Of a stretch of DNA of 64,000 nucleotides, positions 1-64,000 are shown piece by piece. The stretch is from positions 1,550,001 to 1,614,000 of the forward strand of contig NZ_CP016594.1 of the NCBI RefSeq assembly GCF_001698225.1, read 5' to 3'. Source of the stretch: Gordonia terrae. GTDB lineage: Bacteria > Actinomycetota > Actinomycetes > Mycobacteriales > Mycobacteriaceae. A program made the position numbers and the translations under genes. Position 1 is the stretch's first letter. Each line of letters begins with the position of its first letter. Below the pieces are notes generated by a model. It saw only the letters and a program-made list of their open reading frames with translations, was not told the DNA's origin and did no database searches.

Positions 1-2115
1 GGTGCGGGCGACCAGATCGTCGTCGACGGTGAGGTCGTCGAGGCGACCGCGCTCGACGTCGACGAGTCGCTGCTCACCGGCGAGGCCGACCCGATCGACA
101 AGGACCCGGGAGCCGCCGTGCTGTCGGGCAGTTTCGTGGTGGCCGGCGGGGGCGCGTACCGCGCCACCAAGGTCGGCGCCGACGCGTACGCGGCGCAGCT
201 CGCGGCCGAGGCGTCGAAGTTCACCCTCGTCTCCTCGGAACTGCGCTCCGGGATCGACCAGATCTTGCGGGTGATCACCTGGTTGCTGATCCCGGCCGGC
301 GTGCTGACGATCATCAATCAGCTCTTCATCAGTGACAACGATCTGCGCAAGTCGCTGTTGGGCATGGTCGCCGCGTTGGTGCCGATGGTCCCGGAGGGGC
401 TCGTCCTGATGACCTCGATCGCCTTCGCGGTGGGCGTCGTGCGGCTGGGTCAACGGCAGTGTCTGGTGAACGAGCTACCGGCCATCGAGGGACTGGCGCG
501 CGTCAACGTGGTCTGCGCCGACAAGACCGGCACCCTGACCGAGAACGGGATGCGACTGGCCGAGGTGCGAAACCTCGGGTCGGTACCACGCGAGACCGCG
601 GACCAGGTCTTGGCCGCACTCGCCGCCCACGACCCGCGACCCAACGCCAGCATGGTCGCGGTCGCCGAGGCCCACCCGGTCGCGCCGGACTGGACGGTGA
701 CGGCCGTCAAACCGTTCACATCCGCCACCAAGTGGAGCGGGATGTCGTTCCGCGGAAGCGGCTCCGGCCCGGATGCCGGAAGCGACGACGGGCACTGGCT
801 CATCGGTGCGCCCGACGTCCTGCTCGACCCGGCGAGCGACACGGCCCGCCTCGCCTCCGACATCGGCGCCACCGGACTCCGCGTGCTGCTGCTCGCGTGC
901 ACCGACATCCCCGTCGACACCGACCCCGCACCGGGTCAGATCGCTCCGGGAACCGTGTCGCCGGTGGCGCTCGTGGTCCTCGAACAACGCGTGCGTTCCG
1001 ACGCGCGCGACACGATCGACTACTTCGAACAGCAGCATGTCGCGGTGAAGGTCATCTCCGGCGACAACGCCCGGTCGGTGGGCGCGGTCGCCGCGTCGCT
1101 CGGCCTCGGGTCGGTCGACACCTCGGTCGACGCGCGCGAGTTGCCCGCCGAGACAGGCGAACTCGCCGACGTCGTCGAACGCGGTGTGACGTTCGGCCGG
1201 GTGCGGCCCGACCAGAAACGCGCCATGGTGAAGGCGTTGCAGTCGCGGGACAACACCGTTGCCATGACCGGGGACGGCGTCAACGACGTCCTCGCGCTCA
1301 AGGACGCCGACATCGGCGTCGCGATGGGCTCGGGCAGCTCCGCTGCCCGGTCGGTGGCCCAGATCGTGTTGCTGGACAACAAGTTCGCCACTCTTCCCTA
1401 CGTGGTGGGCGAGGGTCGTCGCGTCATCGGCAACATCGAGCGCGTCTCCAACCTGTTCCTCACAAAGACCGTGTACGCGGTGCTGCTGGCGCTGTTCGTC
1501 GGTGTGGGCGGACTCCTCGGGGCGGTGTTCGGGTCCGATCCGCTGAGCTATCCGTTCCAGCCGATCCACGTGACGATCTCGGCCTGGTTCACCATCGGCA
1601 TACCGGCGTTCGTGCTGTCGCTGGCTCCCAACAACGAGCGAGCACGCCGTGGTTTCGTGCGCCGGGTGCTGCTCAGCGCGGTGCCCAACGGCGTCGTCGT
1701 CGGTCTGTGCACTTTCGTGACCTACCTGATCGTCAACCCGGGCGGCGCCGGTGTCGAGGTGGGCGGGGACGCCGTCGAGCTGTCGCAGCCTCAGACGCAG
1801 GCCGCCACCGCGGCGCTGATGACGTTGATCGCGATCGCGGTCTATGTGCTCGCGGTGGTCGCCCGTCCGTACAACTGGTGGAAGGTCGTCCTGCTGGCGG
1901 TCTCGGCCGGCGCGTACGTGCTGATCTTCGCGTGGCCGTTCACCCAGGACCTGTTCCGGCTCGACTCCTCGAACTGGGGGATGAACTCGGTGGCCCTGAT
2001 CTCGGCCGCGGTCGGAATCGTGTGCGTCGAGGTCGTCTCACGCGTCGCGCCGAGGTGGATCGCCACCCACGGGGACGAAGCGCAGCTCAGCGGGGCGCTC
2101 GTCTCCGACCGATAG
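1..2115 (+). CDS. ctpE: Cation-transporting P-type ATPase, CtpE-like (5' end outside window)
   Basis: The reading frame is open from base 1, so the N-terminus lies outside the window; 704 codons are visible. The fragment begins inside the actuator domain, with a TGEA loop ([14 protein letters not shown]) in place of the usual TGES. The phosphorylated aspartate is in DKTGTLT (visible residue 174), and the P-domain hinge reads [21 protein letters not shown]. At least six hydrophobic spans follow or flank these domains. Family knowledge: mycobacterial CtpE (Rv0908) is a plasma-membrane P-type ATPase linked to calcium uptake. Assignment to CtpE rests on the two downstream genes, which match Rv0909 and Rv0910 in order. 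The substrate cannot be read from sequence. Confidence 0.88.
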
Positions 2116-2168
2116 AATCTGCGGCAAGTGGCCGGAAGATGTCCGGCACGTCGATCAGAGGAGACGCC

Positions 2169-2405
2169 ATGGATCTCAAGGGACTCGTCAACAAGGCCAG
2201 AGCCACGCTGCAGAAGAACCCGAACCTGATCGAGAAGGGCGGCGACGCCATCGACAAGGTCACGAAGAACAAGTACTCGGGTCAGGTCGACAAGGCACAG
2301 GACGCCGTGCGCAAGGCCGTCGGCGCGCCTCACCAGAACCCGGGGCACCAGAACCCCGGACCGCAGAATCCCGGGCACCAGAACCCGGGTAACCCCCAGC
2401 AGTAG
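2169..2405 (+). CDS. Rv0909/MT0933-like antitoxin with HQNPG repeat tail
   Basis: This 78-residue protein starts MDLKGLVNKARATLQKNP and carries a short lysine-rich helical region (residues 1-54), then four five-residue repeats (HQNPG, HQNPG, PQNPG, HQNPG). It resembles the MT0933-like antitoxin family, the proposed antitoxin of the Rv0909/Rv0910 pair in M. tuberculosis. ATG 2169 is preceded by AGAGGAG at good spacing. The gene lies 53 bp after ctpE, as in mycobacteria. The tail is low-complexity and probably disordered. The partner toxin-like gene is not adjacent; an opposing glycosylase gene intervenes. The toxin-antitoxin role is inferred from family and context. Confidence 0.75.
   Translation: MDLKGLVNKARATLQKNPNLIEKGGDAIDKVTKNKYSGQVDKAQDAVRKAVGAPHQNPGHQNPGPQNPGHQNPGNPQQ
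2331..2390 (+). repeat. Four 15-bp coding repeats (HQNPG)n
   Basis: Four in-frame 15-bp units encode HQNPG, HQNPG, PQNPG and HQNPG at the C-terminus of the antitoxin-like protein. Third-position differences between units show that the repeat is not brand new. Confidence 0.85.
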
Positions 2406-2411
2406 AACGGT

Positions 2412-3011
2412 TCACGCGCCCGCCCGCGGATGTCGGCGATACGTCGACACCGTCGGGTCGCCGCCGATCCAGAATCGCCAGTCGAGGTCGGCGGCCCGAC
2501 GGACGCCGACCCGTGGGCCGGCGACCACGCGTTCGCCGGCTCGGGGCGTCCCGGGTTCGAGGAGCACGGGGGTCGACGGGTCGGTGAGGTCGGTGTCGAG
2601 GTCGGCCATCGTGATCCCCAGAGCGCGGCACAGATTGCCCGGGCCGCTCGCGAGTCGGTCGTCGGAGACGGGCCCGACGCGGGTGACACCGCGCCGGGCG
2701 CGCGCGAGTTCGGTGCCGTCGATCACCTCGCCCGCGCGCAGCAACACGGCGGCCGCAGGACCCGGACCGGCGACCACGACGTTCGCGCAGTGGTGGCCGT
2801 GGATGCGGTAGACGTACAGGCGGCCCGGCGGGCCGTACATGATCTCCGAGCGGGGTGTTCGGGTGTAGGCGTGGGACGCCGGATCGTCGGGACCGGCATA
2901 CGCCTCGACCTCGGTCAGGCGGATCGTCACACCGTGCCCGGTCAGGTGCGAGCCCAGCAGCGAACGTGCCTGTTCGGCGGCGGAAGCGGGGGCACTACTC
3001 TCTTGGGTCAT
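2412..3011 (-). CDS. mpg: DNA-3-methyladenine glycosylase (AAG/Mpg family)
   Basis: The 199-residue protein matches the AAG fold used to excise alkylated purines in base-excision repair. Visible family blocks are ARSLLGSHL, the catalytic EVEAYAGPDDPASHAY (general-base Glu36), GPPGRLYVYRIHGHHCANVV and LASGPGNLCRALGI. Length is normal for the family. The likely start is ATG 3011; ATG 3032 (MESLVFAM) is a close alternative. The start codon overlaps the divergent toxin-like gene inside a single CATG, so the 5' ends are back to back with no intergenic space. The gene lies between the antitoxin-like and toxin-like genes, unlike the adjacent pair I recall in M. tuberculosis. Function is confident; placement is the odd feature. 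Confidence 0.9.
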   Translation of the reverse strand: MTQESSAPASAAEQARSLLGSHLTGHGVTIRLTEVEAYAGPDDPASHAYTRTPRSEIMYGPPGRLYVYRIHGHHCANVVVAGPGPAAAVLLRAGEVIDGTELARARRGVTRVGPVSDDRLASGPGNLCRALGITMADLDTDLTDPSTPVLLEPGTPRAGERVVAGPRVGVRRAADLDWRFWIGGDPTVSTYRRHPRAGA

Positions 3012-3447
3012 GGCGAAGACGAGCGACTCCATCGGCGTTGATCTGTCACCGGAAGATACCTGGGCCGCGGCTTCGGATCTCTCGCGGTACAGCGAATGGC
3101 TGGTGATCCACGAGACGTGGCGCAGTCCCCTCCCGGACGCCACCGAGCTGGGGAAGGGGACCGAGATCTCGTCGATCGTGAAGGTCAAGGGCACCCGCGT
3201 CCGCTTCGACTGGGTCGTCGAGAAGTTCGAGCCGGTCTCCCACGTGCGCCTGAAGGGCAACGGCAAAGGCGGGGTCAAGGCCAAGCTGGATCTGGGCATC
3301 GCTCCCACGTCGACCGGATCGGAAGTAACCTTCACTGTTGATCTGGGTGGGCTGCCGCTGATCGGACCCGTGGGCAAGACCGCGGCGATGGCGGTTTCGG
3401 GGGATCTGCGTAAGTCGCTGCTGAAGTTCCGTGAGGTGTTCGGCTGA
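3010..3447 (+). CDS. Rv0910-like SRPBCC protein (putative toxin of TA pair)
   Basis: A 145-residue SRPBCC/START-fold protein (MAKTSDSIGVDLSPEDTW...) with the layout of M. tuberculosis Rv0910, the proposed toxin partner of Rv0909. The N-terminal strand, the DLSRYSEWLVIHETW helix and the C-terminal helix KSLLKFREVFG fit the helix-grip fold. ATG 3010 has no good Shine-Dalgarno, but TACTCT (2996-3001) stands 8 nt upstream, consistent with a leaderless transcript. The start codon overlaps the opposing glycosylase start. Whether the protein is toxic cannot be seen; most SRPBCC proteins bind hydrophobic ligands. Confidence 0.75.
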   Translation: MAKTSDSIGVDLSPEDTWAAASDLSRYSEWLVIHETWRSPLPDATELGKGTEISSIVKVKGTRVRFDWVVEKFEPVSHVRLKGNGKGGVKAKLDLGIAPTSTGSEVTFTVDLGGLPLIGPVGKTAAMAVSGDLRKSLLKFREVFG

Positions 3448-3557
3448 GCCACGCGTGAGCGCGCGGGCCGCGACCGCCGATGCGTCGATGCGTCGTGCGG
3501 CGGCCACGCGAGAGGCCGCCTGCCGGCTGCCGTACGAGGGGAACGGGAAGAAGACAA

Positions 3558-5294
3558 ATGGGGCGTCACAGCTCCGGTGCCGATCGCGCCGGAAACGAGT
3601 GGAACGGGAACGACCGGACGGGAGGGGCGGTCCCGCCGCGTGCGCAGTCTCCGTCGAACAGTGCCCGGTCAGACCGCGATGACGACTTCGGTTTCGAGCA
3701 TCGCAACACCGACGGGGGCCGTCGCGGCGGATGGCTGTGGGCGGGTGCCGTTCTGCTGGTCGTCGTCGCCCTGGTCACCGGCGTCATCATCTGGCAGACC
3801 AGTTCGGGCGGCTGCGGTGAACGCACCCGGGTGGCGGTGGCGTCGGACTCGGCGATGACGGGGCCGCTGCGCGAGGTGGCGCGGCAGGCGTCCGCGGATT
3901 CGTGTTTCGACTACGACGTGCAGACGGCCGCGGGCGCGGACGTGCCCGGACTCCTCACGCAGGGTGCCGCGGCTCCTGATCTCTGGGTCGCGGACTCGCA
4001 GGTGCAGGCCCGCCGTGTGACCACCCAGGTGCGTCGTGAACTCGACCTGGTGTCGCCGTCGATCGCGTCGACCCCGGCCGTCGTCGCCGGTACCGACGTG
4101 CCCGAGCTGGGCACCTGGGTGGAGGTCATGAAGCTGCCGGACCTGCGCACCGGCAGCCCCGTGGACACCAGCACCGGGGACGCGCCGATCATCGGCGCCC
4201 TCGCGGCGGTCGACTCCGGCGAGCTCGCCGACGAGGACTTCACCGAGGCGATGACCATCCTCGCCATCCAGCAGAACAATGCGCGCCTCGCCAACGACAA
4301 CGAGGGCACCCGGCTCAACCTCGCCAACACCTCCGGCGTCCCGGTGGTCACCACCGAGCAGCAGTTCGACCTCTTCATGCGTACCCATCCGGGCTCGAAG
4401 CTGACGTCGACGATTCCCGCGGCCGGGACCGTGATGCTCGACTACCCGCTGGTCAACACGGCACCCGCGGCACGTCAGCAGGCGTCCGCCGACGCGGGGG
4501 CGGCCCTGGTAGCCGCTCTGAGCACCGACGCGGGACGCGCCGCACTGGCCGACTCCGGATACCGCGACGCCGACGGGAACGGCGTCGGCCAGCCGGTGAA
4601 GGAGCTCGAACTCCGCGATCCGTCGTCCGTCGACAAGGCGCTGCGACAGTGGCAGGTCCTGGGTGTGCCGATCCGCTCGCTGGTCGTGCAGGACACCTCC
4701 GGATCGATGGAGACGCCGGCCGGCGGGACCACCCGGGCCGGCCTGCTCATCGACGCCTCCCAGACCGGGCTGAAACTCTTCCCCAACAACACGATGATCG
4801 GCGGCTGGGCGTTCAGCGTGAACAAGGGCGGGCCCGGGCAGGACTGGGAGGAACTCGCCCCGATCCGTCGCCTCGACGCCCGCTCGGGGAGCGGTACGCA
4901 TCGCGACGCGCTCGGCCGGGCCGTCGAAGAGGGGCTGTCGGACCTCGGTGGCGGGACCGGTCTCTACGACACGACCCTCGCGGCGTTCAAGAAGGTGCAG
5001 GACACCTACGACCCGAACTACTCCAACAGCGTCATCATCATGACCGACGGACAGAACGAGGATCCGGACAGCATCACGCTCGACGAACTGCTCGCCGAGT
5101 TGAAGCGCCTCGAGGACCCGGCGCGTCCGGTGCTGGTGCTGACGATCGGCATCTCCGACGACGCGGACTCCGACGCACTCAAGCAGATCGCGGAGGCGAC
5201 GGGCGGCACCACCTACGTCGCGGAGAACGCGGCCGACATCCGCACCGTGTTCGTCGACGCCATCCAGGCGAGGGTCGCGGCCGCCGGACGCTGA
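3558..5294 (+). CDS. Membrane-anchored solute-binding/VWA-domain protein
   Basis: 578 residues. A charged, disordered cytoplasmic N-terminus (1-58) is followed by one membrane anchor (about 59-79) and a large extracytoplasmic part. Residues about 88-350 resemble an extracellular solute-binding fold (TRVAVASDSAMTGPLREVA...). Residues about 370-575 form a von Willebrand factor A domain with an intact MIDAS motif DTSGSM (Asp379) and a second TDGQNEDPD block near 497. Such proteins are usually surface adhesion or assembly factors needing a divalent metal. ATG 3558 follows a purine-rich GGGAAGAAG. The next operon starts 66 bp downstream behind a GC-rich hairpin. The ligand is unknown. Confidence 0.75.
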   Translation: MGRHSSGADRAGNEWNGNDRTGGAVPPRAQSPSNSARSDRDDDFGFEHRNTDGGRRGGWLWAGAVLLVVVALVTGVIIWQTSSGGCGERTRVAVASDSAMTGPLREVARQASADSCFDYDVQTAAGADVPGLLTQGAAAPDLWVADSQVQARRVTTQVRRELDLVSPSIASTPAVVAGTDVPELGTWVEVMKLPDLRTGSPVDTSTGDAPIIGALAAVDSGELADEDFTEAMTILAIQQNNARLANDNEGTRLNLANTSGVPVVTTEQQFDLFMRTHPGSKLTSTIPAAGTVMLDYPLVNTAPAARQQASADAGAALVAALSTDAGRAALADSGYRDADGNGVGQPVKELELRDPSSVDKALRQWQVLGVPIRSLVVQDTSGSMETPAGGTTRAGLLIDASQTGLKLFPNNTMIGGWAFSVNKGGPGQDWEELAPIRRLDARSGSGTHRDALGRAVEEGLSDLGGGTGLYDTTLAAFKKVQDTYDPNYSNSVIIMTDGQNEDPDSITLDELLAELKRLEDPARPVLVLTIGISDDADSDALKQIAEATGGTTYVAENAADIRTVFVDAIQARVAAAGR

Positions 5295-5306
5295 GACCCG
5301 TTTCGC

Positions 5307-5323
5307 CGACGCCGCGGGCGTCG
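5307..5323 (+). terminator. GC-rich hairpin between VWA gene and flavin operon
   Basis: CGACGCC and GGCGTCG form a perfect 7-bp stem around a GCG loop, 12 bp after the VWA stop codon. There is no T-run, so termination is only possible, not shown. Confidence 0.35.
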
Positions 5324-5360
5324 TCGGGACGAATGCGCGCGCGATCGGCACAATTGGTAC

Positions 5361-5909
5361 ATGACGTACATCCCAGAGACGCCCGAGACCCTCGAACCGC
5401 GCAGCACCGCCTCCTCCGAGTCCCCCCGTCCGTCCCGGACTCTCCGGGGATCCACCGCACTTGCTCGCACCGGCGGGGTGGTCGCCGCCATGGCGGCGGT
5501 CGGACTCGTCGCGGGCGCGTGCTCGTCCGGGGACTCCGGGTCGGGAGACTCGACCACCGGCACGACGGCGGACAGTTCGGCCGCCACCGAGGCGGCCGAC
5601 GCCGGCTCCGGCGAATACAAGGACGGCGAGTACACCGCGCGCGGTGAGTACATCTCGCCCGGTGGCCCGCAGAGCGTCGGCGTGACCGTCACGCTGTCGA
5701 ACTCGGTCATCACCGCGGTGTCGGTGGACACGAGCCAGACCAAGGGGCCGTCGCTGGAGTATCAGGGCAAGTTCGCCGGTGGCATCTCCGATGTCGTGGT
5801 GGGCAAGAACATCGACGAGATCGAGGTCGACAAGGTGTCCGGTTCGTCGCTCACCTCCGGTGGCTTCAACGAGGCGATCACCCAGATCAAGGAAGAGGCC
5901 CAGGCCTGA
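5361..5909 (+). CDS. Extracytoplasmic FMN-binding lipoprotein
   Basis: 182 residues. A proline/serine-rich N-terminus leads into a hydrophobic segment ending in a lipobox-like VAGAC (Cys54), then a Ser/Thr/Gly linker and an FMN-binding domain (about 88-180). The segment SGSSLTSGGF (160-169) matches the motif whose threonine or serine receives FMN covalently from ApbE. This predicts a membrane-tethered one-flavin electron carrier on the outer face of the cytoplasmic membrane. The next gene is the ApbE transferase that would load it, and the third is a likely membrane reductase. The N-terminal stretch before the signal is long, so translation may start further in. Confidence 0.83.
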   Translation: MTYIPETPETLEPRSTASSESPRPSRTLRGSTALARTGGVVAAMAAVGLVAGACSSGDSGSGDSTTGTTADSSAATEAADAGSGEYKDGEYTARGEYISPGGPQSVGVTVTLSNSVITAVSVDTSQTKGPSLEYQGKFAGGISDVVVGKNIDEIEVDKVSGSSLTSGGFNEAITQIKEEAQA

Positions 5910-6793
5910 CCGCACTCGGTGCCGCGCACCACTGGACCTTCGGCGCGATCGGGACCCGATGGACGATCAGTACCCCGTCGCCGCTGCCCGTCGACGTGGT
6001 CGACGCGGTGGACGCCGAGATCGACCGGATCGATCGCGCGTGGTCCCGGTTCCGGGACGACTCGACGGTCGCGGACATGGCCAGGCAGGCGGGTCGGTAC
6101 CCGATCGCCGACTCCGACCAGCCGCTCGTCGACTGGTATCGCCGTCTCTACGACCTCACCGGCGGCGCCGTGTCGCCGCTGGTGGGGCAGACGCTCGCCG
6201 ACGCGGGTTATGACGCTGCCTACAGCCTGCGCGCGTCCACCCGGGTGCCGGCCGCCCCGGCATGGGACTCCGTGATCGGCGAGCACACGGGCGCACTGGA
6301 GATCCGCGAACCGGCGTTGCTCGACGTCGGTGCTGCCGGAAAGGGATTCGCGGTGGACCGGGTGGCGGCCATCGTCGGCGCGAGCGTCGACGACTTCGTG
6401 GTCGACGCCGGTGGCGACATGGTGGTCTCGCCCCGCTCCCGCGGACTGCGGGTGGCGTTGGAGCATCCGTCCGATACGACGAAGGCGATCGGTGTCGTGT
6501 CCGTCGCCGGTGGCGCGATCTGCGCATCGGCGAGCAATCGGCGGGTGTGGGCCGACTGGCATCACATCGTCGACCCGCGCACGGCCTCACCCGCCCGAGA
6601 AGTCCTGGCGACCTGGGTGATCGCGCCGTCGGCGATGGAGGCGGACGGCTTGGCGACGGCGCTGTTCTTCACGCCGGCGGCGTTCCTGCGCGGCGACTTC
6701 GACCACCACCGCGAAGGTTTCCACCACGTGACCATCCGACGCAACGGGAGCGTCGAGCACACCGCGATCCCCGGATTGGAGTTGTTCCTGTGA
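5906..6793 (+). CDS. apbE: FAD:protein FMN transferase (ApbE), probable CTG start
   Basis: ApbE transfers FMN from FAD to a Thr/Ser of exported flavoproteins. Family blocks are HHWTFGAIGTRWTI (8-21), LLDVGAAGKGFAVDRV (138-153), VDAGGDM (166-172) and HHIVDPRT (219-226). The first ATG/GTG/TTG in frame is GTG 5996, but conserved ApbE sequence continues upstream of it. The best start is CTG 5906, which overlaps the TGA of the lipoprotein gene (CTGA) and follows GGAAGAGG (about 5891-5898) at 7-8 nt. That gives 295 residues. No signal peptide is obvious, although many ApbE proteins are exported. The gene overlaps the next one by 4 bases (GTGA), so the three genes form one translationally coupled operon. 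Confidence 0.86.
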   Translation: MTALGAAHHWTFGAIGTRWTISTPSPLPVDVVDAVDAEIDRIDRAWSRFRDDSTVADMARQAGRYPIADSDQPLVDWYRRLYDLTGGAVSPLVGQTLADAGYDAAYSLRASTRVPAAPAWDSVIGEHTGALEIREPALLDVGAAGKGFAVDRVAAIVGASVDDFVVDAGGDMVVSPRSRGLRVALEHPSDTTKAIGVVSVAGGAICASASNRRVWADWHHIVDPRTASPAREVLATWVIAPSAMEADGLATALFFTPAAFLRGDFDHHREGFHHVTIRRNGSVEHTAIPGLELFL

Positions 6794-8370
6794 CAACGCT
6801 TCTGCCGCAGCTGCTCTCGCCGATCGATGCCGCCCGGCGACACCTGACCCCGTATCGGGCGGTGCTGTGCGGGTTGGTGGTGCTGGTCGCGGTGGCCTTC
6901 GTCGTGTCCGCGACCGACGCCGATTTCGGGTACGGCCCGGACGACCTCGCGGTGTGGCTGGTGGTCGCGGTCGGGGTGAGCGCGGTCGTCGGTTATGCCT
7001 GCGCCGGCGTGTTACGGGTGCCGCCCAACTCGGACTCCTGGCTGATCACCGGACTGATCCTGTTCTTCGTGTTGCCGGGCGGTTCCGAGGACACCGCGGT
7101 GGCGACCGTCGCGGTGGGCGCCGCCATCGCCGCGGCGTCGAAATATGTTCTCGCGTGGCGTCGTCGGCTGTTCGTCAATCCCGCGGTCGCGGGCGCGATC
7201 GGTTGCTATGCGCTGGCCTATGCCGGTGTCGAGGGCATCAGTTTTCCCTTCTGGTGGGTGGCCGCCGAACCGCTGCTCGTACCGATGATCGTGGTCGGCG
7301 CCGTGGTGGTGACGCTGATCCGCGAGTGGCGGCTGGCCCTGGTGTTCATCGGTGCCTCGCTCGTCACGATCGGGGTCGTCGAGCTGGTGCGGGGTGGGCA
7401 GGACCTGTCGACGTGGGTCGTGTCGAGTCCGATGCTGTTCGTCGCGGCCATCATGCTGCCCGAGCCGCTCACGTCACCCGCCACCGAGATCCATCGGCTC
7501 GTCTATGCGGCCCTGGTGGGCGTGCTGATGCACTGCCAGTACACGATTGCGATCACCGACGCGTACACGTTGGCATTTGTGCCCGAGGTCGCGTTGCTCG
7601 TCGGATGTCTGTACGCCTTCGCGGTCCGCCTGGTGTCGGGGACCGCGCGCCGGGTGCCGCTCGACGTGGTGACCACCCCGGTCGCCGACCGGACCTACGC
7701 GGTGCGCGGTGAAGCGGTCGGTGCCCCCGCGTCGTTCCGGGCGGGCCAGTGGTCGAGTGTCAGTGTGCCCCGGTGGTCGGCACCGGTGTGGTCGGGTTCG
7801 CGGCGGGTCTTCTCGTTCGTGTCCGCGCCCCGGCAGCAACCGGTGGAGTTCGGTTTCACGGTTGCCGCGAAGCCGTCCGCGTACAAGGCGGCGCTGGTGG
7901 AGGGGACCGCGCGGCGCGCCTACGTCGACGAGATCGGCGGCGACTTCGTTCTGCCGCGGGCGTTTCCGTCCAACGGCGCGGTGGTCTTGATCGCATCGGG
8001 GATCGGCATCACGCCGTTCGTGTCGATGGTGCGGGATCTGGTGCAGTCGGAGCCGGGTCGGGATCTGTCCGGACTGACCGTCGTGCACGTTCTGCGGGAC
8101 CGACGACGCGCCGTGTACGACGATGATCTCGACAGCGCTCGGGCGGCCGGTGCACGCGTCGTGACCGTCGAAGCGCCGGACATCGCCGATGGGGTCGACG
8201 ATGCTGACCGGGTCGCCGAACTGATCGGACCCCGCGCCGCGGGCACACATTACTACGTGTCCGGCACACCGGGGTTCGTCGAACGGACCTCGGCGACGAT
8301 CCGTCGGCTCGACGGTTCCACGAGGACCCGGCCCTGGCGTGTTCACACCGACTCGTTCGCCGGTTACTGA
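6790..8370 (+). CDS. NqrB/RnfD-like membrane domain fused to ferredoxin-NAD(P)H-reductase-like domain
   Basis: 526 residues. The N-terminal half (about 22-282) has roughly ten hydrophobic segments and NqrB/RnfD hallmarks: FVNPAVAGAI (129-137) and PEPLTSPATEIHRLVY (224-239), which resembles the DPVTSP...G block of RnfD. The C-terminal half (about 290-526) is an FAD/NAD(P) reductase module with RVFSFVSAP (339-347, flavin-binding RxYS type), ASGIGITPFVSM (402-413, pyridine-nucleotide loop) and YYVSGTP. The fusion would take electrons from cytosolic NAD(P)H via FAD through the membrane to the neighbouring flavinylated lipoprotein. No iron-sulfur motif is visible. GTG 6790 overlaps the apbE stop. 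Domain calls are firm; the electron route is inferred. Confidence 0.8.
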   Translation: MTTLLPQLLSPIDAARRHLTPYRAVLCGLVVLVAVAFVVSATDADFGYGPDDLAVWLVVAVGVSAVVGYACAGVLRVPPNSDSWLITGLILFFVLPGGSEDTAVATVAVGAAIAAASKYVLAWRRRLFVNPAVAGAIGCYALAYAGVEGISFPFWWVAAEPLLVPMIVVGAVVVTLIREWRLALVFIGASLVTIGVVELVRGGQDLSTWVVSSPMLFVAAIMLPEPLTSPATEIHRLVYAALVGVLMHCQYTIAITDAYTLAFVPEVALLVGCLYAFAVRLVSGTARRVPLDVVTTPVADRTYAVRGEAVGAPASFRAGQWSSVSVPRWSAPVWSGSRRVFSFVSAPRQQPVEFGFTVAAKPSAYKAALVEGTARRAYVDEIGGDFVLPRAFPSNGAVVLIASGIGITPFVSMVRDLVQSEPGRDLSGLTVVHVLRDRRRAVYDDDLDSARAAGARVVTVEAPDIADGVDDADRVAELIGPRAAGTHYYVSGTPGFVERTSATIRRLDGSTRTRPWRVHTDSFAGY

Positions 8371-8411
8371 ATCCCGGCGAGATGGGGATAGCCTCTCCGA
8401 GTCACGAAATC

Positions 8412-8465
8412 GTTGACTGTGCGGAAGATTTGGTCGACTGTGCGTTGATTGTCGTTGACTGTGCG
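8412..8465 (+). repeat. Three 12-bp direct repeats on an exact 21-bp period
   Basis: GTTGACTGTGCG occurs at 8412-8423 and 8454-8465, with a one-base variant GTCGACTGTGCG at 8433-8444. The copies start exactly 21 bp apart, two helical turns, between two convergent gene ends. No protein-coding explanation is convincing. Confidence 0.8.
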
Positions 8466-8526
8466 CACCCCATGTTCGGGTCGCCGCTGCCGGGGAGTTC
8501 GGGGTGTTGCGGGTCCATAGGTCGGG

Positions 8527-9477
8527 TCACCCGGCCAGCGCGCGCAGGAAGAAGCCGAGATTGGCCGGCCGCTCGGCGAGACGGCGGACGAGGTAGCCGT
8601 ACCACTGTGCGCCATAGGGGATGTACACGCGGACCCGGGCGCCGGCGTCGGCCAGACGACGCTGCTCGTCGACGCGAATGCCGTAGAGCATCTGGTGTTC
8701 CCAGGTGCCCGGGGCCCGTCCGAACTCGTCGGCGAGGATGGTGGCGGCGTCGATCATCGTGGGGTCGTGGGAGGCGACCATCGGGTATCCGCGCCCCTTC
8801 ATCAGCGTCCGGAGGCAGCGGAGATAGTTGTCGTCGACCTGCCGGCGCTCGGTGAAGGCGACTGCGGCCGGTTCGGCATAGGCGCCCTTGCACAGGCGGA
8901 TTCGAGCTCCCGACGCCGCGAACTCGGCGCAGTCGTCCTCGGTCCGGCGCAGGCCGGCCTGCAGCACGGTTCCGGTGTCCGGGAAGTCGTCGCGCAACGA
9001 GCGCACGATCGCCAGTCGCCGGTCGACGGTGGTGTGACTCTCGGCGTCCACGGTGACCAGGACGCCCCGGCCATCTGCGGCGTCGACGATCGTCCGCGCG
9101 TTCTCCTCGGCGATCTTCGCGCCGTGCTCCGGCAGGCTCAGGCCGAGTGCGGTGAGCTTCACCGACACCTCGACCGACCCGGCAGGTGCCGACCGGAACA
9201 TCGACAGTGCCTCGAGGAGTTCGAGATAGGCGCTCACCGTGGCGTCGGCCCGGGATTCGTCGACGGTGTCCTCACCCAGGTGGTCGACCGTGACGGCGAG
9301 TCCGTCATTGAGTTCGGCTCCGACGGCGGTCATGGCGTCGGCGAGTGATTCGCCCGGCACGAACCGGCGCACCACTCTCTCGGTCACCGGCCACCGCTCG
9401 GACACATCCTTGACGCGTTCGCTACGCGACACCGCGACGATCGCCGGACGCAGCACGGTGTCGAAGACGGTGCCCAT
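8527..9477 (-). CDS. pruB: Proline dehydrogenase (PruB)
   Basis: A 316-residue monofunctional FAD-dependent proline dehydrogenase that oxidises proline to delta-1-pyrroline-5-carboxylate. Diagnostic blocks are RLCKGAYAEP, GYPMVASHDPTMI and the C-terminal YIPYGAQWYGYLVRRLAERPAN, which holds the substrate-binding YxxYGxxWxxYxxRRxxExP residues. Length fits the short single-domain family. ATG 9477 shares its A with the TGA of the upstream dehydrogenase (TGATG), so the pair is translationally coupled. The divergent PucR-type gene beyond pruA is the likely activator. Confidence 0.95.
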   Translation of the reverse strand: MGTVFDTVLRPAIVAVSRSERVKDVSERWPVTERVVRRFVPGESLADAMTAVGAELNDGLAVTVDHLGEDTVDESRADATVSAYLELLEALSMFRSAPAGSVEVSVKLTALGLSLPEHGAKIAEENARTIVDAADGRGVLVTVDAESHTTVDRRLAIVRSLRDDFPDTGTVLQAGLRRTEDDCAEFAASGARIRLCKGAYAEPAAVAFTERRQVDDNYLRCLRTLMKGRGYPMVASHDPTMIDAATILADEFGRAPGTWEHQMLYGIRVDEQRRLADAGARVRVYIPYGAQWYGYLVRRLAERPANLGFFLRALAG

Positions 9478-11123
9478 CAGATCCCCGTCCAGTCGATGGC
9501 CATGTGCGGGTAGGTCGTCGTGGTGGGCGGGCTGAAGGTCTCCTTGATCGTGCGGGTCGACGTCCAGCGCATCAGGTTCTGCTTCGATCCGGCCTTGTCG
9601 TTGGTCCCCGACGCCCGGCCCCCGCCGAAGGGCTGCTGTCCGACGACCGCACCGGTCGGTTTGTCGTTGACGTAGAAGTTGCCCGCGGCGTTGCGCAATC
9701 GGTCGGACGCCAGTGTGACGGCCGCGACATCGGTGGCCATGATGGACCCGGTCAGTGCGTAGGTCGCCGTCGAATCCACCAGTCCGAGTATGTTCTCGTA
9801 CTCCGCGTCGTCGTAGACGTGAACGGCGAGGATCGGACCGAAGTACTCGGTGGCGAACGCCTCGTCGGTCGGATCGTCGGACAACAGGACGGTGGGCCGT
9901 ACGAAGAAACCCTCGGAGTCGTCGCAGTCGCCGCCGACCGCGACGGTGAGCGAAGCCGACGACTTCGCGCGGTCGATCGCCGCCACCTGCTTGTCGAACG
10001 CGCGCCGATCGATCACCGCGCCACCGAAATTCGTCAGATCTCGAACGTCGCCATAGGTGAGTTCGGCGGCCTCGCCGAGGAACTCGTCGCCCATCCGATC
10101 CCACACCGACCGCGGGATGTAGGCGCGTGACGCCGCCGAGCACTTCTGTCCCTGGTACTCGAAGGCCCCGCGCGACAATGCCGTTCGCAGCGCGTGCGGC
10201 TCGGCCGAGGAATGCGCGACGATGAAGTCCTTGCCACCGGTCTCGCCGACGAGGCGGGGATAGTTCCGGTATCGCTCGATGTTGGCGCCGACCTCGCGCC
10301 AGAGATGCCGGAACGTGCGTGTCGACCCGGTGAAATGGATGCCGGCCAGATCCTGGTCGGCGAGTACGACATCCGAGACGGCCACGCCGTCGCCGTGGAC
10401 GAGGTTGATCACACCGGGCGGCAAGCCGGCGGCGTCGAGAAGGGCCATGATCAACTGGGCCGAATACGCCTGGGTGGGTGAGGGCTTCCAGACGACGGTG
10501 TTGCCCATGAGCACCGGAGCCGTGGGTAGGTTCGCGGCGATCGCGGTGAAGTTGAACGGGGTCACGGCGTAGACGAAGCCGTCCAGCGGACGATGGTCGA
10601 GCCGATTCCACACCCCCGGTGACGACTCCGGTTGTTCGGCGAGGATCTCGCGGGCGAAGGCCACGTTGAACCGCCAGAAGTCGACGAGCTCGCACGGTGC
10701 GTCGATCTCGGCCTGCTGCACCGACTTCGACTGACCAAGCATCGTTGCGGCCGCGATCCGTTCGCGCCACGGCCCGGCCAGCAGTTCGGCGGCGCGCAGG
10801 ATGACGGCCGCCCGGTCGTCGAAGCTCGTGTGCGCCCAGTCGTCGGCGGCGGCGCGAGCGGCGTCGACGGCGGCACGGGCGTCGTCGTGGGTGGCGTTGG
10901 TGATGAAGCCCAGGACCTCGCGGTGTGCGTGGGGCTGGACGACGTCGATCTCATCGCCGGCACCGAGGCTCAGATGGCCGCCGATGATGTGGGGGAACTC
11001 GCGCCGACCGGCGTGGGACTGCCGCGCCAACTCGTCGACGATGCGCGCGCGCTCCGGCGAACCGGGGGCATAGCCGTGTACGGGTTCATTGGACGGTCGA
11101 GGGGGAGTGGTGATGGCATCCAT
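9477..11123 (-). CDS. pruA: L-glutamate gamma-semialdehyde (P5C) dehydrogenase
   Basis: A 548-residue aldehyde dehydrogenase that converts glutamate semialdehyde to glutamate with NAD+, the second step of proline catabolism. Catalytic features are LVGETGGKDFIV (general-base Glu), GAFEYQGQKCSAASRAYIP (nucleophilic Cys) and AGNFYVNDKPTGAVVGQQPFGGGRASGTNDKAG (cofactor end, typical of P5C dehydrogenases). ATG 11123 (MDAITTPPRP) fits the family N-terminus. It is the first gene of the pruA-pruB operon and diverges from pruC across 74 bp that hold a palindrome. Confidence 0.95.
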   Translation of the reverse strand: MDAITTPPRPSNEPVHGYAPGSPERARIVDELARQSHAGRREFPHIIGGHLSLGAGDEIDVVQPHAHREVLGFITNATHDDARAAVDAARAAADDWAHTSFDDRAAVILRAAELLAGPWRERIAAATMLGQSKSVQQAEIDAPCELVDFWRFNVAFAREILAEQPESSPGVWNRLDHRPLDGFVYAVTPFNFTAIAANLPTAPVLMGNTVVWKPSPTQAYSAQLIMALLDAAGLPPGVINLVHGDGVAVSDVVLADQDLAGIHFTGSTRTFRHLWREVGANIERYRNYPRLVGETGGKDFIVAHSSAEPHALRTALSRGAFEYQGQKCSAASRAYIPRSVWDRMGDEFLGEAAELTYGDVRDLTNFGGAVIDRRAFDKQVAAIDRAKSSASLTVAVGGDCDDSEGFFVRPTVLLSDDPTDEAFATEYFGPILAVHVYDDAEYENILGLVDSTATYALTGSIMATDVAAVTLASDRLRNAAGNFYVNDKPTGAVVGQQPFGGGRASGTNDKAGSKQNLMRWTSTRTIKETFSPPTTTTYPHMAIDWTGI

Positions 11124-11154
11124 GAGTCCAGTCCACCGTCCCTCCCGGCGCCGC

Positions 11155-11179
11155 GATATGGCCGATCGGCAAACATATC
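11155..11179. promoter_or_regulatory. Nested palindrome in the pruA/pruC promoter region
   Basis: GATATG (11155-11160) and CATATC (11174-11179) form a perfect inverted repeat. The perfect palindrome GCCGATCGGC (11161-11170) lies between the arms. The site occupies the divergent promoter region and is a natural candidate for PruC binding. Confidence 0.5.
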
Positions 11180-11197
11180 CGTCGTAGCCTTGTCCGT

Positions 11198-12799
11198 ATG
11201 GACAAGACCGCGGGCATCGCTCTGGGACGGCTGGTCCTGGCCCTGGATCAGACCGTCGCGACCTTGGTCTCGTCCCCGCGCGGGCTCGACGCCCCGGTGT
11301 CGACGCTGGCGATGGTCGACACCGACGATCTCCACTACGGGCTCGGGCGTGCGGCGCGATCGGCCGATCTCTTCCTTCTCGTCGGACTCGGCGACGAGAT
11401 CGGTGTCGAATGGCTCGGTGACCTCGGTGCGCATCGCCCGGTGGCCGTGCTGACCAAGAGCTCGACACCGGCGTTGATCGGTCTAACCGAGCGGCTGGGG
11501 ATCGCGGTCATCGCCATCGACCCGCACGCCCGCTGGGAACGGATCTACAACCTCGTCACCCGGGTGCTCGACGCTCGATCCCATCCGGCCGGGGACGGCG
11601 AGTCCATGGAGTCCGGGAGCACCGGCGACCTGTTCCAGCTCGCAGCCGAGGTCGCCCGGCGGACCGGAGGCCTGGTGAGCATCGAGGACGAGCATGCGCA
11701 CGTCCTGGCCTACAGCTCGGCCGGTGACGAGGCCGATGAGTTGCGCCGGCTGTCGATCCTGGGCCGGGAGGGTCCGCCCGAGATGCTCGCCTGGTTGCGG
11801 GAGTGGGGCGTGATGGACGCGGTACGGCAGTCGTCCGGGGTCGTGACCGTCGACGCGCGTGCCGATCTGGGGTTGCAGCCGAGACGCGCGGTGGCGATCC
11901 GGCCGGCACCCACCGCCCGACCGAGCGGCTCCGGCGACGTCCTGCTGGGGGTCGTCTGGCTGCAGGAGGGATCTCGTCCGCCGGCCCGCGACACCGACGA
12001 GGTGCTCGTCGGAGCCGCAGCCGTTGCGGCACGGATCATCTCGCGGCGCCGCTCCGCCGGCTCCGACCACGATGAGCGGGTGCGGCGGCTCCTCGGTGTG
12101 GGCGGCGAACCAGTCGACACCGATCGTCTCGCCGCCCAGCTCGGCATCGCGCCGTCGGCGACCGTGACGATCGCCGGGTTCGCCACCCCCGACGGCATCC
12201 GCGGGGGACAGGTCTCGGCACTGATGTTGCACGCCAGCGCATTCAGTCCACTCTCGGTGACGGTCACCATCGGCGACCGCGCCTACGCCGTGCTGCCGGG
12301 GGTCGCGCTCGACGACGCCGTCACATGGGCCCGGGTCGCCGTCGGCGCGGCCGACCGGCAGTTCGCGGTGCCGGCCCGCGCCGTGGTCGCCGGTCCCGAC
12401 AGCATCTCCACCGCAACCGAGCTGCGCCACTCGATCGACCGCGTGCTCGATGCGGCCGGCCGGGAAGCCGACCTGATCGACGATGTCACCACGGTCGAGC
12501 GATCCCGCACCGGTGTGTTGCTCGGCGAGATCATCGGATTGCTCTCGGAGAACCCTGATCTCGTCGACGACCGGGTCACCGGCCTCGTCGATCTCGACGC
12601 CCGCAGCGGCAGTGCCTTCACCGCGTCACTGCGCGCCTACCTCGATCACTTCGGTGACGTCCGTGGGGCGGCCGCGGCACTGCATGTCCACCCGAACACG
12701 TTGCGCTATCGCCTACGTCGGATCCAGGCCCTCACCGGGATGGACCTCGACGATCCGGCGACGCGTCTCGTCGTGGCGCTGTCGCTACGTGTCCGGTGA
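11198..12799 (+). CDS. pruC: PucR-family transcriptional regulator of proline catabolism (PruC)
   Basis: 533 residues with a PucR-type N-terminal domain, a central GGDEF-like regulatory segment and a C-terminal helix-turn-helix (LDHFGDVRGAAAALHVHPNTLRYRLRRIQALTG, about 480-512) of the PucR/HTH_30 type. In M. tuberculosis the homologous arrangement is Rv1186c (pruC) divergent from pruA-pruB, where it activates the operon in response to proline. ATG 11198 has no Shine-Dalgarno, but TAGCCT at 11185-11190 is 7 nt upstream, which fits a leaderless transcript. Function is inferred from synteny plus fold. Confidence 0.88.
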   Translation: MDKTAGIALGRLVLALDQTVATLVSSPRGLDAPVSTLAMVDTDDLHYGLGRAARSADLFLLVGLGDEIGVEWLGDLGAHRPVAVLTKSSTPALIGLTERLGIAVIAIDPHARWERIYNLVTRVLDARSHPAGDGESMESGSTGDLFQLAAEVARRTGGLVSIEDEHAHVLAYSSAGDEADELRRLSILGREGPPEMLAWLREWGVMDAVRQSSGVVTVDARADLGLQPRRAVAIRPAPTARPSGSGDVLLGVVWLQEGSRPPARDTDEVLVGAAAVAARIISRRRSAGSDHDERVRRLLGVGGEPVDTDRLAAQLGIAPSATVTIAGFATPDGIRGGQVSALMLHASAFSPLSVTVTIGDRAYAVLPGVALDDAVTWARVAVGAADRQFAVPARAVVAGPDSISTATELRHSIDRVLDAAGREADLIDDVTTVERSRTGVLLGEIIGLLSENPDLVDDRVTGLVDLDARSGSAFTASLRAYLDHFGDVRGAAAALHVHPNTLRYRLRRIQALTGMDLDDPATRLVVALSLRVR

Positions 12800-12842
12800 G
12801 GGCGGCACAGCGAGTCCGAGTGTCACCCGCCCGGGAGATCCG

Positions 12843-13739
12843 ATGGGTACCGTGGCGCCCATGCCGTCCTCGTCGAAGTCCCTGTCCGACCTCGCCGGCC
12901 GGCGGGTGGTCGTCACCGGTGCGACGAACGGCATCGGGATGGCCACCGCCGCGGCGCTCGCCCGGGCCGGAGTGCGGGTGGTGTTGGCCGTCCGCGACAC
13001 CGAACTCGGCGCACGACGCGCACGGGAGTTCGGCGGCGAGTGCGAGGTGCTCCGACTCGATCTCGCCGACCTCGCCTCGGTGCGGGCCTTCGTCGCCGAA
13101 CTCGACGGTCCGGTCGATGTACTCGTCAACAACGTCGGGATGTTTCCGCACCAGCGCAGGACGACGCCGGACGGGTTCGAACTGGGCATCGGCACGAACT
13201 TCCTCGGCCCGTTCGCCCTGACGAACCTCCTGCTGCCGCGTATCCGACGGCAGGTCGTGTCGGTGGGTTCCGAGGGGCACCGCCACGCCCGCATCGACCC
13301 CGCCGATCTCGACCACCGACACACCCGGTGGTCGGCACCCCGGGCCTACGCCGCGTCCAAGCTGGCGGTGATGCTGTGGGGCCTCGAACTCGACCGGCGA
13401 TTGCGCGCGGTCGGGTCACCGGTGACCTCGATGCTCACGGACCCGGGCTGGGCCGCGTCGAACATCTCGAACAAGCCGGGCCTGGGAGTCCTGCACCGGG
13501 CGGCCCAGGGTCTGGCTGGAGTGCTCGGCAACGATCTCACCGCCGGGGCGGCACCCACGCTGCACTGTCTGACCGAACCCATCCCGCCGGGCAGCTATGT
13601 GGGGGTCGACGGACTGTGGGGACTGCGCGGCCGGCCGGTGCTGTCGGGCCGCGCCCGCATCGCGTGCGATTACGAACTGGCCGGCAGTCTGTGGAGCAAG
13701 GCCGAGAATCGCACCGGCACCCGGTGGCCGTTGGGGTAG
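12843..13739 (+). CDS. Short-chain dehydrogenase/reductase
   Basis: 298 residues. The Rossmann nucleotide loop is TGATNGIGMA near the N-terminus; NNVG stands where NNAG is usual, and the active-site motif is YAASK. The C-terminal region is long, as in retinol-dehydrogenase-like classical SDRs. ATG 12843 follows GGGAG at 7-8 nt; ATG 12861 is an alternative. The gene follows pruC by 43 bp on the same strand. The substrate is unknown. Confidence 0.8.
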   Translation: MGTVAPMPSSSKSLSDLAGRRVVVTGATNGIGMATAAALARAGVRVVLAVRDTELGARRAREFGGECEVLRLDLADLASVRAFVAELDGPVDVLVNNVGMFPHQRRTTPDGFELGIGTNFLGPFALTNLLLPRIRRQVVSVGSEGHRHARIDPADLDHRHTRWSAPRAYAASKLAVMLWGLELDRRLRAVGSPVTSMLTDPGWAASNISNKPGLGVLHRAAQGLAGVLGNDLTAGAAPTLHCLTEPIPPGSYVGVDGLWGLRGRPVLSGRARIACDYELAGSLWSKAENRTGTRWPLG

Positions 13740-13760
13740 GGCTCGCGTCGCCCTGCCGGG

Positions 13761-14174
13761 TCACGCCAGATCGGTCAGTCGATCCGACAGCTGGGCGGTG
13801 AGTTCGTGCGCATAGTGCACCTGCCGCTCCAGTTTCTCGCATGCAAGTCGGGCGCGCTGCCGGAACTCCGCGATCGCGTCGAGTGCCGCTCGCCGGTCCT
13901 CCGGTGCCGCGTCGCTGTCGTCGAGAACGCTCTCGGCGTGCAGGAGTTCACGCATGTCATCGAGCGTGAACCCGAGTGGTTTCATCCGCCGGATCACGAA
14001 CAGCCGATCGATGTCGGCACGTGTGTACAACCGGAACCCCCCGGCCGAACGCGCGGACGGCACGACCAGGCCGACCTCGTCGTAGTGGCGGATGGTCTTG
14101 ATGGACAACCCGGTTTCCGTCGCCACCGCGCCGATCTGCAGATGGCCGGTGGTCTCGGTCCCTCCGTCGGTCAC
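13761..14174 (-). CDS. MerR-family transcriptional regulator
   Basis: 137 residues. The N-terminal winged helix reads LQIGAVATETGLSIKTIRHYDEVGLVVPSAR and is followed by GGFRLYTRADIDRLFVIRRMKPLGFTLDDMRELL, classic MerR DNA-binding sequence. A coiled-coil dimerisation helix ends the protein. I see no metal-binding cysteines, so it is not an obvious metal sensor. It follows the SulP transporter by 20 bp on the same strand and is probably co-transcribed. A MerR-like palindrome lies upstream of that transporter, suggesting autoregulation. Confidence 0.88.
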   Translation of the reverse strand: MTDGGTETTGHLQIGAVATETGLSIKTIRHYDEVGLVVPSARSAGGFRLYTRADIDRLFVIRRMKPLGFTLDDMRELLHAESVLDDSDAAPEDRRAALDAIAEFRQRARLACEKLERQVHYAHELTAQLSDRLTDLA

Positions 14175-14194
14175 GACCCGCCCTCTCTACCCGG

Positions 14195-15694
14195 TCAGCC
14201 TTCGCCGCCGAGCCGGCCACTGAGACGCCGATGGCGCTCGGCGCTGTGGCCGTCGAGGCCGACGATGGTGGCGGTCTTGCCCTTGGCTGCGTACTTGGTG
14301 GTGATCGCATCGAGGGTAGCGACCGTCGACGCGTCCCAGATGTGCGCCTCGCTCATGTCGATCACGACGTCGTCCGGGTCGCCGGCGTAGTCGAACTGGT
14401 AGACGAGGTCGTTGCTGGAGGCGAAAAACAGTTCGCCCCGCACCGCATAGACCCGGGTTCCGGGTTCGGGGTCGGCGACCTCGACCACCTCGGTGACGTG
14501 TGCGACCCGGCGCGCGAACAGCACCATCGCCGTGAGGACACCCACGATCACGCCGTAGGCCAGATTGTGGGTCGCCACGGTGACGACGACGGTCGCGACC
14601 ATCACCGCGGTCTCGCTCTTGGGCATGCGCCGCAACGTCTTCGGGTTGACGCTGTGCCAGTCCAGAGTGCCCACCGACACCATGATCATGACCGCGACGA
14701 GAGCCGCCATGGGGATCAGGGCGACGATGTCGCCCAGCCCGACGACCAGGATGAGTAGGAACAGTCCGGCCAGGAACGTCGAGATCCGGGTGCGCGCCCG
14801 GGACTCCTTGACGTTGATCATGGTCTGGCCGATCATCGCGCACCCGCCCATCCCGCCGAAGAGGCCGGTCACGATGTTGGCGATGCCCTGCCCGGTGGCC
14901 TCACGCGTCTTGTCGGAATGGGTGTCGGTGAGGTCGTCGACGAACTTGGCGGTCATCAGCGACTCGAGCAGGCCGACGAGTGCCATGGTGAACGCGTACG
15001 GCGCGATGACCGAGATCGTGTCCCACGTCAGCGGGACGTCGGGGAAGAACAACGTGGGGAGGCTGTCGGGTAGTTCGCCCTCGTCGCCGACGTCGGGGAC
15101 GGCGAAGCCGACCGCCAGGGTGACCGCGGTGAGCAGCACGATCGCCACGAGCGGTGACGGGATCGCCGAGGTGAGCCGGGGGAGACCGACGATGATCGCG
15201 AGTCCCGCTGCGACGAGGGGATAGACCAGCCACGGAACGCCCAGCAGGTGCGGCAGTTGGGCGGTGAAGATCAGGATCGCCAGCGCGTTGACGAACCCGA
15301 CCATCACGCTGCGCGGGATGAAGCGCATGAGTCGCGCGACCCCCAGGGCACCGAGGACGATCTGGATGACACCGGCCAGGAGCACCGCCGCAATCAGATG
15401 GTCCAAGCCGTGACTGGCGACCAGGGGCGCCACCACGAGCGCCACGGCGCCGGTGGCCGCCGAGATCATCGCCGGACGGCCCCCGACGATCGCGATCGTC
15501 ACCGCCATCGTGAACGAGGCGAAGAGACCCACCCGCGGGTCGACCCCGGCGATGATCGAGAACGAGATCGCCTCGGGGATGAGTGCGAGTGCGACGACGA
15601 GACCGGCGAGGACCTCGGTACGCAGCCGTCGTGGGGACCGCAGGGTCGCCAGTACCGACTGTCGGCGGGCAGGGGTCAGCACCTCGGCGGTCAC
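14195..15694 (-). CDS. SulP-family inorganic anion transporter with STAS domain
   Basis: 499 residues. The SulP core has about 11-14 hydrophobic spans (RTEVLAGLVVALALIPEAISFSIIAGVDPRVGLFASF at the N-terminus; GLFGGMGGCAMIGQTMINV mid-protein). A C-terminal cytoplasmic STAS domain (about 410-490) contains DVVIDMSEAHIWDASTV. Such carriers import sulfate, bicarbonate or dicarboxylates; the substrate cannot be read here. GTG 15694 follows GGAG at 5 nt. An upstream GTG at 15745 lacks a ribosome site. Confidence 0.87.
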   Translation of the reverse strand: MTAEVLTPARRQSVLATLRSPRRLRTEVLAGLVVALALIPEAISFSIIAGVDPRVGLFASFTMAVTIAIVGGRPAMISAATGAVALVVAPLVASHGLDHLIAAVLLAGVIQIVLGALGVARLMRFIPRSVMVGFVNALAILIFTAQLPHLLGVPWLVYPLVAAGLAIIVGLPRLTSAIPSPLVAIVLLTAVTLAVGFAVPDVGDEGELPDSLPTLFFPDVPLTWDTISVIAPYAFTMALVGLLESLMTAKFVDDLTDTHSDKTREATGQGIANIVTGLFGGMGGCAMIGQTMINVKESRARTRISTFLAGLFLLILVVGLGDIVALIPMAALVAVMIMVSVGTLDWHSVNPKTLRRMPKSETAVMVATVVVTVATHNLAYGVIVGVLTAMVLFARRVAHVTEVVEVADPEPGTRVYAVRGELFFASSNDLVYQFDYAGDPDDVVIDMSEAHIWDASTVATLDAITTKYAAKGKTATIVGLDGHSAERHRRLSGRLGGEG

Positions 15695-15807
15695 GGCGTC
15701 TCCATCTTCGCGAGCGATCAGAACGGATGTCGCGCAGTGACTCACACACCTCGCCGGATCGTCGGCGACGATGGCGACCGGGGCCGACCCTACGGACGCG
15801 GCAACTG

Positions 15808-15825
15808 TACCCTTACGGGAGGGTA
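15808..15825 (-). promoter_or_regulatory. Inverted repeat TACCCT-N6-AGGGTA upstream of SulP gene
   Basis: A perfect 6-bp-arm inverted repeat with a 6-nt centre lies 114 bp before the transporter start. On the minus strand TACAGT, a plausible -10 element, overlaps its downstream arm. The size and sequence style resemble MerR-family operators, and a MerR gene closes the same operon. Confidence 0.45.
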
Positions 15826-15852
15826 GATATCCACACCCGGTCGGTTGCGCGC

Positions 15853-18024
15853 CTAGAGGATCGTGAGCATCTCGTTGTAGGTCGGCAGGGGCCAGAGGTC
15901 GTCGGCGACGATGGATTCGAGGGTGTCGGCAACCTCGCGAACCGTGGCCATGGCCGGGATGAGGGTCTCCAGCGCGTACGTCGACTCGTCGAGTGTGGAC
16001 TCGCCGTGCATCCCGGCGATGCCGGCATCCAGCGTCGCCAACCCCTCGTGCAGCGCGCCGATCAGGCCGGTCAGCTCCTCGAGCAGCGGTGTGGGAGCGT
16101 CGATCCCGGCCATCTTGAGCGACGCCGCGGTGCCCGCGAGTTCACCCTGGTAACGGATCGCGGCCGGCATGATCATCGTCTTGGCGATCTCCGCGGTCTC
16201 CTTGGCTTCCACGAGGAGGGTCAGCGCGTAGTACTCGAAGATGACGTCTTCCCGGGCCTCGAGTTCGCGGGCCGACAGCACGCCGTACTTCTCGAAGATC
16301 TCGATGACCTCCGGCGAGGTGTACTCCGTCACCGCGTCGACCGTCGTCCGCAGGTTCTTGAGGCCGCGGGCGGCCGCCTCCTCCTGCCATTCGTCGGAGT
16401 AACCGTTGCCGTTGAAGATGACCGCCCCGTGCGAATTGACGATCTCCTGCAACACCTTCTGAACGGCGTCCGCGAGATCGAGCCCGTCGGCGAGGAGCTT
16501 CTCGAGGTCGGCGGCGATCACATCGATCGAGTCGGCGAGGATGGTGTTGATGGCGACCATCGGATCCGAGATCGACTGGTTGGAACCCGGTGCGCGGTAC
16601 TCGAATCGGTTGCCGGTGAACGCGAACGGACTCGTGCGGTTGCGATCTCCCGGATCGGCCGTCAGCGGCGGGAGGGTGTCGACGCCGAGTTCGATGACGC
16701 CCGCGGCCTTGGAGCCGGTCGCACCGCCCTTGGCGATCTGCTCGAACACATCCATCAGCTGTTCGCCCAGGAAGATCGAGATGATCGCCGGCGGAGCCTC
16801 GTTGGCCCCCAGTCGATGGTCGTTCGAGGCGGACGCGACCGCGGCACGCAACAGTCCGCCGTAGAGGTGGACCGCGCGGATGATCGCGCCGCAGAAGGTC
16901 AGGAACTGCATGTTCTCGTGCGGGGTGTCGCCCGGGTTCAGCAGATTGCCCTGGGTGGAGTTGCCGAGCGAGAAGTTCACGTGCTTGCCCGAGCCGTTGA
17001 CGCCGGAGAACGGCTTCTCGTGCAGCAGACACTTCATGCCGTACTTCTCGGCGACGGCCTTCATCGTGGTCATCATCAGTTGCTGGTGGTCGTGGGCGAG
17101 AACCGACCGTTCGAAGACCGGCGCGATCTCGAACTGGCCGGGCGCGACCTCGTTGTGTCGCGTCTTCGCCGGGATCCCCTGCTTGAACAGCTCGCGGTCG
17201 AGCTCGATCATGAAGGACAACACGCGCTCGGGGATGGCGCCGAAGTAGTGGTCGTCGAACTCCTGACCCTTCGACGGCGGTGCGCCGAACAGGGTCCGGT
17301 TGCAGGTCATGAGATCCGGTCGGGCATAGAAGAAGTGCTCGTCGATCAGGAAATACTCCTGTTCGGCGCCCGCGTACGAGACGACGGTGTCGACGTTGTC
17401 GTGACCGAACAACCGGAGCAGCCGCATCGCCTGCTTGCTCATCGCCTGCTGGCTGCGCAGCAGCGGGGTCTTCTTGTCGAGGGCCTCACCGGTCCACGAG
17501 ATGAAGATCGTCGGGATGCAGAGCGTGTTGCCGTTCGGGTTCTCCAGGAGGTACGCGGGACTGGTGACATCCCAGCCCGTGTAACCGCGGGCCTCGAAGG
17601 TCCCGCGCAGGCCGCCGTTGGGGAAGCTCGACGCGTCGGGCTCGCCCTGCATCAGCGTCTTGCCCGCGAACTCGGCGAGAGATGCACCGGTGGAATCGGG
17701 TTCGAGGAACGAATCGTGTTTCTCGGCGGTGAATCCGGTCAGCGGATAGAACACGTGGGCGTAGTGGGTGGCGCCCCTCTCGATGGCCCAGTCCTTCATC
17801 GCCACCGCGACGTAGTCGGCCAGGGTGGGGTCGAGCGCACAACCGGTGTCGACGGTCGCGGCCACCGCCTTGAAGACGTGCTTCGGCAGCCGCTTCTTCA
17901 TCACCGACAGGCTGAACACATTGCGCCCGAACGTGTCTGCCAGCGGTTCGGTGAACCCCGGTGCCGAGCAGTCGTAGGTTGTCACGGCCTCGATCGCCTG
18001 TCGGCGGGACATGCTGCCACTCAT
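15853..18024 (-). CDS. glnN: Type III glutamine synthetase (GSIII)
   Basis: 723 residues, the length of class III glutamine synthetases and much longer than classes I and II. Conserved blocks include [82 protein letters not shown] and the C-terminal helical extension. It makes glutamine from glutamate, ammonia and ATP in the cytosol. ATG 18024 is preceded by AGGAG at ideal spacing. Gamma-glutamyltranspeptidase, another glutamine/glutamate enzyme, lies just upstream on the same strand. Class III enzymes are patchy in actinobacteria, where GlnA1 is usually the housekeeping form. Confidence 0.95.
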
Positions 18025-18149
18025 GGTTACTCCTGGATGATCTCGGCCCCCACGTGCGCGGGGGTCGCACGACGACGTCGCCACGTCGTTGTCGCAGATG
18101 CGAGCGACTCGACGCTATGAGCTGGGTGTATGCGCTCGATTGCCCCCGT

Positions 18150-18165
18150 GTGACGCCGAGGAAAA
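18150..18165. promoter_or_regulatory. Partial GlnR-like box upstream of GSIII
   Basis: GTGAC-N6-GAAAA fits one a-b half of the actinobacterial GlnR box (GTnAC-N6-GAAAC). The second half expected next is poor. It lies 126-141 bp before the glutamine synthetase start. Confidence 0.25.
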
Positions 18166-18222
18166 CTACTTGCCCCGGAACCGGTTGAGGCAGTGTCGAA
18201 CCCGGAACGAGGCCAGGACGGG

Positions 18223-20184
18223 TCAGCGCAGGGTCGCGTCGTCGCCCATCACGGCACCTTCGCGACGCGGATCGGCGCCGCCGATCCAACCGCCGTCCTG
18301 CCGGAGCAACGCGCTGAGACCGCTCGACTGCTCCTCGATCGACACCTCGGCGCCGCGCTCCCGCAGGCCTCGGACCAGGGGATCTCCGGCGCCGTCGTCG
18401 GTGGTGTCGACCAGGGGGTGTTCACCGCCGACGTTCGAGGTCGGAGTGTTGGCCGAGCCGAAGTCGATCATCGACACGGCCTGCTGTGGGTCGAGTCCCC
18501 AGTCCAGCATCCCGACGATCGTCTTGATCACGAACTGGATGATCACCGACCCGCCGGGTGAGCCGAGGGCTGCGACCACCTCGGCGGGAGCGCCGTCGGC
18601 GCCCGGTTGCAGGACGAGGGTGGGAGCCATCGACGACCGTGGCCGTTTGCCGGGCGACACCCGGTTGGCGAGCAGCGTGCCGTCGTCGTCGCGGGGCTCC
18701 GCGGAGAAGTCGGTCAGCTGATTGTTGAGCAGGAAGCCGTCGACCATGTGGTAGCTCCCGAACGCGGATTCGATCGTCGTCGTCATGGAGGCGACGTTCC
18801 CGTAGCGGTCGGTGACGGTGATGTGGCTGGTCCCGTGTTCGGAACCGGCATACGACCCCAGGGGCACCGGCCCGAGGTCGCCCGCCGGGGCCTCGCCGAG
18901 CGATGAGTCGGGCTTGATGAGTGCCGCGCGCGATCGGAGATAGGCCGGGTCGAGGATGGTCGCCACCCCTCGTCCGGGGAGGGGGACGAAATCGGGGTCG
19001 GCCACGTACTTGTCGCGATCGGCGTAGGCGAGCCGCTCGGCCTCGGTGACGAGATGCACGGCGGCCGGGTCGGGGCGTCCGCCATCGGCGTCGACGTCGG
19101 TCGGGGGCATCGACGGGAGGTCGAAGTTCTCGAGGATGCCCAGTGCCGACGCCACGGCGATCCCGCCCGACGACGGCCCGGGCATGGCCACGATCTGGCG
19201 TCCGCGATACGTCGTCACGACCGGGTCCCGGACGAGTGCGCGATACCCGCGGAGATCCTGCACCGTCATCAGACTCGGCGTCATGCCGCCCGCGGTGGAC
19301 CCGGCCTCGGCGACGATGGCGTCGGCGAGCGGCCCGTCGTACAGGGCGCCGGCGCCGTCGGCGGCCAGCGCGCCGAGCGTTTTCGCGTAGGCCGGGTTGA
19401 CGAGCCTGGTGCCGGCCGCCTTGGGGGAGCCGTCGGCGGCGAGGAAGTACGCGCGCGCATCCTCGTCGACGGCGAGTTCGGCCGCGGACGCGGCGATCGC
19501 GGTCGCGAGCCGCGGGCTGATGTCGAAGCCGTTGTCTGCCAAGCGCACTGCGGGTTCGAACAGGTCACGCCAGGCGTGCCCGCCGAACTCGCCGTGGACC
19601 GTCTCCAGCATCCGCATCACGCCCGGCACCCCGATGGACCGGCCTGAGGCGCGGGCGCTCGGCACGGGCGGCGCGGGATCGTCCGGGCTGATCCGGGTCA
19701 GGTAGGACTCCGTGGCGGCGGCCGGGGCCGTCTCGCGCCCGTCGAAGGCCCGAACACTCTTCGACGCCGCGTCGTAGTAGAGGGCGAAGGCGCCACCACC
19801 GATGCCGGACGACTGTGGTTCGACGAGGCCGAGAACCAGCTGCGCGGCGACCAGGGCATCGGCGGCCGTGCCGCCGTCACGCAGGACCTCACAGGCGGCG
19901 CGGGTGGCGAGCGGATTCGCCGTTGCCGCCGCATATGTCGTGGTGACGACGGGCCTCATCCCGGTTCGGAACCCCGAGGCCACTTCCGGTCTGGTGGCGA
20001 TGTCGGTCGGTGCGGCGGACACCGACCGGGCGTCGATCATCTCTCCGTTGGGGATCTCGGCGCAGGTGATCGGATTCGCTTCCGGCGGGGCCGAATCCGT
20101 GCCGCACGCGGTCGCGATCAGGGCGGTGGCCAACGCCGCGGACAGCGCGCGCACGATGACAGGGACTCCGCGACGGGGCGTCAT
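18223..20184 (-). CDS. ggt: Gamma-glutamyltranspeptidase, lipoprotein-type
   Basis: 653 residues. An N-terminal signal ends in a lipobox-like IATAC (Cys27), so the enzyme is exported and probably lipid-anchored. The Ntn-hydrolase precursor cleavage site is EHGTSHITVTD, which makes Thr452 the nucleophile of the small subunit. Other blocks are EPQSSGIGGGAFALYYD, GVPGVMRMLE, GPSSGGIAVA, KRPRSSMAPTLVL and LGSPGGSVIIQFV. It cleaves gamma-glutamyl bonds outside the membrane and releases glutamate. ATG 20184 gives a proper signal sequence. It precedes GSIII by about 198 bp and may be linked to nitrogen scavenging. Confidence 0.93.
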   Translation of the reverse strand: MTPRRGVPVIVRALSAALATALIATACGTDSAPPEANPITCAEIPNGEMIDARSVSAAPTDIATRPEVASGFRTGMRPVVTTTYAAATANPLATRAACEVLRDGGTAADALVAAQLVLGLVEPQSSGIGGGAFALYYDAASKSVRAFDGRETAPAAATESYLTRISPDDPAPPVPSARASGRSIGVPGVMRMLETVHGEFGGHAWRDLFEPAVRLADNGFDISPRLATAIAASAAELAVDEDARAYFLAADGSPKAAGTRLVNPAYAKTLGALAADGAGALYDGPLADAIVAEAGSTAGGMTPSLMTVQDLRGYRALVRDPVVTTYRGRQIVAMPGPSSGGIAVASALGILENFDLPSMPPTDVDADGGRPDPAAVHLVTEAERLAYADRDKYVADPDFVPLPGRGVATILDPAYLRSRAALIKPDSSLGEAPAGDLGPVPLGSYAGSEHGTSHITVTDRYGNVASMTTTIESAFGSYHMVDGFLLNNQLTDFSAEPRDDDGTLLANRVSPGKRPRSSMAPTLVLQPGADGAPAEVVAALGSPGGSVIIQFVIKTIVGMLDWGLDPQQAVSMIDFGSANTPTSNVGGEHPLVDTTDDGAGDPLVRGLRERGAEVSIEEQSSGLSALLRQDGGWIGGADPRREGAVMGDDATLR

Positions 20185-20321
20185 CGACCAAGCGTACTGG
20201 CGATCGGCCGTCCGCGAGGAGAACCGGGTCGGGTGGTTCAGGTGAGTCGGGGGAGCGCATAGGGTCGAGGCGGTAGGGCCGCACCGGCACGGTCGGCCGA
20301 ACGAGACGAACGGGGAGAATC

Positions 20322-20768
20322 GTGGGAGTGGTACGGCATCAGGCGCGGATCGACGGGCCGCGTGAGCGGGTGTTCGAGTACGTCGACGGGTATCAGAACG
20401 TCAGCGAGTACATGTTCGGGGTGACTCGTTTCGAACCCACCACCGAGCAGACGAGCGGACTGGGCGCGACCTTCGCGGTGACCATCGATGTCGGTCCCAA
20501 GGCGCTGAAGTCGATCGTCAAGTGCACCGAATACGTCGAGAACGAACTGATCGCACTGGAGGCGATCGAAGGGTTCGGGGCGAACACCAGGTGGCGATTC
20601 GCCGACGCGGACGGTGGATCGGGAACAGACCTGGACGTCGAATTCTCCTACACCCTCCCGGGCGGGATGGCAGGCAAACTCCTCGGCAAGATCATCGGCC
20701 CGTTCGCGGCCCAGGCCGTGCGCCACACCGAGGTGACCATCGGCAAGAAGGTCGGCGCCACCGGCTGA
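20322..20768 (+). CDS. SRPBCC-family protein
   Basis: 148 residues with the helix-grip layout (VRHQARIDGPRERVFEYVDGYQNVSEYMFGV... and a C-terminal helix AQAVRHTEVTIGKKV). These proteins bind lipophilic ligands or act as cyclase-like enzymes; no specific role is visible. GTG 20322 follows GGGGAGA. It diverges from ggt and converges on the MFS gene with only 8 bp between stops. Confidence 0.75.
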   Translation: MGVVRHQARIDGPRERVFEYVDGYQNVSEYMFGVTRFEPTTEQTSGLGATFAVTIDVGPKALKSIVKCTEYVENELIALEAIEGFGANTRWRFADADGGSGTDLDVEFSYTLPGGMAGKLLGKIIGPFAAQAVRHTEVTIGKKVGATG

Positions 20769-20776
20769 CCGCCGGT

Positions 20777-22390
20777 TCAGGCCGCCTCCCGGTCGGCGGG
20801 CTCGGGTATCCGGTTCGGCAGGTGTCGCGAGAACAGCAACGCCAGGACGAGGAGACCGAACACGACGAACAGTGCCTGCTGCAGCGCCGCGATCTGCGAG
20901 TCCGCGTAAGCCTCGGACACCGCCTGTGCGGACTCCGACGAGCCGCCCGCATCGAGAACGAGGGTGCGGGCCTCGTCGGCGGAGATGATCGGTACGCCCG
21001 CGGCGTCGACCGTGCTGACGATCTGCTGCTGATCCGCCGCGGGGAGGTTCTCGGTGTCGTTGACCGCCGACACGAAGCCCGACGAGAGCATGAGGAGAAA
21101 GACCGAACCTGCCACCGCGGTGCCGAATGACGACCCCAGGTTCTGGAACGTGCCCTGGAGACCGCCGACCTCGGAGGTGTCCTTCTCCTCGACCGCGGAC
21201 ATGTTGACGTTACCCAGCTGCGAGGCGAGCAGTCCGAATCCCGCGCCCACCACGAACATTCCCGCCGCGAACACGGCGCTGCGCAGGTCGGTTCCCACCG
21301 ACGCGATGACGAGGAGTGTCCCCAGCGCCATCGTGATCTGCCCGCCCCGGGCGATGAACCGCGCGGAACGTCGTGCGGTGAGCCAGGATCCGAGGATCGA
21401 GAACAAGATGAGACCGACCGAGAGCGGCAGGATCTTCACCCCGGTCTGCAGTGCGTCGCGCCCGAGCATCGTCTGCAGGTACACCGGGACCACGAAGAAC
21501 AGGGCCGCGATCGCGAAGTACTGGGCGAGGAAACCGCCGAGTCCGCTACGCAGAGGGGCGATCCGGAACAACTCGACCCGTAGCAGCGGCTGTCGGCCGG
21601 AGTCGGCGAGAGTACGTTGCCGTAGGACGAACAGCCAGAGTACGACGACTCCGAGGAGCAGCAGGTAGGCGACCGGCGAGACCCCGAGCGGGGCGATCGC
21701 GTCCCCGCCGATCTCCGGCGGGTGCTGCGGTTTCAGCCACCCCCAGGTCTTCGACTGGAGGACGCCGTAGACGATCAACGCCAGACCGCCGGCGGAGGCC
21801 ACGACACTCAGCGGGTCGATGCGCACGTTCGCGTCCCGGGGGACGTCGCGGATCAGCTTGGCCGCGAACAGGACCGCCACCATCACCACCGTCTCGGCGA
21901 CGAACACGTAGCGCCACGACAGGTAGGTGGTCATCACGCCACCGAGGAGCGGGCCGATGGCCGCGGCCAGCCCGGTGACCGCGCCCAGGATCGAGAATGC
22001 GGTGACACGCGCCTTGCCGGTGTAGTTGATGGCGGCCAGCGATGCGATCGCGGGGATCACCAGAACCGCGCCAAGTCCCTCGACGAGCGACCACCCGATC
22101 AACAGGACGGTCAGGTTGGGACTCAGCGCCGTGGTCAATGACCCGATGCCGTAGATGACCGCACCGATCTTGAAAGCTCGTGCGCGGCCCATCAAGTCGC
22201 CCAGCTTGCCGCCGGTCAACATGAACGCGGCCATCGTGAGCGCGTAGCAGGTGATCGCGGCCTGCATGCCGGTGATCGAGGTCCCCAGGTCGTCGGCCAC
22301 CACTGAGATCGACACGTTCATCACGGTGCTGTCGAGCACCATGACGAACTGGGAGATGGCCAGGATGATGATCACAGACCAAGAGCGCAT
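20777..22390 (-). CDS. MFS transporter, 14-TM DHA2-like drug:proton antiporter
   Basis: 537 residues. An N-terminal DHA2 signature (VMVLDSTVMNVSISVVADDLG) is followed by MFS motif A (GGKLGDLMGRARAF) and about 14 hydrophobic spans. A soluble loop rich in Asp/Ala precedes the last span. This class exports drugs or lipophilic compounds using proton motive force. ATG 22390 follows GAGGAG. The TetR gene 52 bp upstream on the same strand is probably co-transcribed. An export role tied to rubber degradation products is only a guess. Confidence 0.87.
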   Translation of the reverse strand: MRSWSVIIILAISQFVMVLDSTVMNVSISVVADDLGTSITGMQAAITCYALTMAAFMLTGGKLGDLMGRARAFKIGAVIYGIGSLTTALSPNLTVLLIGWSLVEGLGAVLVIPAIASLAAINYTGKARVTAFSILGAVTGLAAAIGPLLGGVMTTYLSWRYVFVAETVVMVAVLFAAKLIRDVPRDANVRIDPLSVVASAGGLALIVYGVLQSKTWGWLKPQHPPEIGGDAIAPLGVSPVAYLLLLGVVVLWLFVLRQRTLADSGRQPLLRVELFRIAPLRSGLGGFLAQYFAIAALFFVVPVYLQTMLGRDALQTGVKILPLSVGLILFSILGSWLTARRSARFIARGGQITMALGTLLVIASVGTDLRSAVFAAGMFVVGAGFGLLASQLGNVNMSAVEEKDTSEVGGLQGTFQNLGSSFGTAVAGSVFLLMLSSGFVSAVNDTENLPAADQQQIVSTVDAAGVPIISADEARTLVLDAGGSSESAQAVSEAYADSQIAALQQALFVVFGLLVLALLFSRHLPNRIPEPADREAA

Positions 22391-22412
22391 CGTCAGTCTC
22401 CTCAGATGTGGT

Positions 22413-22420
22413 GAGCGCTC
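22413..22420. promoter_or_regulatory. GAGCGCTC palindrome before the MFS gene
   Basis: A perfect 8-bp palindrome lies in the 52-bp gap between the TetR and MFS genes. It may be a TetR half-site, but it is short enough to occur by chance. Confidence 0.2.
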
Positions 22421-22442
22421 TGATCTTTACAGGTTCGGGCCG

Positions 22443-23108
22443 TTACCGCGTGGGATTGAGCATCGGTACGAGGAACTGACGCGCGACGGTGGCGAGCTGC
22501 TCGTCGTCGGTGATGTCGACGACACGACTGGGCACGGTGAGGAACGACGCCGACACGCGGACCATCATCTCGGCCACGAGATCGACGTCCAGCTGATCGG
22601 AGATGTTGCCCGCCACTTGTTCTCGACGCAGCTGCGCGGCGACGAAATGCTGCACCGTCGCGAGCAGCATGCCGTCCCCGCCGATCATCGATTCGATGAG
22701 CATGCTCGGTTCGGCGTCGCTGATCTCGCCGATCAGCGGATTGCCGGAGATGGCGCGGAGTGAACCGACGAAGCCGAACACGACACGGTCGGCGACGGTT
22801 TCGGCACGGGGTATCTCCGCGCGGAAGCGGTCGAAGTACCGGCGGAACTCGCGCAGCACCACCTGGTCGACGAGTGCGTCCTTGGTGGCGAACTTCCGAT
22901 ACAGGGTCACCCGCGTGACACCCGCGCTCTTGGCGACCTTCTCCATCGGCGTGCGTTGGACGCCCAGTCGGCAGAACAGTTCGAAGGCCGCGTCGAGGAG
23001 GCGCTCGGCGGTCGGGTCGGCCGCTCCCTCGGACGGTGTCGAGGACTCGAGAAACGCGCGCTGGAGTAGTGAACTCGACAGTGAGGCGCCGGTCGGCTGC
23101 GTGGTCAC
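22443..23108 (-). CDS. TetR-family regulator, probable LcpR
   Basis: 221 residues. The TetR DNA-binding helices read AAFELFCRLGVQRTPMEKVAKSAGVTRVTLYRKFATKDALVDQV (about 35-80), followed by a ligand-binding helical domain. GTG 23108 diverges from the rubber oxygenase gene across 150 bp. In Gordonia polyisoprenivorans a TetR-type regulator, LcpR, controls lcp, so this neighbour is the best candidate. The shared region carries several inverted repeats. The inducer is unknown. Confidence 0.8.
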   Translation of the reverse strand: MTTQPTGASLSSSLLQRAFLESSTPSEGAADPTAERLLDAAFELFCRLGVQRTPMEKVAKSAGVTRVTLYRKFATKDALVDQVVLREFRRYFDRFRAEIPRAETVADRVVFGFVGSLRAISGNPLIGEISDAEPSMLIESMIGGDGMLLATVQHFVAAQLRREQVAGNISDQLDVDLVAEMMVRVSASFLTVPSRVVDITDDEQLATVARQFLVPMLNPTR

Positions 23109-23169
23109 CTGGTCACCCCCTTCGTCTCATGATGACCGCCTGGGCTTCCATGATCGCAAAAATCGCGAA

Positions 23170-23197
23170 ACACATGTGTCCTGGACCACCCGGTGGT
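23170..23197. promoter_or_regulatory. Two palindromes in the lcp/TetR divergent promoter
   Basis: ACACATGTGT (23170-23179) is a perfect palindrome. ACCACC-C-GGTGGT (23185-23197) is a second perfect inverted repeat with a 1-nt centre. They lie side by side between the TetR and lcp genes and are good operator candidates. Confidence 0.5.
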
Positions 23198-23202
23198 AAC
23201 AA

Positions 23203-23240
23203 TGATACAAGGATACGTTGTTTGTCACATTGATACATGG
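23203..23240 (+). repeat. Direct repeats TGATACAAGG / TGATACATGG before lcp
   Basis: Two ten-base near-identical copies start at 23203 and 23231, 28 bp apart, just before the lcp coding sequence. They may hold promoter -10-like elements or a second regulator site. Confidence 0.4.
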
Positions 23241-23258
23241 AAGTGGTGGGACGGGGTC

Positions 23259-24482
23259 ATGGAAGATCTGAACAGGCGGAATCTCATACGCGCCGGCGGT
23301 GTCGTCGGTGCGGCCGGCGCGGTGGCCGCGCTCTCGCAGACGACACCATGGACGTGGTCGCCGGCGAACTCGGTGCCCGGCCGAGGCCGCGGCGCGGATC
23401 CGCGGCAGCTGTGGGACGACGAGGCGGATCCGGTGATCGCCAAGGTCATCGACAGCGGACAGGTACACAAGGTCAACCGGCTGCTGCGCACGTGGCATCG
23501 TAACTCGCAGCCGCTGCCGGCCGGGCTGCCCTCGGAACTGCGCGACTTCATGGAGTACGCGCGCCAGTTGCCGTCGTGGACCGACCAGGCCAAGCTCGCC
23601 GACGCGGTCCGCTTCAACCAGAAACGCGGAACCTACCTCGGCGTCCTGTACGGCTTCGCCAGCGGCATGATGAGCACGGTCATCCCGCGCGAGGCCCGGT
23701 CGGTGTACTACTCCAAGGGCGGGTGGGACCTCAAGGACCGGATCACCAAGACCGCCAAGCTCGGTTACGACATCGGCTCGCTGAACGCCTACCAGCCCGG
23801 CGGCGAGATGGTCGTGACGTGCGTCAAGACGCGCATGGCCCACGCCGGCGTGCGGCATCTCCTGCCGCAGTCGCCGCACTGGGTGCACGGGGCGACGGAG
23901 AAGAAGCCGATCAGCCAGGCCGACATCATGGTCACCTGGCACAGTCTGCCCACGACGGTCATGCGCAACTTCGACAAGTGGAACGTCCCCATCGCCGCCG
24001 ACGAGTCCGCCGGGTTCCTGCACTCGTGGCAGATCAGCGCCTACATGCTGGGCGTGAAGGACGAGTACATCCCCGCCTCGTGGGACGCCGCCGACTCGCA
24101 GGCGCGGCAGGTCCTCGATCCGATCCTGGCGCCGACCCCGGAGGGCCGCAAGCTCGCCGACATGCTGCTGGATCTCGGCATGAACCTCGATCTCTCACTG
24201 ATCTCGCGGGGCGTGCTGGGAGCGCTCACGAGATTCGTGCTCGGCGACCAGGTCGCCAACTGGTACCAGATCCCGCGCGAGCCCGTGTGGAGCCCGCTGC
24301 TCGAGACGGCGTGGGGTCCGTACGTGCAGATCCGCGAGGGCCTGCTGAACGTCGGCATGCCGCGGGAGGCGTACTGGCTGTTCGACGAATTCCTCCGCCA
24401 GTTCGTGCTCTTCTACATGTCCGAACTCCGGATGCCGATCAACATCGAGATCCCGGTGATCAACAACCCGAAGTACAAGTAG
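23259..24482 (+). CDS. lcp: Latex-clearing protein, Tat-exported rubber oxygenase
   Basis: 407 residues. A twin-arginine signal (MEDLNRRNLIRAGGVVGAAGAVAAL) precedes an oxygenase domain of the DUF2236/MpaB type. The b-type haem enzyme Lcp cleaves poly(cis-1,4-isoprene) outside the cell to oligo-isoprenoid aldehydes and ketones. Functionally important residues of Streptomyces Lcp-K30 (Arg164, Lys167, Thr168, haem ligand His198) line up at a constant offset of three with Arg161, Lys164 and Thr165 (RITKT) and His195 (MAHAGVRH) here. Length matches the family. ATG 23259 is chosen because it opens the Tat signal. The divergent TetR gene fits LcpR. A rubber-degrading phenotype is inferred. Confidence 0.9.
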   Translation: MEDLNRRNLIRAGGVVGAAGAVAALSQTTPWTWSPANSVPGRGRGADPRQLWDDEADPVIAKVIDSGQVHKVNRLLRTWHRNSQPLPAGLPSELRDFMEYARQLPSWTDQAKLADAVRFNQKRGTYLGVLYGFASGMMSTVIPREARSVYYSKGGWDLKDRITKTAKLGYDIGSLNAYQPGGEMVVTCVKTRMAHAGVRHLLPQSPHWVHGATEKKPISQADIMVTWHSLPTTVMRNFDKWNVPIAADESAGFLHSWQISAYMLGVKDEYIPASWDAADSQARQVLDPILAPTPEGRKLADMLLDLGMNLDLSLISRGVLGALTRFVLGDQVANWYQIPREPVWSPLLETAWGPYVQIREGLLNVGMPREAYWLFDEFLRQFVLFYMSELRMPINIEIPVINNPKYK

Positions 24483-24489
24483 CCCACGC

Positions 24490-25821
24490 CTAGTCGGCGG
24501 ACACCTGCGCAGCCCCCGCCGACTCGCCGACTTCCACCGCCCGGTCCTGCTCCTTCTTGTTCCGCTTCGGGAACAGGGGGATGCGGGGTCGGGCGGTCAG
24601 CCATTTGCTGAACGGCAGACGCAGGAGGAGGTCGACGAGTGCCAGCGATGCCGCCAGCACCAAGGCGATCAAGATGATCGAGCGCAGGACCGCCGAGTGC
24701 GGGAACCAGTCGAAGAGCCCGCTGAGGAATCCCACGCGGCCCAGGATGTCGAGGATCAGCGGGTGGACCGCGAAAACCCCGAACGCGCGGAGCGTGGCCT
24801 GCGACACCAGCTTTCCGCCGGCCGGGCGCCCGGCGGCGCGTCGGTCATCCCAGACGAGACCGATCAGCCAGAGCAGGACGAAGCCGCCGACGAACCAGGG
24901 CAGTGACACCGGGTTCCAGGCCGTGTTGGCCTTCCACGGCACATTGCCCGGTGAGGTCGCGAGCAGGTAGCCGGCGATGGTGAACGCGGCGCAACCCGCC
25001 GCCACCAGGACGACCGTGGCCATGTGGTCGCGCAGCCAACGGTCGACGGCCTCGCGGTGCTGCGCGGCCAGGACACCCATCGCCACGAAGAGCGCGTACA
25101 TCGGGAGCGTCTTCCACAGATGCTGGTACGCGACGTCCCATGCATGACCGGAGGGTCGGGGGAGGTACTGGTAGACGACGAACACCAGGAGCTGGATCGC
25201 GGTCGCGCCGGCGAGCAACAGCCACGGGCGGGTGCGGCCGCGTTCGAAGACCCATGCGATCAGCGGGAAGAACAGGTAGATCTGCATCGAGATCAACAGG
25301 AAGTACAGCTGGTACTTGCCCTCGCCCACGAGCAGGTCGTGCGCAAGCCGGGGCAGCATCTCGCCGACGGGCGGGAAGGGGTTGTCGGCCAGGATGAGGT
25401 GGTCGGTGATCGTGTAGATCAGCGTCCAGGCGAGGTAGGGGCCGACGACCAGTCCGAAACGACGGCGCCAGAACTGCCACGGCGACATCTCCCGGCCCTG
25501 CATGCTCAGCACCAGGACGTACAGCGTGACCGCGACGAAGCCGTAGCGTGTCAGATGGCACAGGGTGCCGACCAGATTCGCGCCGCGGATCTCGTCGACC
25601 CCGCCGTTGATGGCATTGACGCTGTGGGCGACGACCACGAAGGTGAACAGCACAACGCGAATGAAATCGGCGGTGTGGGCGCGTCCGCGCGGCTCGGTCG
25701 CAGGCGGGCGAGGTGCCGAACCGGCAGGACGTGGTGATGCGGCGGAGTCCGGCGACTCGGCGGTGGTGGCCGTGGTCTCGTCGTCGTCGGCGGTGCGCGC
25801 CGATCCTGATGCCGCGTGCAC
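24490..25821 (-). CDS. Acyltransferase 3 family integral membrane protein
   Basis: 443 residues. A disordered Ala/Pro/Asp-rich N-terminus (about 1-50) leads into TADFIRVVLFTFVVVAHSVNAINGG, where the His fits the family's first-helix catalytic histidine, and then about ten hydrophobic spans. A basic tail ends the protein. Such enzymes O-acylate sugars or lipids of the envelope. The start is uncertain: GGGGAGG is 8 nt before TTG 25824 and 11 nt before GTG 25821. The gene converges on lcp with 7 bp between stops. The acceptor is unknown. Confidence 0.8.
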   Translation of the reverse strand: MHAASGSARTADDDETTATTAESPDSAASPRPAGSAPRPPATEPRGRAHTADFIRVVLFTFVVVAHSVNAINGGVDEIRGANLVGTLCHLTRYGFVAVTLYVLVLSMQGREMSPWQFWRRRFGLVVGPYLAWTLIYTITDHLILADNPFPPVGEMLPRLAHDLLVGEGKYQLYFLLISMQIYLFFPLIAWVFERGRTRPWLLLAGATAIQLLVFVVYQYLPRPSGHAWDVAYQHLWKTLPMYALFVAMGVLAAQHREAVDRWLRDHMATVVLVAAGCAAFTIAGYLLATSPGNVPWKANTAWNPVSLPWFVGGFVLLWLIGLVWDDRRAAGRPAGGKLVSQATLRAFGVFAVHPLILDILGRVGFLSGLFDWFPHSAVLRSIILIALVLAASLALVDLLLRLPFSKWLTARPRIPLFPKRNKKEQDRAVEVGESAGAAQVSAD

Positions 25822-26080
25822 CAACGAAAAGACCTCCCCGGGTGAAACGGTAGAACGTATGCGGTAGGCAGTGTACGGACACAAGCTGGCAGCAACCTCA
25901 ACGCCGGGGTGTTCCGAGTGGCGACAATCACAGCCGGAAATGTCCGTTTCGAGCGATGCCCCGACTATAGCGAGGATGCGCTCGGGAGCGTTGGCGGAGA
26001 GGGTGCTGCCCGGGTGAGGCGCTGACGTAGACTGCCGGATGGCCGTGCCGCGGAACCGCGGCCACGGCATCGACAACCCC

Positions 26081-26156
26081 GCCTTCGTAGCTCAGGGGAT
26101 AGAGCAACCCTCTCCTAAAGGGTAGGTCGCAGGTTCGAATCCTGCCGAGGGCACCA
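26081..26156 (+). tRNA. tRNA-Arg (anticodon CCU), CCA encoded
   Basis: A full cloverleaf can be drawn. The acceptor stem GCCTTCG pairs with CGAGGGC (26146-26152), the D-arm is GCTC...GAGC, the anticodon stem is ACCCT/AGGGT with loop CTCCTAA (anticodon CCT at 26114-26116), and the T-arm is GCAGG-TTCGAAT-CCTGC. Discriminator A and CCA follow. No integrase or attachment duplicate is seen nearby. Confidence 0.97.
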
Positions 26157-26199
26157 CACCGGTTTCGGACGGCAGGTCCATCCGCCGAGCGGTCTCGGG

Positions 26200-27162
26200 C
26201 TATGCATCGGCGCCGGATTTCGCGAACCGCCGACGGTAGACGAGCGGCGAGACGCCGACACTCGCGGCGAAGTGATGGCGCAGCAGCGTGGCCGACGTGA
26301 AGCCGACCCGCCGCGCCACCTCGTCGACGCTCGCGGTGGTCGACTCCAGCAGGTTCTTCGCCGAGAGCACGCGCTGCTCGGTCAGCCAGCGACGAGGCGA
26401 GATCCCGACCTCGTCGACGAACCGTCGCGCAAAGGTCCGCCCCGACATGTGCATACGGGTCGCCATGTCGTCGATGCTGATGTCGCGGTCGAGGTTCGCG
26501 GTCATCCAGGCGAGCAACGCGCCGAATCCCTCGTCGGCGCACGCCGGCATCGGCGCCTCGACGAACTGGCGTTGACCGCCGTCGCGATGCGGTGGCACGA
26601 CCATCCGTCGCGCGATCCGGTTGGCGACCGCCGGCCCCCAGGACTCGCGGACGAGATGCAGTGACGCGTCGATCCCGGCGGCAGTGCCGGCGCTCGTGGT
26701 GATGGGGCCGTCGTCGACGAAGAGGACATCGGTGTCGACCTGCGCCTGGGGGAACATACGCGCCAGATCGTCGCCGTACCGCCAGTGGGTGGTGCACCGG
26801 CGACCGTCGAGGAGTCCGGCGGCACCGGCGACGAACGCGCCCGAGCAGACGGTGAGGACGCGTCCGCCGTTGTCGACGACCGCACCGATGGTGTCCAGGA
26901 TCTCGTCGGGGTAGTCGCCGCTGATGCTTCCGCCGGGGATCACCACGAGATCGACGTCCCGGCACTCCGGCAGGGTGTGTGACACCTGCAGCGAGACCCC
27001 GTTGCCCACCCCGAGCGAGGATCCCGGTTCGGGGGACGCGACGCGAAAGTCGAAGGCCGGGACCCCGTCGTCGGTGCGGTCCAGGCCGAACACCTCGTGG
27101 ACGACCCCGAACTCGAACAGCGCGACGCGTCCGTAGAGGAGGACGCCGACGGATTTCAACAC
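26200..27162 (-). CDS. GlxA-type regulator: DJ-1/PfpI domain plus AraC helix-turn-helix
   Basis: 320 residues. The N-terminal half is a DJ-1/PfpI amidotransferase-like domain (VGVLLYGRVALFEFGVVHEVFGLD; VCSGAFVAGAAGLLDGRRCTTHW holds the Cys elbow). The C-terminal half is an AraC DNA-binding domain (ISIDDMATRMHMSGRTFARRF and ASVDEVARRVGFTSATLLRHHF). These activators usually control small-molecule catabolism. GTG 27162 is chosen by fit to the N-terminal strand; TTG 27159 is next. It diverges from a small membrane protein gene, and no enzyme target is adjacent. Confidence 0.87.
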   Translation of the reverse strand: MLKSVGVLLYGRVALFEFGVVHEVFGLDRTDDGVPAFDFRVASPEPGSSLGVGNGVSLQVSHTLPECRDVDLVVIPGGSISGDYPDEILDTIGAVVDNGGRVLTVCSGAFVAGAAGLLDGRRCTTHWRYGDDLARMFPQAQVDTDVLFVDDGPITTSAGTAAGIDASLHLVRESWGPAVANRIARRMVVPPHRDGGQRQFVEAPMPACADEGFGALLAWMTANLDRDISIDDMATRMHMSGRTFARRFVDEVGISPRRWLTEQRVLSAKNLLESTTASVDEVARRVGFTSATLLRHHFAASVGVSPLVYRRRFAKSGADA

Positions 27163-27203
27163 CGCACCAGTATGGCAGATAATTTGCGAACAATGGCTTT
27201 GCT

Positions 27204-27215
27204 GCCACTGGTGGC
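27204..27215. promoter_or_regulatory. Inverted repeat GCCAC-TG-GTGGC
   Basis: Perfect 5-bp arms with a 2-nt centre lie between the GlxA-type regulator and the divergent small gene. It is a possible autoregulatory site. Confidence 0.3.
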
Positions 27216-27244
27216 GGGAAAGCCGTGGGCGAATGATTACTGCC

Positions 27245-27469
27245 ATGACACTCCTCTTCGTTCTCGCCCTTGTCGTCGTCGTCTCGGTCGCCTGCGCGAC
27301 CGGAGTGCTGGCTCTCGCCGCGCGTCGTACCCCCGCCGGACAGCGGACGCCGGGCCAGCGGATCTCCGACTGGTTCACGCGGAATCCGCGGCGGCCCTAC
27401 GGCCCCGACACCGAGCGGGTCGCGGCGGAACTCAGCATCCTCACCCGCCGGTACGACAAGCTCATCTGA
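27245..27469 (+). CDS. Small single-span membrane protein
   Basis: 74 residues: one N-terminal transmembrane helix (MTLLFVLALVVVVSVACATGVLALAA), then a basic, proline-containing cytoplasmic tail (NPRRPYGPDTERVAAELSILTRRYDKLI). An upstream ATG at 27233 would add MITA. I do not recognise the family. Strong actinobacterial codon bias and a tight fit between neighbours support a real gene. Function is unknown. Confidence 0.55.
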   Translation: MTLLFVLALVVVVSVACATGVLALAARRTPAGQRTPGQRISDWFTRNPRRPYGPDTERVAAELSILTRRYDKLI

Positions 27470-27499
27470 CGCCCGGTCCGCTGCGCTACCGTTGCGGTC

Positions 27500-28309
27500 G
27501 TGACTTCACAGACCGTCCTCGTGACCGGCGCGACCAGTGGCATCGGCGCCGAGGTCGCCCGTCAGTTCGTCGCGCGGGGGCACCGGGTGTACGGCACCAC
27601 CCGCAACCCCGACTCCGTGCGCAACCCGCTGCCGGGCGTCACCTATGTCCGGCTCGACAACGCCGACTATGCCTCCGCCGAATCGTGCGCGGCCCTCGTC
27701 GGCGAGGTCGACATCCTGATCAACAACGCCGGCGAGTCCCAGGCCGGTGCGCTCGAGGACACGTCGATGTCCGCCGTCGAAGATCTGTTCCGGGTCAACG
27801 TCTTCGGACCCATCGCGCTGACCAAGGCGGTGTTGCCCGGGATGCGTCTGCGGCGTCGCGGCACGGTCGTGATGGTGGGGTCGATGTTGTCCAGCTTCCC
27901 GGTTGCCTTCCGGTCCAACTATGCCGCGACCAAGTCGGCGCTGAAGGCGTTCGCGCTCGCGTCCCGACGCGAGCTGGCGCCGTACGGTATCCGGATGATC
28001 AGCGTCGAGCCGGGCACGATCGCGACCGGGATCGGTGATCGCCGGAGCATCCACATCGGCGACGATTCGCCGTACCGCGCCGAGTACGAGATGCTCGCCG
28101 CCGCGACGCGTCGCAACGAGGACGCGGGAATCACCGCGGAGAGCATGGCCACCCAGATCGTCGACGCCGCTCTCGCCGACCATCCGAAGCCCTTCTATGC
28201 CAAGGGCAATCAGGCGGGCCTGGTCTTCCTCCTCCGACGCCTCGCGCCGAGGCAGCTCATCCTGGATATGACCGCCCGCAAGCACGGACTCCCCAAGGTG
28301 ACGATCTGA
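27500..28309 (+). CDS. Short-chain dehydrogenase/reductase
   Basis: 269 residues. The cofactor loop is VTGATSGIGAEVA, the structural motif is NNAG, and the catalytic set is S (VGSMLSS), Y and K (YAATK). Its C-terminus (LILDMTARKHGL) is typical of SDRs that act on lipid-like substrates, but the substrate is unknown. GTG 27500 has TACCGT (27487-27492) 7 nt upstream and no Shine-Dalgarno, consistent with leaderless expression. It is followed by cobF after 2 bp. Confidence 0.85.
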   Translation: MTSQTVLVTGATSGIGAEVARQFVARGHRVYGTTRNPDSVRNPLPGVTYVRLDNADYASAESCAALVGEVDILINNAGESQAGALEDTSMSAVEDLFRVNVFGPIALTKAVLPGMRLRRRGTVVMVGSMLSSFPVAFRSNYAATKSALKAFALASRRELAPYGIRMISVEPGTIATGIGDRRSIHIGDDSPYRAEYEMLAAATRRNEDAGITAESMATQIVDAALADHPKPFYAKGNQAGLVFLLRRLAPRQLILDMTARKHGLPKVTI

Positions 28310-28311
28310 CC

Positions 28312-29073
28312 GTGCGAATCACACTGCGCGTCATCGGGATCGGACCCGGGGGCCCGCGCCAGATCACGCTGCAGGCCATCGACGCGATGGCCGACGTCGA
28401 CGCCTTCCTCGCACTCGAGAAGGGCACCGCCAAGAGCGGTCTGCTCGACGCCCGCCGCGCGATCCTCGCCGAGCATGCGCGGCAGGGTCATTCGCTGGTG
28501 GAGATCCCCGACCCGCCGCGCGACCGCGAACCGGAGAACTATGACGCCGAGGTCCGCCGCTGGCATGCTGCGCGCGCCGATCTGATCGCCACCGCGCTAC
28601 GCGACGAGGTCGGTGACGGCGGCGTGGCCGCCTTCCTGGTCTGGGGCGACCCCGCACTCTACGACAGCACGCTGCGCATCGTCGACGATCTCGCGGCCCG
28701 CGACGACCTCGAACTCGTCGTGGAGGTCATCCCCGGCGTGACCAGCGCTAGCGCGCTCACCGCGGCGCACGGCATCGTCGCCAACCGCGTCGGTGAACCG
28801 ATCCACACGACGACCGGCCGGCGCCTGGCGGACACGCCCGTGGGCGCCGACGCCAACCAGATCGTGATGCTCGACGCCGACCTCGCCTTCCGGCACACCG
28901 CCGACCCGGACGATCACATCTGGTGGGGTGCCTATGTCGGAACCGACGACGAGATCCTGATCAGCGGCCGGGTCGGCGAGGTCACGGACCGGATCGTCGA
29001 AGCGCGCGCCGCGGCCCGGGACCGGATCGGCTGGATCATGGACATCTATCTACTACGGAAGACGAGTCGGTAG
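28312..29073 (+). CDS. cobF: Precorrin-6A synthase (deacetylating), CobF
   Basis: 253 residues with the SAM-dependent tetrapyrrole methylase fold: VIGIGPGGPRQITLQAI at the N-terminus, DPALYDSTLRIVDDL and EVIPGVTSASALTAAHGI in the middle. CobF methylates C-1 of precorrin-5 and releases acetate in aerobic cobalamin synthesis. The EKGTAKSGLLDARRAIL block is typical of CobF rather than other cob methylases. No other cob gene is in the window, so cobF is detached from the rest of the pathway. It is probably translated from the same transcript as the SDR upstream. Confidence 0.88.
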   Translation: MRITLRVIGIGPGGPRQITLQAIDAMADVDAFLALEKGTAKSGLLDARRAILAEHARQGHSLVEIPDPPRDREPENYDAEVRRWHAARADLIATALRDEVGDGGVAAFLVWGDPALYDSTLRIVDDLAARDDLELVVEVIPGVTSASALTAAHGIVANRVGEPIHTTTGRRLADTPVGADANQIVMLDADLAFRHTADPDDHIWWGAYVGTDDEILISGRVGEVTDRIVEARAAARDRIGWIMDIYLLRKTSR

Positions 29074-29079
29074 TCGTCG

Positions 29080-29829
29080 TCACAGGTGTTCCCGCGCAAC
29101 CAGTTCCACGGTGACGACCATGGCGATGGAACTCACCGCCAGCAGGGCGATCAGCACGAACAGCTGCATGGCCGCGGCCGCCCACACCGAGGCGCCGCCG
29201 AGGACCATCCCGACGAATGCGCCAGGGATGGTGACGAGGCCGACCGACCGCGTCTGATCGAGGCCGGGTATCAGGGCGGTGGCCGACGCCGGGCCGGCGA
29301 TCTCCATCCGCGCGTCTCGCCGCTCGAAGCCCAGCGACAGTGCGGCCTCCACCTCACCCCGACGCACGCGCAGCTCGTCGTGTGCCCGTCGACCGGCGAG
29401 CGAGGCGGTCACCATGGCGCCGCCGAGCATGATCCCGGCGGTGGGGATCACGGCGATACCGCGACCGGGGAGCACCCCGGCCACGACGAGGGCGGTCACG
29501 ATCACGATCGTCGGCGCGGCGACCGGCCCGGCGCACCAGATGACGTCGACGAGTCGGGGACGCGCGGGACGGACACGTCGGGCGGAGGTCCACGCGGCCG
29601 CCGAGGCCATCGCCGCGACGAACAGCGCCGAGGCCCAGAGGTGCGGGACGACCGCGGCGAGCACGGCGGCCAGCGCAGCCAGTTGTACGGCGGCACGCAG
29701 CGTGGCGACGACGGTCTCCCGAGCCAACCCGCTTCGGCGGTTCACCATCACCGCGACGCCGGCCAGCAGCACGATGACCACCACCAGGGCGGGGCCGATG
29801 CGCACCACCGCGTCGCCGATTCCGTTCAC
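29080..29829 (-). CDS. FetB/UPF0014-type ABC transporter permease
   Basis: 249 residues with about seven hydrophobic spans. The family pattern is visible in RSGLARETVVATLRAAVQLAALAAVL, IVIVTALVVAGVLPGRGIAVIPTAGIMLGGAM, the coupling-loop-like RRGEVEAALSLGFERRDA, and GLVTIPGAFVGMVLGGASVWAAAAMQLFVLIALL. E. coli FetB works with the ATPase FetA in iron or glutathione-linked export. No FetA-like ATPase is adjacent here. The gene converges on cobF with 6 bp between. Confidence 0.83.
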   Translation of the reverse strand: MNGIGDAVVRIGPALVVVIVLLAGVAVMVNRRSGLARETVVATLRAAVQLAALAAVLAAVVPHLWASALFVAAMASAAAWTSARRVRPARPRLVDVIWCAGPVAAPTIVIVTALVVAGVLPGRGIAVIPTAGIMLGGAMVTASLAGRRAHDELRVRRGEVEAALSLGFERRDARMEIAGPASATALIPGLDQTRSVGLVTIPGAFVGMVLGGASVWAAAAMQLFVLIALLAVSSIAMVVTVELVAREHL

Positions 29830-29890
29830 CGATCCAGTTCACCAGGGCCGGGCACGCACCGGCAGCGGAACGTTGTCTGCCCGCACCGAT

Positions 29891-30631
29891 TCACCAGATC
29901 TGCTGCAGCGCGGCGAGCATCTCGTCGCGGATCTCGCTGCGGCAGATGACGAAGTCCGGCATGTACGGATGCCGGTTGTTGTACACGATCTCCGAACCGT
30001 CGAGTCGACTGCAGTGCAGGCCCGCCGCCAGCGCGACCCCCACCGGCGCGGCGTTGTCCCACTCGTACTGACCGCCGGCGTGGACGTAGGCGTCGGCATC
30101 CCCGCGGACGACGGCCATCGCCTTCGCCCCCGCCGAGCCGACCGGCACCATCTGCAGACCCAGTCGGTTCGCCACATGACTGGTCTCGTAGGAACCGCCC
30201 CATCGGGAGGTGACCAGGCGGCGGGTCAGTTCACCGGCGGGGCGCTCGACCGTGTCCGACCGAAACAGTTCACCCGTCGCGGGCAGCGACACCGACGCCT
30301 CGGTGACGATCCCGCCCTCGGTCAGGGCGACATGCACGGCCCAGTCCGCCGAACCGGCGGCGAATTCCCTTGTGCCGTCGAGCGGATCGATGATCCACAC
30401 CCGAGCGGCGGTGGCCCGGTCGCCGACGTCGGCGGCCTCCTCGGACAGCACCGCGTCGCGTGGCCGGTGTTTGCGCAGCACCGTCGAGATCCAGGCCTGC
30501 GCAAGCGCATCGCCCACATCGCCGAGCATCGCGCCGCCCAGCAGGTCACCGGACCGGATTCCGAGAAGTACTTCGCCGGCTCCCTGCGCGATCCGGGCGG
30601 CCAGGTCGGCGTCGGAAAGTCGGGAGTTCAT
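29891..30631 (-). CDS. cysQ: Inositol-phosphatase-family enzyme, CysQ-like 3'(2'),5'-bisphosphate nucleotidase
   Basis: 246 residues. Metal-binding motifs of the lithium-sensitive phosphatase family are present: LSEEAAD, WIIDPLDGTREF and GGQYEWDNAAPVGVALAAG. The last resembles the CysQ form WDxAAxxxxxxxAG. CysQ removes 3'-phosphate from PAP in sulfate assimilation; some family members act on inositol or fructose phosphates, so substrate choice is not settled. ATG 30631 (MNSRLSD) is preferred. It diverges from the Fpg/Nei gene across 25 bp. Confidence 0.82.
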   Translation of the reverse strand: MNSRLSDADLAARIAQGAGEVLLGIRSGDLLGGAMLGDVGDALAQAWISTVLRKHRPRDAVLSEEAADVGDRATAARVWIIDPLDGTREFAAGSADWAVHVALTEGGIVTEASVSLPATGELFRSDTVERPAGELTRRLVTSRWGGSYETSHVANRLGLQMVPVGSAGAKAMAVVRGDADAYVHAGGQYEWDNAAPVGVALAAGLHCSRLDGSEIVYNNRHPYMPDFVICRSEIRDEMLAALQQIW

Positions 30632-30656
30632 CCCACAACTAGAGCACACTGGTGGC

Positions 30657-31547
30657 ATGCCTGAGCTCCCAGAGGTGGCCGCCATCGCCGACTACGTCGA
30701 CGGTCGAGCGGCCGGACTCCCGATCCGTCGGGTCGACGTCGCGTCGCTGTCGGTGCTGAAGACGGCCGATCCGCCCTACACGGCGCTGATGGACCGGATC
30801 GTCGAATCCGTCGGACGTGTGGGGAAGTACCTGGTCATCCGGACCGTTCCCGGTTCGGCGGCCACCGCGTCAGAGCCGTTGTTGCAGCTGGTCATCCACC
30901 TGTCGCGCGCGGGCTGGGTGCGGTGGAGCGAGGACCTGTCGCCCAAACCCCTGCGGCCGGGCGGCAAGAGCCCGATCGCCCTGCGCGTGCATTGTGGACT
31001 ACCCGGTGAGGGATTCGACGTCACCGAGGCCGGCACCCAGAAGCGGCTCGCCGTGTGGCTGGTCCGCGAACTCACCGAGGTCGAACGCATCGCGGGCCTT
31101 GGACCCGATGCGCTCGAACTGACGGCCGAGGAATTCGCGGAGATCCTCGCCGGGACGACCGGCCGGATCAAGAACGTGCTCACCGACCAGCACACCATCG
31201 CCGGGATCGGCAATGCGTACTCCGACGAGATCCTGCACACCGCACGTCTGTCGCCGTTCGCCTCGTCGAAAACGCTGAAGCCCGACCAGGTCGCCACTCT
31301 CTACGACGCCATGCGCGGCGTGCTCACCGACGCGACGGGTCGCCTGGAAGGCCAGGCCGTCGCGCGGCTGAAGTCCGAGAAGCGCACCGGCCTGCGCGTA
31401 CACGCCCGCACCGGCCTGCCGTGCCCGGTGTGCGGCGACATCGTCCGCGAGGTGTCCTTCGCCGACCGGTCCTTCCAGTACTGCGCCACATGCCAGACGG
31501 GCGGGAAGGTGCTCGCCGATCGGCGGATGTCGCGATTGCTGAAGTAG
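30657..31547 (+). CDS. Fpg/Nei-family DNA glycosylase-AP lyase
   Basis: 296 residues beginning MPELPEV, so processed Pro2 is the Schiff-base nucleophile and Glu3 the acid. The H2TH region (GRIKNVLTDQHTIAGIGNAYSDEILHTARLSPF) and a C-terminal zinc finger (CPVCGD...YCATCQTGGK) are intact. The enzyme excises oxidised bases. In M. tuberculosis the corresponding locus (Rv0944) is, as I recall, a shortened fragment, whereas this copy is full length. It opens a block syntenic with Rv0944-Rv0954. Confidence 0.92.
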   Translation: MPELPEVAAIADYVDGRAAGLPIRRVDVASLSVLKTADPPYTALMDRIVESVGRVGKYLVIRTVPGSAATASEPLLQLVIHLSRAGWVRWSEDLSPKPLRPGGKSPIALRVHCGLPGEGFDVTEAGTQKRLAVWLVRELTEVERIAGLGPDALELTAEEFAEILAGTTGRIKNVLTDQHTIAGIGNAYSDEILHTARLSPFASSKTLKPDQVATLYDAMRGVLTDATGRLEGQAVARLKSEKRTGLRVHARTGLPCPVCGDIVREVSFADRSFQYCATCQTGGKVLADRRMSRLLK

Positions 31548-31577
31548 CCGTCGCGGCCGGGCGGAGAACCCGGAACT

Positions 31578-31589
31578 TACCGGCCGGTA
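31578..31589. promoter_or_regulatory. Palindrome TACCGGCCGGTA overlapping a -10 element
   Basis: A perfect 12-bp palindrome whose right end overlaps TAGCCT (31588-31593), the probable -10 of the leaderless SDR gene at 31601. TetR-type repressors often use such sites. Confidence 0.4.
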
Positions 31590-31600
31590 GCCTGGCGGTC

Positions 31601-32344
31601 GTGACGACACGACAGAGAATTCTCATCACGGGGGCCAGTTCGGGGCTGGGGGAGGGCATGGCCCGGCGCTTCGCCGCGCAAGGGCGTTCGCTCGCGCTCG
31701 CGGCCCGCCGACGCGACAAACTGGAGGCGCTGGCCGATGAGCTCCGGCCGTCCGCCGAACGTGTCGAGGTCGCGGCGCTCGACGTCACCGACGTCGAGGC
31801 CGTTCCCGAGGTCTTCGGGAGACTGGCCGACGGGCTTGGCGGTCTCGACCGGGTCATCGTCAACGCCGGACTCGGCAAGGGGGCGCCCCTCGGTACCGGC
31901 AAGGCCGCGGCGAACATCGAGACGGTGCAGACCAATCTGGTCGGCGCGCTCGCCCAGGCCGAGGCGGCACTGGAGATCTTCCGGGCGCAGAACGCCGGCC
32001 ATCTGGTGCTCGTCAGCTCGATCTCGGGTGTCCGCGGCATGCCGAAGGCGCAGGCCGCATACTCGGCGTCGAAAGCCGGGCTGACGGCGCTGGGGCAGGG
32101 GCTGCAAGCCGAGTTCGCCTCGTCGCCGATCACGGTGTCGGTGGTCGCGCCGGGCTACATCGAGACCGACATCAACCGGGGCGTGAAGACCTCCCTGATG
32201 GTCGAGACGGACAAGGGCGTCGATGCGCTGGTCAAGGCGATCGAGGCGGAGAAGGGGTGGGCGCCCGTACCCGCGTGGCCGTGGACGCCGATCGCCGCGG
32301 CGCTGAAGTTCCTGCCGGCGTCGGTCAGCCGCCGGCTGGTCTGA
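31601..32344 (+). CDS. Short-chain dehydrogenase (Rv0945-like)
   Basis: 247 residues. The TGASSGLGEG nucleotide loop, VNAGLGKGAPLGTG, catalytic serine block LVSSISG and YSASK are all present. Position between Fpg/Nei and pgi matches Rv0945. GTG 31601 has TAGCCT 7 nt upstream and no Shine-Dalgarno. The substrate is unknown. Confidence 0.87.
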   Translation: MTTRQRILITGASSGLGEGMARRFAAQGRSLALAARRRDKLEALADELRPSAERVEVAALDVTDVEAVPEVFGRLADGLGGLDRVIVNAGLGKGAPLGTGKAAANIETVQTNLVGALAQAEAALEIFRAQNAGHLVLVSSISGVRGMPKAQAAYSASKAGLTALGQGLQAEFASSPITVSVVAPGYIETDINRGVKTSLMVETDKGVDALVKAIEAEKGWAPVPAWPWTPIAAALKFLPASVSRRLV

Positions 32345-32423
32345 GCGTTTCCGCCTCGCGCGGAACTCATTCACGCAGTGGACCTTTCATCGTGCCATGG
32401 CCGGAGGGGACTAGCGTGGCGGA

Positions 32424-32954
32424 ATGACGCGCAACCGGTGGCGGTCCTGGTGGGTCCTAGTCGCTGCCGTGGTCGGTTGTGCCGGGCTGCTCGGTTGCGT
32501 GCCGTCGGCACCGGCCGGCCGGGTCCCGGCATCCTCGTCGGTGCACCCCTCATCGACGTCGCAGCCGACGAAGACGCTGACGACCGGCCCGCGCCGGGAC
32601 ATCGAGCCGGTGGCGGCGCGGTTCCCGGCGCTGGCCGACGCGACCGTCGACGGCTGGGCGGCAGGCACTCTCGGGACGAGCGCGACGGGTCGCGTACCCG
32701 GGCCGAGCGCCTACTGGTTCGACGCGGTGATGAACGCCGGCGCCGATCAGGTCGCGCGGTGGGCGGCGGAGTACGAGGCGAAACCGGTGCCGGAGCCCCT
32801 GTCGCCGGTGAACGCGTTGCGCGAGTTCGTCCCGCCGGGCGAGCTTCTCGGCAGCCCGGAACTCGACCGGGCCTTCTCGTCGGCGCAGTGGCAGGCGCGG
32901 GTCTACCTGTCTCCGGCGTCGGGGCGCGTGGTCGTCCTCGGTGTCGACGACTGA
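32424..32954 (+). CDS. Predicted lipoprotein of unknown function
   Basis: 176 residues. The N-terminal signal MTRNRWRSWWVLVAAVVGCAGLLGCVPS ends in lipobox LLGC. A Ser/Thr/Pro linker precedes a short globular domain (about 60-176). I do not recognise the family. ATG 32424 has TAGCGT 6 nt upstream (32412-32417), consistent with a leaderless start. It is followed closely by the next unknown gene. Confidence 0.65.
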   Translation: MTRNRWRSWWVLVAAVVGCAGLLGCVPSAPAGRVPASSSVHPSSTSQPTKTLTTGPRRDIEPVAARFPALADATVDGWAAGTLGTSATGRVPGPSAYWFDAVMNAGADQVARWAAEYEAKPVPEPLSPVNALREFVPPGELLGSPELDRAFSSAQWQARVYLSPASGRVVVLGVDD

Positions 32955-32973
32955 CCTGCGTAAGGTGGCCGTC

Positions 32974-33507
32974 GTGGCGAACAAGCAGGGACAAGTGGTG
33001 GCGTCGGGCGCGTTTCAGGCGTTCGGCGCCCGGCAACGGGAGCAGGTCGGCGAACTGCTCGGCGAGATCTTCGACCGCACGGACATCGCGGCCATGGGCT
33101 CCGACTGGCGGGGCATCGTCTATTTCACCCTCACCGACGACGAGACGACCTCCGCCGACACGGTTCTGGGCTTCGATCCGTCGAGCGGGACCTCGGGCGA
33201 GCTGGCCACCGTCGACGAGGTGGCCGAGGCGATCCGCACCGGCGATGTCGCCGAGGCCGTCGACGTCGCGAGCTTCGACGCCTGGCGGGCGGCGACCGGC
33301 ACCCGCGCGCTGGACATGGGCGCCTGCGTGCCGCCCACCCTGTACGAGTTCCTCGGCGGCGATCCCGCCGAACGTGACATGGAGCCAACAGATCTCGTCA
33401 CCTACGTGGCCACCGCGGCCGCGATCATGGGCCGCATCCAGTCCCTCGGCGTCGAACCCGGGGACGAGATCCCCGACGAGGTCTTCGACGAGGAGTACTG
33501 GAAGTAG
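32974..33507 (+). CDS. Conserved acidic protein of unknown function
   Basis: 177 residues, acidic and soluble, ending EIPDEVFDEEYWK. I do not recognise a domain. GTG 32974 follows TAAGGTGG at 5 nt; a start at GTG 32941 would overlap the lipoprotein by 14 nt but has no ribosome site. It converges on pgi with 4 bp between stop codons. Codon bias supports coding. Confidence 0.65.
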   Translation: MANKQGQVVASGAFQAFGARQREQVGELLGEIFDRTDIAAMGSDWRGIVYFTLTDDETTSADTVLGFDPSSGTSGELATVDEVAEAIRTGDVAEAVDVASFDAWRAATGTRALDMGACVPPTLYEFLGGDPAERDMEPTDLVTYVATAAAIMGRIQSLGVEPGDEIPDEVFDEEYWK

Positions 33508-33511
33508 GCCC

Positions 33512-35209
33512 TCAGACCGCGCGGCCGCGTCGTTGCCGGTACCAGGTGACGAGGGCGTCGGTCGACGAATCGTCGTGGGTGTCAGGTGCTTCGGGTTGGA
33601 CGAGGGTGCCGAGCAGTTCCTTGGCCTGGGTCTTGCCCAGTTCGACGCCCCACTGGTCGAACGGGTTGATGCCCCAGATGGCGCCTTCGACGAACACCTG
33701 GTGTTCGTAGAGCGCCACGAGCTGGCCGATCACCGACGGGGTGAGCTGGGGGGCGAGGATCGAGGTGGTGGGTCGGTTGCCGGGCATCACCTTGTGGGCC
33801 ACGACGTGTGCGGGTACGCCCTCGGCGGCGATCTCGTCGGCGGTCTTGCCGAAGGCGAGCACCTTGGTCTGGGCGAAGAAGTTGCTCATCAGCAAGTCGT
33901 GCATGGAGCCCGTCCCGTCGGCGGAGGTCGGTAGGTCGTCGGTGGGTTCGGCGAAGCCGATGAAGTCCGCGGGCACCATCCGGGTGCCCTGGTGCAGCAG
34001 TTGGTAGAAGGCGTGCTGACCGTTGGTTCCCGGTTCGCCCCAGAAGATCTCACCGGTGTCGGTGGTGACGTGGTGGCCGCCGGCGGTGACCGACTTGCCG
34101 TTGGACTCCATCGTCAGCTGCTGCAGGTAGGCGGCGAAGCGGGCCATGTCGTTGCTGTAGGGCAGTACCGCACGAACGCCGACGTCCCAGAAGTTGTTGT
34201 ACCAGAGGCCGATCAGGCCGAGGATCACCGGCGCGTTGCGCTCGAGGGGCTGGGTGCGGAAGTGCTCGTCGACCTGGTGGAAGCCGTCGAGGAATTCGGC
34301 GAAGCGTTCCTTGCCGATCGCGGCCATCACCGACAGTCCGATCGCGGAGTCCACCGAGTAGCGGCCGCCGACCCAGTCCCAGAAGCCGAACATGTTGTCG
34401 GTGTCGATGCCGAAGTCGGCGACTTCGGCGGCGTTGGTGCTGACGGCGACGAAATGCTTTGCCACGGCGTCGGAGTCGGCGTCGAGAGCCTGCAGGAGCC
34501 AGGTGCGTGCGGCGGCGGCGTTGGTGAGCGTCTCGAGGGTGGTGAAGGTCTTCGAGGCGATGATGAACAGTGTCGTCTCGGCGTCGAGGTCGGCGAGTGT
34601 GCCGACCATGTCGGCGGGGTCGACGTTGGAGACGAAGTGACAGCGGATTCCGGCGTCGACGTAGTGGCGCAGCGCCTGGTAGACCATGACCGGTCCGAGG
34701 TCGGAACCGCCGATGCCGATGTTGACGACATCGGTGATGGGTTTGCCGGTGTGTCCCTTCCACTCTCCGCTGCGGAGGCGGTCGGTGAACTCGCCCATCC
34801 GGGTCAGGACCTCGTGGACGTCGGCGACGACGTCCTGGCCGTCGACGGTCAGTGTCGCGTCGGCGGGCAGCCGCAGGGCGGTGTGCAGGACCGCGCGGTC
34901 CTCGGAGGTGTTGATGTGGGTTCCGGCGAACATGTCGTCGCGGATCTCCTCGAGACCGATCTCGCGGGCCAGGCTCATCAGCAGTTCGAGGGTCTCGCGC
35001 AGCACCCGGTGCTTGGAGTAGTCGATGTGCAGATCCCCGACGTCGACGGTCAGCTCGGTGCCGCGCGCGGGGTCGATCGCGAACACCTCACGCAGATGCA
35101 TGGCATACACGTGCGGCTGATGAGCCGCGAGCGCCTGCCAGGACTGCGTCGCGGTGATGTCGCCGTGGTCGGTGCCGGTGAAGTCGCTGCCAGGGGCCTG
35201 GGTGCTCAT
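33512..35209 (-). CDS. pgi: Glucose-6-phosphate isomerase
   Basis: 565 residues covering the full phosphoglucose isomerase fold. Visible blocks include [51 protein letters not shown], a [19 protein letters not shown] segment holding a catalytic His, and [24 protein letters not shown]. It interconverts glucose-6-phosphate and fructose-6-phosphate. Its place next to chorismate mutase and near pcrA matches Rv0946c. Confidence 0.97.
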
Positions 35210-35310
35210 GACCCCTAACCCTATGTGCTCGGCGGCCGGGCCGCGACGGTCGTCACACGCGGCGCGGAGACATCACCGGATCACCACGTCGGCGATATGA
35301 CTGCTCGGAA

Positions 35311-35670
35311 TCAGCGGCCCAGCGGTCCACGCCCCAGGCGCAGCAGCAGCATCGCGAGGGTGTGCCCCTCCTGGCCGAGGTCCTGGAAGCGCTCGAGCAC
35401 CTTCACCTCGCGGCTGTGGACCAGGCGGGGTCCGCCGGAGGCCATCCGCGCGGCGCCGATCTTCTTCGACACCGCCGACCTGCGCTTGATCGCGGCGAGG
35501 ATCACGGCATCGAGCCGGTCGATCTCGAGCCGCAGCTGGTCGATGTCGTCGGGCAGGTCGCCGACCTCGGACGAGAGCTCGTACTTGTCGAGGTCGATCG
35601 AGTGCTCGAACGACGTGCCGCCGGACGGGCGGGGGTCCTGAGCGCCGGGGCTGGGGCTGCGGTCGGTCAC
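35311..35670 (-). CDS. Chorismate mutase, AroQ-delta type
   Basis: 119 residues, all-alpha. The AroQ core is LRLEIDRLDAVILAAIKRRSAVSKKIGAARMASGGPRLVHSREVKVLERF. Arg and Lys residues in these helices bind chorismate. The C-terminus (MLLLRLGRGPLGR) matches the intracellular M. tuberculosis enzyme Rv0948c, which needs DAHP synthase for full activity. GTG 35670 gives a family-like length and has CAAAAT 7 nt upstream, consistent with a leaderless start. It follows the pgi locus as in mycobacteria. Confidence 0.9.
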   Translation of the reverse strand: MTDRSPSPGAQDPRPSGGTSFEHSIDLDKYELSSEVGDLPDDIDQLRLEIDRLDAVILAAIKRRSAVSKKIGAARMASGGPRLVHSREVKVLERFQDLGQEGHTLAMLLLRLGRGPLGR

Positions 35671-35768
35671 GCGCCCGATTTTGCCACGACGCCCCCCGAC
35701 GACCCGCACGTGGCCGAGTCACCCGACCCGACCACGACGCTGCTCGGCGCACATGGAAACTGGAGCGC

Positions 35769-37607
35769 ATGCCCAATGCTCGGATGGTGTCCCTCGTCGC
35801 CCTGTCCCTGATCGTGGGTCAGCTGATCATCCGGGGCTGGCTCGTCGCGACGGGCAACTTCTACTGGGACGATCTGGTCCTCGTGGCACGCGCGTCGTCG
35901 AACCCGATCCTGTCCTGGGAGTATCTGGGCCACAGTCACGACGGGCACTTCATGCCGGCGGCGTTCCTGCTCGCCGGGGTGGCCACGTGGCTGGCACCGC
36001 TGAACTGGGTGCTGCCGGCGCTGATGCTCGTGGCGATGCAGGCGATCGCGTCGGTGGCGGTGTGGCGGATGGTGCGGACCATCGCGCCGCGCGCCCGCAT
36101 CGGTGCACTCGTCGCGCTCGCGTTCTATCTGTTCAGTCCGATGACGGTGCCCGCCTTCGCCTGGTGGGCGGCCGGCCTCAACACCCTGCCCCTGCAGGCG
36201 GCGATGGCGTGGATCGTCGCCGACGCGGTCCGCCTCGCGCGCGGTGACGTCGACGACGCCCGACGCAGGCTGGTGTGGGTCCGCTCGACGATCGTCTTCC
36301 TGATCGCGCTGGCGTTCTTCGAGAAGTCGTTGTTCATCCTCCCGGTGGCGTTGGTGGCCGCGGTCCTCGCGAACGGCGGTCCCCGCGCGACGACGGCGAC
36401 GCTGCGGGCCGCCCGGGAGTTGTGGCTGGCGCTGACCGTCGTCGCCGCGTCGTGGGTGGCGGTGTACTTCATCACCACCGACCCGACGTCGGGTGAGCAT
36501 TCGGTGGCGCAGACCGCGCGCCTGGTCTGGCGGTCGGTGACCGATGCGATCGTGCCGTCGCTCGTCGGCGGGCCGTGGGAATGGGAACGGTGGACACCGA
36601 GCCCCCCGACGGGTTTCCCGCAGATGTGGATGATCGTCGGCGGCTGGCTGGTCCTGGCCGTGGTCACCTGGTGGGCGGTGGCCCGCCGCCGCGGTGGCGC
36701 GGTGATCGTCGCGTGCGCGGCCCTCTACGCGGTCGCGGCGCAGATCCCGGTGATGTGGAATCGGTCGAGCCCGCAGACCGCGATCGAACTCGCCCAGCAC
36801 ATGCGCTACCTCCCGGACACCGCGCTGGTGTTCAGCATCGCGCTGGCCGTGCTGTGTGCGGCGCCGGCCCGGAACGCCGAGGTGGGCGGGCGGCATGCAC
36901 GCACGTCCGACGCGGAGTCCGGGCTCGACGAGGAGCGGTCGGCCTTGCCCGCCTTCGCATCGGTCGTGGGTGCGCTCGTCGCGGTGTCCGCACTGGTGTC
37001 GCTGGTCTCGTTCTCGTCGTCGTGGCGGGACAACCCGACCGGCGACTACCTCGAGACGGCGACCGCGTCGCTGCACGATGCCGCGGCGCAGGGGCCGGAT
37101 GGCCTGACCATGCTCGATCAGTCGGTGCCGCTGGAGATCTTGCAGCCGTTCGTCTACCCCGACAATCAGATCAGCCGCATCTTCGGTCGGGTGGATCCCC
37201 GGCCCGACTTCGGGGCGGCCACCGACCGGCTGTTCGTGCTCGACACCGCGGGAAACCTCGTGCCCGGCGGCGTGACCCAGCGACGCATCATCTACGCGGG
37301 TTCGGGAACCTGCCGCACCCCGGAGGTCGACGGGCCCTCCCGACTGCGACTCGACGGCCCGCTCTTCTCCTGGCCCTGGACGATCGCGCTGAGCTACTGC
37401 GCGACCCGGGACGGCGAGATCGAGATCGCCCTCGAGGACGGGGAAGCGGTCCGGGCGCCGGTCCGCGCGGGACTGGGGTCGGTGTACGTCCGGATCGACG
37501 GCGGCGGCGACCGCGTGGACATACGTCCCCTGACCCCGGGTCTGCGGTTGCACACCGGCGCCGGTCGGGTGGGCGAGGCCGCCGAGGCGCGCTTCGCCGG
37601 CGGCTGA
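35769..37607 (+). CDS. Polytopic membrane protein, GT-C glycosyltransferase-like
   Basis: 612 residues with about ten hydrophobic spans in residues 5-430, then an extracytoplasmic beta-rich tail (about 430-612). FYWDD, in the first outside loop (NFYWDDLVLVARASSNPILS), resembles the acidic catalytic motif of GT-C lipid-sugar glycosyltransferases. HDGHFMPAAFLLAG follows. I cannot name a family. Such proteins build cell-envelope glycans in Mycobacteriales. ATG 35769 starts just before the first span; another ATG is at 35784. Confidence 0.6.
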   Translation: MPNARMVSLVALSLIVGQLIIRGWLVATGNFYWDDLVLVARASSNPILSWEYLGHSHDGHFMPAAFLLAGVATWLAPLNWVLPALMLVAMQAIASVAVWRMVRTIAPRARIGALVALAFYLFSPMTVPAFAWWAAGLNTLPLQAAMAWIVADAVRLARGDVDDARRRLVWVRSTIVFLIALAFFEKSLFILPVALVAAVLANGGPRATTATLRAARELWLALTVVAASWVAVYFITTDPTSGEHSVAQTARLVWRSVTDAIVPSLVGGPWEWERWTPSPPTGFPQMWMIVGGWLVLAVVTWWAVARRRGGAVIVACAALYAVAAQIPVMWNRSSPQTAIELAQHMRYLPDTALVFSIALAVLCAAPARNAEVGGRHARTSDAESGLDEERSALPAFASVVGALVAVSALVSLVSFSSSWRDNPTGDYLETATASLHDAAAQGPDGLTMLDQSVPLEILQPFVYPDNQISRIFGRVDPRPDFGAATDRLFVLDTAGNLVPGGVTQRRIIYAGSGTCRTPEVDGPSRLRLDGPLFSWPWTIALSYCATRDGEIEIALEDGEAVRAPVRAGLGSVYVRIDGGGDRVDIRPLTPGLRLHTGAGRVGEAAEARFAGG

Positions 37608-37613
37608 GCGCCC

Positions 37614-39170
37614 TCAGTCGTAGTAGAAGGCGGAGATGTTGTCGCTCTGGTTCTCCGCGGCGATCAGGGCCCGGAGGGCCGACGCGGTCTCCTCCTCGGC
37701 GACGAAGTAGACGACCTTTGCGTCCCCGGCCGCGGTGACCTGTTGCCGCATCTGCTCGCGGAGCACCTCGGTGCCCTCCCAGGACGGATCGAAGGTGCCG
37801 CCGACGATGTGCTCCCGATACCCGTCACCGAAGGTGATGTGCATGTTGCCGTCGGTGCCGATGCCGTCGAAGACGTAGTCGCCGCGCTTGATCGCGTAGT
37901 AGCTCGGCAGGCCGGTCACGCTGGCACCGAAGCGGGCCTGTTCCGGTTCCTTGTTTCCGGTACGGACATAGACGATCTCGGTGTTGGTCTGCTTCTCGTT
38001 GTTGTCGATGAGATCGTTCAGCTCGGTCTCGGTCGAGTCGATGAACGCGAGGTAGGTGAAGCTGTACCGCGACGCGATGTTGGTGTCCGGCGGGAGGTTG
38101 GTGGCCGCACACCGGGTGGTGCCGTTGCGACCGAAGTCCACCCGCAGGACCACCTTGCACTCACCGCCGAGCGCTCCGGGTGGTCGGTTGCCGACCGCGA
38201 AGTTGAGCGTCAGACCGTAGTTGAAGTGGCCGCGGACGTCGTCGGTGTAAGGGCTGCCCTGCACGGTGTAGTCGAAGGCGCACGACGAGGTGGTGCATGC
38301 ACCGGTCTGCCGCGAGGACACCACCGGTTGCTTCATCCACAGCCCGGGCGCGGGTACCGACACGAGGTCCGAGACGAGTGCGCGCTGGTTGGCGAACACC
38401 TTCTGGGCCTGGTCGGCCGGCTGCAGGCTGACCGCCGCGTCGATGTCGTAGGTGACCGGGCCCTGCACACTCTGACCCTTGACGTTGGTGACGTTCTTCG
38501 TCTCCGGATCGAACGTGACCTCCCAGGCCCCGATCTTCACCTTGTCGTCACCGACGAACTCGATCGGCGGGTCGGTGGTCGGCCAGTGGCGGGCGTCGGG
38601 CGTGCCCTTGTTGGGTGCCGGGAGTTCGGCCCCCAGCTGCGGCGCGTCGCCGGCCTCGATGTTGCCGATGTCGCCGGCGAGATTGTCCGGGCCGAGGATC
38701 GTGCCCAGGCGCGGCATGCTCGTGAAGCGGGTCGAGGCCCACTTGTTGTCCAGGGGCCCGGTGTCGAGGTTCGTCTTCTCCGCGTCGACGAGGAGCTCGG
38801 TCCAGAGGGCGCCGGGCGCGCTGATGAACGGACTGTTGCCGATCTGGCGGTACTCGCCCTGCTGCGCGCCGAGGGTGATCGTGCCCTCGGCGGTGTTCGA
38901 CGTGGTGACGATCAGGTCGTCGAACTCGACCGTGCCCTCGCCGCGCTCGTCGTCGTATTTGTAGGTGACCCGGCCGGTGAACTTGGCCGCCGGGCTCGTG
39001 GCCATCTTGAACAGCACCTCGTCGAGGCTCTTCTGCGCACGGAAGGCGGGCGTGGGTTCGACGGTGCCCGCGCTGCTGAACGGCACGAACGACAGGACGA
39101 GCGCGATGACGAGGGCCAGTGCTCCGACACCGAGTGCGATGGCGGCGGGGACAATGGACGGTCTCTTCAT
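37614..39170 (-). CDS. Secreted single-anchor protein, DUF3068/PorA-like
   Basis: 518 residues. One N-terminal membrane helix (SIVPAAIALGVGALALVIALVLSFVPF) is followed by a long extracytoplasmic domain rich in beta strands, with two cysteine pairs (TGACTTSSCAFDY; GECKVV...RCAATN). Layout resembles the DUF3068/PorA-family secreted proteins of Mycobacteriales, but this is a weak match by eye. ATG 39170 follows AGGAAGAGG. It diverges from pcrA and converges on the GT-C-like gene with 6 bp between stops. Role unknown. Confidence 0.6.
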   Translation of the reverse strand: MKRPSIVPAAIALGVGALALVIALVLSFVPFSSAGTVEPTPAFRAQKSLDEVLFKMATSPAAKFTGRVTYKYDDERGEGTVEFDDLIVTTSNTAEGTITLGAQQGEYRQIGNSPFISAPGALWTELLVDAEKTNLDTGPLDNKWASTRFTSMPRLGTILGPDNLAGDIGNIEAGDAPQLGAELPAPNKGTPDARHWPTTDPPIEFVGDDKVKIGAWEVTFDPETKNVTNVKGQSVQGPVTYDIDAAVSLQPADQAQKVFANQRALVSDLVSVPAPGLWMKQPVVSSRQTGACTTSSCAFDYTVQGSPYTDDVRGHFNYGLTLNFAVGNRPPGALGGECKVVLRVDFGRNGTTRCAATNLPPDTNIASRYSFTYLAFIDSTETELNDLIDNNEKQTNTEIVYVRTGNKEPEQARFGASVTGLPSYYAIKRGDYVFDGIGTDGNMHITFGDGYREHIVGGTFDPSWEGTEVLREQMRQQVTAAGDAKVVYFVAEEETASALRALIAAENQSDNISAFYYD

Positions 39171-39357
39171 GGGCGCCTCTTCCTGCTCGCCGGGGCGGCG
39201 TCGCCGCATGCGAGTTCGTTCGCAGACAGGGCACCCCGAGCCGGTGGTACGGCGTCATATTAGCCGCGGGCGACGACGATCGGGGCCTCAACCCACGGGG
39301 CCGGTCGACTGTTCGATGGACCTCGTACCGGGGCCGAGCGGACCGGCCGACGGGGGT

Positions 39358-39380
39358 CTGTCGGCAGTGGCGGGTAACCT
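39358..39380 (+). promoter_or_regulatory. RecA-NDp/PafBC-like promoter of pcrA
   Basis: CTGTCGGCA, 8 nt, then TAACCT resembles the DNA-damage promoter consensus TTGTCRGTG-N8-TAnnnT. The -10 ends 9 nt before the pcrA ATG, so transcription would start at or next to the start codon. Confidence 0.45.
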
Positions 39381-39389
39381 GGACAACCG

Positions 39390-41894
39390 ATGAACAGCTC
39401 TTCTTCTGCCCCTCTTCTCGCCGGTCGCGCGGGCGCCGCCTCCTTGGGTGCGGCCGCCGACGATCGGGTCGCGCGCCTGCTCGAAGGTCTCAACCCGCAA
39501 CAGCGCGCCGCGGTGCTGCATGCCGGCGCACCGCTGCTGATCGTGGCGGGTGCCGGCTCGGGCAAGACGGCGGTGCTGACCCGCCGGATCGCCTACCTGC
39601 TGGCCGCGCGGGATGTCACACCCGGACAGATCCTGGCCATCACGTTCACCAACAAGGCCGCCGCGGAGATGCGCGAGCGCGTCATCGATCTCGTCGGCCC
39701 CCGCGCCGCCTACATGTGGGTGTCGACGTTCCACTCCACGTGTGTGCGCATCCTGCGTGCGCAGTCGGGGTTGCTGGAGTCGATGAACTCCAACTTCTCC
39801 ATCTACGACTCCGACGACTCGAAGCGGTTGTTCGGCATGGTGATCCGCGACCTCGACCTCGACCCCAAGAAGTTCAGCCCGCGCGGGGTGTCGGTGGCCG
39901 TCTCGAACTTCAAGAACGAGCTGATCTCGCCCGACGAGGCACTGGCCTCGGCGCCCGAGGACGATCCGACCTCGACGACGATCGCCCGGATCTACGCCGA
40001 GTACCAGCGTCGGCTGCGCGCCGCCAACGCCTTCGACTTCGACGACCTGATCGGCGAGACCGTCGCGCTGCTGCACCGGCACCCGCAGGTCGCCGAGTAC
40101 TACCGGCGCCGGTTCCGTCACGTTCTGGTCGACGAATACCAGGACACCAACCACGCGCAATACGTGCTCATCCGCGAGCTGGTGGGAGAGCAGACCACCG
40201 CGAGCGGTCTGGAACCGTCCGAACTGTGCGTGGTCGGCGATGCCGACCAGTCCATCTATGCGTTCCGCGGTGCCACGATCCGCAACATCGAGGAGTTCGA
40301 GCGCGACTTCCCGTCCGCCGAAACCGTTCTCCTCGAACAGAACTACCGGTCGACGCAAACGATCCTGTCGGCCGCCAACGCGGTCATCGCGCGCAACTCG
40401 AACCGGCGCGAGAAGCGGCTGTGGACCGACTCCGGCGAGGGTGAACTCATCGTCGGCTATGTCGCCGACTCCGACCGCGACGAGTCGACGTTCATCGCCA
40501 AGGAGATCGAGGAGCTCACCGACTACTCGATCGGCGGTTCGTCGAGCCACAAGTACTCCGACGTCGCGGTGTTCTACCGCACCAACACGGGGTCGCGTGC
40601 GATCGAGGAAGTGTTCGTCCGGCACGGGATTCCGTACAAGGTCGTCGGCGGCACCAAGTTCTACGAGCGCAAGGAGGTGCGCGACGTGGTGGCCTACCTG
40701 CGGGTGGTCGCCAACCCGGACGACTCGGTCAGCCTGCGCCGCATCCTCAACACCCCCCGGCGCGGCATCGGCGACCGCGCCGAGGCCTGCGTCGCCGTGC
40801 ATTCGGAGAACACCGGCCGGAGCTTCTACGAGTCGCTGATGGACGCGGCCGAGGGCAAGGTCGCCCTGTTGAACACACGGGCCGTCAAGCAGATCGGCGG
40901 GTTCGTCGAACTCATCGAGGGCCTGCGTTCGGACTTCCTCACCCACTTCGGCGAGGCGGGCACCGAAGACGCCGACGTGGCCTTCCTCGACGCCACCGAG
41001 GAATCGGCGGACATCGGCGAACTCGTCGACGCGATCGTCGAACGCAGCGGCTACCGGGCCGAACTCGAGGCCTCCAACGATCCGCAGGACGGCGCGCGTC
41101 TCGACAACATCAACGAACTCGTGGCCGTGGCAAGGGAATTCAGTGCCGATGCGGCACAGGTCGACGCCGATGCCGATGACCCGGACATCGAGGTCGACCG
41201 CGAGGGCGAGCCCGAACCTGGTTCGCTCGCAGCGTTTCTCGAGCGCGTCTCGCTGGTCGCCGACGCCGATCAGGTGCCCGACGAGGGCGAGGGTGTGGTC
41301 ACGATGATGACGCTGCACACCGCCAAGGGGTTGGAGTTCCCGGTCGTCTTCGTGACCGGTTGGGAGGACGGGCATTTCCCGCACATGCGCGCGCTGGGCG
41401 ATCCGGCCGAGTTGAGCGAGGAACGCCGGCTGGCGTACGTGGGCATCACCCGCGCCAAGCAGCGTCTCTACCTCACCCGATCGGTCACCCGAGCGTCCTG
41501 GGGCCAGCCGGTGTCGAATCCGGAATCCCGCTTTCTGCAAGAGATCCCGCAGCATCTCATCGACTGGCGCCGCACCGAACCCCGACGCTCCGCACGCGGC
41601 TTCGGCGGGTCCTCGGGCGGAGTGTTCGGCCGCGACGGGGGATTCTCCGGCTCGGGCGGTTCGTCGTCGATGGGTCGCGGACGTTCGTCGTATTCCTCGG
41701 ATCCGGCACGTGGTCGCAACAAGCAGGTCCAGCTCGACATCGGCGATCGGCACAACCACCCGAAGTACGGGATGGGCAAGGTCGTGGCCAAGGAGGGGAG
41801 CGGCGCCACCGAGCGCGTCACGATCGACTACGGCGGCAGCGCGGGTCGAGTCACTCTTCTCACCGCGGGCGGGATTCCCGGGGACAAGCTCTAG
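39390..41894 (+). CDS. pcrA: ATP-dependent DNA helicase PcrA/UvrD1
   Basis: 834 residues, superfamily 1A 3'-5' helicase for repair and replication restart. Motif I is VAGAGSGKTAVL (GAGSGKT at 54-60), motif II LVDEYQDTN, motif III GDADQSIYAFRGA, motif IV LEQNYRST, motif V TAKGLEFPVVFVTGWEDGHFPH and motif VI RRLAYVGITRAKQRLYL. The glycine/serine-rich C-terminal linker and the Tudor-like end (HPKYGMGKVV...VTIDYGG) match actinobacterial UvrD1. No Shine-Dalgarno is present. It precedes the M23-sucCD block, matching Rv0949. Confidence 0.96.
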   Translation: MNSSSSAPLLAGRAGAASLGAAADDRVARLLEGLNPQQRAAVLHAGAPLLIVAGAGSGKTAVLTRRIAYLLAARDVTPGQILAITFTNKAAAEMRERVIDLVGPRAAYMWVSTFHSTCVRILRAQSGLLESMNSNFSIYDSDDSKRLFGMVIRDLDLDPKKFSPRGVSVAVSNFKNELISPDEALASAPEDDPTSTTIARIYAEYQRRLRAANAFDFDDLIGETVALLHRHPQVAEYYRRRFRHVLVDEYQDTNHAQYVLIRELVGEQTTASGLEPSELCVVGDADQSIYAFRGATIRNIEEFERDFPSAETVLLEQNYRSTQTILSAANAVIARNSNRREKRLWTDSGEGELIVGYVADSDRDESTFIAKEIEELTDYSIGGSSSHKYSDVAVFYRTNTGSRAIEEVFVRHGIPYKVVGGTKFYERKEVRDVVAYLRVVANPDDSVSLRRILNTPRRGIGDRAEACVAVHSENTGRSFYESLMDAAEGKVALLNTRAVKQIGGFVELIEGLRSDFLTHFGEAGTEDADVAFLDATEESADIGELVDAIVERSGYRAELEASNDPQDGARLDNINELVAVAREFSADAAQVDADADDPDIEVDREGEPEPGSLAAFLERVSLVADADQVPDEGEGVVTMMTLHTAKGLEFPVVFVTGWEDGHFPHMRALGDPAELSEERRLAYVGITRAKQRLYLTRSVTRASWGQPVSNPESRFLQEIPQHLIDWRRTEPRRSARGFGGSSGGVFGRDGGFSGSGGSSSMGRGRSSYSSDPARGRNKQVQLDIGDRHNHPKYGMGKVVAKEGSGATERVTIDYGGSAGRVTLLTAGGIPGDKL

Positions 41895-41962
41895 GGGGAG
41901 GGCAAGCGACACCCCCGGCTCTCCCTGAGGGGTGCTCGGAGCTTGCGGCGGCCGCGCTGCTA

Positions 41963-43123
41963 CTAGCCGGTGTAACCGGAGAGCTTCACGCCCTTGGCTG
42001 CGAGCCACGGCACGGGATCGATCTTGGTGTTGCCGTTCTTCCACACCTCGAAGTGCAGGTGCGGCCCGAACGAGAAGCCCTCGTTGCCGACCAGGGCGAT
42101 GACGTCGCCGGCGGTGACGCGCTGGCCTTCTTTGACGAGGACGCCCGAGGAGGCCATGTGGCCGTACATGGTGACCGTTCCATCGGCCGCCTGGACCTGA
42201 ACCCAGTGGCCGTATCCCGATGCGGGCTCGGCCTTGATCACGACGCCGTCGGTGGCCGCGTGGATCGGGGTCCCGAGCGGAGCGGCCATGTCGATGCCGC
42301 CGTGCATGGTGCCCCAGCGCATCGCGAAGGCCGAGGTGAAGTCGTAGCTGCCGAGCGGGATCGGCGAGGTGAAGAGCGGGCGGCGGGCCAGGGCCTCGCG
42401 GCGATCCTGGTCTGCGGCCATCTTGGCGCCGACACCGAGCTGGTTGGTGAAGACGTTCATCTGGTCGGTCTGTGCTGTCGCAGCGGCCACTCCGGGGCCG
42501 AGTTCGACCGGTGCGGCGCCGGGCGCTGACGCGTCGTTGACGGCGGCGGCGTTCACCGGGGCGGGCGCTTCGTCGCCTGTGCCGACCTGGGCGACGGCGG
42601 CGACGGCTGCGCCGGCCGCCATGGCGATGAGGGCGGCGCGTCCGCCCTTGAGGGCGTTCGGGGGCGCAGCGATGCGGTGCTTGCCGCCACGGCGCACGCG
42701 CTGTCCGGCCGGGTTGGTGCGGAAGGGGCGATTCTCGCCGTCGAGGGCGTCGTCGGCGAGGGTGTCGAGTTCGCCTCCGTCGAAGGCGTCGAGTTCGGCG
42801 CCGTCGACATCGAACGGCTCGTCGTGCTCGTACTGATCGAACTCGTGCTCGGGAATCAGGATGTCCTGAGTGATCTCCGAGCGGGTGGGGCGGTAGTAGC
42901 CCTGCCACGACGACGGGGTCCAGCCGGCGTCGGAGGACTCGCGGGTGGTGGCGGAGTCGGCGAAATCGAAGTCGTAGTCGCTGAGGTCGTATCCGGCGGC
43001 GCCGTCGGTGTCGACGATGGGGATGATCGTGGTCATCTCTTCCGCTGTGACGTCATCGATCAACCCGCCCGATCGGACGCGGCCCGATCCGCGTGAGACA
43101 CCGAGTCCCGCCAAATCGTCCAC
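41963..43123 (-). CDS. M23-family zinc endopeptidase with single membrane anchor
   Basis: 386 residues. An acidic, low-complexity cytoplasmic region (1-150) precedes one hydrophobic helix (about 158-175) and an Ala/Pro linker. The C-terminal lysostaphin-type domain (about 255-386) keeps all ligands: MHGGIDMAAP (His274, Asp278), MYGHM and GPHLHFEVW (His355, His357). It likely cuts peptidoglycan cross-links outside the membrane. GTG 43123 is taken as start; ATG 43036 (MTTIIPIVD) is plausible. It sits as Rv0950c does, divergent from sucC, and shares a rich regulatory region. Confidence 0.88.
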   Translation of the reverse strand: MDDLAGLGVSRGSGRVRSGGLIDDVTAEEMTTIIPIVDTDGAAGYDLSDYDFDFADSATTRESSDAGWTPSSWQGYYRPTRSEITQDILIPEHEFDQYEHDEPFDVDGAELDAFDGGELDTLADDALDGENRPFRTNPAGQRVRRGGKHRIAAPPNALKGGRAALIAMAAGAAVAAVAQVGTGDEAPAPVNAAAVNDASAPGAAPVELGPGVAAATAQTDQMNVFTNQLGVGAKMAADQDRREALARRPLFTSPIPLGSYDFTSAFAMRWGTMHGGIDMAAPLGTPIHAATDGVVIKAEPASGYGHWVQVQAADGTVTMYGHMASSGVLVKEGQRVTAGDVIALVGNEGFSFGPHLHFEVWKNGNTKIDPVPWLAAKGVKLSGYTG

Positions 43124-43164
43124 CTCATCTCTTGCTGCCGCATCTCGTCGTTGGCGGATTCGAA

Positions 43165-43190
43165 GTTACCGTCCGTAATCCTTCTGTGAC
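43165..43190 (-). promoter_or_regulatory. Three MtrA-like half-sites before the M23 gene
   Basis: On the minus strand GTCAC (43186-43190), ATTAC (43175-43179) and GTAAC (43165-43169) repeat at 10-11 bp. This resembles the GTnAC-type direct repeats bound by MtrA upstream of actinobacterial cell-wall hydrolase genes. GTTACCGTC here also pairs with GACGGTAAC at 43206-43214. Confidence 0.4.
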
Positions 43191-43262
43191 CAACCGCTGA
43201 GAGCCGACGGTAACGAAATGATTGCGGCAAGTCCAACCGTAGAAAGCGACAAACCGGGATAT

Positions 43263-43278
43263 TGTGAGCTGAGTCACA
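43263..43278. promoter_or_regulatory. Consensus CRP/GlxR box TGTGA-N6-TCACA
   Basis: TGTGAGCTGAGTCACA matches the full palindromic CRP-family consensus with no mismatch. It lies 140 bp from the M23 start and 285 bp from the sucC start. Confidence 0.75.
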
Positions 43279-43403
43279 CGACTTGTGCGCCACGCTCGAA
43301 ATTGACGAATTTGCAGTTCACGATGGTGCATTGAACCTGTGAATCCGGCGAGCAGATGTCGGCGGGTGTAAGTGCTGCTCATGGACGCTCGGGGTGGGTG
43401 TCC

Positions 43404-43434
43404 CCCTCACTCGGCGCCGCCAATCCTGTGAGGG
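43404..43434 (+). promoter_or_regulatory. Stem-loop CCCTCAC/GTGAGGG in sucC leader region
   Basis: Perfect 7-bp arms with a 17-nt loop lie about 130 bp before sucC. It could be a 5'-UTR hairpin or an operator; no known riboswitch core is visible. Confidence 0.3.
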
Positions 43435-43562
43435 CCGACCGAGCGAGTGATCTGTCGCACAAGCGCAGGGTGCGCGCGGGGTGGCGATTTCCGACAGGTT
43501 TAAAGTCCGATATGGCCCGCATTACACCCTTGCGCGGGCAAATCTACGAGATGGTGAGCTGA

Positions 43563-44726
<1,164 letters not shown>

Positions 44727-44739
44727 GGGAGCCACGGAA

Positions 44740-45642
44740 ATGTCGATCTTTCTGAACAAAGACAACAAGGTCATCGTCCAGGGCATCACCGGCGGCGAGG
44801 GCACCAAGCACACCGCCCTGATGCTCAAGGCCGGCACCAACGTCGTCGGCGGTGTCAACGCACGCAAGGCGGGCACCACCGTCTCGCACGTCGACGCCGA
44901 CGGCAACAACGTCGAACTCCCGGTGTTCGCCTCGGTCGCCGAGGCCATGAAGGAGACCGGGGCCGACACCTCGATCGCCTTCGTGCCGCCGAAGTTCTCC
45001 AAGGACGCCATCATCGAGGCCATCGACGCGGAGATCCCGCTGCTCGTGGTCATCACCGAGGGCATCCCGGTGCAGGACTCCGCCTACGCGTGGGCCTACA
45101 ACGTGGAGAAGGGCGAGAAGACCCGCATCATCGGCCCGAACTGCCCCGGCATCATCACCCCGGGTGAGGCGCTGGTGGGCATCACGCCGAACAACATCAC
45201 CGGCAAGGGGCCGATCGGTCTGGTCTCCAAGTCGGGCACCCTGACCTACCAGATGATGTACGAGCTGCGCGATCTCGGCTTCTCGACCGCCATCGGCATC
45301 GGCGGCGACCCGGTCATCGGGACCACCCACATCGACGCCATCGAGGCGTTCGAGAAGGATCCCGAGACCAAGCTGATCGTCATGATCGGTGAGATCGGCG
45401 GCGACGCCGAGGAGAAGGCCGGCGAGTACATCAAGGCCAACGTGACCAAGCCGGTCGTCGGTTATGTCGCGGGCTTCACCGCTCCCGAGGGCAAGACCAT
45501 GGGCCACGCCGGAGCCATCGTCTCCGACGGTGCGGGCACCGCCCAGGGCAAGAAGGAGGCCCTCGAGGCCGCGGGCGTCAAGGTCGGCAAGACGCCGTCC
45601 GAGACCGCCTCGCTGGCACGGGAGCTCTACCAGGCCCTGTAA
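44740..45642 (+). CDS. sucD: Succinyl-CoA synthetase alpha subunit
   Basis: 300 residues. The CoA-binding N-terminus is [39 protein letters not shown] and [12 protein letters not shown] follow. The phosphohistidine is His256 in [10 protein letters not shown]. It begins 13 bp after sucC behind a purine-rich AAGGGAG ribosome site. A strong terminator follows the gene. Confidence 0.98.
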
Positions 45643-45660
45643 GCCTCGACGCACACGGGA

Positions 45661-45696
45661 AAGCCCGGGCGGGAATCCTCCTCGCTCGGGCTTTTT
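45661..45696 (+). terminator. Rho-independent terminator of sucCD
   Basis: AAGCCCGGGCG (45661-45671) pairs with CGCTCGGGCTT (45683-45693) with one mismatch, and the hairpin runs into a T-tract (45692-45696). It starts 18 bp after the sucD stop. Confidence 0.9.
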
Positions 45697-45739
45697 CATG
45701 GGTCGACCCGCCACAGTCGCCGCGTGAGATAATCCGTCG

Positions 45740-46450
45740 GTGAACTCCCAGGCTCGACGCGGCGCGATTCCCCAGCTGGTGGGGGAGTCGGTGCGGTACG
45801 CCGGGGTGCTCGTGGGGGTTGCCGAACGGCTTCCGGTGGCGGGCGGGTTGATCGGGTCCGCACGGGCGCGGATCGCCACGATCACCGACGCCGCTGTGAC
45901 GGTGGCGGTCTCGACGACGCGAGCCGTCCTGGGCGTCGTCATCCGGGAAGTGGTCGACGCGCTGGTCGAGGAGGTCGACCTCACCGACCTCGTCCTCACC
46001 CATGTCGACCTCAAGCGCCTCATCAGCGAGGTGCTCGCACTCATCGACATCGACGAGGTGATCACCACCGTGGATCTCGATCGTGCTGTGGCACAGGTGG
46101 ACCTGAACGCGGCGATCGACCTCGTCGACCTCGACGCGGTGATCGGCAAGGTCGATCTCGATGCCGTCGCCACCGGAATCGACATCGACGCGATCGCCGC
46201 GCGGATCGACATCGACGCCATCCTCGGGCGGGTCGATCTGATCGGGCTCGCCGAGGAGATCATCGACGGCGTCGATCTCCCCGACATCATCCGCGAGGCG
46301 AGCACCTCGGTGACCGCCGATGTGATGACCGATGTGCGCAGCACCAGTGAGCGCGCCGACGACGCGGTGGCCAATGCGGTCAACCGGTTTCTGCGCCGGC
46401 GTGGCGCCGCGACCGTCGAGGCTGCGCCCGACGCCGAGGGACCTCGATGA
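45740..46450 (+). CDS. Nonapeptide-repeat protein of unknown function
   Basis: 236 residues. The core (about 85-180) is built of nine-residue repeats of the form [VI]D[LI]DA[VI]xxx, for example KVDLDAVAT, GIDIDAIAA, RIDIDAILG. Asp and branched residues recur on a fixed register, suggesting a repetitive amphipathic solenoid or membrane-surface helix. The N-terminus has weak hydrophobic stretches (VAGGLIGSA; AVTVAVSTTRAVLGVVI). GTG 45740 opens the frame. It overlaps the RDD gene by 4 bases (ATGA). I do not recognise a named family. Confidence 0.75.
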   Translation: MNSQARRGAIPQLVGESVRYAGVLVGVAERLPVAGGLIGSARARIATITDAAVTVAVSTTRAVLGVVIREVVDALVEEVDLTDLVLTHVDLKRLISEVLALIDIDEVITTVDLDRAVAQVDLNAAIDLVDLDAVIGKVDLDAVATGIDIDAIAARIDIDAILGRVDLIGLAEEIIDGVDLPDIIREASTSVTADVMTDVRSTSERADDAVANAVNRFLRRRGAATVEAAPDAEGPR

Positions 46451-46974
46451 CCGCTGAACCGAAACCGACCGGGCCGCTGGAGGATTCGACTCCCGCGTCG
46501 CCGCCGCCGACGACGCCCGGCCGGCCACCCGCGCACAAGGCGCATGCGGTGCAGGACCGGGACAAGAACGCCGGCATCGTGAGTCGGGGTGTCGCCTCGT
46601 TCCTCGACCTCCTCGTCGTCTGGACGATCCTCGGCGCCTCCTACGCGGGACTGTCCCTGATGAAGTTCGTCATCTCGGTCGGCGAATTCTCGCTGCCGGA
46701 AGTCAATCTGATCTTCACCACGACCGGCTTCGTCCTCGTCGCGGTGCTCTATCTCGCGACGTGCTGGGAGATCTCCGGACGGACGCTCGGGTCGGTCGTG
46801 ATGGGCCTGCGCGTGGTCAATTCGGAAGGGGCCCGCATCCGGCCGACCATCGCGGTGCTGCGCGCGCTGCTGTGCACCTTCTTCGCGATAGGCCTCGTGT
46901 GGGTGGTGATCGACCGGCGTCGTCGGTCGGTGGCCGACGTCCTCCTGCGGACCCGGGTCATCTACTCTCGGTGA
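46447..46974 (+). CDS. RDD-family membrane protein
   Basis: 175 residues. After a proline-rich cytoplasmic leader come RDD-domain helices (SRGVASFLDLLVVWTILGASYAGL, INLIFTTTGFVLVAVLYLATCWEISGRTLGSVVMGLRVVN, LRALLCTFFAIGLVWVVID). RDD proteins are small multi-span proteins, a few linked to Na+/H+ exchange, and the rest unassigned. Translational coupling with the nonapeptide-repeat gene suggests the two proteins act together. Its 3' end overlaps the opposing SRPBCC gene by 17 nt. Confidence 0.82.
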   Translation: MTAEPKPTGPLEDSTPASPPPTTPGRPPAHKAHAVQDRDKNAGIVSRGVASFLDLLVVWTILGASYAGLSLMKFVISVGEFSLPEVNLIFTTTGFVLVAVLYLATCWEISGRTLGSVVMGLRVVNSEGARIRPTIAVLRALLCTFFAIGLVWVVIDRRRRSVADVLLRTRVIYSR

Positions 46975-47422
46975 CCGCCTTGAGTCGGGTCAGCCCCTTC
47001 TCGAAGTCCTTGCCCAGCATCTTGTCGAAGATGCCGAAGAGTCCGGCGACGCGGCTGAACAGCGACTGCGGGCCCACCATCGTCCAGGACACCCGCGTGG
47101 CCCGACCCTGCGGAACGAGTTCGAAGGTGACGGTGTTGGTGGCCTTCATCGGCTTCTCGAACTCGAGGCGCACCTCGACCTCTCGGGGTTCGTCGACGCG
47201 CGTGATCTCCATGGCACCCCGCCCGGCCTTCTTGTTGCCCGACCACGCGTACTCGGCGCCGACACCGCGCTCCGCGCCGGAGTAGTCGCGCGTCATGTCC
47301 GGATCGACGCCCTCCCACGGGGACCAGTGCACCCACTGCCGGAAGTCGGTCAGGTACGGCAGTACCGCCTCGGGCGGTGCGTCGACGGTGATGGATCGGG
47401 TGATGCGGAACGTGTCGGACAT
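46958..47422 (-). CDS. SRPBCC-family polyketide-cyclase-like protein
   Basis: 154 residues with helix-grip features: FRITRSITVDAPPEAVLPYLTDFRQWVHWSPWEGVDPDM, EYAWSGNKKAGRGAMEI, and a long C-terminal helix ending LKAVTESR. The WSPWEGVDPDM block is common to this uncharacterised group. ATG 47422 follows AGGAGA. Ligand unknown. Confidence 0.82.
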   Translation of the reverse strand: MSDTFRITRSITVDAPPEAVLPYLTDFRQWVHWSPWEGVDPDMTRDYSGAERGVGAEYAWSGNKKAGRGAMEITRVDEPREVEVRLEFEKPMKATNTVTFELVPQGRATRVSWTMVGPQSLFSRVAGLFGIFDKMLGKDFEKGLTRLKAVTESR

Positions 47423-47501
47423 GCGGGTCTCCTGGCCGTCGGTCGGCTGATTCGAGGTGACGTGAGTATGACACCGGCGGGCAGCCGATACGGTGGCATC
47501 C

Positions 47502-48977
47502 ATGGGTGAACGGGCACGGCTGAGCGCACCGGTCCTGCGCGACATGCTCGTCGACGAGGGAACGTGGGAATCGTGGGACTCCCCGGTCGAGAGTCCGGCG
47601 TCCGCCTCGGACGGCGACGACGACGCCTACGCCGAGGAACTGGCGCGGTCCCGCGAGCGCACCGGGTCCGACGAATCGGTGATCACCGGCTCCGGTGTGA
47701 TCGGCGGCCACCCGGTGGTCATGGTGATCAGTGAGTTCGGCTTCCTCGGTGGGTCCATCGGACGCGCCGCGGGTGCCAGGATCGTGACGGCGGTCCGGCG
47801 CGCGACGCATGAGCGGCTTCCGCTGCTGGCCCTCCCGGCTTCGGGGGGCACCCGGATGCAGGAGGGGACTGCGGCGTTCCTGCAGATGGTCGCGATCACC
47901 GGTTCCGTCACCGACCACAAGGCCGCGGGACTGCCCTATCTGGTGTACCTGCGCCACCCGACGACCGGCGGTGTGTTCGCCTCGTGGGGGTCCCTCGGGC
48001 ACATCACCTGGGCGCAACCCGGAGCGCTCATCGGATTTCTCGGACCGCGTGTGTACGAGGGCCTGCACGGTGAGCCATTCCCCGACGATGTCCAGACCGC
48101 CGAGAACCTGGTCCGCACAACGGTTGTCGACGACGTGGTAGCGCCGCTCGACCTCCGCGACCGCCTCTCGGCGGTACTGCGCCTCCTCGCCCGTCGGGGA
48201 GATGCGGTGGCGCCGACCGACTCGATTCGGGTACGTGCGCGACGCACGCGTTCGGGGGAGCCGGACGACACCTGGGCGTGTGTCCGCGCGACCCGGGAGC
48301 CCGAGCGCGCGGGACTCGTCGAGTTCCTGGCGCACGGCGACTCCGCGCCGCTGTCGGATGCCGGGCCACTCCGATTCTCGCTGAGCGACTTCGACGGACA
48401 CGTCGCACTGGTCGTCGGATATGACCGGACGTCACAGGCGGCCGGCGAGTTGCCGGGTCCCCGGCACCTGCGCGAGGCGCGCCGGGCACTCCTGACGGCC
48501 GGGGACCTGGGGCTCCCGGTGGTCACCGTGATCGACACCCCGGGCGCGGAATTGTCGGTCGTCGCCGAGGAGGGTGGCCTCGCGGCGCAGATAGCGCGCT
48601 GCACAGTCCAGTTGATCAGCGCCCCGGTGCCGACGGTCTCCGTGCTGTTGGGCCAGGGTGCGGGCGGTGCGGCGCTGGCGCTCTTCCCCGCCGACTTCCG
48701 CGTCGCGCGCGCCGATGCCTGGCTCTCGCCGTTGCCGCCCGAGGGAGCGAGCCTCATCGTGCACCGGGATCTCGACCACGCCGGTGAAATGGCCTCGCGG
48801 CAGGGCATTCTCGCCGGTCGCATGGCGGCTCAGGGGATGATCGACGTCGTCGTCGACGCCGGATCGGATGACGAAGCGATGTCGGCGCTCCGTGACTCGA
48901 TCGCCCGGTACCTGGCCGCTTCGCTCGTTCCGGACAGCGAGGCGCGCACGCGCGTGCCGACGGCGGACGCCCGATGA
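47502..48977 (+). CDS. accD3: AccD3-like carboxyltransferase, beta-alpha fusion
   Basis: 491 residues. The N-terminal half is like AccD: GFLGGSIGRAAGARIVTAVRRATHERLPLLALPASGGTRMQEG. The C-terminal half is like AccA: GLPVVTVIDTPGAELSVVAEEGGLAAQIARCTVQLISAPVPTVSVLLGQGAGGAALAL. Length and fusion match M. tuberculosis AccD3 (Rv0904c), whose role is unclear. No biotin carboxylase is adjacent. ATG 47502 has TACGGT 7 nt upstream (leaderless); GTG 47493 is an alternative. It overlaps the Nudix gene by 4 bases. Confidence 0.82.
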   Translation: MGERARLSAPVLRDMLVDEGTWESWDSPVESPASASDGDDDAYAEELARSRERTGSDESVITGSGVIGGHPVVMVISEFGFLGGSIGRAAGARIVTAVRRATHERLPLLALPASGGTRMQEGTAAFLQMVAITGSVTDHKAAGLPYLVYLRHPTTGGVFASWGSLGHITWAQPGALIGFLGPRVYEGLHGEPFPDDVQTAENLVRTTVVDDVVAPLDLRDRLSAVLRLLARRGDAVAPTDSIRVRARRTRSGEPDDTWACVRATREPERAGLVEFLAHGDSAPLSDAGPLRFSLSDFDGHVALVVGYDRTSQAAGELPGPRHLREARRALLTAGDLGLPVVTVIDTPGAELSVVAEEGGLAAQIARCTVQLISAPVPTVSVLLGQGAGGAALALFPADFRVARADAWLSPLPPEGASLIVHRDLDHAGEMASRQGILAGRMAAQGMIDVVVDAGSDDEAMSALRDSIARYLAASLVPDSEARTRVPTADAR

Positions 48978-49384
48978 CCGACCGCGTGGTTGCCGTCGGC
49001 GCACTCATCACCGACGAGGACGGCCGAATCCTGTTGATACTGCGCCGCAACGAGCCGTCGGCCGGACACTGGAGCCTCCCCGGCGGCAAGGTCGAGCCCG
49101 GGGAATCGCTCGACGAGGCGGTGGTGCGCGAGGTGGAAGAGGAAACCGGTCTGGCGGTGACGGTCGGTGAACCGGCCATCCAGCTCGAGATCCCGGTCGG
49201 CGACGGACGGGTGTACGAGGTGCACGACTTCCGGGCCGAGATCCGTTCGGGGAACCTGCGTCCCGGTGACGACGCCGCCGACGCGGCCTTCTTCACACCG
49301 GCCCAGGTGCGCACGGCGAGAGTCACCAGCCGGCTGGTGGAGTATCTGGAACAGGCCGGTGCACTGCCACCCGAGTCGCCCTGA
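48974..49384 (+). CDS. Nudix hydrolase
   Basis: 136 residues. The Nudix box is complete: GGKVEPGESLDEAVVREVEEETGL fits GX5EX7REUXEEXGU. Such enzymes hydrolyse nucleoside diphosphate derivatives. Overlap with accD3 (ATGA) means coupled translation, hinting at a CoA- or nucleotide-related role, but the substrate cannot be read. The protein is short and soluble. Confidence 0.92.
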   Translation: MTDRVVAVGALITDEDGRILLILRRNEPSAGHWSLPGGKVEPGESLDEAVVREVEEETGLAVTVGEPAIQLEIPVGDGRVYEVHDFRAEIRSGNLRPGDDAADAAFFTPAQVRTARVTSRLVEYLEQAGALPPESP

Positions 49385-49470
49385 CCGGTCATCGAGCCGA
49401 ACCCGCGGACGGCAGTTCGCCGTGTGGGGGTGACGTGGTGCCCGAGAGCGGTTGTGTGCAGGATGGAGAC

Positions 49471-50091
49471 ATGACCGAACTACTGCCCCTGGACCCTGAC
49501 CAACTCCTCACCACCACCCGCTCGGTGCGCAAGCGTCTCGACTTCGATCGTCCCGTGCCGCTCGACGTGGTCAAGGAGGCGCTCGAGGTCGCGTTGCAGG
49601 CGCCGACCGGCAGCAACAGTCAGACCTGGCACTGGATCGTGCTCACCGACTCCGAGCTGAAGCAGAAGGTCGCGGACTACTATGCGCAGTCGTTCGCGAA
49701 GTACTACTCGGGCCAGGCCCCGCGGGACGAGACCGGTAAGCGGGTCGCGTCCAGCGCCCAGTACCTCGCCGACACGATGGGTCAGGTCCCGGTGCTGGTC
49801 ATCGGCGCCATCTACACCGGAGGGGGCCTGCCGGCGGGTAATCAGGCCGGTGTGTGGGGTTCGTTGCTGCCGGGTGCCTGGAGCCTGCAGCTGGCGCTTC
49901 GTGCCCGTGGTCTCGGGTCGGCGTGGACGACGTTGCACATCAACTACGAGAAGGAGATCGCCGAACTCCTCGGCATCCCGGACAACATCCATCAGGGTGT
50001 GCTGCTGCCGGTGGCCTACAGCAAGGGCACCGACTTCAAGCCCGCACCGCGGAAGTCCCTCGATTCGGTCCTGCACATCGACGGCTGGTGA
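49471..50091 (+). CDS. Nitroreductase-family flavoprotein
   Basis: 206 residues. FMN-binding blocks are TTRSVRKRLDFDRPV, ALQAPTGSNSQTWHWIVLTD and GLGSAWTTLHINYEKEIAELLGIPDNIHQGVLLPVAY. These enzymes reduce nitro or enone groups with NAD(P)H. ATG 49471 follows GGATGGAGAC. It abuts the convergent TetR gene with no gap between the stop codons. Confidence 0.9.
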   Translation: MTELLPLDPDQLLTTTRSVRKRLDFDRPVPLDVVKEALEVALQAPTGSNSQTWHWIVLTDSELKQKVADYYAQSFAKYYSGQAPRDETGKRVASSAQYLADTMGQVPVLVIGAIYTGGGLPAGNQAGVWGSLLPGAWSLQLALRARGLGSAWTTLHINYEKEIAELLGIPDNIHQGVLLPVAYSKGTDFKPAPRKSLDSVLHIDGW

Positions 50092-50760
50092 TCAGGAGGT
50101 GCCGGGTCCCACCTGATCCGGCACCTCGCACCGCAGTGCAGCCAGCGCCATCGCGGTCAGAAGTCGACGCAGTCCGTTCTGGTCGAAAGCGGGCAGGCGC
50201 GGCGAGGAGTTGAGCAGCCCGAACATCGCGTGCACGCGCACGCGGGCCTCGGCGCGGTCGAGAGCCATGCCGGCCTCGTCGGTGACGGCGAGGAGCACAT
50301 CCACCCACCGTTCCACGTAGCGGCGCTGCAACAGTCGAACCCGATGATTGGCGGCCGGGGTCATCGACGGCAGGTCGCGATCCTGCACGGTGATGAGGTC
50401 GGGGCGGGTGACGAGCACGTCGATGTGAAAGCCGATGAGCGCCACCAGCGTTTCCGACGGGGAGCCACCGCGGTCGGCGACCTCGCTGCCGCCGTCGTGC
50501 AGTCGCTGACTGATGTCGATGAGCATCTCGTCGAGCAGCTCGGTCTTGGAGGAGAAATGGCGGTACATCGCCGGTCCGCTCACCCCGACAGCCCGTCCGA
50601 TGTCTTCCAGCCGTACCCCCGCGAACCCGCGCTCGGCCATCTGACGAGCGGCGGCGGACAGCAATTCGGCACGACGGGCCGCCTTGGCCTGGGTTCGGCG
50701 CGTCGGCGGACGATTCGTGGCTTCCGATTCGTCCTCGCGCGGTTCGTGCGTTGCGGACAT
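50092..50760 (-). CDS. TetR-family transcriptional regulator
   Basis: 222 residues. The helix-turn-helix region is AARQMAERGFAGVRLEDIGRAVGVSGPAMYRHFSSKTELLDEML (about 38-82), followed by a helical ligand domain. The GVSGPAMYRHF form is common in regulators of acyl-CoA degradation in Mycobacteriales, but the target is unclear. ATG 50760 has TAGAGT about 9 nt upstream. Possible targets include the neighbouring nitroreductase or the downstream leucine operon, which carries an unassigned inverted repeat. Confidence 0.87.
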   Translation of the reverse strand: MSATHEPREDESEATNRPPTRRTQAKAARRAELLSAAARQMAERGFAGVRLEDIGRAVGVSGPAMYRHFSSKTELLDEMLIDISQRLHDGGSEVADRGGSPSETLVALIGFHIDVLVTRPDLITVQDRDLPSMTPAANHRVRLLQRRYVERWVDVLLAVTDEAGMALDRAEARVRVHAMFGLLNSSPRLPAFDQNGLRRLLTAMALAALRCEVPDQVGPGTS

Positions 50761-50861
50761 CGATCCCGCACTCTACGCGTCCGTGCATGCGAACGAGATG
50801 CAGCCTGACCGACGTCGGCGGGCGGATCCCGGTGGCGGGTGACCCGGTCGAATGAAAACTG

Positions 50862-50888
50862 CGCCGGCCACCGCTTCCGGGGCCGGCG
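50862..50888 (+). promoter_or_regulatory. Hairpin CGCCGGCC/GGCCGGCG upstream of DUF5336-like gene
   Basis: Perfect 8-bp arms with an 11-nt loop lie in the 227-bp gap between the TetR start and the next gene. No T-tract follows. Function is unclear. Confidence 0.25.
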
Positions 50889-50987
50889 AGGGCTTAGTCT
50901 TGCGCATGGTCGCGCGCCGGACGGCGGGCGCAGGACAGTCCGGAAGGGCGGCGGGCCGAGTCCCGCATCAGCGACGAGGAGCGGATC

Positions 50988-51647
50988 GTGAATCCAGGCG
51001 AACCCCAGCACCCGGGCGGTCAGTGGTCAGGCGTTCCGCAGGGCCCGCCGCAGACCGGAGGCTTCGCCGGAAACCAGGACCAGACGGCCCACGTTCAGCA
51101 CCCCGGCACCGGAGGTGTTCCCGGTCAGCAGTGGAACACCGGCGCGCAGTACCCGCCTCCCGGTTGGGGGCAGCCGACCCGTGGCCCGCGTGCCGACCTG
51201 TCGGTGATCTTCGCGCTGGCCTCCGCGCTCGCCGGGATCGTCACCTACTTCATGGGTTTCCTCAGTTGGGTCTCGGTGTCGGCGGGCGCCGAGGAGGAAC
51301 TCAACCGGTGGGGCACCGACTTCGAGGAGGGACAGGGTGGGATTCCCGCGTTCTTCTCCTACGAGATCGTCCTGAACCCCGGGAAGTTCTTCATCGCACT
51401 CGGGGTCGTGGGCATCGCGGCGACGTTCGTCCTGGTTCCTCGCTATCGCAGGGCGCTGCCGTTCCTGGCGGTCGTCGGGGTGGCCGCGTGGCTGGCGCTG
51501 TTCGCCGCGGCCCTCATCACTCCGCCGTTCCTCGATCTGGGCGCCGGCGCGATCGTCGGACTGATCCTGGGCTTCCTGCAGGTGGCGCTGCTCGTCGCGG
51601 CCGCCTTCTTGTACGGTCTGAAGAAGGATGACGCGCACCACTCCTGA
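50988..51647 (+). CDS. DUF5336/34 kDa-antigen-like membrane protein
   Basis: 219 residues. A Gly/Pro/Gln-rich disordered N-terminus (1-65) precedes four hydrophobic spans (DLSVIFALASALAGIVTYFMGFLSWV, FFIALGVVGIAATFVLV, LPFLAVVGVAAWLALFAAALI, AIVGLILGFLQVALLVAAAFLYG). The arrangement fits the mycobacterial 34 kDa antigen family (Rv0954), which sits after sucCD in M. tuberculosis. GTG 50988 follows GAGGAG at 6 nt. Function unknown. It overlaps the next gene by 20 nt. Confidence 0.75.
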   Translation: MNPGEPQHPGGQWSGVPQGPPQTGGFAGNQDQTAHVQHPGTGGVPGQQWNTGAQYPPPGWGQPTRGPRADLSVIFALASALAGIVTYFMGFLSWVSVSAGAEEELNRWGTDFEEGQGGIPAFFSYEIVLNPGKFFIALGVVGIAATFVLVPRYRRALPFLAVVGVAAWLALFAAALITPPFLDLGAGAIVGLILGFLQVALLVAAAFLYGLKKDDAHHS

Positions 51648-52422
51648 CCACGGACCCGACGATCCGATCGTCGGTCTCCTGCGTCGTGCCGGGTGTGTCT
51701 TCGCCGAAGAGGAAGCCGCACTGTTTCGCGAGCAGGCCACCGGCGCAACCGAACTCGATGAACTGTGCGCACGCCGCGCGGCGGGGGAGCCGCTCGAACA
51801 TCTCCTGGGATGGGTCCGCTTCGGCGACCTGCGGTTGTGTGTCGGCCCAGGAGTCTTCGTGCCGCGACAACGCTCACTGTTGCTGGCACGCACCGCGGTC
51901 GCCGCGGCGCGGGCGCGACCGTCCCCGCTGGTGCTCGAGGCGTTCTGCGGCGTGGCACCCATCGCCGCGAGTGTCGCAGCCGCCGTCCCCGGTGTCGGTC
52001 TGCACGTCATCGACACCGACGACACCGCGCTCGGCTTCGCGCGCCGAAACCTGCCGGACGGGACCGGGATTCATCGCGGTGCCGGACTCGACGCACTACC
52101 GGCGGCACTGCGCGGCCGTCTGGACGTGATCGCCGCTGTGCCGCCCTACGTACCCGACTCGGCGCTCGGTCTGCTGGCGCCGGAGGCGCGGGATCACGAA
52201 CCACACCGGGCGCTGCTCGGCGGCCCGGACGGCCTCGACCACATCACGGTGCTGATCGCCGACGCCCGGACATGGCTCGCTGTCGGTGGCGAGTTGCTGA
52301 TCGAGATGAACACCGCCCAGGCCGAGCAGGTGGTCCGGGGCGGCGGCGCGACTCACGAGTCCGACATCATTCTCGGGGGAGACGGGCAGACTGCCGTCAT
52401 GTGTTGTCGCCGGACGCGCTGA
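51628..52422 (+). CDS. PrmC/HemK-like SAM methyltransferase
   Basis: 264 residues. An N-terminal helical region with RRAAGEPLEHLLGWVRFGDLRLCVGPGVFVPRQRS resembles PrmC, which methylates release-factor glutamine. The SAM motif is LVLEAFCGVAPIAASVA, where PrmC has LDxGTGSG. The catalytic NPPY is replaced by AVPPYVP, so Asn is missing. This suggests a paralogue with altered activity or substrate. ATG 51628 overlaps the membrane protein gene by 20 nt. A canonical PrmC is expected elsewhere in the genome. Confidence 0.75.
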   Translation: MTRTTPDHGPDDPIVGLLRRAGCVFAEEEAALFREQATGATELDELCARRAAGEPLEHLLGWVRFGDLRLCVGPGVFVPRQRSLLLARTAVAAARARPSPLVLEAFCGVAPIAASVAAAVPGVGLHVIDTDDTALGFARRNLPDGTGIHRGAGLDALPAALRGRLDVIAAVPPYVPDSALGLLAPEARDHEPHRALLGGPDGLDHITVLIADARTWLAVGGELLIEMNTAQAEQVVRGGGATHESDIILGGDGQTAVMCCRRTR

Positions 52423-52458
52423 CGGCCGCCGGTTTTCGGTCACGCCGGCCGAAACCCC

Positions 52459-55400
52459 CTAGATCCCCAGCGCGGCCCGTTGCCGTGCGACCGCTTCCCG
52501 GTACCGTTCGACGTTCGCCATCTTGACCCCCTCGTATCCGCGGACCATGTCCGGCAGTTCCGCGAGGTCGACGACCGCGGGTAGCCGGTCCACACCGATG
52601 CGCCCACTGGCGAGCGCATCCAGGACGGCGTCGACGAGCTCCCGGTACTCGACGATCAGCGCACGTTCGGTGCGGCGGACCTCGCTGCGACCGAACGGGT
52701 CCCACCGGGTTCCCCGGAGCCGCTTCATCGTTGCGAGTGCGCTCAGCGGGCGGTCGGCCCACGACCCGAGGGCAAGCTTCTCGCGCATGCCCATACTGCG
52801 CAGCGTCGGCGGATGCAGCCGCACTGCGACCTCGGCGTCGGCGCCGAACTCGTCGGCGATCCGCGCGGCGAACGTCGGGTCCTGCGTGAGCCGGGCGACC
52901 TCGTACTCGTCCTTGTAGGCCATCAGCTTGTACAGGTTCCGGGCGACGGCATCGGTCAGCGAGGAATCCGGTGCGACGCGCCGCACCCGCTCCACCGTGG
53001 CGAGGTACTCACGCGCGTACCGCTCGTCGGAGTGGGCGGTCAGTTCGTCGTACCGGATCGCGATGGTGCGCCGGAGTTCATCGTCGACGCCCTCGAGCCC
53101 GGCGACCACCCCGAGGGCATGGGGGCTCGGCTCGATCTCGGCGGCGGGACGGCCGTGCAGACCGTCGATGGTCTCGGATACCGAGCCCGGATCGGCCACG
53201 ATCTGTCGGCCGCGTCGAAAGGCCTGCACGTTCGCGTCCACTGCGACGCCGTTGAGTTCGATCGCGCGCTCGATCGACGCCGCCGTGATGGCCAGGGAGC
53301 CGGCCTGATAGGCGGCACCCACCATCAGCATGTTGGCGAACTGTTCGTCGCCGAACAGTGCGGTCGACATCGCTCCCGAATCGAGGTACACCGCGCGCGT
53401 CACCCGGTCGTCGATCGCGGAATGGACGGCGGCGTCGGACGGGAAGCCGACGGAGGTGTCGATGACCATCAGGCCGGTCGGCACCTGCGTCGTCGACACG
53501 ACCGCGATCGTCTTCTCGGGAGCGGCGACCTTGAGGTTGACCGGGTCGGTGCCGACGAGAGGATCGCACACGAGGTACAGGTCGCAGTCCTCGGACGCCA
53601 CCTTCGCCGCCTGCTCCAGCGGATGCGGGGCCACCTTGATGTCGCTGACCACCGCGCCGCCCTTCTGGGCGAGTCCGGTCATGTCGACGGTCCGGGCCGA
53701 GTGCCCGTCGAGGACGGCCGCGGTGGCGAGGACCTGGGACACGGTCACCACCCCGGTACCGCCGACGCCCGTGACACGCAACGAGAAGGTGTCGCGGATG
53801 GTGGGGACTGCGGGCGTCGGTAACGCGGACTCCGCCAGATCTGCTGCGCGGGTGCGAATTCGATCCGTGCCGGGGGCGACGGTGACGAACGACGGGCAGT
53901 CGCCCCGCAGGCAGGAGAAGTCGAGGTTGCAGGAACTCTGGTCGATCCTCGTCTTGCGTCCGAACTCGGTCTGCACCGGGTGTACCGAGAGGCAGTTCGA
54001 CTTCTCGCCGCAGTCGCCGCAGCCCTCACAGATGCGTTCGTTGATCACCACCCGACGAGTGGGGGTCGGCATGGTGCCGCGCTTGCGCTTCCGGCGCTTC
54101 TCGGCGGCGCAGTGCTGGTCGTGGACGAGGACCGTGACGCCCGGGACGGCTGCGAGTTCGGTCTGCACGTCGGACAGATCATCGCGGTGTCGGACCGCCA
54201 CCTGTTCGGGAAGGCCGAGTGTGCGAACGTGTTTCGGGTCGTCGGACGTGACCACGATCCGGTTCACGCCTTCGTCGAGCAGCAGCGACGTCAGCCGTGG
54301 CAGGGTCATGGCACCCACCGGGTCCTGCCCGCCGGTCATGGCCACGGTGCCGTTGTAGAGCAGCTTGTAGGTGATGTTCTCACCCGACGCGACAGCCGCT
54401 CGCAACGCCAGGGATCCAGAGTGCGAGAAGGTTCCGTCGCCGACGTTCTGCACGAAGTGGTTCGCGGAGACGAAGGGGGCCATGCCGATCCACTGCGCAC
54501 CCTCGCCGCCCATCTGGGTGACGCCGGCGATGTCGCCGACCTGTCTGGGGTCCATCAGCAACACCATGGCGTGACAACCGATACCGGCGCCGACCAGGGT
54601 GTTCTCGGCGACCTTCGTCGAGCTGTTGTGCGGACAACCGGAGCAGAAGTACGGCGTGCGCACGGCCAGTGGGAGTTCGATGCGGGTGTGGCGAGCGGCT
54701 TTGCGGTCGAGCCAGATCTGTGCGGCGTCGACCCCGTGGCGGGCGAGCCGGTCGGCGAGACCACGGGTCACGGCGTCGACGTCGAGTTCGCCGAAGCGGG
54801 AGAAGAGGGTCGAGCCGTCCTCGTGGACCTTGCCGACGATGCGGGGGGCCCGCGGATGGCGGAACAGGATGTCGCGCATCATCGTCTCGATGAAATCGCG
54901 CTTCTCCTCGACGACGATGACCTCGTCGAGATCGCCGGTCGCGGTGTCGAACATGAACCGGTCGAGGATGTCCCGCTCGATCGGGTAGACCATGCCGAGT
55001 TTGAGGATGCGGATCCCGAGCCGCCGCAGATCGTCGTCGTCGATTCGCATCAGGCGCAATGCCTCCCGCAGATCGAGGTAGGTCTTGCCTGCGGCCACGA
55101 TGCCGATGCGGTCGTCGGGACTCGAGACCACGATCCGGTTGATGCCGTTGAGCCGGGCGTACTCCTGCGCGCGCGGAAGTCGGGTGGTGAGCTGATTCTG
55201 CTCGAGTTCCATCAGATGGGCGCCGAGCAGCCGTCCGCTGGGCACATGGGGACTCGTCCCGAGCTCGCCGAGGACGGGCACGATCCGGTCGGGGTCGACA
55301 TGCGCGGTCGACGCTCCGTCGGCGACGTGCGCGGAGATCTTGAGCGAGGTCCAGAGCCCGCTGGTGCGGCTCATGATCGCCGCATGAACGCCGAGGTCCA

Positions 55401-56034
55401 GGATGTCCTGGGAATCGGCCGGGTAGAGGATCGGGATGTAGAGGTCGGCCAGGGCCATCTCGGACGCGCATGGAACGGTGGAGGACTTGGCGCCCGGGTC
55501 ATCGCCGACGAGCGCGACGGCGCCGCCGGCGGAATGGGTTCCGATGAGGTTGGCATGACGCAGCGCGTCCGTCGCGCGGTCGAGACCGGGGGCCTTGCCG
55601 TACCAGTATCCGACGACGCCGTCGCGGGGGTGCCCGGCCGCGGACGGTGCCAGGTCGCGATCGCCGCTGACCTGGGCGGCGAGTTGAGAACCCATCACCG
55701 ATGTCGCGGCGAGCTCTTCGTTGAGGCCGGGCCGGTGGATGACGTCGTACGGGGCGAGATGCTCATGGCGCCGGGCGAGCTCGAGGTCGTATCCGGCGAG
55801 GGGAGAGCCCTCGTAGCCGGAGATGAACGAGGCGGTGCGGAGGCCGGATCTGCGGTCGACGCGAGCGCGGTCGCGGACCATGCGGACCAGGGCCTGGATT
55901 CCGGTGAGGTAGATGTCGCCGGCGTCGCGTGTGTAGCGGTCGTCGAGCGAGAACCCGGCGACTGCCGCCCCGGGCGGTCGCGTGTCGGGGGTCGGGATGT
56001 GCTCGAAGCGGGCACGATCGTCTGCGAGGGTCAT
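52459..56034 (-). CDS. Indolepyruvate:ferredoxin oxidoreductase-family 2-oxoacid dehydrogenase
   Basis: 1191 residues, a fused IorA/IorB-type enzyme. The N-terminal part carries pyruvate-ferredoxin-oxidoreductase-like domains (ISGYEGSPLAGYDLEL, GLNEELAATSVMGSQLA). A thiamine-diphosphate region (CSGCPHNSST, GGEGAQWIGMAPF) follows. A ferredoxin-like cluster motif CEGCGDCGEKSNC begins at Cys669. The gamma domain reads RVTGVGGTGVVTVSQVLATAAVLDGHS. It oxidatively decarboxylates aryl- or branched-chain 2-oxo acids to acyl-CoA, passing electrons to ferredoxin. ATG 56034 follows AGGTG. It is divergent from the leucine catabolic operon, which suggests supply of isovaleryl-CoA. Confidence 0.88.
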   Translation of the reverse strand: MTLADDRARFEHIPTPDTRPPGAAVAGFSLDDRYTRDAGDIYLTGIQALVRMVRDRARVDRRSGLRTASFISGYEGSPLAGYDLELARRHEHLAPYDVIHRPGLNEELAATSVMGSQLAAQVSGDRDLAPSAAGHPRDGVVGYWYGKAPGLDRATDALRHANLIGTHSAGGAVALVGDDPGAKSSTVPCASEMALADLYIPILYPADSQDILDLGVHAAIMSRTSGLWTSLKISAHVADGASTAHVDPDRIVPVLGELGTSPHVPSGRLLGAHLMELEQNQLTTRLPRAQEYARLNGINRIVVSSPDDRIGIVAAGKTYLDLREALRLMRIDDDDLRRLGIRILKLGMVYPIERDILDRFMFDTATGDLDEVIVVEEKRDFIETMMRDILFRHPRAPRIVGKVHEDGSTLFSRFGELDVDAVTRGLADRLARHGVDAAQIWLDRKAARHTRIELPLAVRTPYFCSGCPHNSSTKVAENTLVGAGIGCHAMVLLMDPRQVGDIAGVTQMGGEGAQWIGMAPFVSANHFVQNVGDGTFSHSGSLALRAAVASGENITYKLLYNGTVAMTGGQDPVGAMTLPRLTSLLLDEGVNRIVVTSDDPKHVRTLGLPEQVAVRHRDDLSDVQTELAAVPGVTVLVHDQHCAAEKRRKRKRGTMPTPTRRVVINERICEGCGDCGEKSNCLSVHPVQTEFGRKTRIDQSSCNLDFSCLRGDCPSFVTVAPGTDRIRTRAADLAESALPTPAVPTIRDTFSLRVTGVGGTGVVTVSQVLATAAVLDGHSARTVDMTGLAQKGGAVVSDIKVAPHPLEQAAKVASEDCDLYLVCDPLVGTDPVNLKVAAPEKTIAVVSTTQVPTGLMVIDTSVGFPSDAAVHSAIDDRVTRAVYLDSGAMSTALFGDEQFANMLMVGAAYQAGSLAITAASIERAIELNGVAVDANVQAFRRGRQIVADPGSVSETIDGLHGRPAAEIEPSPHALGVVAGLEGVDDELRRTIAIRYDELTAHSDERYAREYLATVERVRRVAPDSSLTDAVARNLYKLMAYKDEYEVARLTQDPTFAARIADEFGADAEVAVRLHPPTLRSMGMREKLALGSWADRPLSALATMKRLRGTRWDPFGRSEVRRTERALIVEYRELVDAVLDALASGRIGVDRLPAVVDLAELPDMVRGYEGVKMANVERYREAVARQRAALGI

Positions 56035-56140
56035 GGGGTCACCTGGCCTTCTATGTGCGGTGGCCGATCCGGGGTTCCGGTTCGTCGGCGCATCGGTTGT
56101 GGCGGCCCGGGGGTGGTGGGCCTGCCACAACAGTACGAGA

Positions 56141-56162
56141 TGACGTGACGCGCGTCACGTCA
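56141..56162. promoter_or_regulatory. Perfect 22-bp palindrome with GTGA-N6-TCAC core
   Basis: TGACGTGACGC is followed immediately by its exact reverse complement. The centre reads GTGA-CGCGCG-TCAC, the CRP/GlxR spacing. It stands between the divergent oxidoreductase and accD1 genes. Confidence 0.75.
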
Positions 56163-56238
56163 CGCCGCCTGCGCCGGCCGGCGGGATTCCGGCCCGATCC
56201 GGGCGTGACATGGGCCACTGCATCGCGTACGATCACTT

Positions 56239-56260
56239 TCAGTTAATCCCAACTAACTGA
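56239..56260. promoter_or_regulatory. Inverted repeat TCAGTTA-N8-TAACTGA before accD1
   Basis: Perfect 7-bp arms lie 11 bp before the accD1 start. The position suits a repressor operator for the leucine operon. AT-rich arms stand out from the GC-rich surroundings. Confidence 0.65.
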
Positions 56261-56270
56261 AGGGTCGACG

Positions 56271-57848
56271 GTGACCAGCACGCTCGACGGCTTCCGGGCC
56301 GCACACCAGCGCAATCTCGACCTGCTCGGCGAGCGCCTCCGAGACGTCTCCGCCGGCGGTGGGGCGAAGGCGCGCGAGCGTCACGTCGCCCGCGGCAAAT
56401 TGCTTCCCCGGGACCGGGTCGACGGTCTGCTCGATGTCGGCTCGCCGTTCATCGAGGTCGCGCCGCTCGCGGCCTTCGGGATGTACGGCGACAAGGTGCC
56501 CGCCGCGGGGGTCATCGCGGGTGTCGGCCGGGTCGCCGGTCGCGAGTGCATGATCATCGCCAACGACGCCACCGTCTCGGGCGGGACGTACTACCCCGTC
56601 ACGGTCAAGAAGCACCTGCGCGCGCAGGAGATCGCGGCCGCCAACCGGCTGCCCTGCATCTATCTCGTCGATTCGGGCGGCGCGATGCTGCTTCAGCAGG
56701 ACGAGGTGTTCCCCGATCGCGATCACTTCGGCCGCATCTTCTACAACCAGGCGACGATGAGCGCGGCGGGGATCCCGCAGATCGCCGCCGTCCTCGGTTC
56801 TTCCACCGCCGGCGGGGCCTACGTCCCGGCCATGAGCGACGAGACGGTGATCGTGCGCAATCAGGGCACCATCTTCCTCGCGGGCCCGCCCCTGGTGAAG
56901 GCGGCGACCGGTGAGGACGTCTCCGCGGAGGACCTGGGCGGCGGTGCGATGCACTCGTCGGTGTCGGGCGTCACCGATCACCTCGTCGACAACGATCAGC
57001 AGGCCCTTGCCAAGGTCCGCGAGATCGTCGCGACCCTCGGACCCCGCGAGGCCGCCCAGTGGGAGACCGTCCCGGTCCGTGAGCCGCTGCGGCCGCAGAC
57101 CGACATCTACGATGTGGTGCCCACCGACCCGCGAACTCCCTACGATGTCCGGTCGGTCATCGAGATCCTCTGCGACGGAGGCGAATACTCGGAATTCAAG
57201 GCGAACTACGGCACCAGCCTGGTGACCGCGTTCGCGCACCTGCATGGTCATCCGGTGGGGATCATCGCCAACAACGGTGTGCTGTTCAGTGAATCAGCCC
57301 TCAAGGGCGCTCATTTCATCGAACTGTGTGACCAGCGCCGAATCCCGTTGCTGTTCCTGCAGAACATCACCGGCTTCATGGTCGGCAGGGCCTACGAGCA
57401 GGGCGGCATCGCCAAGAACGGGGCCAAGATGGTCAACGCGGTGGCGTGCGCGCGGGTCCCCAAGTTCACCGTCATGGTCGGCGGGTCCTTCGGAGCGGGC
57501 AACTATTCGATGTGCGGGCGCGCATACTCGCCGAGGTTCCTGTGGATGTGGCCCAACGCCCGCATCTCGGTCATGGGCGGACCGCAGGCAGCGGACACGC
57601 TCGGAACGGTGCGGCGCAACCAGATCGAGCGGTCGGGTGACGAATGGACGGCCGACGACGAGGAAGCGTTCAAGGCCCCGATCCGCGAGCAGTTCGAACG
57701 ACAGTCCGATGCCTATTACTCGACGGCGCGGCTGTGGGACGACGGCATCGTCGATCCCGCCCAGACCCGGACCCTGCTCGGCCTCGCGCTCGAGACCGCC
57801 CGGTACGCACCGCTCGCCGAACCGCGCTACGGCGTCTTCCGGATGTGA
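56271..57848 (+). CDS. accD1: Methylcrotonyl-CoA carboxylase-type carboxyltransferase (AccD1)
   Basis: 525 residues, acyl-CoA carboxylase beta subunit. Blocks include [75 protein letters not shown] and [27 protein letters not shown], which match the 3-methylcrotonyl-CoA carboxylase group. It transfers CO2 from biotin to 3-methylcrotonyl-CoA in leucine breakdown. GTG 56271 is the only start near the conserved N-terminus. It heads the operon and corresponds to Rv2502c. Confidence 0.95.
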
Positions 57849-57894
57849 CCCGACCGTGCCGAAGCCGCTCCCGCCTACCCCGAGGACCCCGACC

Positions 57895-59970
57895 GTGAGT
57901 ACCAGAACCATTCGGCCCGCTCGCTCCGCTCCCGGCGCCAGACCCATTCGCAGTGTCCTGGTGGCCAACCGTGGTGAGATCGCCTACCGCGTGATCGACA
58001 CCCTGCGCCACATGGGAATTCGCAGCATCGCCGTCTACTCCGACGCCGACGCGCAGGCCCGTCACGTGCGCGAGGCCGACGTCGCGGTCCGCATCGGTCC
58101 GGCCGCGGCTGCCCAGAGCTATCTGGACATCGGGGCCGTGGTCGCCGCGGCGCGCGCCACCGGCGCCGACGCCGTCCACCCGGGCTACGGATTCCTCTCG
58201 GAGAACCAGAAGTTCGCGGCCGCTCTCGCAGAGGCGGGCATCGTCTTCATCGGGCCGCCCGCCGAGGCGATCGCCACCATGGGCGACAAGATCACGGCCC
58301 GCGCCGCGGTCACCGCCCGCGAGGTACCGGTGGTACCGGGTCTGTCGCGGCCCGGGCTCACCGACGACGATCTCATCGCCGCGGCACCCGACATCGGTTT
58401 CCCGGTTCTCATCAAGCCCAGCGCGGGTGGCGGCGGCAAGGGTATGCACCGCGTCGGGGAAGCGTCCGAACTGCCTGCGGCACTGCAACGAGCACGACGC
58501 GAGGCCGCCGCTGCCTTCGGCGACGACGCGCTGTTCCTCGAGCACTTCGTCGACACCCCGCGCCACATCGAGGTCCAGGTCCTCGCCGATGAGCACGGGA
58601 ACGTGATCCACCTCGGCGAACGCGAGTGCTCGCTGCAACGGCGGCATCAGAAGGTGATCGAGGAGGCGCCGTCGGCGCTGCTCGATGCCGAGACCCGGGC
58701 ACGTATCGGGGAGGCGGCCTGCGATGCCGCGCGCAGTGTCGGCTACACCGGCGCGGGGACGGTCGAGTTCATCGTGTCGGCGCACCGGCCGGACGAGTTC
58801 TTCTTCATGGAGATGAACACCCGCCTACAGGTCGAGCACCCGGTGACCGAACTCGTCACCGGAGTCGACCTCGTGGAACAGCAGATCCGCGTCGCCCGCG
58901 GGGAGGTGCTGGGTCTCACGCAGGACGCGATCACCCTGCGCGGACACGCGATCGAGGCGCGCGTGTACGCCGAGGATCCCGCTCGCGGCTTCCTGCCCAC
59001 CGGCGGCACGATCGAACATCTCGTCCATCCCGACACCTCGCCCGGCAGTGGGATCCGCGTCGACTCGGCCATGCTCGACGGACTGCGCGTCGGCAGCGAC
59101 TACGACCCCATGCTGGCGAAGGTCATCGCCGTCGGCGCCGACCGCGAGGAGGCCCTCGAACGCCTCGATCAGGCCTTGGCCCACACCCGGGTCCTGGGCG
59201 TCGTCACCAACATCGACTTCTGCCGCTTCGTGTTGCGTCAGCAGTCCGTCGTCGACGCGGACCTCGACACCGAACTGCTCGACCGGCTCGTCGTCGACTA
59301 CGCCGCGCCGGAGCCCACCCCCGAGGCCCAGGTGCTCGTCGGACTCGCGCGCATCGGGGCCCGCGATGCGGGCGATGTCTGGTCCTCGGCGGTCGGATGG
59401 CGTGTCGGACCGATCGCCCCGGTCATCACCCGGCTGGTCGCGGGCGGACGGCACTCGACGGTCTCCATCCAGGTCGACGCCGCCGACGCGCGATCGCTCT
59501 CGGGAACCGCCACCGTCGTCGCCGACGACGACACCGAGGCGTCCTGGACCGGACACGTGGTCTATCAACCGGCGCAGCCCGGCGACGGACGCGACTCGGA
59601 CCGGCTGGTCGTCGACGGCGTGTCGCAGTCGTGGTCGAGTGTCCGTGTCGGCGAGAGTTGGTGGGTGGCAGGGCCGTCGGGCACATGGATCCTCGAACTC
59701 GCGAAGCCCCTGCTCGACGAGGCCGCCGACGAACACGCCGGTGAGATCACCAGCCCGATGCCGGGCACCGTGGTCGCCGTGGCCTCCCAGACCGGCGACG
59801 ACGTGTCCGCGGGCCAGTCGATCGTCGTCGTCGAGGCGATGAAGATGGAACACGCACTGACCGCCCCGGTCGACGGCACCGTGGACATCTCGGTGGCGGT
59901 GGGGGACAAGGTCGATGCGGGACAGATCCTCGCTGTCGTCGCCACGCCCGCCGGTCCCCTCGATCCCTGA
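57895..59970 (+). CDS. accA1: Biotin-dependent acyl-CoA carboxylase alpha subunit (AccA1)
   Basis: 691 residues: biotin carboxylase (about 20-470; [93 protein letters not shown]), a linker domain, and a C-terminal biotinyl domain with EAMKMEH (biotinylated Lys650). It pairs with AccD1. GTG 57895 is preferred; GTG 57856 would add 13 residues. The stop codon lies inside the first of two 32-bp direct repeats. Confidence 0.95.
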
Positions 59971-60036
59971 GGTGCGAGGAGCGTAAGCGACGACCCGCCA
60001 ACTTGATCCCTGAGGTGCGAGGAGCGTAAGCGACGA
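59962..60036 (+). repeat. Two identical 32-bp direct repeats at the accA1/fadE19 junction
   Basis: Copies at 59962-59993 and 60005-60036 are identical over 32 bp and start 43 bp apart. The first contains the last two codons and stop of accA1 (GATCCCTGA), and the second repeats them out of use. The spacers differ. Confidence 0.92.
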
Positions 60037-60089
60037 GCCACGAAGGGCCCCGAACCACCCGTCGACAACCTTCCCAGGAGAACATTCAC

Positions 60090-61235
60090 ATGGAACTCAC
60101 CCAGGAGTACACCGACCTCATCGCAACGGTCCGCGACTTCGCGCAGACCGTGGTGGCGCCGGTGGCCGCGAAACACGATGCCGAGCACAGTTTTCCGTAC
60201 GAGGTCGTCGCCCAGATGGGCAAGATGGGCCTGTTCGGTCTCCCGTTCGAGGAAGAATACGGCGGCATGGGCGGCGACTACTTCGCCCTGTCGCTGGCGC
60301 TGGAGGAGCTCGGCAAGGTCGACCAGTCCGTCGCCATCACGCTCGAAGCCGGTGTGAGCCTGGGCGCCATGCCGATCTACCGCTTCGGTACCGAGGAGCA
60401 GAAGCAGCAGTATCTGCCCGAACTCACCGCCGGCACCGCCCTCGCGGGATTCGGTCTCACCGAACCGGGTGCCGGGTCCGACGCCGGCGCCACCGCGACC
60501 ACGGCTCGCGACGACGGCGACTCGTGGATCATCAACGGCGGCAAACAGTTCATCACCAACTCCGGTACCGACATCACCTCGCTGGTGACCGTGACCGCGG
60601 TGACCGGTGTGCAGGACAACGGCAAGAAGGAGATCTCGACCATCATCGTGCCCTCCGGGACACCGGGTTTCACCGCCGAACCGGCGTACAACAAGGTCGG
60701 GTGGAACGCCTCGGACACGCATCCGCTGACCTTCACCGACGTACGCGTCCCCAAGGAGAACCTGCTGGGTGTGCGCGGACGGGGGTACGCCAACTTCCTG
60801 TCGATCCTCGACGAGGGGCGCATCGCGATCGCGGCCCTCGCGACCGGCGTCGCGCAGGGATGCGTCGACGAGAGCGTGAAGTACGCCAAGGAACGCCAAT
60901 CCTTCGGCAAGGCGATCGGCGAATACCAGTCGGTGTCCTTCGCCATCGCCCGGATGGAGGCCCGGGCCCATGTCGCCCGGACCGCGTACTACGACGCGGC
61001 GGCGAAGATGCTGGCGGGCAAGCCGTTCAAGAAGGAGGCCTCGATCGCGAAGATGATCGCCAGTGAGGCGGCGATGGACAACGCCCGGATGGCGACCCAG
61101 ATCCACGGCGGCTACGGCTTCATGAACGACTATCCCGTCGCCCGGCATTACCGCGATTCGAAGATCCTCGAGATCGGCGAGGGCACCACCGAGGTGCAAC
61201 TCATGCTGATCGCCCGCGAGCTGGGGTTCGCATGA
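60090..61235 (+). CDS. fadE19: Acyl-CoA dehydrogenase, isovaleryl-CoA-type (FadE19)
   Basis: 381 residues. FAD- and substrate-binding blocks are GFGLTEPGAGSDAG, WIINGGKQFITNSGTD and the C-terminal ATQIHGGYGFMNDYPVARHYRDSKILEIGEGTTEVQ. It would convert isovaleryl-CoA to 3-methylcrotonyl-CoA, the substrate of AccA1/AccD1. ATG 60090 follows AGGAGAAC. It overlaps the MaoC gene by 4 bases. The match is to Rv2500c by order. Confidence 0.93.
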   Translation: MELTQEYTDLIATVRDFAQTVVAPVAAKHDAEHSFPYEVVAQMGKMGLFGLPFEEEYGGMGGDYFALSLALEELGKVDQSVAITLEAGVSLGAMPIYRFGTEEQKQQYLPELTAGTALAGFGLTEPGAGSDAGATATTARDDGDSWIINGGKQFITNSGTDITSLVTVTAVTGVQDNGKKEISTIIVPSGTPGFTAEPAYNKVGWNASDTHPLTFTDVRVPKENLLGVRGRGYANFLSILDEGRIAIAALATGVAQGCVDESVKYAKERQSFGKAIGEYQSVSFAIARMEARAHVARTAYYDAAAKMLAGKPFKKEASIAKMIASEAAMDNARMATQIHGGYGFMNDYPVARHYRDSKILEIGEGTTEVQLMLIARELGFA

Positions 61236-61756
61236 GCGCCACGGCGGCGTCCGGGCCGGACGCAAGCGGTGGCGCCGCGGGTCGTCGAATCGTGCAGCGG
61301 GGGCTGTGGTTCGAGGAGTTCGACGAGGGCACTATCTACGAGCACCGTCCCGGGCGCACCGTCACCGAGGCCGACAACGTGTTGTTCACGACACTGACCA
61401 TGAACACGCAGGCGCTCCATCTCGACGCCGCCTGGTCGGCGGAGCAGCCGGGTTTCGGCGGGCAGCGCCTGATCAATTCGATGTTCACCCTGTCGACGAT
61501 CGTCGGCTTGTCGGTCTCGCAGCTCACCCAGGGCACCCTCGTGGCGAACCTGGGGTTCAGCGAGGTCGCGTTCCCGGCACCGCTGTTCGCGGGCGACACG
61601 CTCTACGCGGAGACCGAGTGCACCGGTAAACGCGAATCGCGGTCGCGCCCGGGCGAGGGCGTGGTGAACTTGACCCACATCGGACGCAACCAGCACGGCG
61701 AGGTCGTCGCCCGCGCCGCACGAGCAACGCTGGTGCGCAGGCAACGGACGGAGTGA
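61232..61756 (+). CDS. MaoC-family dehydratase (Rv2499c-like)
   Basis: 174 residues, a hot-dog-fold acyl-CoA hydratase. Family blocks are GLWFEEFDEGTIYEHRPGRTVTEADNVLFTTLTMNTQALHLDA and FVNLTHIGRNQHGEVVARA-like C-terminus. The homologous M. tuberculosis pair Rv2499c/CitE takes part in leucine and itaconate degradation. ATG 61232 overlaps fadE19 and its end overlaps citE, so translation is chained. Confidence 0.88.
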   Translation: MSATAASGPDASGGAAGRRIVQRGLWFEEFDEGTIYEHRPGRTVTEADNVLFTTLTMNTQALHLDAAWSAEQPGFGGQRLINSMFTLSTIVGLSVSQLTQGTLVANLGFSEVAFPAPLFAGDTLYAETECTGKRESRSRPGEGVVNLTHIGRNQHGEVVARAARATLVRRQRTE

Positions 61757-62676
61757 CGACGATGTTCTTCGAGGATCCACCCGGCGGCCCGGTCGCAGGT
61801 TCCGGACTGGCGGGGCAACTCACCAACGCGTGGTTGCCGCCCGGGCCGGCCCTGCTGTTCTGCCCGGCCGACCGTCCGGAGCGATACCAGAAGGCCCTCG
61901 ACCGCGCCGACGTGGTCATCATCGACCTCGAGGACGCGGTGTCGCCGGCCAACCGCGCGGCAGCCCGGGAGGCACTCGTCGCCCATCCCGTGGACCCGGA
62001 TCGCACCATCGTGCGGATCAACCCGGCCGGCACCGGCGACTACCGGCGCGATCTCGCGGCCGTGGCGGAGACGAACTATCGGGTGGTGATGCAGGCCAAG
62101 GCCGAGGACGTCGCCTCGATCCTGGACACCGCGTTCCAGACGATCGCGTTGATCGAGACGCCGCTCGGCGCGACCCGGGCCCGGGACATCGCGGCGACCT
62201 CCAACTGCATCGGACTCATGTGGGGGGCAGAGGATCTCGTCGCCGGCCTGGGCGGAACGTCGAGCCGGTTCGGTCCCGGCGAATCCCGCCCCGGCGAGTA
62301 CCGGGACGTCGCGAGTTGGGTGCGCTCGATGGTCCGCATCGCGGCCGCCGCGCACGGCAAGTTCGCCGTCGATTCGGTGCACCTCGACATCGAGGACGTC
62401 GACGGACTCGTGGCCGAGGTCCGCGATGCGGTGGCACTGGGTTACACCGCCACCGCGTGTATCCACCCGTCTCAGGTCGATCACATCCGGGACGGTTACC
62501 GACCGTCCGACGAGGCGGTCGAATGGGCGCGCCGGATTCTCGACGGCGCCGCTGACCACGCGGGCGGGGTGTTCAGCCTCGACGGCCAGATGATCGACGG
62601 ACCGGTTCTCCGCCAGGCCGAGGTCGTCCTCTCCCGCGTCAGCGATACGCGTCCCGATCCCGCCGGCGAGAACTGA
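61753..62676 (+). CDS. citE: CitE-like beta-hydroxyacyl-CoA lyase
   Basis: 307 residues of the HpcH/HpaI aldolase superfamily. Key blocks are [63 protein letters not shown] (metal-binding Glu), [13 protein letters not shown] and [16 protein letters not shown]. No CitD/CitF partner is present, so it acts as a stand-alone lyase, as Rv2498c does on citramalyl- or HMG-type CoA esters. GTG 61753 overlaps maoC; ATG 61762 is an alternative. Confidence 0.9.
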
Positions 62677-62731
62677 CCGAACATCCCCACCCCACCAGGG
62701 CAACACGCCCGACGACAGACCGGAGCAGAAC

Positions 62732-64000
62732 ATGAGCACCGAGGCTCACCCGAAGCCTGCACACACGCGCGGTGAGGAGACACCGGCACTGCTCGCCGAG
62801 ACCATCGGCGCCACTCTGGCCCGCACCGTCGAGACCTACGGCGACCGAACCGCCCTGATCGATGCCGCGGCGCGACGGGAATGGCGGTATTCCGAGTTCC
62901 ACCGAGACGTGCGTGCCGTCGCGGCCGGTCTGCTGCGACTGGGTGTGTCGGTCGGCGACCGAGTCGGACTGTGGTCGCCCAACCGGTTCGAATGGGTTCT
63001 GACGCAGTACGCCGCCGCCGAGATCGGTGCGATCCTGGTCAATCTCAACCCCGCCTATCGCCAGAACGAGATCGAGTACGCGCTGCAGCAGTCCGGGACG
63101 GGCGTCGTGCTGGCCGCCGAGAGTTTCAAGGACTCGGCGTACGCATCGATGCTCGAGCAGGCGCGCTCGCGGTGTCCGGAACTGCGCGAGGTCGTGCTCT
63201 TCGACTCCCCGGGGTGGGACGCACTGTGCGCCGACGCGAGTGCCGACGAACTCGAACGTGTCGCCGAGATCGCCGCGTCGCTGTCGCCCGACGATCCGAT
63301 CAACATCCAGTACACCTCGGGTACAACGGGATTCCCGAAGGGTGCGACACTGTCGCACCGAAACATCGGGAACAACGGGTATCTCGTCGGCGAACTGCTG
63401 AACTACACCGCCGACGACCGGATCTGTCTCCCCGTGCCCTTCTACCATTGCTTCGGCATGGTGATGGGCAATCTCGCGGCCACGAGTCACGGTGCGGCGA
63501 TGGTCATCCCGGCGCCGGCGTTCGACCCGCGCGCCACCCTCGACGCGGTTGCGGAGTACCGCTGCACCAGTCTCTACGGCGTGCCCACCATGTTCATCGC
63601 CGAACTCGATCTGCTCGACGACGGGCTCGACATCGACCTGTCGAGCCTGCGTACCGGCATCATGGCGGGGTCGCCGTGCCCGGAGTACGTCATGCGGCAG
63701 GTGGTCGACCGCCTGCACATGCGCGAGGTGTCGATCTGTTACGGCATGACCGAGACGTCGCCGGTGTCGACGCAGACGCGGGTCGACGATCCGCTGGAGT
63801 TGCGCGTCACCACCGTCGGCCGGGTCGGCCCGCACCTGGAGATCAAGATCGTCGACCCCGGCACCGGTGAGACCTCCGGACGCGGCGTGACGGGCGAATT
63901 GTGCACGCGCGGTTACTCGGTGATGACCGGATACTGGAACGAACCCGAGAAGACCGCCGAGGCCATCGACGCCGACGGCTGGATGCACACCGGCGACCTC
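62732..64000 (+). CDS. Acyl-CoA synthetase, AMP-binding (3' end outside window)
   Basis: The frame stays open to the last base, leaving 423 visible codons of an expected 540 or so. The ATP-binding P-loop [44 protein letters not shown] and WMHTGDL (the last residues in the window) identify a FadD-type acyl-CoA ligase. In M. tuberculosis fadD35 lies close to accD1-accA1. It probably activates a branched acid for the pathway. ATG 62732 follows CGGAGCAG. It is separated from citE by 55 bp. Confidence 0.92.

Follow-up and report, generated by a model that had tools for sequence, protein, structure and literature searches.

A three-gene operon of Gordonia terrae that probably encodes an Nqr/Rnf-like flavin electron relay and an ApbE loader without a recognisable export signal

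Results

Within the window, a stretch of 64,000 nucleotides from the closed 5.70 Mb genome of Gordonia terrae, we found a three-gene operon that very probably (roughly 85%) encodes a two-protein transmembrane electron relay together with the enzyme that arms it. The arrangement corresponds to the Nqr/Rnf-like flavinylation system, as treated in passages of Meheust et al. 2021 in eLife (PMC8238504) and of a 2024 paper in mSystems (PMC11334425). Judged by sequence and by a structure model, the operon is a further case of that published system, and the module itself is not new. Its features are as follows.

5361..5909, + strand: gene of the FMN_bind lipoprotein, 182 aa; the protein is predicted to be exported and to accept electrons from the fusion
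5466..5522, + strand: the lipoprotein's hydrophobic signal segment with its lipobox (VAGAC, Cys54), read from the sequence
5829..5849, + strand: predicted flavinylation motif D157-K-V-S-G-S-S163, with Ser163 the presumed FMN acceptor
5906..6793, + strand: gene of ApbE, an FAD:protein FMN transferase, 295 aa counted from the CTG at 5906
5906..5909, + strand: CTGA overlap, where the lipoprotein stop coincides with what is presumed to be a non-canonical CTG start of ApbE
6790..6793, + strand: GTGA overlap, the fusion start over the ApbE stop, from the sequence
6790..8370, + strand: gene of the NqrB/RnfD-FNR fusion, 526 aa, assigned from Pfam, AlphaFold and homologues
6829..7644, + strand: NqrB/RnfD-like membrane domain, residues 14-285, aligned by VIA-align to RnfD and NqrB
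7252..7257, + strand: W155-W156, just before the place of the RnfD covalent-FMN loop
7645..8367, + strand: residues 286-526, FAD/NAD(P)H reductase domain that presumably lies in the cytosol; it carries RRxFS, GIGITP and an aromatic residue at the C-terminus

The genes are joined by 4-base overlaps at each junction, which confirms the tight coupling described in an earlier note on this DNA. No ATG, GTG or TTG lies in frame between position 5648 and the ApbE core. The CTGA junction recurs in the related loci L172, L174, L176, L178 and L181, and also in L186 and L201, where a GTG is present. The 4-base ApbE/fusion overlap was found at the aligned first residue in 7 of 30 other Gordonia operons, a count that leaves aside the junctions of the many other Gordonia fusions that differ at the N-terminus. 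A promoter scan found no promoter-like site, and the terminator-like sites found by a terminator scan were near chance level.

Both halves of the fusion could be assigned by structure (AlphaFold, VIA-align) and by sequence (Pfam, RnfD profile), in agreement with the earlier note. That note held that its proposal would fall if the predicted membrane part lacked an NqrB/RnfD fold; the AlphaFold model (pLDDT 92.4, pTM 0.91) and its structure match exclude this. A profile match to RnfD (8ahx_D, E 3.4e-7) covers the second half of the membrane domain, while Pfam PF03116 stays under its cut-off at 24.7 of 27.7 bits. The reductase half is NqrF-like in the AlphaFold model and structure match, and its PF00175 domain at the C-terminus (27.9 bits, cut-off 22) would face the cytosol. 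Pfam gave no match to a 2Fe-2S domain in the fusion. The covalent-FMN loop of RnfD is absent from the membrane domain: in alignment A4, the loop DA[VI]xxA[TS]PL is present in four true RnfDs and missing in eight fusion-family rows. W155-W156 is invariant across 110 aligned fusion proteins, namely that of the window plus 109 from the 120 homologues listed. The idea that the fusion has a flavinylation site of its own was considered and rejected, as the protein has no [S/T/A/G]G[A/S][S/T] motif.

The lipoprotein reaches the FMN_bind Pfam cut-off, and its domain resembles SaFMN3, RnfG and NqrC; the fold match is modest, and a PDB profile search with the lipoprotein alignment returned no match. Cys54, predicted by reading the sequence to be the lipidation site of the cluster, is invariant in 26 aligned proteins, and the signal region contains no twin arginine. 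The flavin motif departs from the canonical Dxx[S/T]GA[S/T] by an Ala to Ser replacement (DKVSGSS). This departure is shared: [S/A]GSS occurs in 30 of 30 Gordonia FMN_bind proteins found, and the motif of the branch is [A/S/G]GSS in 40 of 44 proteins among the loci listed, not [S/T]GA[S/T]. Where the earlier note proposed a covalent-FMN lipoprotein, the FMN_bind domain and the lipobox stand, and the motif has Ser in the place of Ala.

ApbE scored 132.9 bits in Pfam, matched PDB ApbE structures and retains, in the PDB alignments, the residues aligned to the Ser/His/Asp catalytic triad stated in a passage of PMC12052999. It is the sole ApbE match in the genome, and its designation as an ApbE was borne out. 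Genome-wide, Pfam also found one FMN_bind gene, although the Pfam model misses some lipoproteins of the same branch in other Gordonia.

By inspection, the ApbE of the window has no signal peptide, membrane segment or hydrophobic N-terminal segment. Using a simple hydropathy rule, which differs from SignalP, we found a hydrophobic N-terminal segment in 0 of 64 operon ApbEs among the loci listed (6 of the 70 non-Gordonia ones were skipped as fragments or for want of the core pattern) and in 0 of 30 further Gordonia ApbEs. Export or membrane anchoring, a typical but not universal ApbE trait, was thus not seen here. In many relatives with ordinary starts the ApbE core begins no more than about 20 residues after the start. 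Among 30 comparison ApbEs, 24 had a hydrophobic N-terminal segment, although this set is biased, being the best-scoring Pfam matches of the phylum sample. None of 19 further ApbEs from other contexts than this operon type, 9 of them Gordonia proteins and 10 from other genera in the family or class, was above the hydropathy cut; L250 and L207 came near it (1.7 versus 1.9), several allowed only a rough placement of core and start, and L202 was read from its ORF. The missing signal therefore looks like a trait of the lineage and not of the operon, which tells against the reading of loading before export.

The fusion architecture, which the earlier note had proposed to look for in other actinobacteria, is widespread: 262 homologues were found at E <= 0.001 among 7995 scored, and the system is present in 31 of 59 Gordonia species. 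ApbE lies upstream of the fusion in 31 of 31 Gordonia and the lipoprotein in 30 of 31; in the remaining genome (G587), ApbE and the fusion are present and an upstream lipoprotein was not found. When 91 sequences (the window plus 90 loci) were clustered, 90 had the fusion, 69 had ApbE and 72 (44 + 28) had an FMN_bind cluster; these are undercounts, since overlap rules and short contigs cause misses such as the window's own ApbE. At one locus (L055) ApbE lies downstream. The named loci are the best 80 of 259 confirmed relatives.

The six clusters of recurring neighbours to which Pfam gave a name, through a single member each, comprised a histidine kinase, an OmpR-type regulator, an ABC ATPase, an HlyD-type protein, an M4 peptidase and a P-type cation ATPase; others were named by eye, among them lysA-, argS- and hom-like genes in Arthrobacter. 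The idea of a conserved acceptor gene close to the operon was rejected, as none was recognised among the recurring neighbours in relatives, part of whose clusters were named. The operon itself encodes no terminal acceptor, as the earlier note had observed. That note's wider interpretation was upheld for the anatomy (an NAD(P)H/FAD domain, a membrane domain, a lipobox FMN_bind protein and a dedicated ApbE); its term "self-contained" is unproved, with no acceptor encoded or recognised nearby.

Discussion

We propose that the cytosolic domain of the fusion would take hydride from NAD(P)H onto FAD, as its fold and motifs suggest. Electrons would then cross the membrane through the NqrB/RnfD-like domain, probably by way of a non-covalent flavin since the covalent site is absent, and reduce the FMN presumed to sit on Ser163 of the lipoprotein, a step suggested by the motif and the gene pairing. 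From there they would pass to an extracytoplasmic acceptor. ApbE would be the dedicated FMN loader of the lipoprotein. Because the return half of Nqr and Rnf is missing, flow is expected to be one-way and ion pumping would not be required.

As in the published passages on the Nqr/Rnf-like system, the operon joins in one protein an NqrB/RnfD-like membrane domain at the N-terminus and a PF00175 domain at the C-terminus, and has a predicted extracytosolic FMN_bind subunit in a flavinylation-associated cluster, here FMN_bind and ApbE adjoining the fusion with a predicted lipidation site. Both also lack the covalent-FMN Thr of the membrane domain, a published hallmark, and both occur in Actinobacteria, the published set including candidate phyla as well. 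The operon differs in its SGSS motif and in a PF03116 score under the cut-off. The missing loader export signal and the [A/S/G]GSS motif are not discussed in the Nqr/Rnf-like passages of PMC8238504 and PMC11334425. Unlike RnfD and RnfG of Rnf, the operon has no covalent-FMN loop on the membrane subunit, carries a fused NAD(P)H domain and stands in a genome without PF02508. Compared with NqrB, NqrC and NqrF of Na+-NQR, it is a putative one-way two-protein relay with neither PF02508 (NqrD/E) nor a 2Fe-2S Pfam match. A complete or degenerate Rnf/Nqr complex was rejected: genome-wide, PF02508 (NqrD/E or RnfA/E) matched nothing and PF03116 matched only the fusion, with no stand-alone NqrB/RnfD. The earlier note's statement that partner subunits are absent thus holds for the whole genome with respect to these two families.

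A loader without a signal and a target that appears to be exported suggest that the flavin may be attached before export. On this reading, which is possible but less likely than not, ApbE would draw on the FAD pool of the cytosol and load the target there, before it leaves as a lipoprotein or anchored protein without a twin arginine; the same may hold more generally in this class of Actinobacteria. According to passages of the literature, some ApbEs that act on soluble targets are cytosolic. It is also possible, though less likely than not, that ApbE is extracytoplasmic through an unrecognised route or a misassigned start and that loading is conventional, outside the cell. ApbE enzymes are generally described as exported in the passages we consulted, a passage of PMC10339131 places flavin transferases extracellularly and membrane-bound, and the non-canonical start in the window strain means that the annotation could be wrong. 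Against this, the open frame holds no upstream in-frame ATG, GTG or TTG, relatives with ordinary starts leave so little sequence before the core, and the hydropathy counts in operon and other Gordonia ApbEs were zero. It is very improbable that the lipoprotein binds FMN non-covalently or has another role, with ApbE a relic. The motif is GSS and not GA[S/T], and a passage of PMC12052999 reports less flavinylation when the motif carries substitutions, and a preference for Thr over Ser; however, G161, S162 and S163 are invariant in 26 of 26 aligned lipoproteins, the triad-aligned residues of ApbE are retained, and in 31 of 31 cases ApbE is inherited along with the fusion. Tat export was rejected as a general route for pre-loading: RR was found no more than 12 residues from the signal core in 4 of 41 versus 0 of 28 targets of the two branches among the loci listed. 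In a wider window of 25 residues, which can take in residues before the true start, the counts by reading were 9 of 44 and 0 of 28 among the loci listed. The FAD exporter EetB (PF07456) was rejected as supplier, having been found in 0 of 59 Gordonia genomes.

The same relay could also serve other uses. Assimilatory reduction of ferric or siderophore iron seems doubtful. Published work on Nqr/Rnf-like clusters describes six with a VIT1 iron transporter, and a Gordonia genome without the fusion (G607) has a ferric-reductase-like protein (PF01794, 72.5 bits, with an NAD-binding domain at its end, PF00175, 29.3 bits) adjoining FMN_bind and ApbE; but the recurring neighbours (six clusters by Pfam, others by eye, part of the clusters named) included no recognisable iron transporter and no recognisable siderophore gene. 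This MsrQ-like flavinylation system shares with the operon a C-terminal NAD(P)H reductase domain, an FMN_bind partner and a signal-less ApbE, and differs in its PF01794 ferric-reductase-like membrane domain and canonical SGAT motif. Reduction of oxygen at the outer face to superoxide or peroxide, in the manner of an NADPH oxidase, is unlikely. Gordonia is aerobic, and Foldseek ranks the bacterial NADPH oxidase SpNOX (8qt6) second by E-value, the shared part being mainly the reductase domain. In both proteins an FAD/NAD(P)H reductase domain comes after a membrane domain; however, the membrane folds differ, that of the fusion being NqrB/RnfD and not a haem bundle, and SpNOX is not known to have an FMN_bind or ApbE partner. 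Flavin autoxidation can moreover be a side reaction, and a dedicated outer partner was not seen.

The operon is a compact case of a poorly studied relay; the literature passages on such systems contained no Nqr/Rnf-like biochemistry. Since Pfam finds a single ApbE and a single FMN_bind gene, deletions should answer the question of the acceptor cleanly. If FMN is attached before export, an FAD exporter would be unnecessary, the protein would carry its flavin through the membrane by Sec or a different route, and the altered GSS motif could reflect this order of loading and export. With a loader that lacks a signal and a target that is apparently exported, a basic question becomes open to experiment, namely whether covalent flavin is attached before or after membrane crossing.

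Operon organization and neighborhood

The earlier note had described a flavin lipoprotein gene, its ApbE gene and a gene joining an NqrB/RnfD-like domain to an NAD(P)H-FAD reductase domain as one tightly coupled group. All three are present at 5361-8370, and each junction is a 4-base overlap (CTGA at 5906, GTGA at 6790).

5361-5909, + strand: FMN_bind lipoprotein gene, first of three; 182 residues, lipobox at Cys54, FMN_bind domain
5906-6793, + strand: ApbE flavin transferase gene, second of three; start overlap at 5906
6790-8370, + strand: fusion gene, third of three; 526 residues, NqrB/RnfD-like part and NAD-binding reductase part

A Shine-Dalgarno-like stretch precedes the CTG of the first overlap (5906-5909). 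The starts given by the ORF lister for the ApbE and fusion genes did not match their domains, and a search for ATG, GTG or TTG 5' of the window ApbE core found none. The same CTGA overlap recurs in five other Gordonia without a near start (loci L172, L174, L176, L178 and L181, the GTGs of L181 all lying far upstream of the ApbE core) and in two that possess a GTG. Because of this recurrence, CTG is the likely start codon of the window ApbE, and it may be a conserved non-canonical start.

The G. terrae genome is a single contig of 5.70 Mb. A gene for a VWA/solute-binding-like protein lies 66 bases upstream of the operon, and proline dehydrogenase and aldehyde dehydrogenase genes lie downstream on the opposite strand; none looks related to it. 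Positions 1-2112 encode a P-type cation ATPase (PF00122), whose similarity cluster, a single-linkage one that may mix families, recurs in the flanking DNA of 12/91 sequences. At other loci, from candidate phyla, rhizobia and Microbacterium (L047, L050, L058, L059, L067, L069, L081, L084, L086, L090, L092 and L106), a histidine kinase and an OmpR-type response regulator lie near the operon, one of each being confirmed by Pfam. Their proximity hints at regulation by an envelope signal.

Cofactor sites and proposed mechanism

We aligned eight fusion-family proteins with four bona fide RnfDs encoded by genomes of the same phylum. The RnfD loop DA[VI]xxA[TS]PL, which we take to be the covalent-FMN site, was absent from all eight together with the segment after it; in these proteins an invariant Trp-Trp leads directly into the next helix. 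This pair (W155-W156) is kept in 110/110 aligned fusion proteins, as are both Arg of RRxF[S/T] and the two Gly and TP of GxGxTP in the reductase half, while the C-terminal residue is Tyr or Phe in 107/110. The window ApbE aligns with solved ApbEs and retains the residues that align with the published Ser-His-Asp triad.

Passages of two studies (eLife 2021, PMC8238504; mSystems 2024, PMC11334425) describe an architecture of this kind, in which electrons are proposed to flow one way, from NAD(P)H to an FMN outside the cytosol. For NQR/RNF-like systems the eLife study lists Actinobacteria and the candidate phyla radiation, and the mSystems study reports loss of the conserved Thr of the covalent-FMN site as a hallmark. 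The window fusion shares this hallmark, and its locus corresponds to the published definition of an Nqr/Rnf-like system. In open-licence PMC we found no paper that links Gordonia with FMN-binding and ApbE; the genus may already be included in the supplementary tables of published surveys.

The gene order and model folds are observed, as are the covalent-site loss and the co-occurrence of the genes. We infer the cofactors, electron direction, contact between subunits, flavinylation and acceptor of what is most likely the mechanism: NAD(P)H would reduce FAD on the fusion in the cytosol, electrons would cross the membrane through a flavin bound non-covalently by the NqrB/RnfD-like domain and reach FMN on the lipoprotein's Ser163, and this FMN would pass them to some acceptor beyond the operon proteins.

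The flavin motif

According to passages of PMC12052999 and PMC8238504, the flavinylation motif is Dxx[S/T]GA[S/T] or [S/T]GA[S/T]-like, and the former states that Ser is tolerated less well than Thr. The predicted GSS-type motif of the window gene's branch departs from it. Among the 44 fetched members of this branch, window included, we counted AGSS 27, SGSS 10, GGSS 3, AGAS 2, SGAS 1 and ASSS 1, the three motifs with Ala at the third position (AGAS, SGAS) belonging to candidate-phyla loci (L048, L049, L056); [S/A]GSS occurs in every one of the 30 Gordonia FMN_bind proteins recovered. In the other branch, which comprises candidate phyla, Ktedonobacteria, rhizobia and two loci from the window's own phylum, 28/28 fetched loci are canonical (SGAT 16, SGAS 7, TGAT 5). 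We found no lipobox in the FMN_bind protein of four Gordonia loci (L190, L195, L198, L200); it reads as a secreted protein and has the motif AGSSLTP.

Distribution

We surveyed 59 Gordonia species, one genome each, calling the fusion at E <= 1e-60. It occurs in 31/59, ApbE in 37/59 and FMN_bind in 23/59; tblastn recovers lipoproteins that the Pfam FMN_bind model overlooks. ApbE lies directly upstream of the fusion in all 31, and the lipoprotein lies upstream of ApbE in 30, the sole case where neither Pfam nor tblastn found it there being genome G587. ApbE is absent from 22 of the 28 fusion-less genomes (Fisher p 4e-11, not a strict probability since the species are related). Matches to the fusion are only partial in two genomes, G591 and G622. 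In two others a single in-frame stop (TAA, TAG) interrupts it (L161/L189 of G081; L167/L195 of G628); these are broken copies or assembly errors.

The earlier note had proposed seeking the fusion architecture across the phylum. A fusion alignment search of 296 genomes listed 30 at E <= 1e-30; 5, counted by reading, cover nearly the whole model, and the remainder match mainly its reductase half. Among the best 80 of 259 relatives were Williamsia, Nakamurella, Arthrobacter, Microbacterium, Ktedonobacteria, Mesorhizobium and many candidate-phyla MAGs. Named homologues with the best scores are Gordonia; the first row to break this pattern is labelled Streptomyces (P0024). Locus L034, titled Kitasatospora arboriphila NRRL B-24581, may carry the wrong species name, because clusters 12, 39, 25, 33 and 36 of its operon and flanks are common to Williamsia L033 and the window. 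Both Pfam domains were found on 21 of 120 listed homologues (counted by reading), so a census demanding both models above cut-off would overlook many fusions. The published total of 127 clusters may be an undercount.

Six fusion-less Gordonia have ApbE, two of them (G607, G616) with FMN_bind. In G607 (L202) a ferric-reductase/NAD-binding protein (PF01794/PF00175) adjoins the pair, an apparent alternative donor; in G616 (L203) the contig stops short of the corresponding position. Both loci have the FMN_bind motif SGATVTS and a signal-less ApbE. Near a second ApbE kind (L204 of G609, L205, L206, L207, L260, L262) we found no protein with a canonical FMN_bind-like motif; the ApbE of L204 adjoins a NuoF-like protein (PF01512, PF10589) and a small hydrophobic protein that matches no Pfam family.

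Export signals in ApbE and its target

A simple hydropathy rule placed no hydrophobic segment ahead of the core in any of the 64 operon ApbEs from outside Gordonia that could be scored (6 others were skipped), nor in any of 30 further Gordonia ones. For comparison, 24/30 top-scoring phylum-sample ApbEs, a biased sample, have one. The missing export segment, as predicted by this rule, extends beyond this operon type, since 19 ApbEs of other types (9 Gordonia, 10 other genera) also lack it. The target proteins carry a lipobox, a signal or a membrane-anchor segment, and a twin arginine lies near it in 4/41 of the window's branch and 0/28 of the other.

According to passages of a 2023 mBio paper, flavoproteins exported by Sec fold outside and require their cofactor there, and exported FAD is needed because ApbE is extracytosolic; the FAD exporter of that paper, EetB (PF07456), was found in 0/59 Gordonia genomes. 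In the literature excerpts consulted, no discussion of a signal-less ApbE with an exported target was found, only descriptions of cytosolic ApbEs with soluble or fused targets (PMC12052999) and of flavin transferases as extracellular and membrane-bound (PMC10339131). On the boldest reading, the flavin may be attached to the lipoprotein before its export.
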